Source: Parietichytrium sp. I65-24A (lineage: Eukaryota > Sar > Bigyra > Thraustochytrida > Thraustochytriidae). Taken from it: 64,000 bases of DNA. Location: positions 62,001-126,000 of the forward strand of contig BLSF01000084.1 in assembly GCA_012862575.1 (NCBI GenBank), read 5' to 3'. Below are positions 1 to 64,000 of the stretch, in pieces. How positions within the stretch are numbered: the first letter of the stretch is position 1; each line of letters starts with the position of its first letter. The position numbers and the translations under genes were made by a program. The notes under the pieces were generated by a model. The model did no database searches. It had not been told where the DNA came from and was given only the letters and a program-made list of their open reading frames with translations.

Positions 1-3000
1 TCAAAGCAAACATCTGATCCTGCACCATTTGGAGCGTCTTAAAAATCACACGAGATTGCTCTATAAGCCCTCCTTTGTCTGCTTTCTTCGCCTCCTCGGC
101 GGCTTTATAGGCTTCTTCTGCAGCAGGGTCCGAGATCACCAGCTGAGCCCGCACCAGGATCTCCCCAAACGGTCTGTCCGAACGCGACCAGTGAAATAGA
201 AGATCAGTGTCTTCCTCCGAAATAGAAGAGGCTTCCTGTCCGCCAGTCAAGAAGGTGGGACCTAAGCCATCGGGAGCAGGGCCTTCACTCTGTGGCTTCT
301 TTCTTCGCAGGATGGATCTAGCAAATGAGCCCGACATAGGTCTTTTCTTCGTTGAGCCCCTCAATGACCGCGAGAGCCCGGCGCTCGACCTTTGTGCATC
401 CCTTCCCTGTGCTGCTGCCCACAGCTGCTGATCCGCTTTGCTATTGTCAAAGCGCAGAGAAAGAGGGATCCACTGCTCGTGAATTGGCTGGTCTTGAATG
501 CGGTCATCTTGAACTAGGGTGCTGAGAGGAATCTCCGCGCGCCCGATAAAGTCTCGACGGGTAAAATCGTCTTCGTCAAAGACGTCGAATACAATTGTGG
601 CAGAACTTTTGCTCCATGGCTCGTCAGGCTCTTCCAGATCCTTTGCAGTGGTGATGACCAGGGACTCCTCGAAGGCATCGTCCCCCAGCTGCTCCGGACT
701 ATCCGGGTGGATCGGGGTCGCTGGAGAAAGTTGCTTGACTGCGCCTAGGGAGACGTTCTTAATTTGTTCGGATCGCATTCCATCCTCCGCACTGGAGGAC
801 CGAATATCAACACTTAGATTTGCCCCCCGGAGTCGTAGGGACAGGAGCACTTCTCCCACAACTGACCAGTGATAGTATACATTTTCAGGGTCAATCGCCA
901 AGTCATCACATGATGCGTTGTTGCGGTCGTGAGCAGGAGATTCCAGCGGGAACCACCCATTTACAGTACTCATTTCGCTCGTCATCATTCGAAGCGAAAC
1001 GAAAGCATACCCGACGCATTCAACACCTCTCCCATTCAGATATTGGCAGCTAACGACAAGCACATCATCCACATCCAACAGAAACTCTCGCCCCATCAAA
1101 AAGCGCTGATTCCATTTGGGGTTCACTTGTGCATCCACCATGGTCGTTCGCACCGAGGAAGGAAGCGAGCTGGACTTGCTGTCAATAATTTCAAGCAATA
1201 GCTTTTTCTCCAGAGTGCTCAACCAAGCCTTGCGAGAGTTGAGGCCACGGTCTACCTCGTCTCTTATGTCGACAAAGTCATCTGTGTTGGAGTTGTCCTC
1301 AAAACCATAGGTTGGGAGCCAGCTTGTCGTAGAATCTGCTCGGAGCACGGTTTTTCGGATGGTCTCCTGATACAGCTTTTCGCGTCTCGTTGCAATGCTC
1401 ATAGATGGCGAAATGATGGAAGACATTGACCGAAGCCCCGTGACGCTTCGCGGAGACCCAGGCGACCGCTGCCGTATGCCGAGCCCGGATCGAATTCCGA
1501 CTCGATCCCGTTGTTGCGAGAGAGGCTCTTCGGCGCTCACCACCCGGCCTTTATTATCTAGGTGGAGCGAGTTTGTTTCCTTAATCAAATTTTCTCCCTG
1601 TTCGCCCTCAACAATCGGAAGCATTTCCTGTGAGTGCGTAATCTTTCGCTTCAGGTGCTTGGCAGGGTTAGTATGCGTTGAGCCCTGGCTGGGAAGGGTA
1701 CTACCGCCATGGATACTTGCACTCGTGCTGGCTTTGGAGGAGCCTCGGGTGTTTGTGAGAAACTTCTCCCTCGTTGAGGCCAGGAGTGAATTCGGGACGA
1801 TCTGCATGCTGCAAACGAATGATCTATGATCCGTTGAAGTTGTCGAGGTGCCGTTTCCTGGACTGGGAGGAAGGCGCGCCAGTCCACGAGTTCCGATCGC
1901 AATAATCTCCAACGAAGGCTTGCTGTACAACTTGCGGTCAACAAAATATTCAAACGCGGGTACTCCAGAACCGGCGTCACTAGATGATCGCCACTGAATG
2001 AGGTTGCAGCCCGGCACGCCCTTAAAGCCGATTGGAGAAGCGCTCCAGTCAGGGTTTAGAGACTTGTAGACCGTTCGAGTGCGACCTAATTTTACCTCCT
2101 TGACTTTTCCATGCGCCGCGTCGCCATTGAGGAGTGATATGTTCACCAGCGGGTCAGATTTGCCGTTTTCGTCCATAGCGACTAAATTACGGCCTTTGAC
2201 AATAGTGATCAGCAGACGAGCCTTCGTGTCGTTCTCTCCGATGCCAGACTTTTGTAAAAGATGTGAGGCGAATCGGCCGTAAGCGCGGTCTTTGTGACGG
2301 TTTATGATGTATATCAAGAGTACGAAGGGAATCACTGCCAACATTCGACTGGACCAAAAGTCGATTACGCAAACGAGAACGAGAATAGCCAAACCGCCTG
2401 CACTAACCTTGCTATTTGCCCAGTTGAGAACGTAGCCCACGCTTCCGAATAGAGAGGTGAATGCGTTGAATAGCGCGATGCTACGATTGATCTCGTGACG
2501 AAGATTTGCCACAGAGAAAGGCTTCTTGGCATGTCTGGTAGGGTTGGCGTGAATAGCCAGTGAGCCGGCCATTAGATTCTCGGTGAAATTCATCCACAGA
2601 CGAAGGGTTCCCTGCCTCTTACCTTTGTTGTCGGTCAATTTTAGCTTTACAGGCGGGCTTTCCGCAGCAAACATCACACTTTCGCTGCCAAACATTGCGT
2701 TTGCCTCGTGCTCAATGACGTCAAACATATTTACCTTCGCAGAACCCAAAAGCTTGGGTGCTTTCGAAGCGCCGCCAGACGCCCCAAACATTGCAGCCCC
2801 AATGCCCTCACGCGCGGATGTGTGTTCGTTTCCGGGCACGTTCCACACTTCGAAGGAGAACTTGTTGAACATATTCCGTACTGGAAATCGGAAAGAAGCT
2901 AATTTGGGATCGAACTGGACATTTACCACTCCTTTGAAGGTTCGGGTAATCACCTGCTTTTTGTCATACTTCACCACACAGCGCAGATTATTCCCAAAGT

Positions 3001-6000
3001 CATTCGTGTCCATCTTGAGCTTGGCGATGTGAACGTTGACAGTACCTAAAGTGGGCTCAAGGAGGTCCATAACCTCCACCAGGCGAATGGAAATATGTGC
3101 CTCCGGGGTATCCACCGAGAGGCGCGCATACTGTGGTCTCGAGGCCCCTTCGACCAATATTCTGTGGGAAATCGAGCCCTTTTGCTCGTATGTAAAGGGA
3201 GATTTGTGTCTGTGCTTCAAGTCCTCAACAAGGTCAAGAGGGAACCAGCCCTCCAAAGTACGGCCAGCGCTTTCCCGAAGCTCGTCCAATGGGTACGTAA
3301 AGATTGCGAATGGCTCCCCAGTTTCTTCCGAGCAAAATTCAATAAGAGCCTGCTCCTCAAGTTCGCTTTCATCGAGGGCTTCAAAATAGAGCTCTTCGTG
3401 GCAAACAGCGTGCCCGTGTGTCATCCGGCACAGCGAGGTCTCTCTCTGATTCGAGCCAACTCTGGCTCGAACAAAGATCCTGGAAGTCTGCTCAGATGCT
3501 GCAGGATCCACAAGGCCCTTCGCGCGGTTGATGCGAAGGACAAGCTTTTCCTGTGCCATAAGCCGAGTCTCAGAAACTGGAACAAGCTGGATCCCAAGCT
3601 TTAGTCGGACTTTGTATTCCCGGTGTGGCAGATTGAGCAAGGAGTTCTCTCTGCCTTGCCCTTCCAAAGCTTCTTCGATGCCAAGCTGCGGAGCTCTCAG
3701 TAGATCAAGGGTAAACCATGACTGCAGCAACATGCCGTCTTTATCAATGTAGCCCATGCGGTCCATGACAAAGCCCAAGTCGATGTAGGTAGCAGCAATG
3801 ATTTGTCCGCCATGCTTGTCAGACTCTGGCACCTCCACAAAGTCATAGCCCTTGTCGGAGGGCACCCTAACGCTCACAAGAATCCTATCCTGACGACAGA
3901 GCCCGGTTGCTTCCGGGATGGAAGACTCTGTGAAGAGGAAACGCTCCTTGTAGATCGGGTTAATGGAGTCCTTGACAACTCTCGTCTTTGTCGTCTTCGG
4001 CCCACAGCTCACAGTAACAAATGAAGAGATTCCGCCATTCTCATCGGCGGGGGGTAGCCCGGTGGCGCTAATTACATGAAGATTCATGCGATAGAACCAT
4101 ACCTTTCCATTATAGATTTGATACTGGGCTTTCTTTGAGTTGGCGACGGCCTGCAAAAGATCAGCCGCAGAACTCAAATTTCTCCGCTGAAGAAAATCTC
4201 GAACTGGACCGGTATCGGGCTCGCGATTCATGCTTTTGGCTTCCTCACTCTCCAGAGATCCAATCGCCGTAGGTATATTTTTCTCTGGATTGCTCAGCCT
4301 CTGCGTAACTTGAGTTGACTGTGGTGTCGAATTCTCCTTGTCCAACACTGAGAATGAAAATTCCAACTGAATCTCTCCAAGATCCTCGTTGGCCTCCAAG
4401 CGCATCGTCGAAGCGTCATAGTTTCCAGCGACGACCTCCGAGCTCTTCAATGCGTACCACGTCGGGCCGCCTGGAGAGCCTAGAATACTCCAAAGAGGAA
4501 TAGCTACTTCCCCAAGGTCGTCATCTTTCAAAAGGTGGTCATGGTCTTTCACCCGGATGTGAACAATGTCAGTCTCGGTCAGAAACTCCTGTCCTCGTCC
4601 AAACTCAAATGTGAAGTTCCATAGGGGGTTTAATGTCTTGAAATGAACAGGCGTCTGCTTCTTCACCTTGCGTACCTGGACTATGGCATACGGGTCGCTT
4701 TTACCGTTTGGATCAGCGGCACGGACGTTCCGCGCCTGAATGGCGCGAACGTACAACAAGGTTTGCGAGTGGCAGTACCTGCGGTTTAACATCCCCAGAG
4801 GGGCCGACGCAGCTGCGTTGCCTTCTGTATCGTCCGAATTCTGTTTGTTGAGTATCTTCGATTCCACCACCTTCTTGATGAAGGACCGAGGTTCCACGTC
4901 TTTGTGCGATGCTGCACTCCGCATTGTCGTCAATGCATTGAGTCCGCCTCTAATGTCCAGCCCATCACCACACGAGCCACAATAATAATACATCCTCAAT
5001 TTGACTTCACCTCTCACAGTAGGCATACCTGGCGTCCGATGAAGGAGATACCACTTGGCGGGGGCGTTCATGCTGACAGCATCTACACTCTTGTATCTCG
5101 AAAGCGGGGGAATCGCGTGACTCCTGGAGTGCGAGCTGGAAGACTTGCTCCCCGCGGACGACGCATCGGCCTCAACCTCAGGGTCTGCGGCCTTCACCTC
5201 CTCGATGGGAGCCCCGAATTCGTTCTCGCCGCTTCCGCTCATCCGTGGGTTTTCCGAATTGCGATCAATGTGAGACGCTATGGCCCACAAAGGCAACTCC
5301 ACCATACCGAGGTCATCGTCAAATCCAAACTTGTCTTTATCTTTGAGGATGATTGTCAGCGTGTCATCAAGAGAAACTATTTCTTTGGGGTTGTCGTCGC
5401 CTCCGATTGTGAAAATCTCCTTCCAACTGGGCGTAAGGGTTTTCGGGATTACCTTGGTCTTGCGTTTCGCAGACTTGAGCTTCAAGATGCAATAGGGATC
5501 CGACAGGCCGTTTGAGTCTGCCGCCAGGAGCCCACGGCCCTCTACGACCTCCACCCTCAAGACTGGTCTGGAATGCGCGCTTAGCGCTGGATGAATGCCA
5601 GGCCCGGCAAACTCGGTTTGGGTTGACACAACAGAGCTTACGGCCTCGCTACTGGCTGGTTTAATGGACGGGTGCAAAATATCCCCAGCTTCAACATCCT
5701 CCCCGCCAGGCTGCTCGTCAACTACTGCGTTGCCTCCTCCGGATGCCCCATCCGGTACCACGACCTCTTCGTCCGACTCTGTTTCTCCCTCTGGAGCAGA
5801 CAGCCAGTCTCCTTCGCATTCAACGCCATCAGAGGTCAACGTATATCCGTTCGGGTCCAATCCGTCGCTAATAAGCATCTCCTGGGTTTTGTGAACCGGC
5901 CGCCCTATTACCGCTTTGAGTGCAGTTGTCACACTGTGTGCGCCATCTTTTAGAGCCAGCTTGACAGACCTGGAGCCGGAGAGCGATGATACGCTAGACT

Positions 6001-6628
6001 CCACGGACATGTCCCCGTTCGAATTCGCGCGGCGGTAGCCACGCCGAGGTGGAGAGCCGAGGTGGTCTTCGCCTTCCCCCAAGACGTCACCAGCCGTGTC
6101 CACATCAGAATCAGCACCAGCTCCGAACTCGTCGTCAGTGCCGCCGACATAATCTTCCCAGTACGCAGAAATACCTACTTGCCCACTTGCCGTCTTCAGA
6201 TTTTCGTATGGCTGCAAAGGGAACCACGCCTTGCTTCTGCTTGTCCCTAGCTCTGACACACTGCGCAGAGCAATCGTCACGGCGCCAACGTTGCGTGATA
6301 TTTTCAGTGTTCCCACGTATTTCACGCGAATCACCAGAAGATCTTCATAGCTCAAGTTGTGCACGCTCTTCACCCCCCAGCGCCTCAGCACCACAGGTTC
6401 ATCCAGATCACACACACATTCTTCCCCCTGATCCCCTTGCCGCTTCGCAGTCCCACTCAGAACCTTATGATGCACGCTGTTCAGAGATAATTTGCAAAAC
6501 ACAGATTTCCCGTCCAGACTCCCCGTCAAGTGCCGCAGCCCGTGTAGTACAACCACCAGCCCTTTCCTAGCGTAATCTGACGTTTCAAGCTCCGTTCTGG
6601 GGCTCCAAGGCTCTGAGTCGTCCGCCAT
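1..6628 (-). CDS. MCTP-like multi-C2-domain membrane protein (3' end outside window)
   Basis: One uninterrupted frame runs from ATG at 6628 to the left edge (at least 2,209 codons, no stop), so the C-terminus is missing. C2 domains are visible near residues 350-460 (D-S-N-G-L-S-D-P-Y), 620-740 (D-P-N-G-K-S-D-P-Y), 835-950, 1020-1130, 1180-1300, 1470-1590 (D-E-N-G-K-S-D-P) and 1800-2060, with a divergent one near the N-terminus. The repeated Asp-x-Asn-Gly...Ser-Asp-Pro loops are the calcium-binding type. Residues about 1385-1445 hold two hydrophobic segments (around A-I-L-V-L-V-C-V and L-A-V-I-P-F-V-L-L), preceded by an Asn-Arg-x-x-Ala-Leu-Phe stretch. This resembles the C-terminal hairpin of MCTP proteins, which tether ER to other membranes. 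Oddly, the hairpin is internal and more C2 domains follow. The role as a calcium-responsive tether is inferred. A ferlin is the alternative, but ferlins end in a single membrane helix. Confidence 0.85.
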   Translation of the reverse strand, partial: MADDSEPWSPRTELETSDYARKGLVVVLHGLRHLTGSLDGKSVFCKLSLNSVHHKVLSGTAKRQGDQGEECVCDLDEPVVLRRWGVKSVHNLSYEDLLVIRVKYVGTLKISRNVGAVTIALRSVSELGTSRSKAWFPLQPYENLKTASGQVGISAYWEDYVGGTDDEFGAGADSDVDTAGDVLGEGEDHLGSPPRRGYRRANSNGDMSVESSVSSLSGSRSVKLALKDGAHSVTTALKAVIGRPVHKTQEMLISDGLDPNGYTLTSDGVECEGDWLSAPEGETESDEEVVVPDGASGGGNAVVDEQPGGEDVEAGDILHPSIKPASSEAVSSVVSTQTEFAGPGIHPALSAHSRPVLRVEVVEGRGLLAADSNGLSDPYCILKLKSAKRKTKVIPKTLTPSWKEIFTIGGDDNPKEIVSLDDTLTIILKDKDKFGFDDDLGMVELPLWAIASHIDRNSENPRMSGSGENEFGAPIEEVKAADPEVEADASSAGSKSSSSHSRSHAIPPLSRYKSVDAVSMNAPAKWYLLHRTPGMPTVRGEVKLRMYYYCGSCGDGLDIRGGLNALTTMRSAASHKDVEPRSFIKKVVESKILNKQNSDDTEGNAAASAPLGMLNRRYCHSQTLLYVRAIQARNVRAADPNGKSDPYAIVQVRKVKKQTPVHFKTLNPLWNFTFEFGRGQEFLTETDIVHIRVKDHDHLLKDDDLGEVAIPLWSILGSPGGPTWYALKSSEVVAGNYDASTMRLEANEDLGEIQLEFSFSVLDKENSTPQSTQVTQRLSNPEKNIPTAIGSLESEEAKSMNREPDTGPVRDFLQRRNLSSAADLLQAVANSKKAQYQIYNGKVWFYRMNLHVISATGLPPADENGGISSFVTVSCGPKTTKTRVVKDSINPIYKERFLFTESSIPEATGLCRQDRILVSVRVPSDKGYDFVEVPESDKHGGQIIAATYIDLGFVMDRMGYIDKDGMLLQSWFTLDLLRAPQLGIEEALEGQGRENSLLNLPHREYKVRLKLGIQLVPVSETRLMAQEKLVLRINRAKGLVDPAASEQTSRIFVRARVGSNQRETSLCRMTHGHAVCHEELYFEALDESELEEQALIEFCSEETGEPFAIFTYPLDELRESAGRTLEGWFPLDLVEDLKHRHKSPFTYEQKGSISHRILVEGASRPQYARLSVDTPEAHISIRLVEVMDLLEPTLGTVNVHIAKLKMDTNDFGNNLRCVVKYDKKQVITRTFKGVVNVQFDPKLASFRFPVRNMFNKFSFEVWNVPGNEHTSAREGIGAAMFGASGGASKAPKLLGSAKVNMFDVIEHEANAMFGSESVMFAAESPPVKLKLTDNKGKRQGTLRLWMNFTENLMAGSLAIHANPTRHAKKPFSVANLRHEINRSIALFNAFTSLFGSVGYVLNWANSKVSAGGLAILVLVCVIDFWSSRMLAVIPFVLLIYIINRHKDRAYGRFASHLLQKSGIGENDTKARLLITIVKGRNLVAMDENGKSDPLVNISLLNGDAAHGKVKEVKLGRTRTVYKSLNPDWSASPIGFKGVPGCNLIQWRSSSDAGSGVPAFEYFVDRKLYSKPSLEIIAIGTRGLARLPPSPGNGTSTTSTDHRSFVCSMQIVPNSLLASTREKFLTNTRGSSKASTSASIHGGSTLPSQGSTHTNPAKHLKRKITHSQEMLPIVEGEQGENLIKETNSLHLDNKGRVVSAEEPLSQQRDRVGIRSGLGIRQRSPGSPRSVTGLRSMSSIISPSMSIATRREKLYQETIRKTVLRADSTTSWLPTYGFEDNSNTDDFVDIRDEVDRGLNSRKAWLSTLEKKLLLEIIDSKSSSLPSSVRTTMVDAQVNPKWNQRFLMGREFLLDVDDVLVVSCQYLNGRGVECVGYAFVSLRMMTSEMSTVNGWFPLESPAHDRNNASCDDLAIDPENVYYHWSVVGEVLLSLRLRGANLSVDIRSSSAEDGMRSEQIKNVSLGAVKQLSPATPIHPDSPEQLGDDAFEESLVITTAKDLEEPDEPWSKSSATIVFDVFDEDDFTRRDFIGRAEIPLSTLVQDDRIQDQPIHEQWIPLSLRFDNSKADQQLWAAAQGRDAQRSSAGLSRSLRGSTKKRPMSGSFARSILRRKKPQSEGPAPDGLGPTFLTGGQEASSISEEDTDLLFHWSRSDRPFGEILVRAQLVISDPAAEEAYKAAEEAKKADKGGLIEQSRVIFKTLQMVQDQMFAL

Positions 6629-6938
6629 GGCCCCAGCAGCCAGAGCGCCACGCGCCGCAAGATCCGACTGAGCCTGTCGTTCGACTCTCGCTACTCGGGC
6701 AATACAATCGCGAAACGATCAAGCCCTGATGCCGCAGGAAGGAAGACGAGAGCGACCACTCCAAACAAATCCCAGCTTCCACTTTCACGCAAGCAAGGAC
6801 GCAAGCAAGCAAGCTCCTGACGCCGCGGGCGAGCCAAAGCGACTACAATAGGCGCTCTCAATGCCGTTCAGACCCACGCCGCACCACCTATCTCAGCTTC
6901 TACACCTCCAAAGCCAGCTCTTGCACAGCCTCCAGCCA

Positions 6939-6972
<34 letters not shown>

Positions 6973-7072
6973 AGCGCGACCCTGAGATCCTGAGATCCGT
7001 GTTGCGATCGCAATCGCAAATCGCAAATCGCAATCGCAATTGTTCCGAACTCCGATACCTCCGCAAGAGCAG
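6629..7072. other. Upstream region of the C2 gene with CGACAC repeat
   Basis: Intergenic sequence 5' of the C2-protein gene. It contains a CGACAC hexanucleotide run at about 6939-6974 and short AATCGCA repeats at about 7010-7040. Frames crossing it are low-complexity on both strands and I do not regard them as genes. It probably holds the promoter of the minus-strand C2 gene, but I recognise no specific element. Confidence 0.5.
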
Positions 7073-7530
7073 GAGCAGACCCACAGATCCACAATATCAA
7101 GGACAACACCGTCCTTCTGTAAACGTCCACGTTCGCACGCAGAGCAGACCCACAGATTCACAGATTCACAGTACCAAGGACAACACCGTCCTTCTGTAAA
7201 CGTCCACGTTCGTATGCAGAGCAGACCCACAGATTCACAGATTTACAGATCCACAATATCAAGGACAACACCGTCCTTCTGTAAACGTCCTCGTTCGTAC
7301 GCAGAGCAAACCCACAGATTCACAGATTTACAGATCCACAATATCAAGGACAACACCGTCCTTCTGTGAACGTCCACGTTCGCACGCAGAGCAGACCCAC
7401 AGATTCACAGATTTACAGATTCACAGTACCAAGGACAACAACGTCCTTCTGTGAACGTCCACGTTCGTACGCAGAGCAGACCCACAGATTCACAGATTCA
7501 CAGATTCACAGTACCAAGGACAACACCGCG
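7073..7530. repeat. Six-unit tandem array, 69-85 bp units
   Basis: Units begin with GAGCAGACCCACAGATTC at about 7073, 7142, 7219, 7304, 7389 and 7474. Each continues through an ACAGATT/ACAGATC stretch, a (T/A)CCAAGGACAACACCGTCC-like block and AAACGTCCACGTTCG. Unit lengths of 69, 77, 85, 85 and 85 bp differ by about 8 bp, which is one ACAGATTC-type sub-repeat, so the array varies at two levels. It is followed by a TGTGTATCTG-rich tract to about 7570. It lies about 450 bp upstream of the C2-protein start codon. It is open in several frames only because unit lengths and composition avoid stops; no signal, domain or start codon supports translation. Confidence 0.9.
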
Positions 7531-9326
7531 TATGTATCTGTGTGTATCTGTGTATGTGTCTGTGTGGGTGGGCGGGGGGAGCGCAGGGTAACGCACCTAC
7601 GCGGAGGGGTAGGGCTGCGGCTAGGAGTCGCCGGGATTGGGTCCGCCGAGGGTGCGCACGTGGAGAGGAACGTTCCCGGAACGCGCGGGGACAGCTGGGA
7701 CGGATTTGGGTTCGTTTGAAGCTCAATGGAATCTCTTCGGAGATCTGGAAAAAATGAGTGGGAAAAGATTGTCGAACGGTGGGATTCGAACAGTGGTCAG
7801 CACGGTAAGGTTATGATATGGGAGAACTCCCAGGTGGAAAACGTAGTGCAGATTGTGATGGACTCCTTTGGACCCTTGCGCTAGCGGTAGCCTAGAGAAC
7901 GGTGTCGCTACCGGTACCGGTAATTAGTGTACTACTGAGTGAGTACCCTGAGGACTCACACTAATCAAAGGCGTTCTCCTGTCCGTTATGGAATTAGCAA
8001 AACTTTGAAACTCTGAACTTTGTTGAACTTGAACTTTACATTCGACCTTTCTTTGCGGCTTGAACCCATGTTCACGAGTCGAAGAGCTTGGATACGAATG
8101 GTTCGAAGGTCCATTGCGGCGATCCGCGCATGTTCAAACGACGTGTTCTTCTCGGGTCACGCGAACTCCAAGTAACTCTGCTATTTTCGAAGACCCCAAC
8201 CTGGCTATACATGGTTTCGAAATCGCTGCTGAGCTCGGCGATGCATTTATCTGAGACATCCGAGTTGTGCACACAAGTTGCACATCCCAGAGAAAAGTGG
8301 GCAGCAGTGCAAAGCTCAGTTTTTGACAGTTGCAACGGACATTCCAAGGCCAATGATTTTTCATTTAATGTTGAATGAGATAGATGGGAGGGACGCCCAT
8401 TGATGAAAACAAGAAGATCGGGGATTCTCTTGGAATTATACTATGGAACGTATATTTTCGGCTCTCGCAAGAGTTGTCTCGACAATTGCGTTCATCTTGT
8501 GCTTGTCTAAAGGGCCCGTAGATTCGTTCTCTATAGATTAATTTTTAAGAAAATTTTCAATTCATCTTAGGAACAACGCATGCAAAGCAGTGCCTCGCGA
8601 CGTGCGAGATTCTGATCGTGGTGTGTCTTGAAACTCGAAGCACTTGGTTTGTTGGAGAGTTCGTGATAGACGCCGGGGGTGAATGCAGCCTGATTGGCAA
8701 GCAAGAGTGGGTGAGTTTGGAAGTAGGACTGTCTTGCCGAAAAACTATACGTGGCAGGATGTGCCACCGTCGGTGAGTGAGTTGGCCCCAGCCCTGATTA
8801 GTTGCGTATGACACATAAGTGAAAAGTGTCGCCCACCGCCGGCTCTGATTGGCCAACCCAGATCTCCATGACATGACTTTATTTGTCGCTCTATACTAAT
8901 TTCTCAAATGGCAATTCCTCGCGATGGTAAGCAAAGGTGTAGGTATTGCACTCTTCATATCTGTTGCCCGTGGTAGCGAGACCCTGTAGGCGTCACTCAT
9001 TTGCACGGGCGCGGGGAAACCTTTGCGCATATCCGTTTCTGTAGTGCGATTCAGCGCTACAATAAGTGCCGGCTCGTGCAAAACGAATGTATAGTGAGTG
9101 GCCCATAGGCTCGTGAGTGTGTGAATTCAAGAATGGGGAGGGTTCAAAAGACCCTCTGCCGGGAGGGGCAAATATGGCGTAGCTTAAAAGAGCCTTGCCT
9201 GGTCCTTTAACTGACTTACCGTGTTGCAGCGCACGAAATCCGAGTCGCTCAAGATTGGAAAGCAGATCCCAAAAGCCACGCAAAAATATTTGCTCGCACA
9301 GCACAATCATACAAGTTGCGGGAACA
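7531..9326. other. Non-coding interval between C2 gene and protease gene
   Basis: About 1.8 kb without a supported gene. It includes a CCGGTACCGG-type palindrome at about 7910-7922 and GTACT(A)CTGAGTGAGTACC just after it. Short open frames occur on both strands at 8060-8380 but overlap one another and show no domain. The 3' part should contain the protease promoter; I see no clear TATA box. Confidence 0.5.
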
Positions 9327-10628
9327 ATGAGGTTCTCGGTCCTGACGGTCTTGTCCATGCTTGGCAGCATCGCGGCTGCGAGAGGCGCGGAGCTGAAGGG
9401 AAGTGTGGAAAGCTTGCCAAGAGAGCTTATTTACAAAGGCACAGTTGTGGACGGATCCGATGATCCGTACCCGTTCATGCTCTCGCTGTACATTGAAATG
9501 AACAGTCAGCTGTATTACGCCTGTGGTGCTTCTCTCATACACCCAAGCTGGGCAGTCACAGCATCGCACTGCATGAACCAGATAGCGAAGGTTGGATTTG
9601 GTGCATACGTCAGGAACCCGTCCAGCAGCAAAAATTATGTCGCGATTAAAAGCTATTCCTTTCCAGCTGGCAAGAACTCTCAATTTACAGATGTTGCGCT
9701 CATCGAGCTGGCGGAGCCACTCGACAAGGACGTCGTCATCTTCAATACTGACGCATCAGTTGCGGTTGAGGCTGGAACCGAGCTAATTGCGATGGGTTTT
9801 GGAAAAATCGAGGGTGATCTGTACGCCAAAGATGCGGCGCTCAGACAGGCCACCGTCAAGGTCATGAGCAAAGCCGATTGTAGCAAGGTGTTGGACGACG
9901 TCACGGATGACCACATTTGCGTCTTAGGGGACAACAACGAATCACCTTGTCTCGGCGATTCGGGAAGCCCTCTTGTGTACAAATCGGCCAATGGATGGGT
10001 TCAAGTTGGAATTGTTTCACGTGGTCAGTATGGGTGCGACGGAACTCCGGTTCTGTACGCACGATCATCTAGCTTTGCTGCCAAGGTTCAGAGCAAGATG
10101 GGCACCGACAAACTTCGCTCCGGCCAAGCCTCTGGGCCCACTTCGAGACCTACGATCGCTCCGACTCCTTCGCCCACGACTGTGCTGGAAGGCATCGCTT
10201 CAGCAAACACCAAATGCTCTGAGACCGCACTCTTGCAAGTTTCAGCCTCAACTCCAGGCGATTGCTTGACGTCGTGTATTCTTCAAGAAGATTGCGCAAG
10301 TTTCGGGTTCATTGCCTCCCAAAGTCAATGCAACTGCTATCCATCGTCATGCACCAAGGTATCATCCTCTGACGGAGAATCTTTATTTGACATCGAAGAA
10401 GCATTGGAAGAGTCTGCTTCAAACAACTACTATTGCAAAGCGAAGTCAAAACTGTTCCGAAAATCTAAGCAAACCTCCATGTTAGACTGTGCGCGGTCAT
10501 GTTTTCAGAATGAGTGCGCTTCGTTCTACCATGACACCAAATCGAAGTACTGCTACACCACGTCTGCTTCGTGTTCCTCCAGGAAGAAGAAGCGATACAA
10601 TCTTTGGAGGGTTGAAGACCTTGTATAA
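9327..10628 (+). CDS. Secreted trypsin-fold serine protease with C-terminal Cys-rich domain
   Basis: The 433-residue product starts at ATG 9327 because this gives a signal peptide (about residues 1-19, V-L-T-V-L-S-M-L-G-S core); the same frame is open upstream without one. The S1 peptidase domain spans about 38-260: His81 in T-A-S-H-C, Asp122 in T-D-V-A-L-I and Ser212 in G-D-S-G-S-P form the triad. The residue corresponding to chymotrypsin 189 is Ser (S-P-C-L-G-D-S), so a trypsin-like preference for Lys/Arg is not expected. The usual second Gly of G-D-S-G-G-P is Ser. The mature N-terminus would be V-V-D-G rather than I-V-G-G. A Pro/Thr linker (270-286) leads to a tail with paired Cys motifs (C-L-T-S-C, C-A-R-S-C) resembling a PAN/apple or WSC-like module. 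It is predicted to be extracellular; its substrate is unknown. Confidence 0.92.
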   Translation: MRFSVLTVLSMLGSIAAARGAELKGSVESLPRELIYKGTVVDGSDDPYPFMLSLYIEMNSQLYYACGASLIHPSWAVTASHCMNQIAKVGFGAYVRNPSSSKNYVAIKSYSFPAGKNSQFTDVALIELAEPLDKDVVIFNTDASVAVEAGTELIAMGFGKIEGDLYAKDAALRQATVKVMSKADCSKVLDDVTDDHICVLGDNNESPCLGDSGSPLVYKSANGWVQVGIVSRGQYGCDGTPVLYARSSSFAAKVQSKMGTDKLRSGQASGPTSRPTIAPTPSPTTVLEGIASANTKCSETALLQVSASTPGDCLTSCILQEDCASFGFIASQSQCNCYPSSCTKVSSSDGESLFDIEEALEESASNNYYCKAKSKLFRKSKQTSMLDCARSCFQNECASFYHDTKSKYCYTTSASCSSRKKKRYNLWRVEDLV

Positions 10629-11553
10629 TACTGTTATCACACAACCAGCTTTTGATGGCCACCGACCAGCCACAATTTCCCTCTTCGAATGTCTCCCACT
10701 AGGAACTCCGATTCCAACGTGCTGGTTTCCTTTCCATCTCCATTCTCCATTTTCCATTCTCCATTTCCAACTCCATTCCCACTTCCATTTCCATCTCTCT
10801 TGCAACACATGCCAAACAAGGACTTGTCAAATCCAAAGTCCTCAATCACATACTGGTACTCACAGTACCGCCCACATGGGAGGTCCTACGTTTACCATAA
10901 CTAACGTCCTACGAACGGCACCGTACTCCACACCACTGTTCACATTAGCGCTACCACCTCCTGCTCAATCCTACCACTAGTAGTCCCATCTCCCTACTAT
11001 CCCCGCTATCTGACCCTTACCCTCGCACAGTTTAAAAGCCTAAGATCTCTTAAGGCATAACTGACTATTCACTCTACCCAGGCGCTAACAATCGGTACTC
11101 TTAATGGCCCACATACGCTCGCGAGTAAGAAATTTGAACGAAGGAGACAGCGGCTGGTGAGGAGTGGGACGGAAAAAAAAATAATAATAATAAAGGGCAG
11201 AGAGAAAGAGAGAAAGAGAGAAAGAGAGATAGAGAGAGAGAGAAAACACATTCAAAATTGTTGTCCCTCACCCAACAGGGCTGAACAAGAGCGCCCACAT
11301 TGGCGTACGCGAGTGTGTACGCGGCCATACGCTAGTGTACGCGTGTGTACGCAATTGCTTAGCACACGACGCAGCGCAGAGCCCGTGAGTGGGGGAGGTG
11401 TGCACAGAAGGAAGAATACAATACGGGAGGATCCCTGCGACACACCGAAGCTGGTTGCAGTGGGGCAAAGGAAATTGCCAGTGTTTGTTTGTTCGTTCGT
11501 CTGTTTGTTTGTTTGATTGTTTGATTGTTTGTTTGTTTGATTGTTTGATTGTT
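10629..11553. other. Non-coding interval with simple repeats
   Basis: Contains a CCATTTCCATTCTCC-type pyrimidine tract (about 10725-10800), an (A)n-(TAA)n-(GA)n tract at about 11173-11244, CGCGTGTGTACGC-like repeats (about 11305-11352) and a GTTTGTTTGATT tract at about 11485-11552. No coding potential beyond low-complexity frames. Confidence 0.6.
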
Positions 11554-11820
11554 GGCGTTGAGTGGCGCAGCGCATGTATCGAACGAGCGTAATTGGGAAA
11601 GACAGCGAAGCGACGTGTCAAGTTGACTTTGAATTTACGTTGTTAATACTCGAAATCGAGTTGGGGACTCGTGGTTGTCGGCGTTGAGTGGCCCAGCGCA
11701 TGTATCGAACGGAGCGTAATTGGGAAAGACAGCGAAGCGACGTGTCAAGTTGACTTTGAATTTACATTGTTAATACTCGAAATCGAGTTGGGGAATCGTG
11801 GTTGTCGGCGTTGAGTGGCG
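11554..11820. repeat. 126/127-bp tandem duplication upstream of coiled-coil gene
   Basis: GGCGTTGAGTGGC begins at 11554, again at 11680 and a third time at 11807, giving periods of 126 and 127 bp. The first two copies are nearly identical, with single-base changes such as GGGGACTC versus GGGGAATC; the third is only a start. Each copy contains GTCAAGTTGACTTTGAATT and CTCGAAATCGAG, an 5-base-arm palindrome. The array ends about 100 bp before the start codon at 11923, so it probably duplicates promoter or 5'UTR sequence. Confidence 0.93.
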
Positions 11821-11922
11821 CATGCCGAGAATAGACCATTGCAACTTGGCCGTGCGGAAGGCAGTGTAATTTTGGCGTAAGGCGAAGGCGCCTGCTTGGA
11901 AAAGTTCGTGCGGTTTGTCAGG

Positions 11923-14900
11923 ATGAGCAGGGTGGAGGTTGTCAGTTCGGAGCCGGAAACGAAAATGGTGATGGTGAAGGTGACGGGCCGTTTAACCGCG
12001 GACATGCTCGAGGCAGTGAAAGAGAGAGACGAGAACTGCAGAGTCGCCATTGGTGCGCAGCTGAAGAAGGTTTGGGAGTTAGACTCGAGGCGCGTTCCGG
12101 AAAGAGCAAAGTTGCTGCGGATTGGCGATTTTGGCGTCGAGCGCGAGTCATTTCTGACAATCACAGACAAAGTAATGGAGGCGCAGCAGCACGGGCTGGG
12201 CACCTTCTTTTTCAAATTTAGCACCGAAAAGCGTGTCAAGAAGAGACGGCAGAGTATGGGAGCTCTAGACAAGGTCAAGGGGCAGGGCAAATCTATCGCC
12301 GCGCGAGGCAAGGCCAAGTCTTTGGACCGCGGCTCTTCAGGCGAAGAGACGCTTTGGGATGAGCTGCAGGCGCTTCTGGAGACGCTCGAGTCAGACTTTA
12401 GCAGGACAAATGCGGGACTAGACGTGTCCAGTACCAGGTCAAACACCGAGGTTTTCCCTCTTACTATGAGAATGGAAACCATACAACCCGAGAGGAAGTC
12501 TGCGAAGGAAGATTCGGACCAGGAAGACACATTCAGCACGTTTCGGTCAGTACCGCTGCTCAATTCTCCTCCCGAGCACCCAACAAAACGTCAGCAGATT
12601 CTTCTCACTGTAGCTGAAATGAAGGAGAGACTGCGCGGTACAGTGCTTGAGCGCGACCAACTTCGAGCCGTGGTTAGAGAGCAGCAGGATAAATTGTCAT
12701 CTCTTAGCAACCAAGTAGGCCGAGAAAAGAAGACAGCCTTACAACTCTCAGAACGAGTAGAGACCTTGCATTCTCAGAAGGCAAAGCTGGAGCAAGACCT
12801 GCATGCGCAGAGTAGCTCTGCAAAGAGTCTTTACAAAAATACTGGAGAGGTGACAGCCTTGCGCGAAGAGGTCTACGAAATTCGGCGGGCAATGGATGAG
12901 GCCAAGCATGCGACGGCGGCGGATACGTTGCCATCTGACATTGAAACAGCTCGTAAGGAGTGGCAAACGTTGTGTACCAGTCGTCATTTCTTTCGACGAG
13001 AAGCTGAGCTCCTCCGAAAGAGTCTGGACTCTCAACAGACTCGTGCGCGAGAGATGGAGAGAGAGCTCGAGGAACTGCGAATGTCGCAGCAGGAAGATGC
13101 CAAGCTTAAGAGCCTGCGCGAGGAGAACTCCCAGCTACACGCCGGACTGCAGCGATCCAAAGAGCAAGTGATGTCTCTAGAGAGCAACAACACTGCGCTC
13201 AGCGCCGCGAAGAATTTTTTTGAGAGACAAACTGCAATGTTGAGGGCAACTTTAGATAGAGCCACAAGCACGTCTCAACAGGCCGCCCTTGCATTGCCCG
13301 AGCCCAGTAGTTCGGACGCACGAGTTGTGGACGGGGCTCGGGAGCTCGGTGGCAAAGGCACTATAACTACGAAAGAAGATTATGACAAAGCTCTTCTGGA
13401 GCTTAAACAAGCCCACGCCATGGAGCTTGCTGCTGAAGTGCAAAGGGTCAATCAGGAACACACGACACAAATGCAAAATTTGTTGCAAAGCCTCGAATCG
13501 AAGTCAGATCCCCAAAGGTTACAGAAAGCTTATGAAACCGAGCTCGCGGCTAGACTGGATGCCCAGCGCGTGCAGCATACAACACAAATTCAAAATCTCG
13601 TGACCTCTTTGGAGCAGAATTTTGCTGAGAAGCTGGCAGCAGCACAACAGGGCTCTGAGAATCAACGCCGGTACATCGAGCATCTCGAACAGGAAGCCGA
13701 TCAACTCAGGAGAAAGAGCACTGCCTTGTCCGAAGCGAATGGAGTTCTTCTTGGGGACAAAAGTACCCTGGAGCTGAAGAGCCAAGAATTAGATATGACA
13801 AAGACTGCTCAAGAGCGTGAGCGAGTCGTCACTATCATGGAGAATAATAATTTGAAATCCCGTGTTGTAGAGCTTAAGACACAGCTGGAAACTGCGGCTG
13901 CGAAACTTAAGCATGCGATGGAAGAGAGGAGCCTCGCCAAGCAAGCCCTAGAAGAGAGCTCGACCGAACTCGTTGAGCGATTTGAGGCTGAAAAGCGTGT
14001 GCTGGAAGAGAATCTCGCCAAGGCAGCTGCGGCTGCCCAAGAAGCTCGTGGCAGTCTGCTCAAGAAGACGGAGGCCCTTGTTGAAGCGCAAAACGAGCTT
14101 CAAGCCTTGCAGCTTGAGAGGCAGCAACAAGGGAGGAGCACAGGGGAACACCAGGCAATATTTGATGCGGACATGCGAGCTCGGATGGACAATCTTCGCA
14201 TGCTACAAAAAGCACAGCTTGAAGAGATCAAGTCCGGGTATGAAGAGAAGCTTCAAGCCGCGGAGGACTGGGCAGAGGAAATTGGAACCAAGCTTGCTTT
14301 AAAGCGCGAAGAGGAGCAGCGCCAGCAGCAGCTGTCCATCTGCATGCAACGCTGGTGGAAAATTAGCTATGACAAGAAAGACAAAGAAATCGAACGGCTT
14401 CGCCACGCATTGGAGATGGCTTCAGAGGATCAGCTTGGAAGAGATCAGATTTGCATGATTTTACGCGATAAAGCGAATCATCTTAGCGCAGTCGCCGGAA
14501 TGCAAAAGCAACAGGCTGCTGAAGAAGCAAACAGGAGATTTCAGCTGCTCTTGAATAAAGTCGAAAGAGATTACAGCAAAGAGCTTGAAAAGCTTGAAGC
14601 TGACATATCAGAGAAAGATGGCATAATCGCGGACCTCACCCGAATATGTGACGAAGAGTCCGCAAAAGCGCAAAGTTTTGCCGAGAAGTTGCATTCCCAG
14701 ACCATGAAAGCTGGAGAGCTAAGCTCAACCATCCATCAACTGAAGGGCCAATTGGAGGAACGTGATGGTCGCGTCAAAAGCCTTGAAGAGGACAAGGACA
14801 AACTGGAGTTAGAGCGCAACCGTCTTCAAATGTCGATAGAGGAGATGGAGTCAAAGACGGAACTCTCTGCAAACGCAAGGAGGGAAGCGGAGAGCGAGTT

Positions 14901-17900
14901 GAGCAGTCTGAAAAACCTTCTACGAGATCTCCAGGAACAATGCAGCGAGTTGCTGAAGGAGCGCGATATCCTTCAAAGACGAGCAAATGATGTCGAGACC
15001 ACATCTGATGAAAAGATGGGCCAGTTGAAGGAAGACAAAGTCCATTTGACAAACGCGCTCGAAGAACAGAAAGAGAGGGCTGTTCAATTAACCAATGAGC
15101 GAGATGCCATCGAGCAGTCTCTGGGAATTCTGCGAGCGGATTTTGAGCAAGAGACAAATGCACTGAAGGATAATACTTGCTCACTACAGCAAAGGCTGCA
15201 GGAGGCAGCTGATCAGATTTGTTCCTTGGAGACGAATCTCAAGCAAGCTCTGAAAGACAATGAAACCCTGTGTGAGCTAAATTCTACTCTGCAAGCCGAA
15301 GCGAAGGTTGGAGAAGAGGCACTGGCGCAAGGAAACGCTGCTCAAGAGAGCGAGAAGGCCAATCTGCTCAGTGCGTTGGAGCACGCTAAGGAAAAGCTTG
15401 GCTTGGCTGCCGAAGCACACAGTTTGCTCGAAAAGGAGATGGAGGAGAAATCTTTTCGGATAGAGGAGTTGGAAGATCAGGTGCAATTAAAGGCAACAGA
15501 ATTGAGCTCGATGCTTGCAAGGTGCACGGAACTGGAAGGGCGTATCTCGGAGATGGAGAACGCATTGAAATCTGATCAGAAACGTTCGGAGAACTTTGAG
15601 GATCTTGAAAACAGACATCAAAACCTTCTAGACGAAAAGGAGGCTATCGAGGAGCAACTGAAGGTCACTTCTGAGCAATTGGATCAGGCGCGCGAAGAGT
15701 GTCGTGTGCAAAATGAGCAGTCTCAAGCTTTTTCCAAGCGACTGTTGCAGTACGAACAAGCAGCTGAACTTTTGAAGCTTGACTTGGAAAAATCCGCTAC
15801 ACATAACACCACACTTCAAAGGCAAATGGAGTCTCTGCAAGAGAGCCTTCAGACTACTTGCCACTCCTATGAGTCTGAGCTAAAAAGCCGCGATTCGCAG
15901 ATTTCGTTGCAATCGGAGCACATTCAGAAGCTCTTGTCGAAGCTGGAGGGATCCGTAAGTTTGGAAGTTTTGGAGAAAAAGCAAGAAGAATTCTCCAAAG
16001 CCATGTCCAGTGCACAAAGTGCGGAAGAATCAAGACGACTTGAAGAGTTGCAGTTGCGCGAACTTGCAAACCAATTGAGAGCCAGAGTGACTTCATTGGA
16101 GTCCGACAACTCGAACATGCAACAGATGGTGGCTCAGTATGGTGATTTGCAGAGAGAGGTTAATGACTTGCAAAGAGAGCTTACCTCCTCGGAGAAGCTC
16201 ACCAGGAATTTGCAGTCAGAGCGAGACTCTACAGAGAGACAATTGGAGATCACTAGGAAGGAGGTGTCTGATTTGAAGGCAAAGTGCGCCGACGCGCAAG
16301 CGGTTCTCTCCCGCATCAAGTCCGCAGTGTCTTTTGAAAGCACTTGGGACGAGTTCATTGATGCTCTGCCTGACTTGGAACGCGATGCAGCTTTGGCAAA
16401 GCAGGCGCAAGCTGAACTTTCGTCCCTTGGGGAGCTTTTCGAAACAGAGCAAAAGAAATGTGAGGAGTTGGAAGCGAACATTGCGTCACGGGAGATGTCT
16501 TTGACGGATCTCAATGCCGAGACCGAAGCATCTAGAGTTACAATTTCCGACCTGGAATCTCGTTTGCACGCCACGACGCACGCTCTAGAGACCGCTAGAA
16601 GGGAGAGCTCAGAATTGGCGGACAAGTCTGCTCGTCTTGATGTGGAAGAGGAGAACGTTCGAACGCTACAAGCAACAATTTCTGACCTGGAGTCCCGTTT
16701 GCACGCCACGACGCACGCTCTAGAGGCAGCTCGAAGCGAGAGCTCAGAATTGGCGGACAAGTGTGCCCGTCTTGAAGAGGAAGAGGAAAACGCTCACACG
16801 TTGCAAGCAACTATATCCGGTCTGGAATCCCGTTTGCACGCTACAGCTGAGTTAGAAGAGCGCTTTAAAGGCGAAGTTGGAAAATTGAATGAGCAGGTCG
16901 CACGTTTAAATAAATCTGAAGAACATGTCAGAGCGCTGAACGAGGTACTTGAGCAATCGGCAAGGAAAAACTCAGAGCTGCTTGAAGAACACCAGTCACG
17001 CATCAGCACTTTACAGGATGAATTGGAAGCAGCCACACTGAAGGCGAAGGAGTTGGAAATGCATGTGAGCGATTTACGGTTGCAGCTCTCCTCATCAAAG
17101 TCTGCTCTTTCCGCGGCTCGGAAAGAACTGGACGAATCCTTGACCGCTTTGGAGAACACGAAAGATGAGCGTGATGTGGCGATCAAGGAGCGGCAAACCA
17201 TGGCTACACGTATGATAATTTTCGAAGAACGGGAAACTGATCTAAAGACGCGAATGGCAACTTTGGAGGCCCGTTTAGCCGGCGAGCAGCGAGATGCAGA
17301 GCTTGGAAACTCGTCTCATGGCCATGACGCCGAATTGGCTTCGTCGAAGATCTCCTCACAAGATCAGGAAGCTGCTGATCTCCGATACCAAGTCGCTGCT
17401 CTCGAAGTTGAATGCGAAGCTCTCCGTGCGAAATTACAAGATTGTGAAGATGAGCTTGGCTGTCAACAGGCGGAAGCCGAGGCTTACGCCATGCGTGTGG
17501 AGGCGGAGCACTCTGCTCAGATTGCACGTTACGAGGAGCAGGCGGAGTCTTTAAGATGTGCTCTAGCAGCTGCAAGTCAAGAAAGAGACAGCGCTGCCAA
17601 TCGAGCAAGTTCTTTTGAACTTGAGCTTCAGCAACTTCAGGGACTGCAATCTCATGCTGAAGAGGAGCTGAAGTTCCGCAGAAAGCAGCTTGACGAAGCC
17701 CGCACTCAGCTTGCGAAAGAGAGCGAAACCGGGACTGCTTCAAAAGGGCGCGAACAGGAGCTTGAAAACCTTGTCAACGACTTGCGTCAGCAGGTACGTG
17801 AAGCGAGAGAACAAAACGTGATGCTTGAAGACCGCCGACGTGAGGCAAAAGAGCTGTGTGTAACCTTGGAAGAACGCATTCAGCTCCTTGTGCTTGAGCG

Positions 17901-20103
17901 AGAGCGATGCAATTTGAAAATAGCGGACCTCGAAGCTCAAGCCGAGCGGGTTGCAGCACGTGGGGCGAATATCGCCTTCGATGAGAAAAGGAATGATGGC
18001 GAGCCAAGTGGTCGCGAGACTGAGCTAACCCGTGAACTCAGTTCTCTGCGTACAGAATTTAACGTAAGGGAAGCCGAACTTGAAAGTCTGCTCGCGTCGG
18101 CTCTAGAAGACAAGGCAAGAATTGAGCACAATCTTGAAATATCTCAAAACGCGTCGACGGCAGAGCTCGATGCTGCCCTCGGACGATTAGCCGAGAGCGA
18201 AAATGCCGAAGAAGAACTACGCCTGAGCTTGGGAGACGCAAATAGTCAATTAGCTAGGCTGAAGGCCAAGTTTGCATCAAGCAGAGACGAGAATGCGGAG
18301 CTACTCAAGAGTCTCGAAAACGAGCGCCATGCGGTCTCTACGCTCCAGACACGACTAGACACGATGGAAGCAGCGATGGAGAAGGCCAAAGAGAGGGTTT
18401 TGAAGAATCAGGAGGCTACCACGCGCCAGTTGAGTGCCGTAGAAGCCGAATTACAAAGTTTGCAAAAACAGTCTCGGCTGGAAATATCTCAAGTTGTGGA
18501 CAATTATGAGTCGGAGCTGAATCTTCGCGCTGAAAACATAAAAGCGCTCAAGCTATCGGGCAACGCCCAAGCTCGAAAAATTCACGCTTTGCACAGTGGT
18601 TTGGCGCTTGCTCGTAGTCAACTGCAAGGCCTGAAACGCATGCAGCACGGACTTCGTGACGAAATGACTGGATTGTCCGACAAAACAATTGGCCGGATTT
18701 TTGAGGAATTGGAAGCTGCTAGAAGTGGTGAAGGCATTTACAGCCAGGATGCAGCGAAGGCACGTAAGCTTCAAGACGCGAATAGTCAAATTGAAACTCT
18801 TCTTGATGAGAGAGTCAAGCTTACATGGCGAATGGAAGTTGCTGAAGCAAAGATGTCGGAGTCCAGAGAGCTGTGTGAGAGGCACGCGGCATCTTTAGCA
18901 AGGCTCGAGGCTAATTTGAAACTCAGAGAAGCTCAAAACCAAGCCTTAACCGATGAACTTCGCGAAGTTGCTTCCGCACCGTCTCGTGATTCGGAGACCG
19001 AGAGGCGGATGGGTGATTTGAAAAAGGAGACTGAAGAGGCAAAGAAGGCCCTCAACAAATATACCGCAGAGTGGGGCTCGCTTTTAAAGGACAAAGACCG
19101 CGACATTACTGTGTTGAAGAGCAAGCTCTCTGAACGCCAGGTGAGAGTCAACAACTTGCAAGCTACTCTGGATGTAAGGGAGGAAGACTTCCAGAAAGTC
19201 AATGCAAATTATGCCAAATTATGCTCACTGCTGCAAGAAAAAACGCGGGATCTCGAAGATCTTCAGGTGCGACTTCACAGTGCGCCTCTTCCCGTGGCGA
19301 CCCAAGATCTGACGCAAGTACACTCGGCAAACACCGGTTCAAAGCGTCTGTCAGCAGCACCACAAGAGGTTTCGCCCAATGAGTCGCTTTCTGAACTCAA
19401 GCGAGCTCTCGCCGCCGCGAAGCGAGAAGTGGATGATTTGGAGCATCGACTTGAGCTTGCGGAGGCCGAGAAGGTCCACAGCAAGTCGCGGCTTGAGGAG
19501 GCAAGAAAGGATTGGGATCAACGAGAAAGATTTCTCTACGAAGAGGTGGCTGCATGGAGAAGCGCCGCTGAGCGCGACTCGCACAGGCTTTCTCTTGCTC
19601 TGGAAGCGATGACAGAGGACGTGCGCCGAGCTGAGTCAGTATGTACGTTTCCTGACGTTGGCGCCAAGTCTGAATTGGCCTTGTGCGACGCACAGCCGGA
19701 GGACACGGAGACGTTGACTTTGGAAGCTCTTGTTGCGGACATGAATGATACTCTTCACATTTTAAACAACTCTATCAATGATGGCGAGTTTGAAACGACT
19801 CATGCAGCAGTGGTTCCCGTGAAAGACGTTGGAAAAAGTGCAGACTCGCCACTTTCGAAAAACTTGCTTGAAAATAATCCTGCAGATGATGCTCACCATT
19901 ATCAAGATGAGCGTGATGTCAGTGGTCCGTTCGGCTCGCGGCTTGAAGAAGTTGATGCTGGTGGAGCTAGTCAGCATGATGGCTTGAGCTGCGTCGCAAG
20001 GAGCTTATATCTCTCCTTTGCGCTCGAGCACTTTTGCGAGAACTTGGCACAGAGAGGTGTACGGAACGCTTTCCACAAGCTGAAGTCAAACAAGCGGCGC
20101 TAA
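11923..20103 (+). CDS. Giant coiled-coil protein (golgin/centrosomal type)
   Basis: A 2,726-residue intronless protein. ATG 11923 is the first ATG of the frame; an upstream TTG is ignored. Residues 1 to about 105 look globular, with alternating beta-like hydrophobics (M-V-M-V-K-V-T-G). From about 230 to 2560 almost everything is heptad-type Glu/Lys/Leu/Gln sequence typical of a long parallel coiled coil. Residues about 1540-1675 contain three copies of a 45-residue repeat beginning I-S-D-L-E-S-R-L-H-A-T, encoded by 135-bp units at 16540, 16675 and 16810. The C-terminal 150 residues are less regular and end in a basic tail (K-S-N-K-R-R). Proteins of this build tether Golgi membranes or scaffold centrosomes and basal bodies; nothing here decides between them. 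Its stop lies only 59 bp from the stop of the convergent GAF gene. Confidence 0.9.
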   Translation: MSRVEVVSSEPETKMVMVKVTGRLTADMLEAVKERDENCRVAIGAQLKKVWELDSRRVPERAKLLRIGDFGVERESFLTITDKVMEAQQHGLGTFFFKFSTEKRVKKRRQSMGALDKVKGQGKSIAARGKAKSLDRGSSGEETLWDELQALLETLESDFSRTNAGLDVSSTRSNTEVFPLTMRMETIQPERKSAKEDSDQEDTFSTFRSVPLLNSPPEHPTKRQQILLTVAEMKERLRGTVLERDQLRAVVREQQDKLSSLSNQVGREKKTALQLSERVETLHSQKAKLEQDLHAQSSSAKSLYKNTGEVTALREEVYEIRRAMDEAKHATAADTLPSDIETARKEWQTLCTSRHFFRREAELLRKSLDSQQTRAREMERELEELRMSQQEDAKLKSLREENSQLHAGLQRSKEQVMSLESNNTALSAAKNFFERQTAMLRATLDRATSTSQQAALALPEPSSSDARVVDGARELGGKGTITTKEDYDKALLELKQAHAMELAAEVQRVNQEHTTQMQNLLQSLESKSDPQRLQKAYETELAARLDAQRVQHTTQIQNLVTSLEQNFAEKLAAAQQGSENQRRYIEHLEQEADQLRRKSTALSEANGVLLGDKSTLELKSQELDMTKTAQERERVVTIMENNNLKSRVVELKTQLETAAAKLKHAMEERSLAKQALEESSTELVERFEAEKRVLEENLAKAAAAAQEARGSLLKKTEALVEAQNELQALQLERQQQGRSTGEHQAIFDADMRARMDNLRMLQKAQLEEIKSGYEEKLQAAEDWAEEIGTKLALKREEEQRQQQLSICMQRWWKISYDKKDKEIERLRHALEMASEDQLGRDQICMILRDKANHLSAVAGMQKQQAAEEANRRFQLLLNKVERDYSKELEKLEADISEKDGIIADLTRICDEESAKAQSFAEKLHSQTMKAGELSSTIHQLKGQLEERDGRVKSLEEDKDKLELERNRLQMSIEEMESKTELSANARREAESELSSLKNLLRDLQEQCSELLKERDILQRRANDVETTSDEKMGQLKEDKVHLTNALEEQKERAVQLTNERDAIEQSLGILRADFEQETNALKDNTCSLQQRLQEAADQICSLETNLKQALKDNETLCELNSTLQAEAKVGEEALAQGNAAQESEKANLLSALEHAKEKLGLAAEAHSLLEKEMEEKSFRIEELEDQVQLKATELSSMLARCTELEGRISEMENALKSDQKRSENFEDLENRHQNLLDEKEAIEEQLKVTSEQLDQAREECRVQNEQSQAFSKRLLQYEQAAELLKLDLEKSATHNTTLQRQMESLQESLQTTCHSYESELKSRDSQISLQSEHIQKLLSKLEGSVSLEVLEKKQEEFSKAMSSAQSAEESRRLEELQLRELANQLRARVTSLESDNSNMQQMVAQYGDLQREVNDLQRELTSSEKLTRNLQSERDSTERQLEITRKEVSDLKAKCADAQAVLSRIKSAVSFESTWDEFIDALPDLERDAALAKQAQAELSSLGELFETEQKKCEELEANIASREMSLTDLNAETEASRVTISDLESRLHATTHALETARRESSELADKSARLDVEEENVRTLQATISDLESRLHATTHALEAARSESSELADKCARLEEEEENAHTLQATISGLESRLHATAELEERFKGEVGKLNEQVARLNKSEEHVRALNEVLEQSARKNSELLEEHQSRISTLQDELEAATLKAKELEMHVSDLRLQLSSSKSALSAARKELDESLTALENTKDERDVAIKERQTMATRMIIFEERETDLKTRMATLEARLAGEQRDAELGNSSHGHDAELASSKISSQDQEAADLRYQVAALEVECEALRAKLQDCEDELGCQQAEAEAYAMRVEAEHSAQIARYEEQAESLRCALAAASQERDSAANRASSFELELQQLQGLQSHAEEELKFRRKQLDEARTQLAKESETGTASKGREQELENLVNDLRQQVREAREQNVMLEDRRREAKELCVTLEERIQLLVLERERCNLKIADLEAQAERVAARGANIAFDEKRNDGEPSGRETELTRELSSLRTEFNVREAELESLLASALEDKARIEHNLEISQNASTAELDAALGRLAESENAEEELRLSLGDANSQLARLKAKFASSRDENAELLKSLENERHAVSTLQTRLDTMEAAMEKAKERVLKNQEATTRQLSAVEAELQSLQKQSRLEISQVVDNYESELNLRAENIKALKLSGNAQARKIHALHSGLALARSQLQGLKRMQHGLRDEMTGLSDKTIGRIFEELEAARSGEGIYSQDAAKARKLQDANSQIETLLDERVKLTWRMEVAEAKMSESRELCERHAASLARLEANLKLREAQNQALTDELREVASAPSRDSETERRMGDLKKETEEAKKALNKYTAEWGSLLKDKDRDITVLKSKLSERQVRVNNLQATLDVREEDFQKVNANYAKLCSLLQEKTRDLEDLQVRLHSAPLPVATQDLTQVHSANTGSKRLSAAPQEVSPNESLSELKRALAAAKREVDDLEHRLELAEAEKVHSKSRLEEARKDWDQRERFLYEEVAAWRSAAERDSHRLSLALEAMTEDVRRAESVCTFPDVGAKSELALCDAQPEDTETLTLEALVADMNDTLHILNNSINDGEFETTHAAVVPVKDVGKSADSPLSKNLLENNPADDAHHYQDERDVSGPFGSRLEEVDAGGASQHDGLSCVARSLYLSFALEHFCENLAQRGVRNAFHKLKSNKRR
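16540..16860 (+). repeat. 135-bp in-frame repeat within the coiled-coil gene
   Basis: Three in-frame units start at about 16540, 16675 and 16810. The first two differ by few bases over their length; the third is truncated after about 45 bp. Each full unit adds 45 residues, which is not a multiple of seven, so each copy shifts the heptad register by three residues. Confidence 0.85.
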
Positions 20104-20162
20104 TTTAGAACTGGAAGTCGCGGAATGAAATAATAGTACCTCTTCTTAAATTTGGAAATAGC

Positions 20163-23100
20163 CTAGGTTTCGTCTGTTGCCACAACTTCCTGCCTTAGTT
20201 GCCTCAAAATATAACTCGAAATGGAAGCAAATGAGCTCAATTCTTGGAGATCGGCGTCTGAAAATTCGCAAATCGTTTCAGGTTCTTTGATTCCCACTGT
20301 ATTACCTCCTGAATCGGTTTCGACGCCCTCCAACACGAAGTTATGCTCAAAAACTGCTGAGTCTCGCAAACGATTAATGAAGACGAAAAGTTCGGCAATC
20401 TTGCCTTCCTTTGGTTCACTATCGGAGCCCTCACCTGCGGAGGCGGCCGAATCGCAGTCGGACGCACTTCCTGCGCCATCTTGTTCATCTTCATCTTCAT
20501 TGTCGTCGAAGCTCGTTAAAATTGGAAGGACGCATATCGATCGGATTTCGAGTGGTGCGAAGAACTTCTCTATGCTTTCGCAACCCATCGATCCTGCTGA
20601 GAACATGAGCTCTTTTGACTTTGCATGATACACTTTGCTAACCAGCTGGTAGGGATTTTGGACTGGGTCGATACAGTAGTAACTCTCCCCGTGGAGGATG
20701 TCATCCATCTCAATTGCGCCAGCAACTCCATCGAGCTCCGCCATGGCTTCGTGGTCAATGAGCAACGGGGTGCCCTTACTATCTCTTACCACACAAAGTC
20801 GAAGTAAGCTCTCGCATGGAATCGCACGCAATGCCAAACTTGCCATCTTTCCCAAAATCAACGTGGTGTGAGCAGTTGATAGCAAGCCAGCGCTCACACC
20901 TGAGAGTACAATTCCTGCAAAATTGAACAAGTTTGTCTTGTAATATTCCCGAGACAACTCTCTGAATCTAAGCCACGTCGATATGTCATTGCTTGCGAAG
21001 TTTCCAACATGCTCCATACAATTGAGGTCAGCCTCCGAGAATGGTTGCGAGTCTGCCTCCTTCTCACACACCAGTACGACACCGTACTTTCCTATGAGAT
21101 CATTTGGCAACTGAATGGGCACAAATGAGGTATGGTATGCAAACGATTCTGCAGGAGACTCGTTGATTGCGCCGAGGTCACTGTCCAATCTCATCTTTGC
21201 ACCGTGTTGATCATCTGGGGCCTCGTCTTTTGCCTCATGAGCATAGCAAGTCATGGAAGAAAGAGTTTCCTGGAGCTTCGCCTGAAGAAAGTCAAGATCG
21301 CCAACAGATTCTTCATCCATATTTTCAACTCCTTTGCCAAATATGTCGCCTGCTAGTTTCTCGTTCAATGCAGTCGCTTTTTGGGGCGGCAAGCTTGAAG
21401 ACATCCACTGCGACTCACCAGCACTCTCGCTGGAGTACAATTCCTGAAAGCTCTCTGGAACTCGACCTTCAACCCTTTCACCGGCGAATATTGTGACTCG
21501 AAAGATGCCGAGCATCCGTGCTGCCATCTCGATGAGCGTGCCAGAAATTGGAACCATAGACCTACCAAAACTAATGTCTTCTGTGACACAAGGGTCAATA
21601 TTTGCGTCCCCAGCGTTAACTTTGATAACCCGGTGAATACCAACATCGTTGGCGGATCTCAAAAGCGAAAGGAGGTAGTCCTTGGGGCTTTGGGAGCTGG
21701 ACGCTCGCCGTTGCACTGCAAAGTTATCCGTTAGCGATGATCTTCGGGAGCGCTCTGTTCGATGACGAAGGTACTCAAGCCGCCTCTGAGCGTTTGCTTC
21801 CAATGACGTTTCTCTGGAACCTCGTCGCTTCTTTGGGGAATGGGGCGTCTGCGTTTCAGATGCCGGAATGGATCTTGCATGCAAGACCTTCCCAGGCAGC
21901 CATTGATTTGCAGTAATATTCTGAAGATTTGCTTCGGCGAGGAGTCCCAGTGGGACCGTCGACCCGCTTGCTGCTGTCACCATATCAGATGCCTTTCCAT
22001 TTCCGAATTTGTTAGCAGGGCTAGAAACTCAATTCTCAAGCAGACCTCGCCAAAACCACTTACCAAATTTCCCGACCCGTCCAATAATTTTGCTCTCTCG
22101 TGCAGCTTCACGACATTTAGATAGTCTTTCACTCTTTGAAGAGTCAATTCCGTCAAATCCTCGAGATGAGCCTTTTGCCGGGCTTGCGTCAGTCTAATCA
22201 GATTTGAGTTCTCTCGCAGGTCATTTACACTATCGATTGCATGCTGCAAGCTCACGGTCAGTTTCCCCAGCCATTCAAGTTCATTGCTTCCTGATAGCTT
22301 GTCTTCGCGAAAGATATGCTCTTTCAAGAGCCTCGCTATGTCAATGTTGTTCCCGTAAAGATGCACTTCATCCATTTTAGGGAGCACCTGTCGAACAGCC
22401 AGCCAAGTCGTGGGGGCCGGGGTATCATCGTTTTTGTTGGTGGGAACAATAAATTCCAAAATGCGCCCAAGTCGGGATCCTATCGGCTCGGCATTTTTCC
22501 AAAATGGGCGTTCACTAATAGCTTGCTTGGCTTCGGGGCTCAATTTCTCCACCCTCGTTCGATAATCCCAAGTATCGCCATCCTTGATTTGCTGGAAAGT
22601 TATGACTTTTCCAGCTTCCAGATCTATTACACTTGCTATCGGGATCTTCAGTTGCATACAGTACCTCGCGCCGGGACAGGACACGAGGTACCGATCTAGA
22701 CTGACGGAAAATAATTCAGTTTGTTTGGCAAGCTTCAGAGAAGCCCTTCGCTGTCGCCTAGTTTCGCGAACGAGGCCCTGAGCGAACGTTTTATCTTCAT
22801 ACACAAACGAGCCTTTCGCGGTTGGTGAAGGGAACAGATTTGCATTTTTCCACACCGTTTTATCATTTCCTTGTTTGATCGGGTTCACGAACAAGTCCGA
22901 ATTGCTCTCTACGACCCAAGCTCGGCTTTCATCTACAAACAGCAAGGCAACCTCGCAAGGCATGTCATGGAGGACTGCGTCGCCGTGCTTTGAAACCCGC
23001 CCCTTCTCGTATAAATCTACGTACTGGAGCTGCACAGATAACTTCGTCTCGCCTATCAGCTCATTCCAAGTAGATGGCGGTCTGCTCTGGGCAAGGGTTC

Positions 23101-26100
23101 CGGACTCGATAGCTGCCAAGCCTTGCTTGTCGTGCCGGAACAGCTCATCTTCTTCAAAGGGCTCGTCAGCTTGAGCTGGGCATGAAGAGCCTCCCCAAAA
23201 CAGAGAACGGCAATGGGTCAAGCATGCATGCATTAAGCTCTCCGCAGAATCGCACATCAAGAAAGCTGAGGCGGCTTCAACGAGGCGGGACTCCAAAAGA
23301 CAGCACCGGGCCACAGATTGGATTTTTGTCACATTGGTAAGGTAGTTGCCATCAATCTGACGTTGGGTGTGCGCATGATCTACGTACTGCAAGATCATTT
23401 TGGAGATAATGGGAGAGACGAGTTCTGCCATGACGCTGTCTTCCAAGGAGAAGCCCATGTGACCCCTCTCGCAGTCTCGCTCCAGCCGGACAAGACCTAT
23501 CAACAGCCTGTTCTTCTTGTCCCTCCTACGAGTGGTTGAGGTTTGACTTGCTGCTGTGGATTGCTTTCGCGCGACCCCAAAGGTAGTGCCTCCCTGTGAC
23601 TGAATGCATTCCTCATCCTCATCTTCGTCCACCACCTCCTCTTTTGAGTCCTTCATGTATCTGTACAAGGGTATGCAGAGCTCGTGAATAGAACCATCTG
23701 TCCCAACAGTAACGGCTCGATCGTCCATGCACCGCTTTATAGCGCAGCCGTTTTCTAAGCTCCACGAGCTGGTATGCAAAGCTCCGACGCTTTTAAGTCC
23801 TTCATTTGGACCAGGCACCATGACAAGAGTCCACTCCTCGTGACCCTGCTCCTTATTGATGATTTCCAGCAGCTCATTAGATTCCATCAGGCCGCGTCTT
23901 TTGGTAAATGATTTTCCAGGTGAGATCATGGTCCTTAAGCGCCCGGATTTAGTAAGCTTCGTCTGGCTAAGAGTCCTGGTTACTTCCTTAAGTGTGCCGA
24001 GATGCGCAGCGTTTAAAATACTCTCCTTTTTGTGCAAGGCGTCGAGCACGGCATCTTGCTGGCTTTGTCTCGACTCAAGAAGCTCTTCCATGTTTTCCAA
24101 CGAGGAGCTTATTACTGCACTGTTATGTGCGTAGAATGCAATGACGTCTTCCTTGATAATTTTGTAGTCATAAGGTTGGGGCGGATGTCTCCTGACTTGG
24201 CCAGTCGGTGGGAGCGGAAATGTCCGGGGAAGGAGAACCGTGCACCGCGCTGCCCCAAAGAACGACGCGCAGGCTTTTTGCATATCCCTAACGAACGCGC
24301 AGAGCGATGGCGCCTTAGTAGGCCGCAGTGTTTGTGGAAAATGGGATGCCCTCTGTTGACACTCGGCTTGAAGCAGCTCCTCCGCTGTGATATCTGTCTG
24401 ACATGCCTTGTTCTCCATGCCGTAGTCTTTTTCGGTACCCGAACCGGACACCAGCGTTCTGGGCATGAGCTGAATCGTGTTTGCGATGTGCTGTGCTCGA
24501 TCCAAATCGTACGCAGACCATTTGAAAAGCTCCGAAGACACCACTTCGCGGAGCTTTCCAAACTCTCCACGAGGCAGGTCACTCAATACCTTGACTTTGT
24601 TGCGTACAATCAGCGCCGACGTACAATTACTGAAACTGTCAAACACGGGAATACAAAGCGCATTGCGCGTACTCGGAAGCAGAGCCTTCCAATTATCATC
24701 TTGTCCTCCGGTGAAGTCCATCACAAAGCGGGTCTTCCTTGCGGTTGTCAAACAAGCCAGCAGGTACTCTTCTCCACCGCGCTCGAGAAACGATGTGGCG
24801 CGCATAAGGCATGCTTCTTCTGACGGGACGTATTCAATTTGTCGGAAGAATCTAAACGTTTCAGCGCCGAGGGAGGCACACGCCCACTCTTTGTACGCAA
24901 CTTCGGAGCGGTCCAACGAGGATCCCATGGAGCAAGCAACCTCCAAATCTGTCTCAAACTCCAGCTCCAACAAGCTCTGTTCGATGCTCTGCATGAGTAC
25001 CTGACCCGCCGAGCTTGGGTTACCGAGCTCCTCTACAATCTGCTCCGTCTGATTTCCGCTCAAACCGCCGCGTAAAATAAGCGCCGCTATGTGATCTTGA
25101 AAAGCATGGAGTTCGGATGCTTTGACATTCTCAGAATTCTTCCTTTTGGGAAATCGTTGTCGCGGCCACTTTCCAAGCTCAAATCCGACAACAGCACCAG
25201 GGTCTTCTTCTTTTTCTTCTCCTTCGCCTCGCGGACTAGCTTCAGATACCGCGGGTGGTAGCCGTTCGATTCTGCGCTCCGCGTCTTTCATTTGTTGGAG
25301 GGTGCTTTCGATGATGTTTGACACCAAGTCACTGTCTTGGGAGCACTTGTCCAAAAATGTCTCCGTGGGGAGAGGCATTGGCTTTTCTAATTCCAAGACC
25401 CGCAGCGCGGTTCCCATATTAATTGACTTGGCCCCTGCACTTTCAAGAATCTCATCTACAGCCAAAAGTTCGACAGGCCCGGTACTTGGCTTCCAAGAGA
25501 AATCCTCCTCGATTTGATCAGGCGTTTTGGGGAATGCTAGAGAGGAATGATTTCGAATTTTATCGGCAAGAAAGTCTTGAACTTGCCTGGGCGGTCGAAT
25601 GCGGTTCGGCAGGATTTCCTCCACAGTCCTCTCTTTTAGCTCCTCATTTTCCAAGAGAAATCTCCGTTTTGATTTTGAGAGTTCGCTGAGGGAATTTTGT
25701 TCGAGAAGCGCGTTGATATCCGGAACCTTGAACTCCATGCGAGAAACAGAGCTATCCTGTCGAGCAGAAAATTTTACCTTCTTTTGGCTCTCTTCCTTCT
25801 CCACCTTGTGAGCGGGAAGCTCGTCCTCCGCCCCGGAGACCGCGTCTGCGTTTAATGCGGCTTGTTCCTTGATATACTGCTCAACTTCCTTTTCTGCCTT
25901 GAGGTTGGCCTCGAATTGCTCTTTGTCCTTCGGGCCGGATCTTGACATTCTTGTAACAATTGCCTCGTCGCTTCCTGAGCGCGTGGAACAAGCTTTTGCG
26001 AACAGGGTTTCTAGTGCACGCGATATACTTGCAATATCCTTTCGATCGGTTTTCATCCATGCAATACAAAACATACCTTTGCAAAACTTTTCCTTGGGCA

Positions 26101-26470
26101 TACCATCGCTCATGCCCTCGGTGTCAAAACTCCAGTCCTCTTCCAAGATCTGTTCACGGTCTTCACCGCTCTCAGGCGCTTCTAAAAATTGTGCATGCAT
26201 TCGCGCATACTCTTCCCGAGTGAGAATATTCTCCTCAAGATCATCCATGTCCCGGCCGCTCATCGATGTATTGCCCTTGGCTTCATACCACCACTTCTCT
26301 AGACTCTCTCGTACGATTGGGTCCCAATAAATACTCTCCATCTTCTCCGTGGGCAAGTCATCATCGTCGAGAGCTGACTTTCCACGCCGTTTGGAACTGA
26401 GACGCTTGCCACTGATCGCGCCCATCATAATTGGCTGTGCTCCTTTTCCGGCATGGACCCATTTGTCCAT
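20163..26470 (-). CDS. GAF-repeat protein with N-terminal EF-hand-like region, two exons
   Basis: Two frames on the minus strand join into one gene. Exon 1 is 26470-22064 (ATG 26470) and exon 2 is 21992-20163, separated by a 71-bp GT-AG intron. The product is 2,078 residues. Residues about 60-170 (L-T-R-E-E-Y..., D-W-S-F-D-T-E-G-M-S, then K-F-C-K-G-M-F) match an EF-hand-like pattern I associate with protist ciliary proteins. At least five GAF-like stretches follow, near 520-660, 750-1030, 1060-1330, 1560-1700 and 1760-2070. The clearest endings are P-F-S-E-A-D-L and I-C-E-F-S-D-A-D-L, each followed by a helix. GAF folds bind cyclic nucleotides or other small molecules; no catalytic domain is seen, so this may be a sensor or scaffold. 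Ligand unknown; ciliary role inferred. Confidence 0.8.
21993..22063 (-). other. 71-bp spliceosomal intron in GAF-repeat gene
   Basis: On the minus strand the donor GTAAGT follows codon TTG (22064) and the acceptor AAAG precedes GCATCT (21992), both phase 0. A GCTAAC branch-like motif lies within. Without splicing, the first frame stops 7 bp after the second ATG; splicing joins both into one continuous frame. The length matches the three introns inferred in the PI4K-beta gene (74-79 bp). Confidence 0.75.
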
Positions 26471-27343
26471 TATCGAAACTACTACAGTTAAGAATAGGGC
26501 CTATTTACTTGCTTGCCCACGCGTACGCTTTGTACATCTCCAAATCACCGCAAATTACGGCTTTTGGACGAGCCCTTCAACTCGCGAACGGTCACTTTCC
26601 CTAGCACTGGATAAGCAACAGATATGATCAGTTAAGGTAGCTACTAAGATACCTACCGTTTGATAAACTGTTTATGTGTACAACCTTGACCAAATATTTG
26701 TATTATTAATAATAATAGGAGTGTGGTTTTTTCCTAGAAATGAGTCCCGGATGTGATAGGAGAGCTGTACGAGATGACAATATTTGTGTGAAATATTTCA
26801 TGTGTAAAACCTGAAGGGAAAATGTGCGACAGACATCATCCATTCCATCGATGAGCACTTCGATATTGATGGTAAATCAGCTGAGCCAACGAAAAGAGAA
26901 CCAACCAAACAAAGAAAACCAAGGTGGGCCAAGTGTTCATCCAATCTGGTTGAAGCTTGGGCGTTGCGAAAACAACGGCAACGAGCACTTCGAGCTACAC
27001 ACATACATTCATTCATCTTTTACTCCCCTTCCAAAGTTTCCAAAGTTTCCAAAGTTCGCACCTTTTGCACCGCGCAATTTGGAAAGAACAGAAAAGAACA
27101 AAACAGAACAAGTGGTTTCCAAGAGATCAATCAATCAAAAGGCCGAGTCCCTCGTAACTTACATCTCTGTACTCGAGTACACTGCACGAAAAGTAGCCCG
27201 GGTGTTCATTGGCAGCTGTGGGGACTAAGTACTTAGTTTAGAAATTAATACTGCGGTACTGCGGTGCTCCGCACAGGCTTCTGCGGCAGGTGAAGGAAGA
27301 CAGACACAGGGAGGAGGGACGGTCGTCTGATAGACTGGAGAAG
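26471..27343. other. Divergent intergenic region
   Basis: Lies between two divergently transcribed genes and should hold both promoters. It contains a CCAAAGTTT triple repeat at about 27031-27058, GTACTCGAGTAC at about 27172 and AAGTACTT near 27230. A 134-codon plus-strand frame at 26824-27228 lacks domain features and looks like chance. Confidence 0.5.
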
Positions 27344-27997
27344 ATGAGCGCTGTGTTGGTGGATATGAAGAATACACTGCAGGCTATGGCGGTCCAGGAT
27401 AAATGGAGCACGCTGCATTTGATCCTGCTGTTCAACCTGGCCGTGGGGTTTGGTTTCTTTGTGGGCACATTGTTCATAGATTCTAGTTTTGGGAGCGGCG
27501 CTTCGTTCCAGGTTGTGAGTACTGCGATCGGACACGAAGTGTACACGTTCATCCTGCTGAATATGGTCAAAGATAAGCAGATCCGGAATGCAGACTTTCT
27601 AGGAGGAGTAATGGTCGCTGCGAACCTCATGCTATTGCAAACTGCCGCGCTGTGGAGCAGCTTTGCTGGAGGCATGGATTTCAAAGGAATGCCAGGGATG
27701 TGCCACGTCGGGGGTTCCACGGAGAGATTCATCACGGTGATCTGCACAATACTATTCTTCACTCACATTGTCTTCTCAGCGCTGGTCATGCTCTGGAAAG
27801 AAGATCTTCTGCACAATGCCGCTTACAAGCAGTACGCACCGGCGCAGTTCGAGGACGATGACTTGACCATCGTGGACGCAGATCTCCTTCCACCTGCAGG
27901 ATACCAAAGCTCTGCAAACGCCGCAGGAAATGGCCCTGTGAGCAAGGCTCCTGCGGGGCAATTTGTGATCGCTGACGATGGTGACGCGGAACTCTGA
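27344..27997 (+). CDS. Four-pass membrane protein, unknown function
   Basis: 217 residues from ATG 27344; the open frame begins earlier but with GTG. Hydrophobic segments lie at about 24-46, 57-75, 86-108 and 128-151, followed by a soluble, acidic C-terminal tail of about 65 residues ending D-G-D-A-E-L. The short loop between segments 3 and 4 contains G-M-P-G-M-C-H-V-G-G. Both ends are probably cytosolic. The layout is tetraspan-like, but the Cys-Cys-Gly signature of tetraspanins is absent and I do not recognise the family. Real gene status is supported by the regular hydrophobic pattern and by an ATG close behind a non-coding stretch. Confidence 0.75.
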   Translation: MSAVLVDMKNTLQAMAVQDKWSTLHLILLFNLAVGFGFFVGTLFIDSSFGSGASFQVVSTAIGHEVYTFILLNMVKDKQIRNADFLGGVMVAANLMLLQTAALWSSFAGGMDFKGMPGMCHVGGSTERFITVICTILFFTHIVFSALVMLWKEDLLHNAAYKQYAPAQFEDDDLTIVDADLLPPAGYQSSANAAGNGPVSKAPAGQFVIADDGDAEL

Positions 27998-29007
27998 GTC
28001 TCTCTATTGTTCCTCTCATCTTCATCACGCTATATCTCTGCATCCATCCCTCCTAACTTTCACCAGCTCTGACATTATACGGCTCTTCGGTCACATAACT
28101 TACAAATCGTTTGATTGAAACTCTTCCAACTTTCACTTTTGGTCCTGGCTTCAGAATTTCAGAACAGAATTTTCAGAATCATACTTCTTGGCACGATTAC
28201 ATAGCCATTATTAGCCATTGCTCACAGTCGAACCCTAACCGCCTTCTACTCCGACATCCATAGCACCATCGCTATGCTGCCCTAAGCATAAGGGTAGCCA
28301 CCGTGTACCAGTAGTGGATAGGTTAGGGGAGCCGTGTAACAACCCTCTCTAACTGAAGCAACAACTAACCGTTACCAAAAATTGTTGCCAGGATTTGGCA
28401 ACTTGATGATACTTGATGCACGTGACTTGATGTGCCATTTTTTGCAATGCCATTTGCATTGCCAAGTAGCTTTGACTTTAACTTTGTGTGTTGGCTTTCA
28501 CAATGGCGCAAACGATTGAATGAATGAATTAATGGGTTAATGAATTAGTGATTGCTTGGTTGTCTGATTGTTTGATTGTTTGATTGATTGATCAATTGAT
28601 CGATTGATGCACTAGTGCAGTCAATGGGAAGGAAGACTGTACTACTCACAGTCAGCGTTGTGGCTTGGTGACGGATGCACGGAGCAAGTTTCGTGGCGAG
28701 CAAGTCCCGCAGTCCTGAGATGTTCTGAGGTGCCATCCTTTCAAACGCGGAGAAAGCTAGATCCTACAGCGCCAAGGCGTTGCATTGCATTGCATTGCAT
28801 TGCATTGCATTGCATTGTATTGCATTGTATTGCATCGAGCATCTTCGCGAGGCGTTTTCGCTCCGCGTCGCTCGTCGGTGGTGGTGCCGGCACCATGCAC
28901 AGGTCGTGTTGAACGACAGCCAGCAGCGATAAGGACTCGAGAGAGAAAAGAAGGAGGAGAGGGGACCGGCGAGCGGCTGTTTGGCAAGGAACGCTCGCAA
29001 CGCCGAG
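27998..29007. other. Non-coding interval with TTGCA microsatellite
   Basis: About 1 kb without a supported gene. It has GATTGATTGATCAATTGATCG-like repeats (about 28553-28605), TACTCACAGTCAG at 28643 (also found at 34569 and 60614) and a TTGCA pentanucleotide run at about 28778-28835, 170 bp before the next start codon. Open frames on both strands across the microsatellite are compositional. Confidence 0.6.
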
Positions 29008-31737
29008 ATGGCTATGGGCATCGGCCTGTGGCCCGACCTGCACGAGCTGCAGGAAGAGCTGGCTCGGCATCGGTTTGCTCCAGCAGTGGAGTGGGCTTTC
29101 AGGCAGGGCACAGCGTTCACGCAGGCGTCGAAGGCGGAATGCACGCGCGTTGTGCTTGCTGTGTTGCCGCTCGATTTGAAGCAGACGCTTCATGTGGCAG
29201 AATGCCTCTCACGGGCGCTGGAGGCAATTATTAAGAGTCAGAGCGTTGGCCGGAATCCGGAGAGTATCTCGGACACAGAAGAGCTCTTAGACTGGCGAGA
29301 ATTTGTGGCGCACTTGCTAGTGCTTCAGAAGCCCGCGGCGAATCTGCAGAAACGCATCGACGCAATGCTCGATGTGTTCCGAAGGGATAACGCTCAAGAC
29401 GACAAATTTGTCCCTGACGGGTCAGTGTACGACGGGCACGTCAGTCTGGCGCAGCTGTGGGTTGTTTTGCGTACTCCGGGCCTGCGACACCAGAGACCAT
29501 TATTGGCGAGGGCTTTGGCTAAAAGACTAGGCAAATGCATGGCCATGGGCCTGTCTTCGTGGCACCTACAAGGCGATCGGAGTGACGACGAAGTGGCAGA
29601 TTTCTTGGACGGAATCGCAGCGGCTCACTTGGACTGGGTCGGCAGAGAAAATAAAATTGATCCCACTTTGTACGGCAAACGGGCTCTTGAAAGATTGTCC
29701 AGAGAGCAGAAGTCTGCAAGTAAGATGCGCATCTCACGGAGCAAGCTTGCTGAAATCCTGCAGCCTCAACTAGCTAAGACTCGGTCGTCTGAGAAGCACA
29801 TGCCCCACGTTAGAGAGCATAAGGAAGCTGATCTGGAAGACGAAAACGATTTGTGGGACCTTCTTGAGACCTTTATGTGGGACAGGTTAAGCGACAACAC
29901 AAGACTCGGAATTTTAAAGCAGCGGGAACAAGCAAGTATGGACGCATTCCAGCGTGTCAATCAAAAGATTCGGTGGGCCGAGGCAAGGGAATGGTTCCGG
30001 TCAAACGTCCAGCCCAACATCTTGTCCATAAGATTCAAGCAATGGCGGGAGTACGCAAGGCTTCGGGCATGTAAAATACGAGGGGAGACTTACTACGAGT
30101 ACAGGCGAAAGCGACTTGGGTTCTTGCAAATCGGCTTGTTCGCCGAGCGCAGAATCTTTGACCGCTGGAGAAATAAGTCGGCAGATCAGTTCGCGCGCCG
30201 ATTATCCAAGTTGTGGATGTTCCGGCGCTGGAAAGCGTTCACCAAAGTCGAGCAGAAGAAGTTTCTTATTCAAGTGCAAAAAGCCAAACGACTGTACGAG
30301 TGCTTGCAGGCAGAGCGGTGGCTCCGTCTTTGGAGGCGCAACGTGCAGCAGATTCGGGGCGTGAAGAAGATGATTTCCCGTCGAAATAACGCGCTGCTTG
30401 TCAGTGTTCTTGTAAACTGGGCCGCTCAAGCCAAAATTCTCTCCCGCGCTCGCCAAGAAGAGGAGGACGCTGCCCTTGAGAGGCAGAGGGAACTTCAACA
30501 GCAGATTATGGACACCGAGGAATTGTATTTGCTGATGCAACAGCAAAGGGCAGAAGAGGAAAGGATCGAGCGCGAACGACGAGAGCAGCAACTTGAAGAG
30601 GAGAAAGCCCGTGAGAGACGCTGGGAAGAGGAGAAGGAGCGAGCTTACGATGCAACAGTCCGCCGCAAGAGGCAAACGGCTCAAGAAGAAGAGCGTGTGC
30701 AAAGAAAGCGCGAAAAGCTGCGCAGAGAGGATGCGGACTTTGAGGAGGGATTCAAAGAGATTGAGGAAAAGGCGATTCGTGAAGCACAAGCAGAGGCAGA
30801 GAATTTCCTTAACACGAAAGAAGGAATGGAACTCATTGCGTTTGAAGCTGAGAAAATTCGGAATGATGGCAGTGCGCAGAGCAACGAAGGTAAGGCAGAC
30901 GATCCAAACGGGGACTGGAAACGGATGTTTGATCCTGTTCTCGATTCGTACTTTTACTTTAATGGCGAAACTGGCGAGAAGGTGCCCTGCTCAGGAGTCA
31001 ACAAGGAAGAGAGCGAGACCATAGCGAGGGCAAACTACATCGCGCGGATGGTTCAGGGCGCAAAGGAAGACATCAAACAAGTCAAAGAAGTGCAGTTCAA
31101 TGAAAAGCAGTTGTTGAGGATTGCAAAGATGATGCAAGGCGTCTTCAGATCGCGCAAGGCGCGAAGGCAACTCAAGGAGGTCATGTACTCAATCTATGTC
31201 AAGCGCGTTGACGCGTACTCTGGCAAATCGTACTACTACAACACGCAGCAGCGCACATCGGCTTGGACAAAGCCACTATTCCTCGGCGGAGATGATCTGC
31301 GAAACCCCGAGTGGGTCATCCGGTGCGACGAAAACGGTTCTTGGTATCACGAAAATCGTACAACTCCGTGGATCTCCTCCAAGGAAAAGCCCGCTGGCTA
31401 CCTTCCTTGTAGTGTATGCAACCTACAACTCTCATGGTGTCTATGTGCTACTTGCAAGGCTCATTATTGTTTGGATTGCTTTGAAGAACACCATCCTCTC
31501 AAGTCGCAGGAACTCAAGTCTCACGTTGTTGAACGCAAGTCTTATAAAGACACCATCAAAACGAAACCAGAGTCATGCGTGATGTGCAAAGAAGCTGTCG
31601 CTTCTCGCTTCTGCAGGGGCTGTGGGCTCAAGGATTTCTATTGCGAAAAGTGCTATGGAATGTCGCATAGGCCAGATCCTCGCCGCCCAAGCCGTATCAC
31701 GGCAAAGATGCGGCACGAGCCACCAATCGAATTCTAG
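29008..31737 (+). CDS. Trp-repeat (Sfi1-like)/IQ/WW/zinc-binding protein
   Basis: 909 residues from ATG 29008. An alpha-helical N-terminal half contains several Trp-spaced repeats (F-K-Q-W-R-E-Y, F-D-R-W-R-N-K, F-R-R-W-K-A-F, L-R-L-W-R-R-N, L-V-N-W-A-A-Q; about 335-480) that resemble Sfi1-type centrin-binding repeats. A charged Glu/Arg coiled coil (about 485-620) follows. Next come a WW-like segment (about 636-662, F-D-P-V-L-D-S-Y-F-Y-F-N), an IQ-like helix (about 702-725), a WW domain (about 731-765, Y-S-G-K-S-Y-Y-Y-N...A-W-T-K-P) and two B-box-like Cys/His modules (about 799-830 and 856-886, C-x2-C...C-x2-C...H). The combination points to a basal-body or axonemal scaffold binding centrin/calmodulin. 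That role is inferred; the domains are seen. Confidence 0.85.
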   Translation: MAMGIGLWPDLHELQEELARHRFAPAVEWAFRQGTAFTQASKAECTRVVLAVLPLDLKQTLHVAECLSRALEAIIKSQSVGRNPESISDTEELLDWREFVAHLLVLQKPAANLQKRIDAMLDVFRRDNAQDDKFVPDGSVYDGHVSLAQLWVVLRTPGLRHQRPLLARALAKRLGKCMAMGLSSWHLQGDRSDDEVADFLDGIAAAHLDWVGRENKIDPTLYGKRALERLSREQKSASKMRISRSKLAEILQPQLAKTRSSEKHMPHVREHKEADLEDENDLWDLLETFMWDRLSDNTRLGILKQREQASMDAFQRVNQKIRWAEAREWFRSNVQPNILSIRFKQWREYARLRACKIRGETYYEYRRKRLGFLQIGLFAERRIFDRWRNKSADQFARRLSKLWMFRRWKAFTKVEQKKFLIQVQKAKRLYECLQAERWLRLWRRNVQQIRGVKKMISRRNNALLVSVLVNWAAQAKILSRARQEEEDAALERQRELQQQIMDTEELYLLMQQQRAEEERIERERREQQLEEEKARERRWEEEKERAYDATVRRKRQTAQEEERVQRKREKLRREDADFEEGFKEIEEKAIREAQAEAENFLNTKEGMELIAFEAEKIRNDGSAQSNEGKADDPNGDWKRMFDPVLDSYFYFNGETGEKVPCSGVNKEESETIARANYIARMVQGAKEDIKQVKEVQFNEKQLLRIAKMMQGVFRSRKARRQLKEVMYSIYVKRVDAYSGKSYYYNTQQRTSAWTKPLFLGGDDLRNPEWVIRCDENGSWYHENRTTPWISSKEKPAGYLPCSVCNLQLSWCLCATCKAHYCLDCFEEHHPLKSQELKSHVVERKSYKDTIKTKPESCVMCKEAVASRFCRGCGLKDFYCEKCYGMSHRPDPRRPSRITAKMRHEPPIEF

Positions 31738-31770
31738 TGACAATAACATAGTGTAATTCACACCGAGCTG

Positions 31771-32301
31771 TTAGTCTTTCTTGAGTCTGTCGCGAACCCA
31801 CTTTGGGTATTTTTCGGGCTTCGCCTTGCTCGGCCTGGGTACGCGAGGGTTCCGGATAGCGGCCTGCGGCGGGCAAACAAGTAGCGCTTGTACTGGTCGC
31901 TGTTTCATCGCAGCTTGCTTTCCTACCTTCACTTCGCCAATATCGCTCAAACACGACTGCCTCTGAGAAAGCAGATCTAAACAGCGCAGATCCGCTGCAA
32001 AGAGATTCGCCCCGCTGGCCCATTCCTCATGCTCGCCATCTCCAATCGACGCCGCTTTCGATGAAGACCAACTTTCCACAGACTCTGCCGAAACCCCTTC
32101 TCCATTGACAGTTCCCAGAGAGCCAAGATCAGAATCAGAGCGCGAATGGGGGCGACAATTCTCATCAATGTTGCTCGAAAATCCCCGTCTTTTTTGCATT
32201 CTCGATCGTCGTTCAAAATCTCTCCTTCGAGATTGTTGCTGGGCCGCTGCCAAGTCGAGGAGCAGGATACCACTTTCCGCCACTCTCAGAGCGTCCGCCA
32301 T
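31771..32301 (-). CDS. Hypothetical basic protein, 176 residues
   Basis: Starts at ATG 32301 (M-A-D-A-L-R-V-A-E-S); the frame is open slightly upstream but without ATG. No known domain. An Ala/Gln-rich N-terminal helix is followed by a Ser-rich, low-complexity middle and a basic C-terminus (P-R-P-S-K-A-K-P-E-K-Y-P-K-W-V-R-D-R-L). The stop is 33 bp from the stop of the convergent Trp-repeat/WW gene, a spacing typical of this compact region. The gene is credible because of the non-random composition and position, but no homolog is known to me. Confidence 0.55.
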   Translation of the reverse strand: MADALRVAESGILLLDLAAAQQQSRRRDFERRSRMQKRRGFSSNIDENCRPHSRSDSDLGSLGTVNGEGVSAESVESWSSSKAASIGDGEHEEWASGANLFAADLRCLDLLSQRQSCLSDIGEVKVGKQAAMKQRPVQALLVCPPQAAIRNPRVPRPSKAKPEKYPKWVRDRLKKD

Positions 32302-32880
32302 GACGTTTTCCAACTTCTATTTTCTATTTTCCAATTCAACGAGGCGAAAGGAACTTGAATCCTGCAGCACGCGGATGAATAGCGAATTGTTCATCCAGAG
32401 TGTACTCTCACTGGAGCCGTACGTGCGCGTACCACGTTAGTTCACACAGAAGAAGGAGAAGAAAGGACGTTGGCAATTGAAGCCGTTACGGGAAACGGGT
32501 GAAACGGATGGAAACGGGGGTGTCTTATACTGACACTATTATATCGCTACTGTGTTCTATTCGATACTTTAGTTAGCTGTGAGCTGCGAGTGGGGCGTGT
32601 TTGGCGTGTTCTCATTTGAGGACTAAGTCTTTCTCAGTTGAGTGATTCTCAGGCTTGGACTCCAAAACAAGAGAATGTTTTCACAAGGAGCCGGCTTTTG
32701 TGGGATATGTGCAGTAACGCACAAAGTGGGAGAAATGAAGGGCATTCGTCGAATCAATTACTACTTGGTGTTAATTATCAAATCACGGAGATGGAACTAG
32801 TTCCCAAAGTCGAGTCCAGCATTCACAATCAAATAACTCGGCGAGGAGTGTGCATTTCTTTTTTGGTCAGAGCAGAAGAG
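32302..32880. other. Intergenic region between two minus-strand genes
   Basis: Upstream of the 176-residue gene and downstream of the Tudor-like gene. A plus-strand frame at 32638-33099 overlaps the Tudor-like gene antisense and starts without support. I see no specific element. Confidence 0.45.
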
Positions 32881-33762
32881 CTACTCTTCAAATTGTACGT
32901 CATGGATAGAGGTCCCGCTCTGCAAGGTACCGTTCTTGAACTGTACGGTGAACGTTTCTTCCAAGTCGTCGTAGTATACAATATGAGCAGCATAGAAACA
33001 AGTGTCCTTGTGGAACATTGCCCTGCAAGGCTTGCCGATGTATTTGCTGGGATTTGTCTTCTCCATCTGTGCTGCCCGTTCGCGATCCTTGTACGCTGAC
33101 AGTTTTGCAGCGGTGCGAATGTCTACATCCGCCTTGGATTCAGGCAAGAGCTCTGAAGCCTTCGCCTTGGGTGTAGTGGTGTGGGACTCCTTGGAGGATC
33201 TCTTGATAGACCCCTTTAACGATCTTTTCTTCGAGACTCTTTTGGTGCTCGGCAACCTCGACGAGCCAGTCTTCATTTTCTTAACGGGTAGCGGCGCGAC
33301 AGCATCGTCGTCTTCATCTTCGTAGAGCGTCTCGTCTTCCTCTTCCTCATCATAACGAGAAGACTTTGCATTCTTTTTTTCCTGCTCCCCGCCCAGATAC
33401 ACGGTCTCAAACATCTCGTCGTCTTCCGGAAATCCCATTTCGTCAGCTGCATCAGACTCTTCCAGGAAGTTTCGCAGCTTGGCTTTTATCGCTTCAAGCT
33501 CTCTCTCCTTTTGTGAAATCACGCGCTCGCGCTTCTCAACAGCCAGCTCCCTGTCATGCAGGTCTTTCTCGCGGCGGCCTAAGCTTTCCTTTGGCTTGAG
33601 CATGGATGTGATGCTCTTCGCTCGTTTGTCTAACCAGGACTTGATCTTGAGCCGCGCAGAAGTCCGGTCCCCAATGTCTCCATCGCTCCCAGTCAGCGTG
33701 AGCCGGTGGGCGCTCTTGGCCTTTTTAAGTCCGCTTTTAAACCCTTCTTTGAACTGCTCCAT
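32881..33762 (-). CDS. Tudor-like-domain protein with central coiled coil
   Basis: 293 residues from ATG 33762; an upstream in-frame TTG is not used. Order: a Lys-rich N-terminus, a heptad helix at about 80-125 (R-E-L-A-V-E-K-R-E-R-V), an acidic stretch (about 140-170, with E-E-E-E-D-E), a Lys/Ser-rich nuclear-localisation-like tract, and at about 240-290 a Tudor-like barrel (Y-I-G-K-P-C-R-A...Y-D-D...F-T-V-Q-F-K-N-G). Tudor folds read methylated Lys/Arg; the aromatic residues needed for a cage (Phe, Tyr, Tyr) are present. SMN/SPF30-like splicing adaptors have similar domains, but the rest does not match. Nuclear reader function is inferred. Confidence 0.75.
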   Translation of the reverse strand: MEQFKEGFKSGLKKAKSAHRLTLTGSDGDIGDRTSARLKIKSWLDKRAKSITSMLKPKESLGRREKDLHDRELAVEKRERVISQKERELEAIKAKLRNFLEESDAADEMGFPEDDEMFETVYLGGEQEKKNAKSSRYDEEEEDETLYEDEDDDAVAPLPVKKMKTGSSRLPSTKRVSKKRSLKGSIKRSSKESHTTTPKAKASELLPESKADVDIRTAAKLSAYKDRERAAQMEKTNPSKYIGKPCRAMFHKDTCFYAAHIVYYDDLEETFTVQFKNGTLQSGTSIHDVQFEE

Positions 33763-36081
33763 CTTGCCCCAATGTGATGTCTTACGCTCGAGTTTCGCGC
33801 TCCCCAACTCGCCCAAACTTACGGGACCTACGGAACCTACGGGACCTGCGAGACCGCTCGGCTCTGTGGCCTCCCACGGAGGAGGAACTACGCCCCCACC
33901 CGCAAGAGCACTTGGCCGGCGAAAAGAGCTTGAAGCCAGCTTCGATGGACCGCCAACCGCGACGTTTTTCGTTCACTGCCAGCTCGACTCCAATCGACCC
34001 TGATTTCGCGAGACGAACGTATGACGGCAGGTCAAGCACAAGGGCGATGTCGGAAAGCTAGTCACCTTGTGACGTAACAGAGAGCGTGAGGGGCTGAGAG
34101 AGCCCAAGCCCTAGTACCCGGACGATTACAGACAGGGGGCGGGGAGGTGGTTGGGGGGGAGGAACCGAAACGGAAGCAGACAATTACTCTTGCTGCTGTG
34201 GCATGCTCTGCAGTGTCCTGCCAGTGCCGTCGATTCGCAGTCTTAGCCCTTTCTTCTGGCGACTCTGGTGCCGGCCTCCAGGTCCTCCAAGTCCTCCAGG
34301 TACCGGTACAGCAACAGCGAGCCTCACTGTCAGTGCACGTCTGCCACGGGCTCGCAACAGCAAACAGCAGCAGCAGCTAACTGCAAATTGCTATCAGCTG
34401 ACTAGCGTGGGCACGCACTTCCTTGCCTTGTCTTGGCTGTCTTGGCCTCCTTTCTTACTTCTCTCCTTCCCTCGTGCTTTACTTTCTACTTGCTTGGCTG
34501 GCCCTGCATGTCCGTGTTTCGAGTTTCGTGCTTCGTGGCTCTCTTCCCAACTCCGAGAGCGCTTCTTGTACTCACAGTCAGTAAGTTACCACCACTTTGC
34601 TCGCCACCCAAGACACGCGAGAGAGAGAGAGAGAGAGAGATAAGAGAGAGAAAGGGAGAGAGAGACGCAAGAGAGAACGTGCCGCGATCCCTTGTAGCCT
34701 AGCACAGAGAGAGAGGGAGGGAATGGGAGGGAGATAGAACTTAGAGGGAGAGAGAGAGAGGAAGGGGTGGTGTGGTGTGCTCTGCACGTGTGCCCACCAA
34801 AGCAATACATTAACCCGTAAGCTTATCATACGTCCCCTGCTGGTACGCCAACAACGCCTGGCCCTACACGTGCCAACTACAACGTCGCCCTTGGTCAGAT
34901 CATGTCAGATCTCTCTCTACCCAAGTGGTAAGCTTACTCATTGTTTTGCCCTTCCTTCCCCTGACTTATCAACCCCTCTACGACTCTCTCTTGTTTCTTG
35001 TCTCTTGTCTCCTGTCTCCCTCCTTCGCAGCCTGCGAGTTGCCATTGCCGTCGATGCATTAGTCAACGCAATGTGATGATGGTTGATTAATCAAGATGTT
35101 AATTGATGAGAAGGCTCCGCGACTTCCGCGACGATGAGCTCCAATTGCTCATCTGCGGATATCCGCGGCATCTGACTGGCATTCGCGACCACTGCGGCTC
35201 AAGTTCCTTTCCATCCTGCCCTTGTTCACGGACCCGAGTACTGAGTACTTAGTACTGGCACTTGCAACTCGAAAGCGAGAAAAGCGACATAATTTATCTT
35301 ATCACAGGTTCCTCAGGTGCGAGCAGCGGACAGCGATGCCGTGAGCCCGCACTCCACCGCACCTCAGAAGCTCTATAAGTTAGATCTGAATTTGAACAAA
35401 GCGCAAGTATCAGCAAGTATCTGCAAGTATCTGCAAGTAGCAGCAAAATCAGCAAGGTGCGAAACGGCGACGAGGGTTGGGACCGCGGGGAGGCGCTCGT
35501 TCGTTCAACTAAGCTTATAGCAACTACGTTCATCAACTTGCACGTGTTCAAGAGCTCCGCATTTGTTTTCCCATGAATGAAATGATTGAAAATGAAATGA
35601 ATGAATTATGAAAATGAAAAATGAATGAAATGAAAAGAAATGAATGGAAAGAATGAATGAAAAGAAATGAATGAAATGAAATGAAATGGGTTCATCTATC
35701 TTTTTCAGAGCCAAATTGGATCGAAAAAGAGGTTGGTTGGTTGGTTGGTGTTGCCTCGCGCCAACTTTCTCCTCCTCGTTCGCGTTCTCGTTCTCGAGTA
35801 CGAGTATCAATCAGCACCTGAGTGTACTAGTACACCTACAGTACTGATTAACGCCACACTACTATACCTTCCTGACTTTGTTACCCTTTTCCTTTTCTTT
35901 TGGTGTTTCTATTTTTTGATTGACAGGATTGACAGTGAATTTTGGTTTTGGTTTTTTCTGGCGCGTGGCAAAGTGTCAGGACTGTCAGGACTACCGGTGC
36001 ACACCTCATCGCAAAGCATCAAAGTACTACCGTCATGTATAAGTGTCAAATAGGAGGGTAGGGGCGTAAGCGCGGCTATAG

Positions 36082-36101
36082 ACACCCGTATATGCGGGTG
36101 T
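36082..36101. other. Perfect 7-bp hairpin, 6-nt loop
   Basis: ACACCCG and CGGGTGT flank the loop TATATG. It lies in non-coding DNA with no adjacent gene and no T-run, so a terminator role is not suggested. Confidence 0.35.
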
Positions 36102-38202
36102 TAATGGGTGGAGTAGTGATTTGATGGAGAGCGGGAGGGTTATGGGTTTGGAGTAGGGTTGGTGGTGATTACTTACAGTTAGTGAAGAACTTTATGATTT
36201 GTCATGTAACTCTTCAGCTTTGGATTGAGAGGTGTCAAAAAGGCTTGCTAAAAGTAATGGATAGAAATTTTAAGATAAATTGAAACCATCTATCTCTCCA
36301 TCGCTCTTTCTTACTTATCACACTATTAAAACAGAGGGAAGGTCACTCGGCTCGTGCACCCATGATCACCCATGGCCAGCTGCGGGAATGGGTAAGGAAC
36401 AAAGAACTGAACGCTTGTTTGGAGATGTGGAAGGGTGGAAATAAGTAAAATCGTCGCCAAAATTTGGCTCGTGGCAACTCGAGAGAAAAGAACAAGTCAA
36501 GTTTGTTTACTCAGTACATTGTGAGTTTGATCGTGTGGTCCGGTCCGTTCCGGTCCACACTTTCTTCATGAATGACTTTGAATTTCCTTAGGTTTAGGGG
36601 CCGCAATGCCTCTGATAATCAATGAATCAGTCAATTAGTCGATGACACATGTATCCTCCCAAGTTTTGCGCCGTCAATGGATGTTTATTTAGCCTGGCCA
36701 GGCAGCCATGTCGAGATTGTAAGGCGGGTGGAACCAACCTGCAAACATCCAAACATGGCTTGCGTAAACCTTGCCTGCTCTCAGGACAGAGTGTGTGTCC
36801 GTCTGGACATGTCTGGGCCTCAGCACCGCACATCGATTACATCGATTACACCTTTGTGTCGTGGTTCACCGCACCCTTGGCGGAAAACGATTGCGTACGC
36901 CCTCGTTTTCACCTTTTCGTTCCTAATTGAACGTGAGAGCCAGAGCCTGTCTTGTTTTGACTGCCATGTTCCGTACTCTTCGTACTCGTACTGAGTACCT
37001 CCTCCGCCGGAAGCTGTTGTTGTTCAAGCTGAAAACCGAGATGGAATTCAGACTAGAGCATTGAAGGACGGAGAAGCTTTAAATAGCTGAGTTGATGGGG
37101 CACCATCTCGCATCCCGTGCTGTATCCATCCATCCATCCATCCATCCCTGTGGAAGCAAGATTGAGCCCGGTTCCGTAGCGTCTCCGCTTCACTTGGCAA
37201 CCGAGGCCTAATCCGTGCAACTTTGCAACGCCCATTGCAAAGAAACGCAGAAAGGAACGAGCGTTACAGCTCAAACAAACGTTGAACCTTGAAAAGTGAA
37301 CTTGATGCCCACCGAACAACCACCCCTCGCTTTCAAACAAAGTGTCATGAAAACCTAGTTTAGAAAACTTCGAAGTGTCTTCCTACTCCTCCCTTCTTTT
37401 CATACCCCACACACCCGTCGACCAACGCCGGTGGGGAAGGTGAAGGTGAAAGGGAGAAAGATAGATTGAAAGACAAGAAAGAAAGAAACCATTGAAAAAG
37501 CGTCACATGCCAGTTTTCGAAGGCCAGCAAAGAGACGAATACTGACAGCGTAAGCAAAAGCGGAACAAAGACAATACAAGCAAGCACGCACGCACGGAAT
37601 CAATCAATCAATCAATCAATCATTTGATCTCGATTCAAGAAGGAAAGAAGGAAGGAAGGAAGGAAGGAAGGAAGGGTAGAAGGAGACGGGACCGGAGAAG
37701 AAGGAGGCAAGAAACAGAGAGACAGACAAAGAAAGAAACAAAGAAAGAAACAAGGGCCCGCTCTCTCTTTCGTCTCTCTTTGTCACTCTTCCCATCATCC
37801 TCTTTTCGTTGCCGATTCAACTACAACGATCCATTTCCCATCCTGCGCCACGCCGCAGCCGCAGCTGCAGTTAGAGCCACAGCCACGTAGGCGCACACCA
37901 TTGCCATTCCCGTTCGCTTTTTCTTCCATTCTTCCATTCTTCCTTGTCTCGTCCTGTCTTCGACAGCGCTCGGCAGCGCTTGGGCAGAGAGCGAAGAGCG
38001 AAGAGCGAAGAGAGAAGAGATCGAGCCCTGTCTCTGTCTCTGTCTGTGTCTGTGGCCTCGCAGTCCTGTCGCCAAGGTCGCCAAGGTCAAGGCGGGTTTG
38101 CGTTTGCGTTTGCGTTTGCATTGAAACTTGCACTTGCACTTGCCTTCGTAGTTGCATTTGCACTTGCATTTGCACTTGCGTCTCTGCTTTCGCGTTCACA
38201 TT

Positions 38203-38203
<1 letters not shown>

Positions 38204-38256
<53 letters not shown>
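38204..38256. repeat. GCAGAC hexanucleotide microsatellite
   Basis: About eight to nine uninterrupted GCAGAC units, ending about 340 bp before the methyltransferase start codon. The minus strand would read as a Ser/Ala alternation and the plus strand as Arg/Asp-Ala runs, which explains the spurious open frames. Confidence 0.9.
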
Positions 38257-38257
<1 letters not shown>

Positions 38258-38599
38258 ACGCGCCAGGGAGAGAGGGACGGGGACGAAGGACGCGGAGAGG
38301 AAGAAAGGAAGGAAGGAAGGAAGGAAATGTGTGTTGGGCACGCCGTTCACCAGCCATAGCGACAGCACCTCATCCTCCTCGACTGGCTCGGCTGGTCCAG
38401 CTGGTCCAGCTTGTCCAGCTCGTCCAGCTCGCCCATTTCTTTCGGTCTCTTCGCATCCCATATCGTTCCATTTCATCCGCGAGGGACCTTGGCAGAGAGC
38501 GGGAGATTGAAGGTAAAGTGGTGACGGAAGGCAGAAGAGGAAGGGAAAGATCGGCAGAGGAGGAAGGGAGAGATCGGCGGGGATGCGGGCGTGGCCGCT

Positions 38600-40060
38600 A
38601 TGGCGCAGAGAAAAGAGAGCAGCTTCTTCACGAGCAGCAGCGAGAGCACGGTGTCTCTGAGCGCTGGTGAGAAAGAGGAAAGGTTGCAGGCCAAGGCGTT
38701 GGTATACAGGCTGCTGGAAGGCGATGTCAAGGTGATGGTCCCCAAACCAGAGGACTTTGTCAAGGCCTGCGCGCAGGTGTCCCAGGAGCTCACGGACGAG
38801 GAGCTCGTGTCGGTGCACGCCAGGATGCAAAAGACGTACCCACAGTCATCCATCGTGGGCCACGCGATCAAGCGGCCGTACGGGTACCCCGGCGACTTTG
38901 AGCTGGTGGACTGGATTTACACGGGCTACAGGTGCCAGCAGGAGTGGTTCAGCAAGCTGGACGGCATCCTGCAAGGCACGAGGACGGCGGACTCGCTCCG
39001 AGTCCGCAAAGGGTACTTTGTGGGGCTGGTGATGGACCTCGCCGAGAACAATGGAGGCACGTTGGACATTCTGGTGCTCTCCTCCGGGTCCGGGCGAGAG
39101 ATATTGGAGGCGTCCATTGCTGCGGCGAAACGCAAGTTTAGGCTGCGCTTCGTTTGCATCGACGATGACCCGAACGCGATCTCTTACGCATCTGCCATGA
39201 CCCGCGTCCTGCGCGAAAAGATAAAATTCTTCGAGACTGACCTGCAGCACGTCGACTCGGTGCTTCAGGGGAAGCGCTTCGACCTCGTCTGGTGCTCCAC
39301 AAAATTCGACTTTTTGGACGACACGCAATTTCTGCTGACTATGAAAAAGCTCCTCAAGACCGCAAAGAAGGTGTCTGGTCAAGTGGTCATCGGCAGCCAG
39401 GCGCCTGTCGAGGAGGAGGGAGTCATGCGCTTGTTCTTGCGGTGGAACATGTATTGCAGAACCGCCAAACAACTCGTCGGGATATTCGAGTCCCTCAAGG
39501 AAGGGGACTGCCGCGCCGAAGTCCGCAGCGAGGTTACCGGCCTAAACCAGTTTATGCACGTTCGTCGCTCGGGCTTTGCCTCTGTCAAACAGGAGAGCAC
39601 TATTAGGAGGTTGTCCAGAAGATCGGCCAATCTAAACCCGCTCTCTGTGACGCGCTATCTTCGAACAAAAACCCGCCCGGAGCTTCCGGAACGGAAGAAC
39701 TCTACAGTTTCCGTCGATGCAACAGGTCCCCCGAAAAAATCCTCTCAACCCCTTTCCACAGCTCCGAGAAGTAGTAGTCAATCAGACCGGCCACCGGCCG
39801 CACGTAAAAAGGGCTCCAAATCGCCCTCGCAACTAAACAGTTCGCCCCCCGCAAAGGACTCCAGGCGGAAAAGCCCAGAGACTGCCCAGCTTGAGGGTAA
39901 GACAGACAGTGTGGAAGAGCCTTCACGAAAGCTCAACCAGTTCACTCTCAGCCGATTCGATCGCAGGACGGACAAATACCAGCGAGTAAGGAAGGGCCGC
40001 AAGAAACCGAAAGATCCTTCCCCAGAACCGCTGGGTACAAAAGAGAGAATCAAAAGTTGA
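38600..40060 (+). CDS. SAM-dependent methyltransferase, bacterial fatty-ester/EF-type family
   Basis: 486 residues from ATG 38600. The catalytic part is about residues 60-320. R-P-Y-G-Y-P-G-D-F-E-L-V-D (about 92-104) resembles a motif I know from bacterial extracellular-factor (3-hydroxypalmitate methyl ester) methyltransferases. L-D-I-L-V-L-S-S-G-S-G-R-E (about 155-167) is motif I for SAM; C-I-D-D-D-P-N-A (about 186) gives the acidic ribose contact; T-D-L-Q-H-V-D is the post-III loop. The last 150 residues are a Ser/Lys/Arg/Pro-rich disordered tail not expected in bacterial members. The substrate cannot be read from sequence. The family seems commoner in bacteria, so old horizontal transfer with later addition of the tail is plausible but unproven. 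It is convergent with the BEACH gene. Confidence 0.75.
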   Translation: MAQRKESSFFTSSSESTVSLSAGEKEERLQAKALVYRLLEGDVKVMVPKPEDFVKACAQVSQELTDEELVSVHARMQKTYPQSSIVGHAIKRPYGYPGDFELVDWIYTGYRCQQEWFSKLDGILQGTRTADSLRVRKGYFVGLVMDLAENNGGTLDILVLSSGSGREILEASIAAAKRKFRLRFVCIDDDPNAISYASAMTRVLREKIKFFETDLQHVDSVLQGKRFDLVWCSTKFDFLDDTQFLLTMKKLLKTAKKVSGQVVIGSQAPVEEEGVMRLFLRWNMYCRTAKQLVGIFESLKEGDCRAEVRSEVTGLNQFMHVRRSGFASVKQESTIRRLSRRSANLNPLSVTRYLRTKTRPELPERKNSTVSVDATGPPKKSSQPLSTAPRSSSQSDRPPAARKKGSKSPSQLNSSPPAKDSRRKSPETAQLEGKTDSVEEPSRKLNQFTLSRFDRRTDKYQRVRKGRKKPKDPSPEPLGTKERIKS

Positions 40061-40427
40061 GCTTTGAAACATCAGCGAACAAGAAAGTGGCCCAACACAA
40101 GAAACGTAAAAAACACCATATCTAACCAGGCTAGCCAGGGACGCGGTCTCGAAGGAGAAGAGTTAGACATTTCATCGCGTACAGTGCTCAGTACTCAGTG
40201 GGTGAGTGAGCAGAGTGTTGCTGCGTCAATGTTTCTGAAAGCGACTGGAAACAGAGTGCCTCTCTTTCAACATACTTTATATCATGATTGGGAGGAGAGA
40301 AAAAGTTCGCAAATTACATGTTGCGAATGGCGAATGGCTTTTCGTTTTTGTCTGTTTGTTGTTCAGCAAAGCCAACATAGGAGAGCAGGTCTCTCTCATA
40401 TTACACAAGAAGAGAAAGTTAGTAGTC
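40061..40427. other. Convergent 3' intergenic region
   Basis: 367 bp between the stops of the methyltransferase and BEACH genes. It contains GTGCTCAGTACTCAGTGGG at about 40188. No gene or clear processing signal beyond A/T-rich stretches. Confidence 0.5.
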
Positions 40428-43400
40428 TCATAATACTTTAAAATGTACAAACGACCCATCCACCAGTGAAATAAGAAAAGAGTACTGATCGGATGATCGA
40501 GAGATTGCGGTGATGTCCGCCCCGAGCTGAGGCGTCTGGCACAGAGGCGTGAGATCAACGGAGTTAAAAGCGTGGACTACGCGGTGCTTTGATGCGCACA
40601 CGAGAATTTCGCAATCATGGCTGTACGCAAAAACATACATAGGACTCGTACATCTCCGAGACTCAATAAGGCGCCCATTAATGGAGTAGCTGGAGAGAGT
40701 CTGCTCGGACTCGTGCCACACCTGCAAAGCTGCCATTTTGCATGTGGCGATGCCCACCCACATCCACCCGCTCGAAAGGTTCGAAGAAAAGGAACCGTGA
40801 AAGCTTGTCTGAGGTCTTGAACCCATCGAAATTGAGCGCAAATAGGTTCCAGTATCAAGCGTGTGAACGATGCAAGTTCCATCAAGGCTTGCGGAAAAAA
40901 CCAGGTCAAGCGAGGAGCACACTGCAACGGCAGTGACTACATCGTCATGCCCAAGCAGCACAAGCTCTGGCACAAGTTGGTGAGAAAATGTCTTTGAGCT
41001 CACCCCTGGTGCGCCTCCTGACTTTTGGGCCTTGTCACCAGCGTGCGCAAAGCCGGCGTCCGTGGAGTTCCTTGTCGTGTGCAAGATCCCGCCAGTCTTG
41101 CCGTGCGGTTTCCCGGGCTTGTACACCGGATGCACTCGCCAAACACACACGCAGCAGTCCACTGACCCTGTTAGCACCCGCAACCCATCCTCTGTAACGG
41201 CCACGCAGGTGGTGGTGTCACTATGCTCCTTGTACACTCCATCTTCAAAATATCTCTTGGCTCCAAGCCAAGAATTTGATCGCCGTTTCACTTTGAAGGA
41301 CGCGTCCTTGAACGAAGAGGCTGATGAGCTCGTAGAGCCGGAGGTAGGCGATCCAAGGGGGGAGCTTTCCAAACCGCTTTTTGGTGACGCCAGGGGAGAG
41401 CTTGCGACGGCCGCTACAGACAAATCCAGATCGGAGGAGAGCGCTTTCGTGTCAATGTCAAGGTGAATACTTCGGAAGGAGGCATCCCAAAAACCTGTGC
41501 AGTACAGCGAAACAAGGTTGCGAGGGTCCGCAGGGCTCTCCAACGCTTGTTCCGGGTGTAATAGCGAACTGCAATCGAGCAAAGCGGGGCTATTCTGTGG
41601 AAACTGCAAGTCTTTTCCTTGGTCTATGCGGTACGCAAACATATGCGGACCGATTCCCGAAGAGAACAGAAACGGTGCGCCAAGCTCGCCGAGCTTATCT
41701 ACCTGTCCGAATAGCCTGCCTTGCCCTGCGGCCCACTGAACGTGCACCATCCGGATCTGCCGGTCGACGTCAATGGCCAGAAATTTTGCACTGAGCCCAG
41801 CCTGTTCCACTCCTGCGGAGGCTGTGCCCGGTGCAACCTTGAGCGAGAGCTCCGGGGACATCCACAGCATTCCACCAGAGCGGCTCTGGTGAGTGTCAAG
41901 CGTGACATACTGCACAGAAGCCTCGGGAGTTCGAAGAAAGCGTGGGATGCTTGACTTGACCACGTCCAACGGAGAAAACACGCTCTTCCAACGGCGCCGG
42001 GCCTGTTCAGAGCGCTGAGGGTGGGGTTTCGAAAACATCATTGGAGGGCACTGGCCGTACTCTTCGATCATACGAACCACTGTGTTGTGCAAGTCGGGCC
42101 GCACTTCTTTCAGGTACTCCATATTCACAGCCCCTTCGTACATGAGGTGAAAGTACACATTCATGGCCTCCTCTGCTTCCTGCCCCCTTTGCTTGTATCC
42201 AAATGTGAGATCGATCCAATGGTGCAGGTTCTCGCTCACAAAATCTGACTCCAAGGCACAGCGGTGAAAGTAGACGAATCGCTCGGGGCTTCCTCCGGCC
42301 CAAGGAGGCAATATAACATCGCCAACGCTTGTGCCATCCTGTTTGACTCCCAGATCAAATCCCGCGCTATTTCGCAAAAACTCAGAGTTGCAATAAAACT
42401 CTGGCACCAATTCCCGAGGGCTGATGTCCATGGCGAACTTGAGCGCGCCCTCTACAGAGTGAAATTGCCGATCTGCGAGGTCAAACTTCTTGCCATGCAA
42501 GTCGATGTGAAGCGATGTGAAAGGCTCAAGGCGGAGCAAATACCACAGCACGATAGCCTTCGAGGAATAGAAACTCCCGAAATGCCACGGCGGCCCCATC
42601 AGCACATGCTCGTCACCGTGTGCCTCTTCCAGTTCTCGGCTCTTACTGTGCGCGGTAGGAAACGGCCAGCGAAACAAGCTCTTCCCAAGACCCCCACTAC
42701 TGGCGGTGCCACCCAAGGCGCTGGTATGAGTTTTCTGAGTCTCCGAGTATCGTTCCAGAAGCTCATTCTGTTTGGCGAGGGACTGTGCCCCGATAGGAAA
42801 TCTCAAATCGCGATAAACAGCGGCATCGTCCAATCGAAGAACTTCGGAAGTAAAGTCTTTAATAGTCCACGGCATCACTGGGTACTGTGCCATGTCATTG
42901 TAGCTCCTACCCGCGAAGTCGTTCAGTATCATCAGATATTCAAAGTTGGAAATATCGCCTTGCACCCAGGCTTCCAGAGCACCACTCTTTCGAGCCCTCT
43001 CTTCGGGAGTCCATAGAGCGTCCTCCTGTTTGATCGCTTTTCCGATCAATTTGAGCACCAAGTCGCATTTTGCGGCACTTTCAAAGTTAAAAAAGTATGA
43101 TTTACGCTCAGAAGAGCCTGTAAACAACTCAATTGCCTGCCACTTCATCTTGTACCGGCGGCGTTGTACTCGCCGAATAATCGAAAACACCCAACGCTTG
43201 CCTATGCCGAATGTTCCGTCCCCGCGAGCCTCACTTTGTAGCCGAAGGAACTTGACATGCGTTTTTGTGATTTCTAGTTTCCCTTCAACGGTTTCAACCG
43301 GCAGAACGAGAGTCGCTGTTTCAGAAAATAGACTGTCAGGCGATTTTGTCAATTCCAACTGCTTCTGTTGCTGCGCCAGAGCATCTACTTGTTGCCTTAC

Positions 43401-46400
43401 GAGAATAGATTGATGACTTGGTGACCGCCGTTGCCGCCCAGTGGTCGAATCGGGGAATGCTGCAGTTTCGCTGATAGCAATCCCCGAATCGTTGGATATA
43501 GTCTTGAGCGCTGGAGAGAGGTGATTGAACGGAGAGGCTTCGGACCCTTCTGCACGATCAAGCTCCTCTGCGGGTTTGTTAAAAAAATTCGCCCCGAAAG
43601 CTCTCGCCATAGAGAGCTCGCGATAAAGATTGAGCTTTGTTCCACCTAGTCGAAGCGGGTCCATCAGCGGATCGGCTCCATTCTTTGACAGAGCCTGCTC
43701 AGCTGGAGCAGAGTTCTCCCGCATTCTAGCGGAGGCTGCCCTATGGTCCGTGCCGTTGGGGTTTGGTCGCGTCCTTGCCCGACCGCGCGTTCTTGCGCTC
43801 TCGCTCATGTCGAGTCTCCAAAATTGGTTTTCCAGGTCTTTTCCCTCCCCCCACGTCCCTCTTTCATGCGTGACTTGCTTCAAAACTGCATTCCACTTCA
43901 TCTCGGCAATTCTTCCTGCAAGAATTCGGAACCTTGCGATTTCGAGTCTCTCTCTTGCCTCGTTGGCAGACCATGCCGCGAAAACGTCCGTCAAACGACC
44001 AATCCAAAAGTTGGACACCTCCTCCTCCGGATCCTGGCCCTGGTCGAAGGGATTGTCTTGCGTAAAGTAAGATCCCATTGACGACGCAGATAGCGACGAC
44101 TGGGCGGAGACGTTTCGCCCCATCCCAAGAAAACCGTTGAGCGGAGTCTTGGTTCTTGTTTCCGTAGGCGGGGAGCTGAACCAAGGCGACGTTGGCGACG
44201 ATAACGATCCGATTGATCCTGGAGTGTCAGAAGCATTTGCGCTTGTAGAGCTCGTATTGACAAGGCGGTTGTACATCGACGTGATTCTGTCTCGATGCGC
44301 ACTTAATAGCGAACTCGAGGAAACGAATTCCAAGCATTCTTCCAAGCGAATCTTGCACGCTGGGTACGATTTCGACATGTCCAGCTTGTAAATAAGATGC
44401 GAAGCTTGTGCCTCTAAAATCACAGAAGCCGCGTTCCATGGCATAAAGTCGGCCCCAGATATAGATTTTTTGTCCATGACGGAAAAACAATCGACCAGCC
44501 ATTGTAACAGGATGCTGCAAAGCGTCTTTGTCAGCGCCTGCCTTAGACGGCATGTTCGGCACTTGCAAGAGTGTAGGGAGGCATGATCGCCGGGAATCTT
44601 CAATGCGTGAAACGGGCAGGCCTGCAGATTGTGAAGGAGACCTAAGAATGCCACGTAGCTCTTGAACCACGGCTCGCTGGCGAGCGGTTGTGCAGTTGCG
44701 CTCTCGCATCCCAAGCAAGTATCTGAGCAAGAGGCACAAGACTTGTTGGTGGAGGGTTTTCCAGGCTTCCAATGGTCGGAACCTCCGGTAGGGGCGTAGA
44801 GCTCGTCTAACAGCTTCCCATAGTCCAGGACTTGGACCTCGCCCTCTAAATATCGCTCCACGTCGGTTTCTGCGCCCCTCTTCCGCTCCAATTCACTTTC
44901 TCCCTCCCCAAGAGTTTTAGTGGATAATTGTTCGCCAATGCACAACGTTCCATGTTTGCGCAATAGCTGCGCAACAAGAACGGCCATTTCGTGGCCAACT
45001 GTCAGCAAGTGGGTCTCCCTGAGATTTTCCAGGGCCAAAGCAGCGGCACGCACGGTTCTTGTTAGGAGGACAGGACCTAGCCAGACTGGAAATTTATCTT
45101 GAAGTTGCAGCCAATCTAGAGTTCGGTCGATTGATGTGTACACACGGTATGAGTTCCTTCGATCCGGTCGTTTGGCTGTGTCGAGTGCGTATCGGAAGAG
45201 ATCAAACCCAAACAAGGCATCCGCAAGTTCAAAATAAATATCCATGCACTCGCACGAACAACCTTTGCAACAAGACGAGAAGAGGGCGTCCTGCCAGCCG
45301 GCGACCTTCAACACTGCCTGACAATTCGATCGAGGGTGGGAAAGAAGAGTTTTGTGCAGAGACTGCAAAATATCGCGCTTTATTTTGGAGCAACCTGAAG
45401 CCCTCACGGGGCCGTACAGAAGCGCAAGAATGGCATCTGGGTTGAAGAGCAGCGTGATACCCGTATGGGGTTTTGTCACGGCGGCAGACCTCAAACACAG
45501 CCTGAGCAGATCTTCAACATGCGACGGCGACCACTCAATCTCTTTCATGGAGTAGAAAAGCGAAACACCGACAAAATGCCAAAAGTTCCGGCTATTGGAG
45601 GGAATGAGTCTTGCCTTCGAGGCCACTTCGAGGGTCTGAATACACTGCAGCACAGTTCCCACGTTTTTGGAAGCCAAGAATGCAATCAGGGTGTCAGTAA
45701 GTTTAACTTGCCTTGAAGCCGCCGTAGATACAGACTTCGTTTCGTCTGCGAAGTTGGTGATGTTGTCGAGAGCAATACTGCTCTGAAACACGGAGCTGGC
45801 TGCCTCCAAAAGAGCGGGGGGCTCAGCCTCCTGCGAAGCAATCTCAAATGCATCTGCCGTAACGAAGTTGAAGCACCGCGCAAACCCGGCGGGATCGGCC
45901 TGGGCGACCTCAGATGCGATGGCGAGAACGGCCTCCGCCAAGTTTTCGTCGTCGATGTCACAATTGAACACGAGCGCGCGCAGCGATGATAGCTCATCTT
46001 CGTCAAGTTTCTGTTGCTTTGCCAGCGCTAGCATCCCTCGCAACATCACCAAGAGTTGGCGCTGCGCTTCGACAGAAATCGTTGACCCAAAGTGACGATC
46101 AGAGCAATCCGCTCTTGCCCACGCTTTTCGTACAGCGCCTCTTGGAGAGAGTCCCGCACTTTTATACCCAGACGGACTGAACTTGGGGGTGTCAATTAGC
46201 ATGCCAAAGTCACTTGCGTCGTCCTGCAGCACAGATTCGCCATCCGCAAATGAGCACTCCCCGTCGTGGTCATCTGCCTGTTGAGCGCAGGAGGACGAGA
46301 ACTCGACAAAAGCGTCCATGTCAGGCTCTTCCAGCATCCCTTCGCGGGGCCGTTCACGGGCGTCATAGGGTTCCTCGCCGACCTGATCACTAAGATATGG

Positions 46401-49400
46401 AGAAGCGATGGCATCCATTTCCTCGTCGCGGGAAAACAGCTCATTCACAAGGATTGGAACTCCAACGACTCGTCTTGCACGCACCGCTTGGATGCATAGT
46501 AAGAACGCGAGGGCGACTGCTTCTTTCTCTAGGGCGTCGTGGTCTGTTTTAGAGACTGAATGTGCCCAAACCCTCAAGTTAAGGAGGATTTCACGAATCG
46601 CCTGCTGAAAGAGTAAACCGTCAGGCTCTAGTTTTTGAACCAGGTAAAACGCACCCAAGAGGGTGTTTTGGTTTATGCATTGTGCCGACAAACGCGTCAG
46701 CAGATATGCAATAATAGATATTCCGTCCCGGATGATACGACGAGAACGATGGAGTGCCTGCCCGGTGCTCAGAAGTTTTCCAAGCAAATACAAAGCACAC
46801 CCTGCAAGATCCCCGCCACATTCCAGCGCCAAGAGAGGTATGACGGCATTCATCCCGCCAACAGCAAGAATTGACTTTCGCGCGCCTCTCCGCCAACAGC
46901 CGCGAGTGCCTTGGCCGGTGTACGAGAGCGCGATAAAGCGGTTCGCCTTAAATGTCTTTTTTGGGGCTGGACTTATGTCCAAGAATATGCCAGCTGTGCC
47001 GTTCACTGCATTCTCGTCAAGCCGCAGAGCGAGGTTGGAATCGACCGACTTGCGTTCGTATCCGTGGTAGACTTCTTTAATGTGTTTTGGCTCAAGGGCG
47101 TCATGCCAAAACTTAATTTGACGCATGCATGCGCGCAGCTGCCGGGACCCGTGCGCATCAGTTCCGATCGTCCAGGAGCCAATAATTGAGTGTCTTTTGC
47201 GCTGAAAGGCAAAATCAAGAGAGAACTTCTCGAGACATTGACCATTTACGTATACTGCAGCAGAGTCCGAGCCACCCGCGTGCAGGAATGCTGAGCTTCT
47301 TTGCCTGCGAAGGACGATGGCCAAATGAACCCACGTTCCGAGTGGTGCTTTCGCAGCAGTCTGGCGAGTTGTAATTCGCTTGTCAATACGGCTACAAATG
47401 GACAACGAACCAGAGGGATGCACAAACACTGAAATGCCATAAGTTTTGGGCTCGTTCAAGATTTCGAACAGGGTTTGCAATTGGTCGGATCTCCCCGCCT
47501 CTTTCCCGGCAGACCGCTTGGCAGGAAACAATTTTACCCATGCAGCAAAGCTCAGTGCGTCCTGAGACGGCCATGCCACATTTTGTCCCGCAAAGGGGGT
47601 GCATTTCTCAATCTGGAGTGAGCTTGCTTCAGTTGCGCACGATTCGATGCATACATTGAGACCCGCCTCCTTGCCGTCGAAATATATGTAGCACTTTTCT
47701 TCATCCATGACTGAGTTGACGCATTTCACGAGCATCGCGCAAAGATTCGGCCGCTGCCTAGAAGACAGGTACCACACTTTTCTGAAAATGGCTTTGAGCT
47801 GGCGAACGGAGGTCTGGCACTGGCCAAGAGCAACAATAATCTGGCAACACAATTTCCTCCCCGTGGAATCGAATGTTTCCAAATTCTCCAGGACCTGTAA
47901 GAACAACGACTGCTGTGTTTGACAAAAAGCAGTAGCGTTTATACGGGACTCCTCCTGTGAAATCAAGTTGTACTCTGAAAGTGGATCCTCCTTGTCAGGA
48001 GCCGAGGCGCCATTCGACGGAAACAGATCGGTGGACTCGGTCAGTTCAAGGTCCTGAAAGCAGAAGTGGCTGTGGAGATCCGAGAGGCTCCTTTGCAAGG
48101 ATAAATCGGATGCATCGGGTGTGCTGTTTACAACGTTTGTGATAGCAACCTGATCCGGAAAGCTCGGTTTGATCAACCATGTAATTACCGCAAGAGCAGC
48201 GTTAATTACCGCCTTGTGCCGTAGTCTTGATGCTGAACTCTGCACAATTCTACTGAAAAAGACCAAAACAGCGTCTAAAGCATCCGGGTTGGGCACCACT
48301 CTAGACTGAAACGCCAATGGTTCTGTTGCGCAAATGTCTGTTGCCAAAAAGCGCGACACGCCACCTGCAGATTCGGAGAATTGAAACGTCTTTTTGCCAT
48401 CAAAGAGCATGCCGAAGAGAACATTAAAGCAAGCTGGGACCTGGTCGTCTCTCACCGCGCACGCTGCCAAAAGAGACCCAAATTCACAATACTGCTGCTC
48501 ACGCCGTGCGAACAATTTTATTTTCTCGCTTTTGGAGAAAATATGCACCATGGCGGAGAGAACCGCGAGAGCAGTCTCGCACCGTTGAAAGCGCTGGGTG
48601 TAAGCATCCACAAAGTGTAGCATCTCAGCACACAATTCCACCTCTGTCCAAAGGTATTCTAAAGTCGGCTGGTGTTCAATGGCCGCGATTACCCTAATGA
48701 AAACCGAGCAGCTAGGGCTCATTTCGTCTACCGAATGAAAATTGTTCGAATCTGAGATTTCAACGTTGACCTCTCCAATCTGGGCATCGCCGCACTCGCT
48801 TTCGCCGCGAAGCCTATCGACCGAGGCTTCGCTTTGCGTTCCATACAGATTGCCAAGAGTGCTTCGCACATGGCTAAAGTAGAAGTTCACAAAGTCTCTC
48901 CGGCTGCCAACACGAAACAACAGACGAGACAGAATCGAAACACAGGCTTCCTTGGTCCGAGGGGAGTTCAGGTAAGCGACTTTACAAATCGCAGCAACAA
49001 AGCCCTCGTAGTGTTGCTGATCAAAGCTAACTTTGGAGACGTTCTTCAGACATCCATCAAGCGCGATCAGCGTGCAGCACAATTTGCTCCACTGGTCTTC
49101 ACCGCACTTTGCGAGGATCGCACCAAGCGATCCCCACTGGGCAGAGAGTACGGTAAGAGGCGGGGATTCCATTAAAGCTTTGCAAGTGAGCGCAACAAGG
49201 TGAGCTGGGTAGCGCTCTTGGTTTTGTATTATGTGGAGAAAGAAGAGCAAGCGGGTCTCACCTTTCAAAAGGCTTATCATTTGCTGTTGTGGCCTCACGG
49301 GGCGAATGGTCAGAAGAAAGTCCACATTGATAGCGAAGACGTGGTCTAAATTTTGCTCTAGTCCGACGAGGAGAGCCACTGTGGCATGCTTGGCAGCCAG

Positions 49401-50849
49401 CGATCCAGCTCCTAACGAGGCGACGATTGCCTTTGCTGCGGAGCATTGAACCTCCGAAGAGCAGCCTTTAAGAAAGAGTTCCAATACATCAAACATGTAT
49501 TGTGATTCACCCAATGGCCCTCGATGTTTTGCGCCGCCTCTCTGGTCCAGTGCGATTACCGAGTTGGCTCCTACACATACAGCCGGCAGATCGATGGCGA
49601 CTATTGTTGTTTCATCGGAGCCATTATCATCGCTGGCGCTCTCTCCTGCTTGCTCCGAACGAATCCGGGTGCCCTTCCTGGGTGACCCATCACTGCTGCT
49701 TTCCACTACTGCCGAAGTAGTTCCCTCTCTTGCTTCTGATCCTAGAAGACGGACGAGGGAATTGATTAGGTCCTTGGCCACCGATTCGTTGTACGCGATT
49801 GAGACCCCGGTCGGGCCACACAGAGAAAAAAGTGCAACGGAATGGTAAAAGATTTCAACAGTTGGAGCGTGCTGCGCGATCCTGAGCAATATGGCAATAC
49901 CGTTGCTTTCTAGAGCAAACTGGCGCAAAAGCTGTGCGCTGTCGTGAAATTCGTGCAAATGATGCAAGGTTCTGCCCAAAATATCTAATAGTGCATCAAA
50001 CGCCTTCAGCATGTCTTGTCCATTACTGTAATTTTCCGCGTTGTCTCCGTGTTCGGCGAATATGCCCAGATAGCGAGCGACTGAGCCTATACACAAAAGG
50101 AGTGTCGGAAGAAACCGATTTGTCAAAATTTGGTAGTGGCCCATGGTTTTAGAGAACTTTGCGTGCGGAGTGTCAGAGATCCGAACAGCTTGGAGCCATT
50201 CACTCGGAAAACATGTCGAGGCACACGCATTTGAGGCAGCTATGAGTACATCTGCTATTTCCTTTTCAGAAACCACGACTGTCCCACCATCCGCTGAGGA
50301 ACAGTCTCCTTCAGAACCTTCCTCCTGCTCCGCCTGAATGGTACTTGTGTTATCTCGAAGGGTCGTTTCCTCACGGGAAACCTTTGCCGAGGCCCAGCGT
50401 AGCTCTGTTTCCACTGCTGCAAGGACAGCTGCGTACATTTGCTGAGGACAACCCAAAGTTAACCCAGCTTCACCAAGCGTGAAAAGCACAACCGCAGCCT
50501 CCCTAGCACTCTCTGCCTCTATGGTCATTTCTGCCAGCCGACCTAGCACCATTCCGACGCCAACGCTGCCAACATTCGCCAACTCTAGCGAGCTTGATGT
50601 GGACGTGGCGTTCTCCGGATATGATGAGGAATGGCTTGTGGCGCTGTGGGATGAAGGTGACGATCTCGATGTCGTGAATGCTGGGAAACCTAGCGCAACT
50701 CTACCTACAAGCTGTGTACATGCCGCATCTGCCATTGCCCTTGCTTTCAATTCAGCCACCGAAAGCGATGCCGAGGAACTAGGAGGAGCGGTAGAACTTC
50801 CTCTGCGCGTCGCATCAGCAGAGTCTGGCGCGCTTCGGGAATTGCCCAT
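40428..50849 (-). CDS. BEACH-domain protein (LRBA/neurobeachin/LvsA class)
   Basis: A 3,473-residue intronless protein starting at ATG 50849; an upstream in-frame TTG is rejected. M-G-N-S-R-S fits the N-myristoylation pattern (Gly2, Ser6). A long armadillo/HEAT-like helical region fills most of the first 1,050 residues. A concanavalin-like lectin domain (about 1090-1250; F-A-A-W-V-K-L-F...G-T-W-V-H-L-A) follows, as in large BEACH proteins. Then comes a helical region to about 2450, a PH-like domain (about 2505-2610), BEACH (about 2633-2910; Y-L-M-I-L-N-D-F-A-G-R-S-Y-N-D, F-H-F-G-S-F-Y-S-S) and C-terminal WD40 repeats (about 3200-3470; G-S-V-D-C-C-V-C-V-W). Family members act in vesicle traffic, lysosome and contractile-vacuole function. 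BEACH here reads N-D-F-A-G-R-S in place of the common N-x-x-A-G-R-S/T, which is fully compatible. Confidence 0.95.
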   Translation of the reverse strand: MGNSRSAPDSADATRRGSSTAPPSSSASLSVAELKARAMADAACTQLVGRVALGFPAFTTSRSSPSSHSATSHSSSYPENATSTSSSLELANVGSVGVGMVLGRLAEMTIEAESAREAAVVLFTLGEAGLTLGCPQQMYAAVLAAVETELRWASAKVSREETTLRDNTSTIQAEQEEGSEGDCSSADGGTVVVSEKEIADVLIAASNACASTCFPSEWLQAVRISDTPHAKFSKTMGHYQILTNRFLPTLLLCIGSVARYLGIFAEHGDNAENYSNGQDMLKAFDALLDILGRTLHHLHEFHDSAQLLRQFALESNGIAILLRIAQHAPTVEIFYHSVALFSLCGPTGVSIAYNESVAKDLINSLVRLLGSEAREGTTSAVVESSSDGSPRKGTRIRSEQAGESASDDNGSDETTIVAIDLPAVCVGANSVIALDQRGGAKHRGPLGESQYMFDVLELFLKGCSSEVQCSAAKAIVASLGAGSLAAKHATVALLVGLEQNLDHVFAINVDFLLTIRPVRPQQQMISLLKGETRLLFFLHIIQNQERYPAHLVALTCKALMESPPLTVLSAQWGSLGAILAKCGEDQWSKLCCTLIALDGCLKNVSKVSFDQQHYEGFVAAICKVAYLNSPRTKEACVSILSRLLFRVGSRRDFVNFYFSHVRSTLGNLYGTQSEASVDRLRGESECGDAQIGEVNVEISDSNNFHSVDEMSPSCSVFIRVIAAIEHQPTLEYLWTEVELCAEMLHFVDAYTQRFQRCETALAVLSAMVHIFSKSEKIKLFARREQQYCEFGSLLAACAVRDDQVPACFNVLFGMLFDGKKTFQFSESAGGVSRFLATDICATEPLAFQSRVVPNPDALDAVLVFFSRIVQSSASRLRHKAVINAALAVITWLIKPSFPDQVAITNVVNSTPDASDLSLQRSLSDLHSHFCFQDLELTESTDLFPSNGASAPDKEDPLSEYNLISQEESRINATAFCQTQQSLFLQVLENLETFDSTGRKLCCQIIVALGQCQTSVRQLKAIFRKVWYLSSRQRPNLCAMLVKCVNSVMDEEKCYIYFDGKEAGLNVCIESCATEASSLQIEKCTPFAGQNVAWPSQDALSFAAWVKLFPAKRSAGKEAGRSDQLQTLFEILNEPKTYGISVFVHPSGSLSICSRIDKRITTRQTAAKAPLGTWVHLAIVLRRQRSSAFLHAGGSDSAAVYVNGQCLEKFSLDFAFQRKRHSIIGSWTIGTDAHGSRQLRACMRQIKFWHDALEPKHIKEVYHGYERKSVDSNLALRLDENAVNGTAGIFLDISPAPKKTFKANRFIALSYTGQGTRGCWRRGARKSILAVGGMNAVIPLLALECGGDLAGCALYLLGKLLSTGQALHRSRRIIRDGISIIAYLLTRLSAQCINQNTLLGAFYLVQKLEPDGLLFQQAIREILLNLRVWAHSVSKTDHDALEKEAVALAFLLCIQAVRARRVVGVPILVNELFSRDEEMDAIASPYLSDQVGEEPYDARERPREGMLEEPDMDAFVEFSSSCAQQADDHDGECSFADGESVLQDDASDFGMLIDTPKFSPSGYKSAGLSPRGAVRKAWARADCSDRHFGSTISVEAQRQLLVMLRGMLALAKQQKLDEDELSSLRALVFNCDIDDENLAEAVLAIASEVAQADPAGFARCFNFVTADAFEIASQEAEPPALLEAASSVFQSSIALDNITNFADETKSVSTAASRQVKLTDTLIAFLASKNVGTVLQCIQTLEVASKARLIPSNSRNFWHFVGVSLFYSMKEIEWSPSHVEDLLRLCLRSAAVTKPHTGITLLFNPDAILALLYGPVRASGCSKIKRDILQSLHKTLLSHPRSNCQAVLKVAGWQDALFSSCCKGCSCECMDIYFELADALFGFDLFRYALDTAKRPDRRNSYRVYTSIDRTLDWLQLQDKFPVWLGPVLLTRTVRAAALALENLRETHLLTVGHEMAVLVAQLLRKHGTLCIGEQLSTKTLGEGESELERKRGAETDVERYLEGEVQVLDYGKLLDELYAPTGGSDHWKPGKPSTNKSCASCSDTCLGCESATAQPLASEPWFKSYVAFLGLLHNLQACPFHALKIPGDHASLHSCKCRTCRLRQALTKTLCSILLQWLVDCFSVMDKKSISGADFMPWNAASVILEAQASHLIYKLDMSKSYPACKIRLEECLEFVSSSSLLSAHRDRITSMYNRLVNTSSTSANASDTPGSIGSLSSPTSPWFSSPPTETRTKTPLNGFLGMGRNVSAQSSLSASSMGSYFTQDNPFDQGQDPEEEVSNFWIGRLTDVFAAWSANEARERLEIARFRILAGRIAEMKWNAVLKQVTHERGTWGEGKDLENQFWRLDMSESARTRGRARTRPNPNGTDHRAASARMRENSAPAEQALSKNGADPLMDPLRLGGTKLNLYRELSMARAFGANFFNKPAEELDRAEGSEASPFNHLSPALKTISNDSGIAISETAAFPDSTTGRQRRSPSHQSILVRQQVDALAQQQKQLELTKSPDSLFSETATLVLPVETVEGKLEITKTHVKFLRLQSEARGDGTFGIGKRWVFSIIRRVQRRRYKMKWQAIELFTGSSERKSYFFNFESAAKCDLVLKLIGKAIKQEDALWTPEERARKSGALEAWVQGDISNFEYLMILNDFAGRSYNDMAQYPVMPWTIKDFTSEVLRLDDAAVYRDLRFPIGAQSLAKQNELLERYSETQKTHTSALGGTASSGGLGKSLFRWPFPTAHSKSRELEEAHGDEHVLMGPPWHFGSFYSSKAIVLWYLLRLEPFTSLHIDLHGKKFDLADRQFHSVEGALKFAMDISPRELVPEFYCNSEFLRNSAGFDLGVKQDGTSVGDVILPPWAGGSPERFVYFHRCALESDFVSENLHHWIDLTFGYKQRGQEAEEAMNVYFHLMYEGAVNMEYLKEVRPDLHNTVVRMIEEYGQCPPMMFSKPHPQRSEQARRRWKSVFSPLDVVKSSIPRFLRTPEASVQYVTLDTHQSRSGGMLWMSPELSLKVAPGTASAGVEQAGLSAKFLAIDVDRQIRMVHVQWAAGQGRLFGQVDKLGELGAPFLFSSGIGPHMFAYRIDQGKDLQFPQNSPALLDCSSLLHPEQALESPADPRNLVSLYCTGFWDASFRSIHLDIDTKALSSDLDLSVAAVASSPLASPKSGLESSPLGSPTSGSTSSSASSFKDASFKVKRRSNSWLGAKRYFEDGVYKEHSDTTTCVAVTEDGLRVLTGSVDCCVCVWRVHPVYKPGKPHGKTGGILHTTRNSTDAGFAHAGDKAQKSGGAPGVSSKTFSHQLVPELVLLGHDDVVTAVAVCSSLDLVFSASLDGTCIVHTLDTGTYLRSISMGSRPQTSFHGSFSSNLSSGWMWVGIATCKMAALQVWHESEQTLSSYSINGRLIESRRCTSPMYVFAYSHDCEILVCASKHRVVHAFNSVDLTPLCQTPQLGADITAISRSSDQYSFLISLVDGSFVHFKVL

Positions 50850-51048
50850 CTTGCAGAGTTTCAAAGAGAACAAAGCATCCCACGATCACCGGCCTCCAGG
50901 CGCGTCACCCTCAAAACGTCAAGTCTGGGGCCGGCTGTTACAGCGCAACGCCGCTGCTGCGCGAATCTCGTTCGTGACTGGGACTTTTTGCCCGCGACAA
51001 GGAACCGAAGCTCACGACTTTCCAAACTACAACCACAACCACAACCAC
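50850..51048. promoter_or_regulatory. Proximal upstream region of the BEACH gene
   Basis: About 200 bp between the BEACH start codon and the 124-bp tandem duplication. It ends in an ACCACA run (about 51030-51053). Promoter function is inferred from position only. Confidence 0.4.
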
Positions 51049-51285
51049 AACCACACCAGCGAATTCGTTTCGGCGCAAAAGCAATGGCAGTCAAAGACGC
51101 AATTTCAAAGACCGTCAAGACCTGCGCCGCTCCAGAATTTGATCCAGTATGCAACAGAATCCCTTTCCCCGCAACCACACCAGCGAATTCGTTTCGGCGC
51201 AAAAGCAATGGCAGTCAAAGACGCAATTTCAAAGACCGTCAAGACCTGCGCCGCTCCAGAATTTGATCCAGTATGCAACAGAATC
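51049..51285. repeat. 124-bp tandem duplication upstream of BEACH gene
   Basis: AACCACACCAGCGAATTCG starts at about 51049 and again at about 51173, and the copies match through GCAACAGAATC at 51161 and 51285. The repeated 113 bp are virtually identical, so the duplication is recent or homogenised. It sits 200 bp upstream of the BEACH start codon on the opposite strand. Confidence 0.93.
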
Positions 51286-51728
51286 TTTTTCCCGCAAATC
51301 TTCTCTCGACTCTTCAAGTGCCTGGTCAAGTTATGGTTTTGACGTTCACAGATGTTCACAGCCGATCGACCCTCTCTTTCGCGAATGCTGCGTGATTCTT
51401 CGCGTTCAACTTCGTAGTAATGTAAGACCTGCACTTTGCCACGCCGCGCACACGAAATTCACATCGAAATTCTCCCCTGCCTTCCGCGCCAAGTGAACGT
51501 GTCCCGTATTTCCCCAAATCAACCGACCCCGGCGGAAATTCTCCCGAGAAATTTTGGTCTGCTCCTCGCCGCTAGCGGCCGGGCTGGACGAAAAGGTAAC
51601 AGTGACTTGAATTAACAGCGCGGCGCCGGTGAAATACTTTTGTTGCGCGAGGACACTTCGGGGAATTAGATTTGGCCGCGCGTCCTCTCCCGGTTTGCTG
51701 TTTTGGATTCAGAAGTGCGGCGGAACGG
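51286..51728. other. Non-coding interval
   Basis: No supported gene. It leads into the C-terminal remnant at 51729; the immediately preceding stretch (about 51655-51728) is open in the same frame and might belong to it. Confidence 0.4.
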
Positions 51729-51842
51729 ACGACTCTTGATCGAATACGGAGTTTCCTTGGACTTCAAGATGAACAAAGAGCTATGCAGAGAGCCCCTGGT
51801 CTGATTAGGAGTAGTCCACTCTCGCATAGAGCCTCTCTCTAG
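51729..51842 (+). pseudogene. C-terminal remnant of the HELFSF-linked gene family
   Basis: A 37-codon open stretch plus stop. It encodes T-T-L-D-R-I-R-S-F-L-G-L-Q-D-E-Q-R-A and aligns with T-S-L-E-K-I-R-S-V-M-E-V-Q-D at 55518-55560 and T-S-L-E-Q-I-Q-S-L-M-G-V-Q-D-E-R-R-A at 53627-53681. Frame and stop position are similar in all three. No start codon or signal peptide is attached, so this copy is a fragment or a terminal exon of an unrecognised gene. The host gene family is unknown to me. Confidence 0.4.
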
Positions 51843-51849
51843 ACCAGGG
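51794..51849. other. 9-bp inverted repeat
   Basis: CCCTGGTCT at 51794-51802 pairs with AGACCAGGG at 51841-51849 across 38 bp. It overlaps the end of the remnant described at 51729; its function is unknown. Confidence 0.3.
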
Positions 51850-52638
51850 TCCTAACGGGCGTAGCGAGCAACGAACTGTTCCTCTGAATTTCTCAAATTT
51901 TGTTTTCTTTCTATACGAGGTAAACTGCGCGCCAACGACAAACCTGCAAAAGATTGGTAATTTCTATGACTATATGAAATTAATTTGGCTCTAGCTAGCT
52001 TCCTTCCACTAAGCTTATGCTTAGATGGTCTTAACACTACACGATATACACGATCTCTTCTTCACAGTCAGAACATGTCAGAACAAAAGATCCATACTCA
52101 GAATACACCTCAGTCTCAGACTGACATTTGACCCAATTTCCGGTGGACTGACCACAAGTTGAGCCTTGAATAAGGCGACTCATACAATCTCATACATCCA
52201 TGTTATCGTACGTACCAGGTACTCACACTTAGGTTAAAAGTTGTTTTCGTTGCCCACGCCCATGTTTGATGACTTCAAACTTATCGGGGATTTGAGTCTG
52301 CTCATCGCAGCTGACCTACGTACTCAGTACCGGTAGCCGTGCGACTCGGCGGAGATCTTTGTGCGAGCGTAGTACATGGCCCCCCTACTATGGCAAAGGT
52401 TACATACAGCTGCTCCCTATCGTTCGTCCCCCATGTCTCCCCTAGTACATCTATCTCTTCAGAGGCTACATCAGATTCACAGTCGGGGTTGGTCAGGTTA
52501 GACTGGTTATGCATGGTTAGGCCATTCGATCACTTCAATCATCTTCAATCTTAGTTGTCAATTGAAATCATTGTCTATGCCTATCAAGATCAACCAGGAG
52601 CATCCGCGGAGGACAGCAGAATTCAGAATTCAGATGAC
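51843..52638. other. Non-coding interval before the peptide array
   Basis: About 800 bp with no supported gene. It has CGTACTCAGTACCGGTAG at about 52318, part of the recurring GTAC palindromes. A possible minus-strand frame at 52302-52514 has no domain or signal. Confidence 0.45.
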
Positions 52639-52656
52639 GGCAGACCCCGAACTGGG
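52639..52656 (+). promoter_or_regulatory. Shared upstream element, peptide gene 1
   Basis: GGCAGACCCCGAACTGGG, 92 bp before the ATG. Near-identical 18-mers precede four other peptide genes by 65-68 bp. Confidence 0.55.
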
Positions 52657-52730
52657 AAGTGGCAAGTGGAAAGTGACTGGGACGACGAGCAAGTGGAGGG
52701 GCATTGGGGCGTTGGAACGGCATAGGCTCA

Positions 52731-52970
52731 ATGAGAGTTCTCGGACTGGTAACTGTTTGCGCAGCGATGCTGCTGCAAAGCTCCTGTGCAGAGCGAGCCC
52801 TGATCCAAGGCCAAGGCCAAGGCCAAGGCAACCTGCGCAGTTCTCTCTTGGACAAGGCGCAGTACACTATGCCTACCGGTGAATCTTTCTGGGGTAGTTC
52901 CAAGAAGCTCAAAGATGCAACCAAAAAATGGTTGGTCAAAGCGGGCCAGGGCTACACAAGCTGGGGGTGA
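52731..52970 (+). CDS. Small secreted LR-core protein 1 (79 aa)
   Basis: ATG 52731 starts a signal peptide (M-R-V-L-G-L-V-T-V-C-A-A-M-L-L-Q; cleavage probably after S-S-C-A, about residue 20). The mature part begins E-R-A-L-I-Q, has a G-Q-G-Q-G-Q expansion from a CCAAGG hexanucleotide run (52805-52828), then the family core N-L-R-S-S-L-L-D-K-A-Q (34-44). The tail differs from the paralogs (Lys-rich, K-K-L-K-D-A-T-K-K) and ends in S-W-G. The stop lies at the same alignment position as in the paralogs even though a GTGAGC donor-like sequence overlaps it, so I treat it as a true stop. Function unknown; secretion predicted. Confidence 0.8.
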   Translation: MRVLGLVTVCAAMLLQSSCAERALIQGQGQGQGNLRSSLLDKAQYTMPTGESFWGSSKKLKDATKKWLVKAGQGYTSWG

Positions 52971-53040
52971 GCACGAGCGAGGCCTGTCGCCGCCGCGGTG
53001 TACGGACATTGTGCGGAAGGAAGCACGCCAAGATAAATTA

Positions 53041-53060
53041 AAAAAGCTGGCAAAAGTAAA
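53041..53060 (+). promoter_or_regulatory. Shared 3' element, peptide gene 1
   Basis: AAAAAGCTGGCAAAAGTAAA, about 70 bp after the stop. Paralogous copies (AATAAG(C/T)TGGCAAAAGTA) follow genes 2, 4 and 5. AATAAG may act in polyadenylation. Confidence 0.45.
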
Positions 53061-53131
53061 CTATCCATTGTTCATTGATCGAAACATTTTGCTTGGCTGT
53101 CACACTTCGACAGTATGGCCTCAAGAGTGAA

Positions 53132-53529
53132 GCACCGCTCATCGTGCGAGCCTTGCGAAGGAATATTTACAGCTGCGAGGGTACAGAACCCGCAGTTTCT
53201 CTCGCACACTGCGCGTCTTGCCTTCCACAACCGATGAATTTGTGAACGCTTATCTTCTGATGCGCTCTTCTTTCCTTCTGGATCTCATGCACGAAAATTC
53301 ACAGAACATTGAGCAGGATTCAAGCAAGTCCCGCCTCGCAGGGAACTGGAGTTTATTTCGCGTTACGTTCGGTCACAGCGCAGGAGTGGATCCAACGTAC
53401 TCGCCATTTCCCGTCGGCGAGGACTGTCGAAGCGACCAGACTTTTGCGAACTATCGAAGACGATTTGGATGTCCTGATTTAGCCTACATGTATCAACTCC
53501 ATGAGCTAAACATGCTCGAACAAGGCTAA
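53132..53529 (+). pseudogene. Open coding-like segment downstream of peptide gene 1
   Basis: A stretch of about 130 codons is open to a stop at 53527-53529 but has no early in-frame ATG. Composition is protein-like: L-A-K-E-Y-L-Q-L-R-G-Y at the start, T-T-D-E-F-V-N-A-Y-L-L-M-R near the middle and Q-L-H-E-L-N-M-L-E-Q-G at the end. It opens right after an AG (53131 region), consistent with an exon whose upstream partner I cannot place. D-E-F-V-N-A may correspond to A-E-F-D-A-L downstream of peptide gene 3. It is either an internal exon or a remnant of the second family in this region. Confidence 0.35.
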
Positions 53530-53581
53530 CAAAAGCGCTCATTTTCCTTTTTTTTTTTTAACGAGTTCTTTCGATCAACAG

Positions 53582-53707
53582 CACGTCACGCAGTCTACCC
53601 TGAGCCTCAGTTGGCATTGCAGAATGACGAGTCTTGAACAAATACAAAGTCTCATGGGAGTTCAAGATGAGCGAAGAGCTATTCCTTTTGAACCAGCCCC
53701 CGCTTAG
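53582..53707 (+). pseudogene. Terminal-exon-like segment of HELFSF-linked family
   Basis: Begins directly after a long T-tract and CAACAG acceptor-like end (53581). It reads H-V-T-Q-S-T-L-S-L and then M-T-S-L-E-Q-I-Q-S-L-M-G-V-Q-D-E-R-R-A to a stop. It aligns with the end of the segment at 55326-55577 (V-A-Q-F-T-L-S-L...T-S-L-E-K-I-R-S) with one in-frame 15-bp length difference. The preceding HELFSF part is absent here. Either a last exon or a remnant. Confidence 0.4.
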
Positions 53708-54198
53708 AGGAGCTTTTAACCTGGCTAGCTAGGGGTCAGTGATCGGTGGAAAGCTTTTCGTTCCCATTCTTAGCGTGACCTTTTTGGCCCACGATCATTG
53801 ATTGATCTCTGCGTGCTCGGCACTAGGGTACTCGAGTACTGTACTGATTAACAGTTTGCGGCTTCCCAGACGTCTGTTTCAGTTGCAACTCACTAGAGCC
53901 AATTGCACACTGCCACTTTATCCAGTCAATCACTTGGCAAGCGCCTTCATCAACGATTACAAAGATTACAAAGATTGGGACGCGCATAGGACTGTTCATC
54001 GAAGTTACATTGACATTGACATTCACATTCACAGTGAGCGTATCACTGACATTGACTATCCTTTTGCCCAGAGCGCCCAGTGATCAGACCTTTCCTGACC
54101 TCCTCAATGCCATTCGTTCACATTCACTTTTACAGTCAATGATAGTCGATGATCCCTCTCGATCAACCAGCAGCCGCGAGAGAGTCACTGGGGACCAT

Positions 54199-54216
54199 CG
54201 ACAGACCCCAAGCTGC
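54199..54216 (+). promoter_or_regulatory. Shared upstream element, peptide gene 2
   Basis: CGACAGACCCCAAGCTGC, 66 bp before the ATG; the most divergent copy of the element. Confidence 0.5.
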
Positions 54217-54264
54217 GCCGAGCAGCTCGACGTTGGAAGCGGAATTGAGTTTTGGAAGTGCGAG

Positions 54265-54522
54265 ATGAGAGGACTGGGCCTGGCAACTCTTTGCGCAGCG
54301 GTGCTGCTGCAAATCTCCTGCGCGGAGAGAGCCCTGATCCAAGGCAACCTGCGCAACTCTATCCAGGACAAGGCACAGACCTCTTATTCTTACGCTGCCA
54401 CTGCTGGCGGGTCGAAAACGTCAAACTACGCAAAAATGAACACGCCTTCCTCGACTTCATCGGCTTCGTCGCCTTTCGACAGGTCTTTGCTTGCCAAGCT
54501 TCTTGCTGCAACACAGGGGTGA
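54265..54522 (+). CDS. Small secreted LR-core protein 2 (85 aa)
   Basis: ATG 54265 gives the family signal peptide M-R-G-L-G-L-A-T-L-C-A-A-V-L-L-Q, with cleavage near S-C-A. The mature N-terminus is E-R-A-L-I-Q-G-N-L-R-N-S-I-Q-D-K-A-Q. Then comes a Ser/Thr/Ala-rich segment (S-Y-A-A-T-A-G-G-S-K-T-S) and a short Leu/Ala C-terminus (L-L-A-K-L-L-A-A). The frame is open further upstream, as in the paralogs, but only this ATG begins a signal peptide. The upstream 400 bp are homologous to those of genes 4 and 5. Small, secreted, no Cys in the mature part. Function unknown. Confidence 0.85.
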   Translation: MRGLGLATLCAAVLLQISCAERALIQGNLRNSIQDKAQTSYSYAATAGGSKTSNYAKMNTPSSTSSASSPFDRSLLAKLLAATQG

Positions 54523-54600
54523 ACATGGGTTGAGGCCTGTCCCGCCCGCCGCAGTGTTCAAAGGTGTTGCGGGAGCGCGTCAGACTTTCTGTAACTTTTC

Positions 54601-54620
54601 AATAAGCTGGCAAAAGTAGT
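54601..54620 (+). promoter_or_regulatory. Shared 3' element, peptide gene 2
   Basis: AATAAGCTGGCAAAAGTAGT, about 78 bp after the stop, matching the elements after genes 1, 4 and 5. Confidence 0.45.
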
Positions 54621-54989
54621 CTCCATCTGTTGCTCTTGACAATTAATATACATCAAACCTGACAGTGAGTTCTGAGTTCTGAATTCTGACAATTCTGGTT
54701 GTCGCCACAGTCTCCGTTTGTCAGAAAAGGCTTTGCGCATGGATGCTGACAGCTGGCCAAGAAGGCCAAGAAGGCCAAGACGACTGACTATCGAAGCAAG
54801 ATCTAGGTCATTAGGTCTGTGACTGTATAGTACTGTCCTCGAGTACCGCTACTGGGACGAGTGCAGTGCATTACTGGGACAGCCCTGTTTTTATCAAACG
54901 GACAGAAGGAGTTGACTGTGAGAGCACGCTGGGAGCTGTCGCGGGTCTTCTACCAGTACACGTGCACGAACGCAACACGCAGACTCAAA

Positions 54990-55190
54990 ATGGACGTCAG
55001 ATTCCTCGCCGCCGTCGTGCTACTCGCTCTCGGAGAAGGGGCTGCGGCGGATACCGTGGCACAGAGACTGCGCAGCGGGCTGGCCCGTCGAGCGCAGGAA
55101 GAAAACATTGCAGCGCAGGAGTGGATTCCAACGCTTTCGCCGATAATCGTGGAAGAGGGCCTCGGCCCCATCGAGGCGACCGGACTCTGA
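54990..55190 (+). CDS. Small secreted LR-core protein 3 (66 aa, Q-R-L-R type)
   Basis: ATG 54990; signal peptide M-D-V-R-F-L-A-A-V-V-L-L-A-L with cleavage near G-A-A-A (about residue 20). The mature sequence starts D-T-V-A-Q-R-L-R-S-G-L-A-R-R-A-Q, containing a dibasic R-R that could be a processing site. It then reads A-A-Q-E-W-I-P-T-L-S-P-I-I and ends G-P-I-E-A-T-G-L. The signal peptide is unrelated to the M-R-G-L-G group, but the position and form of the Q-x-L-R core right after cleavage are the same, linking it to genes 7 and 8. No shared upstream element is seen. Confidence 0.7.
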   Translation: MDVRFLAAVVLLALGEGAAADTVAQRLRSGLARRAQEENIAAQEWIPTLSPIIVEEGLGPIEATGL

Positions 55191-55325
55191 GGCTTCGCGC
55201 TCTGTCCAAGCCGAATTTGATGCGCTTGCCAAGTTCATCAACTTTACGAACTCAAACAGCTCGGAGAAGCCTAATTTTTATGAAAAAAAAACGAAATCAT
55301 AGCGCTCCTATTTCCCTTTTCACAG

Positions 55326-55577
55326 AATGTTCCACGCGTGCTCGTGACACACCACATGCACGAGCTCTTCTCCTTCGCAAAACGGAGTCTGGCATTCGAG
55401 AGTATCGCCATAACGCGACGCAGCAAAATTGAATTCCAAAAATTGAACGGAGAAGTCGTTGTCGCGCAGTTTACACTGAGCCTTGCGCAGCAAGAGATGG
55501 GCGTGGCTCCTGAACTGACGAGTCTTGAAAAAATACGGAGTGTCATGGAAGTTCAAGATTCTCGGGTGCTCAAGTGA
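55326..55577 (+). CDS. HELFSF-family segment, probable terminal exon
   Basis: 83 codons to a stop, beginning just after a strong pyrimidine tract and CACAG (55325). It reads N-V-P-R-V-L-V-T-H-H-M-H-E-L-F-S-F-A-K-R-S, then R-S-K-I-E-F-Q-K-L-N-G-E-V-V-V-A-Q-F-T-L-S-L, and ends T-S-L-E-K-I-R-S-V-M-E-V-Q-D-S-R-V-L-K. Copies at 56733 and 57936 differ from it over the first 20 codons only at third codon positions, which argues that this frame is or was translated. A preceding open stretch (about 55180-55302; E-F-D-A-L-A-K-F-I-N-F) may be an upstream exon, though I cannot place a donor. Family and function unknown. Confidence 0.5.
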   Translation, partial: NVPRVLVTHHMHELFSFAKRSLAFESIAITRRSKIEFQKLNGEVVVAQFTLSLAQQEMGVAPELTSLEKIRSVMEVQDSRVLK

Positions 55578-56014
55578 TCGGTGCGCACATTATCGGCTAG
55601 TATCTTCTCCGTTAGTGAATCTCTTCATTTTTTTCCCAATACCTCTTGTACCGGTACTCTCGAGATAAGCTTCGCGAGAAATTGATGACCTTCTTGGCCC
55701 ACGATCATTGGTCACTGCGTGCTCGGTACAAGGGTACTAGTTTGCGGGCTTCCCAGACGTCTGTTTTCGTTGCAACTCATAACAGAGCGCCATCTGCGCC
55801 CTAATAAGCGATTACAAAGGTTGCAAAGATTGGAACGCGCATTGGAACTGTTCATCGAAGTTGACATTGACATGCCAGATCGCTTGTAGGTACTACTCAG
55901 TACAAAGTCTGCTTAGCACTGGCATTGACTATCCCTTTCCCATACCTCCAGAGCTCAGATCTTTCCGGACTACCCCATTGCCATTCGTTCACATTGAATA
56001 CACTGGAGACCATC

Positions 56015-56032
56015 GGCAGACCCCAAACTGGG
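56015..56032 (+). promoter_or_regulatory. Shared upstream element, peptide gene 4
   Basis: GGCAGACCCCAAACTGGG, 65 bp before the ATG. Confidence 0.55.
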
Positions 56033-56079
56033 CCGAGCAGCTCGAAGTTGGAAGCGGATTTGAGCTTTGGAAGTGCAAG

Positions 56080-56352
56080 ATGAGAGGACTGGGCCTAGCA
56101 ACTCTTTGCGCAGCGGTGCTGCTTCAAACCTCCTGCGCGGACAGAGCCCTGCTCCAAGGCAACCTGCGCAGCTCTATCCTGGACAAGGCACAGACTTCTT
56201 ATACTTATGCTGCCGCTGCCGGCGGATCGAAGACGTCACACTACGCAAAACTGAACACACCTTCGTCAACTTCCTCGACTTCGACGACTTCGTCGACATC
56301 GACGATCCCAGATATTTGGAACCTTCCGCGCTACAGCAACTGGGTGGGTTAA
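56080..56352 (+). CDS. Small secreted LR-core protein 4 (90 aa)
   Basis: ATG 56080; signal peptide as in protein 2, cleavage near S-C-A-D. Mature start R-A-L-L-Q-G-N-L-R-S-S-I-L-D-K-A-Q-T-S. Then a Tyr/Ala/Gly segment (Y-T-Y-A-A-A-A-G-G-S-K), a Ser/Thr-rich stretch that could be O-glycosylated, and I-P-D-I-W-N-L-P-R-Y-S-N-W-V-G at the end. The stop is TAA where the duplicate gene has TGA, and a short deletion follows it. Located in copy 1 of the 1.2-kb duplication. Confidence 0.85.
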   Translation: MRGLGLATLCAAVLLQTSCADRALLQGNLRSSILDKAQTSYTYAAAAGGSKTSHYAKLNTPSSTSSTSTTSSTSTIPDIWNLPRYSNWVG

Positions 56353-56408
56353 GGCCGCCGTGGTGTTCAAAGGTGGTGCGGAAGCGCATCAGACTTCCTG
56401 TAACTTTT

Positions 56409-56430
56409 CAATAAGTTGGCAAAAGTAATC
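56409..56430 (+). promoter_or_regulatory. Shared 3' element, peptide gene 4
   Basis: AATAAGTTGGCAAAAGTAAT, about 58 bp after the stop; same element as after genes 1, 2 and 5. Confidence 0.45.
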
Positions 56431-56732
56431 TTTCTTTGTTGCTTCCTGACAGTGGAACACATTTTACCTCACAGAGAGTTCTGAATTCTGAAGACTTTGC
56501 GCATGGCTGCTGACAGCTGGCCAAGACGACTGACTATCGAAGCATGATTGGCTGGCAACGGGGTAGGTGCCAATAAGGATCAGATTTCGCAATGAGCTTC
56601 AACTAAAGGGCCTGAGTGCATCGCCTTCACAATCTCTGCGATACTCGTACACTACGCCAAGTATTCTTCAGCCGCAGAGTCCATGTTGATCACAAGCACG
56701 ATGCGACTCATGACACCATCCTCTTCCTTCAG

Positions 56733-56819
56733 CTCATGACACACCATATCCATGAGCTCTTCTCCTTCGCAAAACGGAGCCTTGCATTCGAGAGAATAGC
56801 ATGCATCGCCAGAATATGA
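56733..56819 (+). pseudogene. Shortened HELFSF segment in duplication copy 1
   Basis: Starts after a CCTCTTCCTTCAG acceptor-like end and reads L-M-T-H-H-I-H-E-L-F-S-F-A-K-R-S-L-A-F-E before stopping at 56819. Compared with 55326-55577 the reading frame is lost after about 28 codons, yet the first 20 codons differ only at third positions. Likely a decayed copy that was under selection until fairly recently. Confidence 0.45.
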
Positions 56820-56974
56820 CATTGCAAAATGATCCTTTCATCAAACTTGGTTCCATGGTTCCACTTGGACTTAATCCCCGTCGCTCCCAATAGCTCGCTC
56901 AGACGCTTGCTTTGGTCTGAGAGACGGCAAACTACGTTCCATAACTTTTGAAGCATGTCTCCGAGTCCTTGTGC

Positions 56975-56975
56975 N
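56975..56975. other. Single ambiguous base at duplication junction
   Basis: The only N in the window sits exactly between the two 1.2-kb copies. This suggests an assembly join or collapsed gap, so the true copy number here may differ. Confidence 0.9.
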
Positions 56976-57207
56976 TTCATAACAGAGCGCCATCTGCGCC
57001 CTAATCAACGATTACAAAGGTTGCAAAGATTGGAACGCGCATTGGAACTGTTCATCGAAGTTGACATTGACTTGTGTACTACGTACTACTCAGTACAAAG
57101 TATGCTTAGCACTGGCATTGACTATCCCTTATCCATATCTCCAGAGCTCAGATCCTTCCGAACTACCCCATTGCCATTCGTTCACATTGAATACACTGGA
57201 GACCATC

Positions 57208-57225
57208 GGCAGACCCCAAACTGGG
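57208..57225 (+). promoter_or_regulatory. Shared upstream element, peptide gene 5
   Basis: GGCAGACCCCAAACTGGG, 65 bp before the ATG, identical to that of gene 4. Confidence 0.55.
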
Positions 57226-57272
57226 CCGAGCAGCTCGAAGTTGGAAGCGGATTTGAGCTTTGGAAGTGCAAG

Positions 57273-57545
57273 ATGAGAGGACTGGGCCTGGCAACTCTTT
57301 GCGCAGCGGTGCTGCTGCAAACCTCCTGCGGTGACAGAGCCCTGCTCCAAGGCAACCTGCGCAGCTCTATCCTGGACAAGGCGCAGACTTCTTATACTTA
57401 TGCTGCCGCTGCCGGCGGATCGAAGACGTCACACTACGCAAAACTGAACACACCTTCGTCGACTTCCTCGACTTCGACGACTTCGTCGACATCGACGATC
57501 CCAGACATTTGGAACCTTCCGCGCTACAGCAACTGGGTGGGTTGA
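57273..57545 (+). CDS. Small secreted LR-core protein 5 (90 aa), near-twin of protein 4
   Basis: ATG 57273. The only clear residue difference from protein 4 is S-C-G-D in place of S-C-A-D at the predicted signal cleavage site, which could weaken or shift cleavage. The rest (R-A-L-L-Q-G-N-L-R-S-S-I-L-D-K-A-Q, Ser/Thr stretch, W-N-L-P-R-Y-S-N-W-V-G) is the same. The stop is TGA. Confidence 0.85.
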   Translation: MRGLGLATLCAAVLLQTSCGDRALLQGNLRSSILDKAQTSYTYAAAAGGSKTSHYAKLNTPSSTSSTSTTSSTSTIPDIWNLPRYSNWVG

Positions 57546-57613
57546 GGTCTGTCCCGCCCGCCGTGGTGTTCAAAGGTGGTGCGGAAGCGCATCAGACTTC
57601 CTGTAACTTTTCA

Positions 57614-57635
57614 ATAAGTTGGCAAAATTAATCTT
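57614..57635 (+). promoter_or_regulatory. Shared 3' element, peptide gene 5
   Basis: AATAAGTTGGCAAAATTAAT, about 65 bp after the stop; one base differs from the copy after gene 4. Confidence 0.45.
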
Positions 57636-57935
57636 TCTTTGATGCTTCCTGACAGTGGAACACATTTTACCTCACAGAGAGTTCTGAATTCTGAAGACTT
57701 TGCGCATGGCTGCTGACAGCTGGCCAAGACGACTGACTATCGAAGCATGATTGACTGGCAACGGGGTAGGTGCCAATCAGGATCAGATTTCGCAATGAGC
57801 TTCAAGTAAAGGGCCTGAGTGCATCGCATTCACAATCTCTGCGATACTCGTACACTCCGACAAATATTCTTCAGCCGCAGAGTCCATGTTGATCACAAGC
57901 ACGATGCGACTCATGACACCATCCTCTTCCTTCAG

Positions 57936-58022
57936 CTCATGACACACCATATCCATGAGCTCTTCTCCTTCGCAAAACGGAGCCTTGCATTCGAGAGAAT
58001 AGCATGCATCGCCAGAATATGA
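57936..58022 (+). pseudogene. Shortened HELFSF segment in duplication copy 2
   Basis: Same as 56733-56819: L-M-T-H-H-I-H-E-L-F-S-F-A-K-R-S-L-A-F-E then a stop. The upstream acceptor-like TTCCTTCAG is kept. Confidence 0.45.
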
Positions 58023-58277
58023 CATTGCAAAATGATCCTTTCATCAAACTTGGTTCCATGGTTCCACTTGGACTTAATCCCCGTCGCTCCCAATAGCTCG
58101 CTCAGACGCTTGCTTTGGTCTGAGAGACGGCAAACTACGTTCCATAACTTTTGAAGCATGTCTCCGAGTCCTTGTGCACGTACACACGCACATGAGCACG
58201 TTTTCTCACATTCTCACACTCAGGCGAGAGTAGGTGCCGGTAGCCCAACCCGTTTCGCTCTCTTCTCTGACTTTAGG

Positions 58278-58472
58278 TAAATGATCCTTTCATCAAACTT
58301 GGTTCCATGGTTCCACTTGGACTCAATCCCCGTCGCTCCCAATAGCTCGCTCAGACGCTTGCTTTGGTCTGAGAGACGGCAAACTACGTTCCATAACTTT
58401 TGAAGCATGTCTCCGAGTCCTTGTGCACGTACATACGAACATGAGCACGTTTTCTCACATTCTCACACTGAG
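58278..58472. repeat. Third partial copy of the duplication's 3' end
   Basis: AATGATCCTTTCATCAAAC through CGAGTCCTTGTGCACGTAC and on to CTCACACTGAGG repeats 58030-58225 almost exactly. One difference (CTTAAT to CTCAAT) lies in the middle. The spacer (58226-58277) is unique. Confidence 0.9.
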
Positions 58473-58864
58473 GGGAGAGTACTTGCCGGTACCGGTACGG
58501 CTTAAGCAGCGGTAACCGTACCCGTGTACGATGTAAGCTTGCCCACGGTCAGTACTCGGCGAACTCGTATCGACCCCAGTGGCCATAGCAGCGATTATAC
58601 TGTGCGCTCTACTCTACTCACACGCAAAGTTGCAGTCCCACTAGTCCCACTAAGACTCCTCTCGCGAGGCTCAGGCACTGGTTGGTGCCTCAAACAATCT
58701 TCTTTCGTCATCTCTCGTCCCTCCTCTCATCTCTTCAAAGCTCTACCAGCTACTAGAGCTAGAGCTGCTATGCACGAGATCTTTCAGAACAGCACAGATT
58801 CACAGAAAGGACATCCCCTCCTTCTATCATAGTATTTCTTTCGGTCGACCCAATTAAGACGCTC

Positions 58865-58882
58865 GGCAGACCCCGAATTGGG
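58865..58882 (+). promoter_or_regulatory. Shared upstream element, peptide gene 6
   Basis: GGCAGACCCCGAATTGGG, 68 bp before the ATG. Confidence 0.55.
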
Positions 58883-58932
58883 ACGAGCACGGTGAGGCGC
58901 ATCTGGGCTTTGGAGATTTGGAGAACGGCGAG

Positions 58933-59157
58933 ATGAGAGGACTGGGTATGGCAGCTCTTTGCGCAGCGGTGCTGCTGCAAAGCACCTGCGCAGAGCGATC
59001 GCTGCTCCAGGGCAAGCTGCGCGACTCTATCTTGGACAAGGCGCAGTACAAGTTTCCGCTTGATTACGAGAGGAGAAGGGAACAACTGTCAAAGTATAAA
59101 AAGGATAATCCTACTGAACCTCCCACGAGCTCCAAGAGCTCCTCGTGGTGGGGATAA
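58933..59157 (+). CDS. Small secreted LR-core protein 6 (74 aa)
   Basis: ATG 58933; signal peptide M-R-G-L-G-M-A-A-L-C-A-A-V-L-L-Q, cleavage near S-T-C-A. Mature start E-R-S-L-L-Q-G-K-L-R-D-S-I-L-D-K-A-Q-Y. The tail is basic and charged (Y-E-R-R-R-E-Q-L-S-K-Y-K-K-D-N), then Pro/Ser-rich, ending S-S-W-W-G. As in protein 1 the C-terminus ends in Trp-Gly, while the middle is unrelated to proteins 2, 4 and 5. So the signal peptide, LR core and last residues are kept while the centre varies. Confidence 0.85.
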   Translation: MRGLGMAALCAAVLLQSTCAERSLLQGKLRDSILDKAQYKFPLDYERRREQLSKYKKDNPTEPPTSSKSSSWWG

Positions 59158-59808
59158 CGCGCGGGCGAGCCTTGCCGCCGCCGCGGAGCACGGACAGAGT
59201 AAGCTTATGGCAAATAGCCTCCACAACCAAAACAATTTCACATACACTCATGCACGAACTTCTCGGCTATCTACTTATCTCACCATCAATTTGACACCTG
59301 GTTTCCCCAGTTCGACAGCCAGAAAGGCTCTCGCGAATAAAACAATCATTCACCGCCAACTTTTCTCTCTTTCCTTGTTCCCCGACGCGAAAAAATTCCC
59401 ATTTTGGACACGCAAAACCTGTCCCACACATCGCTCGTTATCTCTCATCGTGCAAGGTGTGTACTACTATTACCGATGGGACTCTTCGGTGTTAAGCGTA
59501 GCAGTAAGAAGGAGTCCAGGTTATCGTACTGGGACAGCCCTCCTATGCTCGGCCTAATCTAAGGCTGTTCGTTCGTTCGTTCGTTTGTTCCTTGGCTCGC
59601 CGATCACTCGAATGAGAGGTAAACTAGGTAAACTAGGAAGTGACCATGCGAGTTTTTACATGCTAATTGTTAAAAATTTTGCCAATGGCAAAGCCAGCGG
59701 CAGACCCCTTTTGGCAAGCGAGCAAGCAGTCGTGCAAGAGAGCAAGAGAGCAATCGAGCAAGAGAGAGGAAAGGGCCGTGGATCGAAAGCTTGGCGAAGA
59801 CTGCAAAT
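59158..59808. other. Interval between peptide genes 6 and 7
   Basis: The first 50 bp are related to the 3' flank of peptide gene 1 (GCCGCCGCGG then ACGGAC). A frame continuing to 59557 is open but lacks support. GTTCGTTCG/GTTTG repeats occur at about 59568-59588. Confidence 0.45.
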
Positions 59809-59994
59809 ATGACCGGCGCAAAGATCGTTGCGGCATGGGCTGTGCTCATCGCCTTGTTGCTTCAGGCGGTGGTACCAGCGGCCGCGGAGAGCTCCACCAT
59901 CGGACAGCACCTGCGCAACCGTCTGCGCAACAGCGAGACGAATGCTGAGCATGCAGCCGCGGCCAACCGCTGGCGTCAAATCCACGACATTTAG
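59809..59994 (+). CDS. Small secreted LR-core protein 7 (61 aa, Q-H-L-R type)
   Basis: ATG 59809; signal peptide M-T-G-A-K-I-V-A-A-W-A-V-L-I-A-L-L-L, cleavage near P-A-A-A. Mature start E-S-S-T-I-G-Q-H-L-R-N-R-L-R-N-S-E-T, then an Ala-rich helix and R-W-R-Q-I-H-D-I. After the TAG stop the same frame stays open for 37 more codons to TAA at 60106-60108. Clear paralog of protein 8; the two keep identical spacing of signal peptide and core. Confidence 0.75.
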   Translation: MTGAKIVAAWAVLIALLLQAVVPAAAESSTIGQHLRNRLRNSETNAEHAAAANRWRQIHDI

Positions 59995-60863
59995 TTTGAT
60001 GGGGAGTCGACTCGGGCTCGGGAGATCAAGCACGCGCGAACTTTTCATAACAAGCTCGCAGCAGTGCCTCCGGCGTGTTCTGGAGTCTGTGTAAAGAAAG
60101 CTAAATAAGACAATGTACGACGACTCTTCTTTCGTTCAATCGACTTGACTCGTGCTCATCGAATCCTTTTTTCGCCGTGGTCAACGAAGATCTTGACGCC
60201 GCGACAAGGTTACCGAGTACAAAGTGCGAGCGACTTCAAAAGTCTCCAGAAGGCTCGCTTCCTGGACTCCAAGAGCAATGGACAACTCCGAAGCACGTGA
60301 GTCTTTTGCAAGAGAAGACCCAACCTTCCAGTTGGCCCGACCTGAGCGTATTCATCGCCGCAACCAACGTTCGCGAGAGAAACTCTTGCTTCTAAAGTCT
60401 AAAGTGAAATCTAGACTTTTGCCAACGCGTTGCTGTTGAATGTATGGGCTCTTCGTTTTTTTGGTCAAAGCTGAAGTGATCGGCGATCTTTCTGGATACA
60501 AGAAGCTATCTAATACTCGTATACTCGTAGTCGACCAATTTGATTAGCTAGTTGGAGTGTCATACATACACTACATACACACACACGAAAGAAAAACAAC
60601 CCATACTGGATGGTACTCACAGTCAGTACGGAGTTTGAAAACTCGTTCAAAAGTTGAAACTTAAGCGGGCGGGCCGCCCGCAACCAGAAGTGCGGGGACA
60701 GGATCGTTGGATTTCGATGGAAGTGACATAGGTTCTGTTGATGAAGAAATTTGATTTGACGTGAATGTTGATGATCGAGTGAAGCGTTGGTTGTTATAGC
60801 GGGTTGAAATGGTCTTGTCGGACTGGAACCAGGTGATTTTGTCCTGGCGGCCAGTACATTGCT
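59995..60863. other. Interval after peptide gene 7
   Basis: No supported gene except the open extension described for peptide gene 7. It holds GTATACTCGTATACTC-like sequence at about 60515, an ACATACAC run (about 60563-60582) and TACTCACAGTCAG at 60614. Confidence 0.45.
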
Positions 60864-61200
60864 ACTTTGTCTTCAGTTTTCGGTATAACTACTTTGTCTT
60901 CAGTTTTCGGTAAAATGCTGCTAAAGGAATGGGAGTCATTACTGCTTAACATGCCTAATACTTTTGGATATATATTCTATATTTTAATTAGGGGCAATGC
61001 TCCGGGCCAATTAGGAAAAATGGCTTTGTCTACAGTTTTCGGTAAAACGCTGCTAAAAGAGTGGAAGTCATTACTGATTAACATGCCTACCTTTTGTTCC
61101 TAAATGTATTATGTGTATTCTATATTTTTAATTAGTGCCAATCTGTGAGCAACTAGAGAAAACTGGTTTGTAGAGTTTCCAATAAAATGCTGCTTAAGAC
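60864..61200. repeat. AT-rich tandem repeat, about 132-140-bp period
   Basis: CTTTGTCTTCAGTTTTCGGTA (from about 60864 and 60892), then CTTTGTCTACAGTTTTCGGTA at 61024 and a diverged third copy TGGTTTGTAGAGTTTCC at 61164. Each is followed by AAAATGCTGCTAAA-type sequence and an ATATTCTATATTTT tract. The frame crossing it repeats G-K-M-L-L-K-E-W and G-K-T-L-L-K-E-W, but this can follow from the DNA repeat alone. Confidence 0.8.
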
Positions 61201-61444
61201 TGCTCATTTGCAATCTCGTGAAGATGGAAAGTCAGTGCTTCCGCACTTCTGAAACCAACAGACAGAGATGCCTTACTGTTGAGTTGGAAAAGGTCTGAAC
61301 TTTCTACTACGTTCAATGTCTTGGTAAGTGAAATTGCGGCAGCAAACAGGAGTGCAATCTTTTGGCACACTAGTCGAGTTGGATAGAGCATGACAGAGTG
61401 CCCAGAGGCTCGGGGAGGAGATTTAGTTGAGGACGCTCGATCGG

Positions 61445-61621
61445 ATGTCTTCCTGCCTCATGAAATATTACAGGGTTTCAAAGCCAAATGGTGAGCTGCG
61501 ATCGCTTGCGATCCAAGCGAGCAAGCTTCAAGTCTATGGTGCCAAGTATGCCGCGGCTAGCGCGCAGGGTTTTCTCCAGTCTGAGAAACTTCTTCTGTCA
61601 CGAATACTAGAGCTAGAATAA
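61445..61621 (+). CDS. Possible small protein, 58 aa
   Basis: ATG 61445 to TAA 61621. It reads M-S-S-C-L-M-K-Y-Y-R-V-S-K-P-N-G-E-L-R and ends L-L-L-S-R-I-L-E-L-E. No signal peptide or domain. Composition is protein-like and it lies 127 bp upstream of peptide gene 8 on the same strand. It could equally be a chance frame or part of that gene's 5' region. Confidence 0.25.
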   Translation: MSSCLMKYYRVSKPNGELRSLAIQASKLQVYGAKYAAASAQGFLQSEKLLLSRILELE

Positions 61622-61748
61622 CTTGTGTCAAGATTGTGTGGGACTCGGAGACACAGCAGACACCCTTTGGCGCTTCCAAAATTCGTGCAGGGCGAGAAAA
61701 GGACGACTGAAAGGCTGATAAAAGCAAGCAGCAGCAACAGTTTGAAGA

Positions 61749-61928
61749 ATGATGGGCTCAAAGATCGTTGTGGCATGGGCAGTGCTCATTGCCTTGCTGG
61801 TTCAGGCAATGGTGCCGGCAACTGCAGAGAGTGCCACTGTTGGACAGCACCTCCGCAATCAATTGAGCAGCAGAATGGCCATCTCCGAGCAAGACGCCTC
61901 GCAAGAAGACAGAGGAATCACTGTCTGA
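61749..61928 (+). CDS. Small secreted LR-core protein 8 (59 aa, Q-H-L-R type)
   Basis: ATG 61749, chosen because M-M-G-S-K-I-V-V aligns with M-T-G-A-K-I-V-A of protein 7; an ATG 3 bp later is possible. Signal peptide V-A-W-A-V-L-I-A-L-L-V-Q-A-M-V-P, cleavage near P-A-T-A. Mature start E-S-A-T-V-G-Q-H-L-R-N-Q-L-S-S-R-M, followed by an acidic tail (S-E-Q-D-A-S-Q-E-D-R). The tail differs completely from that of protein 7. Easy to miss because it is under 60 residues. Confidence 0.75.
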   Translation: MMGSKIVVAWAVLIALLVQAMVPATAESATVGQHLRNQLSSRMAISEQDASQEDRGITV

Positions 61929-62257
61929 GACTTTGAGGGAGCGTAAAGTCGACTGAGAGCCTCTGCGGTGCAACGCCCAATATCATTTGGACAGGCGGAG
62001 CTCTGATGTAGTCTAGCTCAATCGACGCAGCACGTTATAATAGCGCCATTCTTGCTTTTAACGAAACTTAAAAACGAACTCTTTGACGAGGTCATTTTCT
62101 CTTGTGTTCAGCTTTTCAACTTAAACGGCTCTCGAAGCTCGCCGCGTGTTTTGAAATTCGACGGAGGGTCAGGGAGTTTTTTCAAAAAAAGATATCTTCG
62201 AGAGAAACGTCTACTATCGTAAGGAAGGCGTGCGTGAGATGGAGAGAGAGCTGCATA

Positions 62258-64000
62258 TTACCCTGCGAGTTCTCAAGGAACAGAGTGAGAAAACAACGTC
62301 TATAGCCACCAGGAACAAGCCTCCCACGCATTTTAACTTACAGATTCCGTTCACGCAGCGCTGGTATTTGTCGTAGCACCGGGTGGTGACATTTCCAAGA
62401 CTTGCGTCGATGATGTCGTTGATGTGAACTCGTAACTTGCGCGTGCTCAGACTGTAACCAAGCAAGACACCACAAAGCGTTAATGGACAGCGCCCTTGCA
62501 ATTTGAAAGACAGAAAGTAACGTACCCGACACTAAAACGCTCTCTAAACTCGTCAATGACCCATCGACGACCGCCAGCGAAACATTCACTGGAGGAGTCA
62601 TCCACGGACATGAGCTCCGCAAGAAGGATCAACTCTTTGTGATGTTTGTTAGCGGCAATATACGCCTTCTCCATGAGTCTGCGAAACTTTTGAAAGGTCA
62701 GGGAATGCGCCCCGTCGAGGATTCTCACCATGTCCTTGGTCAGCTTGAATGGCGAGCGCTCCAGTTTGTGATAGTACCCGAGCATAAACCCAAAATCAAT
62801 GTGGAGCAGATGCCCTTCCGTATCAATTCTACGAGATAAACGTGGAGACGGTTAGAATCACTCGATGAGTCCAGAATCATGGGACAACAGACGTCATTAC
62901 TTACAAAATGTTGCCGTTGTGACGGTCATGCAGCTTGAGCAAGTATGCCACAATGCTGTAGCCTGCGAGGGACTGCATAAAGTTTTTCTGAGCCCTCTTG
63001 TAAGCGCGAGAGCTCTTGGCCCCGAATTTGCTTACAAAGTAATCATCGATCCCATCAAAGCCGCCCCTCTCTTTGATGCGAGCGATAGAATCCGAGTTTC
63101 GAGCAGGCTCAAGGAGACCAGCCATTGGACCAGTCGCGATGACTTTGTACGGGCTGAGCCAGACATTCACTCCCTCCTCCAAGAAAATCTTCTGAAAAGT
63201 GCTCACAAAGAGGACGCCAAGCTGTTGCTGACGAAGATCGTCTCCGGACTTTACAAACATGGACGCTAGCTGCCAGCGTGGCCGATCGCCATATGGGGAC
63301 TCTCTGCGCAATCTCACTTGCATATCTTCCCATCGCTCTTGTCCCGGCCGCTTGGTGTCCAAAGCCTTCCCCTCTGAACCGATGGGCGTCTCATCTTCGT
63401 CCAAATCGAATTCTTGAAGCGCGCTGCCATTAGCATCGCTGTTGGACCTCTTCTTCCAGCGCTTAATTTCCCCCACCGGGTTCTTCCAAAAGTCCTTGGT
63501 AGACACCATCTCCAACGCTTGGAGTGCCGAGTTCCGCGGTGTCTGGCGTTTGGGCTCATCCTCAGGCATCGCGGCGGCGGATTCGTCCCCGGAGCTGACA
63601 ACTGGTTCTACTTCTGCAACGAGCAGAAAGGGGCACTTGCGGGCGGTATTGAATACAATCGTCTCCTCTACTGCAAGGCGCAAGACGCGGTGTTGTTGGG
63701 TCGCTCGGTCGACAGCAGTTGGAAAATAGGCCCCTAGCGGAAGGGCAACAGACAAAGAGTGCAACTTTTCCTCGAGAACTTTGCTGCGCTCCTCGCGAGG
63801 AACGGAGAGCCGTAGCCACTCGTCCAAGTCTGTTAAAGTTTTGATAAATCCTAATTTCCCATCGAGCCTTTGGAGTGCCGTCCTGCCGAAGGAGTCTTTG
63901 TTGGACTTGACAAGCGCCCCGCGGACCTTTTGAACCAAAAGGTCGATGTTTTGTCGAGCAGTCCGGCCACGGACGTTCAGGTCGAGGTTGGTCAAGACTT
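62258..64000 (-). CDS. PI4KB: Phosphatidylinositol 4-kinase type III beta, C-terminal part (5' end outside window)
   Basis: Exons on the minus strand: 64000-62905 (open at the right edge, no ATG in reach), 62828-62526, 62451-62342 and a tentative 62262-62258. Introns are 76, 74 and 79 bp, all GT-AG. The last adds only GG-TAA, giving ...V-N-G-I-W. The kinase domain has W-E-D-M-Q-V-R-L-R-R-E-S-P-Y-G, S-G-D-D-L-R-Q, catalytic loop D-R-H-N-G-N-I-L and activation motif H-I-D-F-G-F-M-L-G. It ends C-Y-D-K-Y-Q-R-C-V-N-G-I, as in PI4K-beta rather than PI4K-alpha. The enzyme makes PI4P at Golgi membranes. A family-typical P-F-L-L-V-A-E-V segment precedes the kinase lobe; the upstream stretch is a lipid-kinase helical part. 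Confidence 0.9.
62452..62525 (-). other. Intron 2 of PI4KB (within window)
   Basis: 74 bp, donor GTACGT, acceptor GGTTACAG. It splits a Gly codon (GG|T), giving R-F-S-V-G-L-S, as expected for the family. Confidence 0.8.
62829..62904 (-). other. Intron 1 of PI4KB (within window)
   Basis: 76 bp, donor GTAAGT, acceptor CTCGTAG. It splits a Leu codon (TT|A) so that N-I-L-I-D-T-E-G reads across, matching the conserved kinase sequence. Confidence 0.85.

Follow-up and report, generated by a model that had tools for sequence, protein, structure and literature searches.

What do eight very short open reading frames, following one another on one strand of a 64-kb window (the whole stretch of DNA that was analyzed), encode? 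A sequence-only reading had proposed genes for tiny secreted proteins, and all eight ORFs of 59–90 aa begin at the ATGs it gave and have the hydrophobic N-terminus and, after it, the Q-x(1-2)-L-R-x-x-[L/I] that it described (Table 1). We scanned the ATG-started ORFs of at least 45 aa on both strands of the window. The strict Q-x(1-2)-L-R pattern returned 10 rows, which are the eight array loci with a second internal ATG at two of them, and a looser pattern added two rows, both from a single minus-strand ORF near 9360. In 60 second-order Markov sequences the mean was 0.03 strict rows and the maximum 1. Since the pattern was derived from the same eight genes, the scan speaks to completeness and non-randomness and is no independent test. 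Searches of the genome (the source assembly is 42.5 Mb) detected nine members, the eight array genes and a dispersed paralogue on another contig with a type-1 front end (see below), a CRGCAGACMCC element and the C-terminus NWG. Reading frames are intact in all nine.

Table 1. Positions in the window of the array genes, the elements upstream of them and the repeated units.
Feature	Position	Strand	Details
Start-site element CGGCAGACCCC	52638..52648	+	93 bases upstream of gene 1 ATG
Gene 1, type 1	52731..52970	+	79 aa; core QGNLR behind six-residue QG-repeat insertion; C-terminus SWG
Start-site element, one mismatch	54199..54209	+	66 bases upstream of gene 2 ATG
Gene 2, type 1	54265..54522	+	85 aa; C-terminus TQG
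Gene 3, weakly type 2	54990..55190	+	66 aa; core QRLR; upstream start-site element not found
Two head-to-tail 1.2-kb units with genes 4 and 5	55777..58177	.	55777-56974 and 56977-58177, 96% identical
Start-site element	56014..56024	+	66 bases upstream of gene 4 ATG
Gene 4, type 1	56080..56352	+	90 aa; C-terminus WVG
Start-site element	57207..57217	+	66 bases upstream of gene 5 ATG
Gene 5, type 1	57273..57545	+	90 aa; near copy of gene 4
Start-site element	58864..58874	+	69 bases upstream of gene 6 ATG
Gene 6, type 1	58933..59157	+	74 aa; core QGKLR; C-terminus WWG
Start-site element	59698..59708	+	111 bases upstream of gene 7 ATG
Gene 7, type 2	59809..59994	+	61 aa; core QHLR
Start-site element CAGCAGACACC	61654..61664	+	95 bases upstream of gene 8 ATG
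Gene 8, type 2	61749..61928	+	59 aa; core QHLR

The sequence CRGCAGACMCC lies 66–111 bases ahead of the ATG in seven of the eight array genes, with a mismatch in one copy, and each of the six exact sites in the window is ahead of an array gene. Genome-wide there are 237 sites compared to 75 for the reversed pattern. Among the first 30 of the genome's sites, 20 have an ORF that starts with ATG and reaches 100 aa or more 30–230 bases downstream, and 3 have one on the opposite side. Both the number of sites in the genome and the ORFs that follow them indicate a start-site element of general use, and the idea of a family-specific regulatory element was dropped on the same grounds. Neutral substitution among the paralogues, part of what the sequence-only reading said would refute it, is not the rule: front-end dN/dS lies between 0.09 and 0.60 in 13 of the 15 type-1 pairs and is 0.15 between genes 7 and 8, with values near 1 for the pairs 2/4 and 2/5. 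Because of the start-site element, the substitution pattern and the dispersed paralogue, the eight ORFs are probably genuine genes, and the same evidence backs the earlier proposal that small secreted peptides or propeptides have multiplied here in tandem. Genes 4 and 5 differ by 6 silent changes and 1 replacement (P 0.003), with an identity of 95.9% in the upstream flank, 97.1% in the CDS and 98.5% in the downstream flank. The junction of their units is the window's only N, at 56975, and a further partial copy of the unit, without a gene, is found at 58279-58491. This pair may be an assembly duplication or joined alleles; as the units meet at a single N, the duplication could be an artefact, and the secure gene count is seven or eight.

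Both groups named earlier, QGN/K-L-R and QR/H-L-R, are recovered, the first as type 1 (genes 1, 2, 4, 5, 6 and the dispersed paralogue) and the second as type 2 (genes 7 and 8), but gene 3 is a weak fit to type 2, being 31% identical to gene 7. In the type-1 array genes the conserved block extends from the signal peptide through D-K-A-Q and is longer than the LR core, while the middles of most type-1 proteins do not align. Gly is the last residue of all six type-1 proteins, with Trp among the two residues before it in five, and of none of the type 2 and gene 3 proteins (0/3). Cysteine is absent from the tail after L-R in all nine. Of the claim of one undescribed family, the small secreted tandem set is supported, and a single kinship of all eight is no more than possible: a profile comparison of the two types (hhalign) yielded a probability of 4.5% and an E of 0.009. 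These could be two unrelated small secreted families side by side that have Q-x-L-R in common by coincidence or convergence, a reading we place only a little below an even chance. In its favour, besides the profile comparison, the signal peptides of types 1 and 2 differ, and R-x-L, like the final Gly, is absent from type 2 and gene 3. Against it, the types share one strand and one neighbourhood, and L-R forms residues 9–10 past the predicted cleavage site in 7/9 proteins.

Among ~5.8 billion proteins no relatives were found at E up to 10, either for type 1 (7126 candidates) or for type 2 with gene 3 (72 candidates). A neighbouring ORF (27290-27997, 217 residues as query) also had no match at E 0.001, so the lineage seems poorly represented and the absence of array relatives says little. 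There was no match to type 1 in viral contigs or to gene 4 among solved structures, none of the eight array proteins passed the Pfam curated cut-off (best E 0.19), and Rfam and tRNA scans of the 64-kb window found nothing. AlphaFold on the type-1 alignment gave a mean pLDDT of 53 and no usable fold. Elsewhere in the genome, PfaD had no match above the cut-off (4 weak matches), and a search for a TPI-GAPDH fusion returned TIM matches in frames 450 and 256 aa long.

Immediately past the predicted signal-peptidase site, R-x-L-x-Q is present in 6/6 type-1 proteins and in 0/3 of type 2 and gene 3. Of 20 secreted proteins sampled from the same genome, a small set, nine have R-x-L within 30 residues past the predicted signal peptide, compared to a shuffle mean of 2.4–2.5, and 9/20 was reached by 2/1000 and 0/1000 shuffles in two runs. 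Without a protein retrieved by its similarity to gene 1 the count is 8/19 (0/2000 shuffles as high), and non-secreted ORFs are at chance level (6/31). By class, R-x-L is found in 7/13 trypsin loci and 2/7 others, one of these two having been retrieved through resemblance to gene 1. For trypsin pro-segments the count is 7/15 (shuffle mean 2.4; 27/10000 as high), in a set that takes in L059, L060, L068 and L084, all without R-x-L (a hand-picked 11 gave 7/11), and leaves out L061, L066 and L079 (N-terminus or signal peptide unclear), the near copy L074, and L072, L077, L086 and L087 (nothing extracted). Examples are DRKLQNLR ahead of IVGG and SRSLLEGK ahead of IVNG. At L077, R-x-L is present past the signal peptide. 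We also considered L-R as a general pro-segment signal and dropped it, since its enrichment past signal peptides was not significant (5/20; 94/1000 shuffles as high). Proteins on contig 44 that match gene 1 at E 0.23 are SPT-repeat proteins with ENRALL past the signal peptide and were not counted as family members. The source, probably a single-celled eukaryote, may be a labyrinthulomycete, as its secreted proteins rich in SPT and its long ORFs without introns are traits of that group.

We give an even chance to the reading that the array consists of genes for secreted pre-propeptides, because the ORFs are intact, the start-site element is present in seven, the front end is conserved, with dN/dS below 1 in most pairs, and the Cys-free tail, ending in Gly in type 1, has diverged. 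The results also support growth through tandem duplications at the locus, with a single copy dispersed elsewhere. Signal peptidase would cleave just ahead of [ED], leaving a short pro-segment predicted to be the next ~ten residues in type 1, [ED]-R-[AS]-L-[LI]-Q-[GT]-x-L-R, and E-S-x-T-[IV]-G-Q-H-L-R in genes 7 and 8. Type 1 may then be cleaved behind R-x-L, by whichever enzyme processes R-x-L in the organism's other secreted proteins; a trypsin-like enzyme may cut behind L-R as well or instead, and the leftover 23–60 residues would work extracellularly. Signalling or competition with other microbes is our first guess for their role, and a matrix role is equally compatible. Several observations weigh against pre-propeptides: the R-x-L enrichment leans on trypsins, which are mutually related, R-x-L is confined to type 1 (6/9 proteins), gene 3 has no start-site element, dN/dS is near 1 for two pairs, and genes 4 and 5 are roughly as alike in their flanks as in their CDS.

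It is possible, though rather unlikely, that these are small proteins used whole once the signal peptide is off, whether antimicrobial, adhesive or matrix, with the LR core part of the active protein. The type-1 array block runs beyond L-R through S-[IL]-x-D-K-A-Q, so conservation does not end at the proposed cut, and the gene 1 tail is basic (+4), but across the proteins tail net charge ranges without pattern from -4 to +4 and the position of R-x-L agrees with the trypsin pro-segments.

We think it improbable that the array encodes host-delivered effectors of the RxLR/PEXEL kind, with a front end directing entry into another cell. Small secreted proteins with variable tails in a tandem arrangement would fit, and R-x-L-x-Q in 6/9 proteins matches the PEXEL form RXLXE/D/Q given in PMC11754927. 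However, R-x-L-R and EER are absent from all nine proteins, leaving the kinship with oomycete RxLR effectors evoked by the sequence-only reading without footing, digestive trypsins also carry R-x-L ahead of the mature part, and genome searches found nine members and not hundreds. A closer likeness than RxLR lies in the R-x-L-x-Q of type 1, a form that would also suit a processing site. That the ORFs are spurious or decaying is very improbable, for although no database relatives were found and the front ends of gene 2 and genes 4/5 are near-neutral to each other, the start-site elements, the dN/dS of other pairs, the dispersed paralogue and the nine intact frames oppose it. Hardly credible is a role for type-1 proteins as precursors from which peptides amidated at the C-terminus are made, the final Gly serving as amide donor, for although that Gly and the nearby Trp persist where most middles are unalignable, a genome search detected no dedicated amidating enzyme (an intron-split gene could escape it), the only two copper type II monooxygenase (PF01082) loci both carry DOMON domains, presumably the dopamine-monooxygenase and not the amidating-enzyme layout, type 2 and gene 3 lack the Gly, and the related type-1 C-termini mean that the six Gly ends are not six independent events.

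Returning to pre-propeptides, a wider and unlikely extension is that R-x-L past the signal peptide is this lineage's general pro-segment cleavage signal, serving digestive zymogens as well as a family of small peptides that may act like hormones; on this view the RXL sites of diatoms and the RXLR sites of oomycetes would be specialisations of a single, more ancient processing step, with the array as its simplest substrates. Trypsin zymogens need cleavage ahead of I-V-G-G, and their mature N-terminus is set by enzyme chemistry. Tiny natural substrates together with zymogens of fixed mature N-terminus would allow the cut site to be read directly, which would show whether the RXL step predates its cell-wall or infection use, and should the array encode signalling peptides, it would also offer a way into peptide communication in a microbial eukaryote.

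Among known systems, the trypsin zymogens of the same genome resemble type 1 in having R-x-L and then a basic residue ahead of the mature start, but they have a protease domain and ORFs of hundreds of residues, whereas the array proteins have 59–90 and no such domain. Fungal and oomycete clusters of small secreted proteins are likewise tandem, with small members and variable tails, but the array differs in that its tails are Cys-free after L-R (9/9). Oomycete RXLR effectors share the signal peptide, the short arginine-leucine motif and the variable tail, but have R-x-L-R within ~40 residues of the signal peptide and in many cases EER; PMC11754927 reports cleavage after Leu in the RXLR of one oomycete effector. 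Plasmodium PEXEL proteins, which plasmepsin V cuts and which are exported to a host cell, have R-x-L-x-[EDQ] past the signal peptide, a form matched by type 1 only (6/9), but in the array the motif sits immediately behind the predicted signal-peptidase cut. In diatom biosilica proteins, according to PMC5647440 and PMC5525289, R-x-L past the signal peptide is a propeptide cleavage site, and RXL pro-regions are listed for silaffins, silacidins, cingulins, frustulins, SAPs and Silicanin-1. As far as the accessible text goes, a 2017 paper (PMC5647440 or PMC5525289) places RXL sites until then in biosilica proteins only, and which enzyme cleaves sites of the RXL or RXLR form is not settled there (PMC5647440 or PMC5525289; PMC11754927). 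Type 1 (6/9) likewise has a signal peptide and then R-x-L, but where Silicanin-1 carries a stretch of 30 residues that ends in RRL, type 1 has its R-x-L two residues past the predicted signal-peptidase site.

The eight small open reading frames that the sequence-only reading had picked out were all found at the starts it listed, on the plus strand and 59-90 aa long. We scanned both strands of the window for ATG-started ORFs of at least 45 aa in which a hydrophobic N-terminus is combined with Q-x(1-2)-L-R; the strict form returned the same eight loci only and the loose form one extra ORF on the minus strand, and strict rows averaged 0.03 in Markov sequences (n = 60), though the pattern was derived from the array genes themselves and the scan is not an independent test. 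None of the eight proteins scored above a Pfam family cut-off. Genes 1, 2, 4, 5 and 6 (type 1) share a conserved block that begins with Met and extends over [ED]-R-[AS]-L-[LI]-Q-G-[NK]-L-R-x-S-[IL]-x-D-K-A-Q; past it, good alignment is limited to genes 2, 4 and 5. Genes 7 and 8 (type 2) are 58% identical and gene 3 is a weak third of that type (31% identity). A link between the two types was not established by profile comparison (probability 4.5%, E 0.009). With the signal-peptidase site predicted by eye from the -3/-1 rule, L-R falls at residues 9-10 after the site in seven of nine proteins (genes 2, 4, 5, 6, 7, 8 and a dispersed ninth gene); in gene 1 it is shifted six residues away from the site, in gene 3 two residues towards it.

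Searching the 42.5-Mb assembly (172 contigs, including the window) with genes 6, 7, 3, 8, 1 and the dispersed protein returned the array and one further type-1 gene, the dispersed gene on contig 111 (84 aa, ERALLQTNLR, C-terminal end NWG), these counts being lower bounds. Two weak matches on contig 44 were SPT-repeat proteins and were set aside. No database relatives of the array proteins were found, which is weak evidence because a neighbour gene likewise finds none. Downstream of the dispersed gene lie two similar-looking ORFs with, by eye, an apparent signal peptide and several membrane spans.

Genes 4 and 5 sit in head-to-tail 1.2-kb units that are 96% alike, after which comes an incomplete additional copy that carries no gene. 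The sole N of the window is the exact junction of the two units, and an assembly duplication or joined alleles are possible. A diverged direct repeat (91%) lies between genes 7 and 8.

The array genes are probably real, judging by their substitution pattern and by a sequence element upstream of most of them. Front-end dN/dS was 0.09-0.60 in 13 of 15 type-1 pairs and 0.95 and 1.15 for pairs 2/4 and 2/5, with dS high (above 1) in all five pairs that include the dispersed gene; for genes 7/8 it was 0.15. Genes 4 and 5 differ by six silent changes and one replacement (P 0.003), and since the flanking sequences match about as closely as the coding sequences do (95.9% upstream, 97.1% CDS, 98.5% downstream), the case for selection here comes from which type of substitution occurred. 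Across the first 81 coding bases, genes 1 and 6 share 81.5% identity, with flanks (70.9% upstream, 68.4% downstream) at the background level of random 100-mers (median 67.1%, 95th percentile 76.9%).

Exact CRGCAGACMCC occurs at six sites in the window, all on the plus strand and 66-111 bases upstream of the ATGs of genes 1, 4, 5, 6, 7 and 8; gene 2 has a copy with one mismatch, none was found upstream of gene 3, and the dispersed gene has CGGCAGACCCC upstream as well. Genome-wide there are 237 sites versus 75 for the backwards-read pattern, about a threefold enrichment. For the first 30 of the genome's sites, an ORF that starts with ATG and reaches 100 aa or more lay 30-230 bases downstream in 20, compared to 3 on the opposite side. 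Judged by these positions, CRGCAGACMCC would be a general start-site element and is a candidate core-promoter element of Parietichytrium sp. I65-24A; some of the genes behind it we take to encode a histone and S-adenosylmethionine synthetase. NAAC often follows the element. L016, an ORF of 64 aa whose N-terminus is hydrophobic, lies 129 bases after one copy and may encode one more tiny secreted protein with no relation to the array.

Coordinates of features in the window and on other contigs
Feature	Location	Positions	Strand
Secreted trypsin gene	window	9195-10628	+
CRGCAGACMCC sites often followed by NAAC (also genome sites L009-L038)	window	52638-61664	
Sole N	window	56975	
Direct repeat, 66 bases	window	60892-60957 / 61024-61089	
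ORFs of 498 and 482 aa (L057)	contig 111	2540-4036 and 5220-6668	minus
64-aa ORF (L016)	contig 3	about 44105	
Large DOMON ORFs (L054, L055)	contigs 6, 91		

R-x-L-x-Q stands directly after the predicted signal-peptidase site in all six type-1 proteins, type 2 and gene 3 being without it. We looked for R-x-L in 20 non-redundant secreted proteins (13 trypsin loci and 7 others), a small, trypsin-rich sample that relies on a simple signal-peptide rule. It lies within 30 residues past the predicted cleavage in 9, and in later 30-residue windows in 1, 0 and 2. Shuffles averaged 2.4-2.5 and reached 9 in 2/1000 in one run and 0/1000 in another; R-x-L-x-[EDQ] occurred in 4/20 (shuffle mean 0.4), L-x-R in 2, and R-x-L in 6/31 non-secreted ORFs, the chance level. 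L-R after signal peptides, present in 5 of the 20, was not significantly enriched. By class, R-x-L was found in 7/13 trypsin loci and 2/7 others; one of these two, on contig 44, had been fetched for its resemblance to gene 1, and without it the count is 8/19, with 0/2000 shuffles as high.

Trypsin-like proteases must be cut before I-V-G-G, and R-x-L therefore lies inside the activation peptide, with the final cut after R or K. Seven of 15 trypsin pro-segments carry R-x-L (shuffle mean 2.4; 27/10000 as high) and 12 have R or K last before the mature start, as in DRKLQNLR then IVGG and SRSLLEGK then IVNG, close to ERSLLQGKLR of gene 6. The trypsin encoded in the window has R-E-L in its pro-segment and a C-terminal PAN-like stretch. 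By analogy with these zymogens, the pro-segment of the array proteins could end at Q-x-L-R; however, type-1 conservation goes on beyond L-R to D-K-A-Q.

The final residue is Gly in 6/6 type-1 proteins and in 0/3 of type 2 and gene 3. C-terminal amidation is not supported by a genome search for an amidating enzyme, in which the only two PF01082 loci both carry DOMON domains, although an intron-split gene could escape such a search. L054 and L055 are large ORFs, each of which has copper type II monooxygenase domains as well as DOMON domains.

Diatom SAPs carry RXL after the signal peptide, a motif described there as so far found only in biosilica proteins, with a hypothesised role in precursor processing and N-terminal sites marking the propeptide cut (PMC5647440); RXL domains are reported to be removed by an unknown protease, as in silaffins (PMC5525289). 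RXLR, at most 40 residues from the signal peptide, is described as cut after Leu in one effector, and PEXEL is given as RXLXE/D/Q (PMC11754927). The array proteins do not form an RxLR family, with R-x-L-R or EER in 0/9; the sequence-only reading had likewise noted that their motif is not RxLR. On this comparison type 1 may function in the manner of an RXL pre-propeptide, which need not hold for type 2. Small secreted orphan proteins encoded in tandem arrays are known as a class, and our literature search found no published description of such a family; its proposed short pro-segment, bearing R-x-L-x-Q and Q-x-L-R, together with a terminal Gly makes it a variant worth testing.
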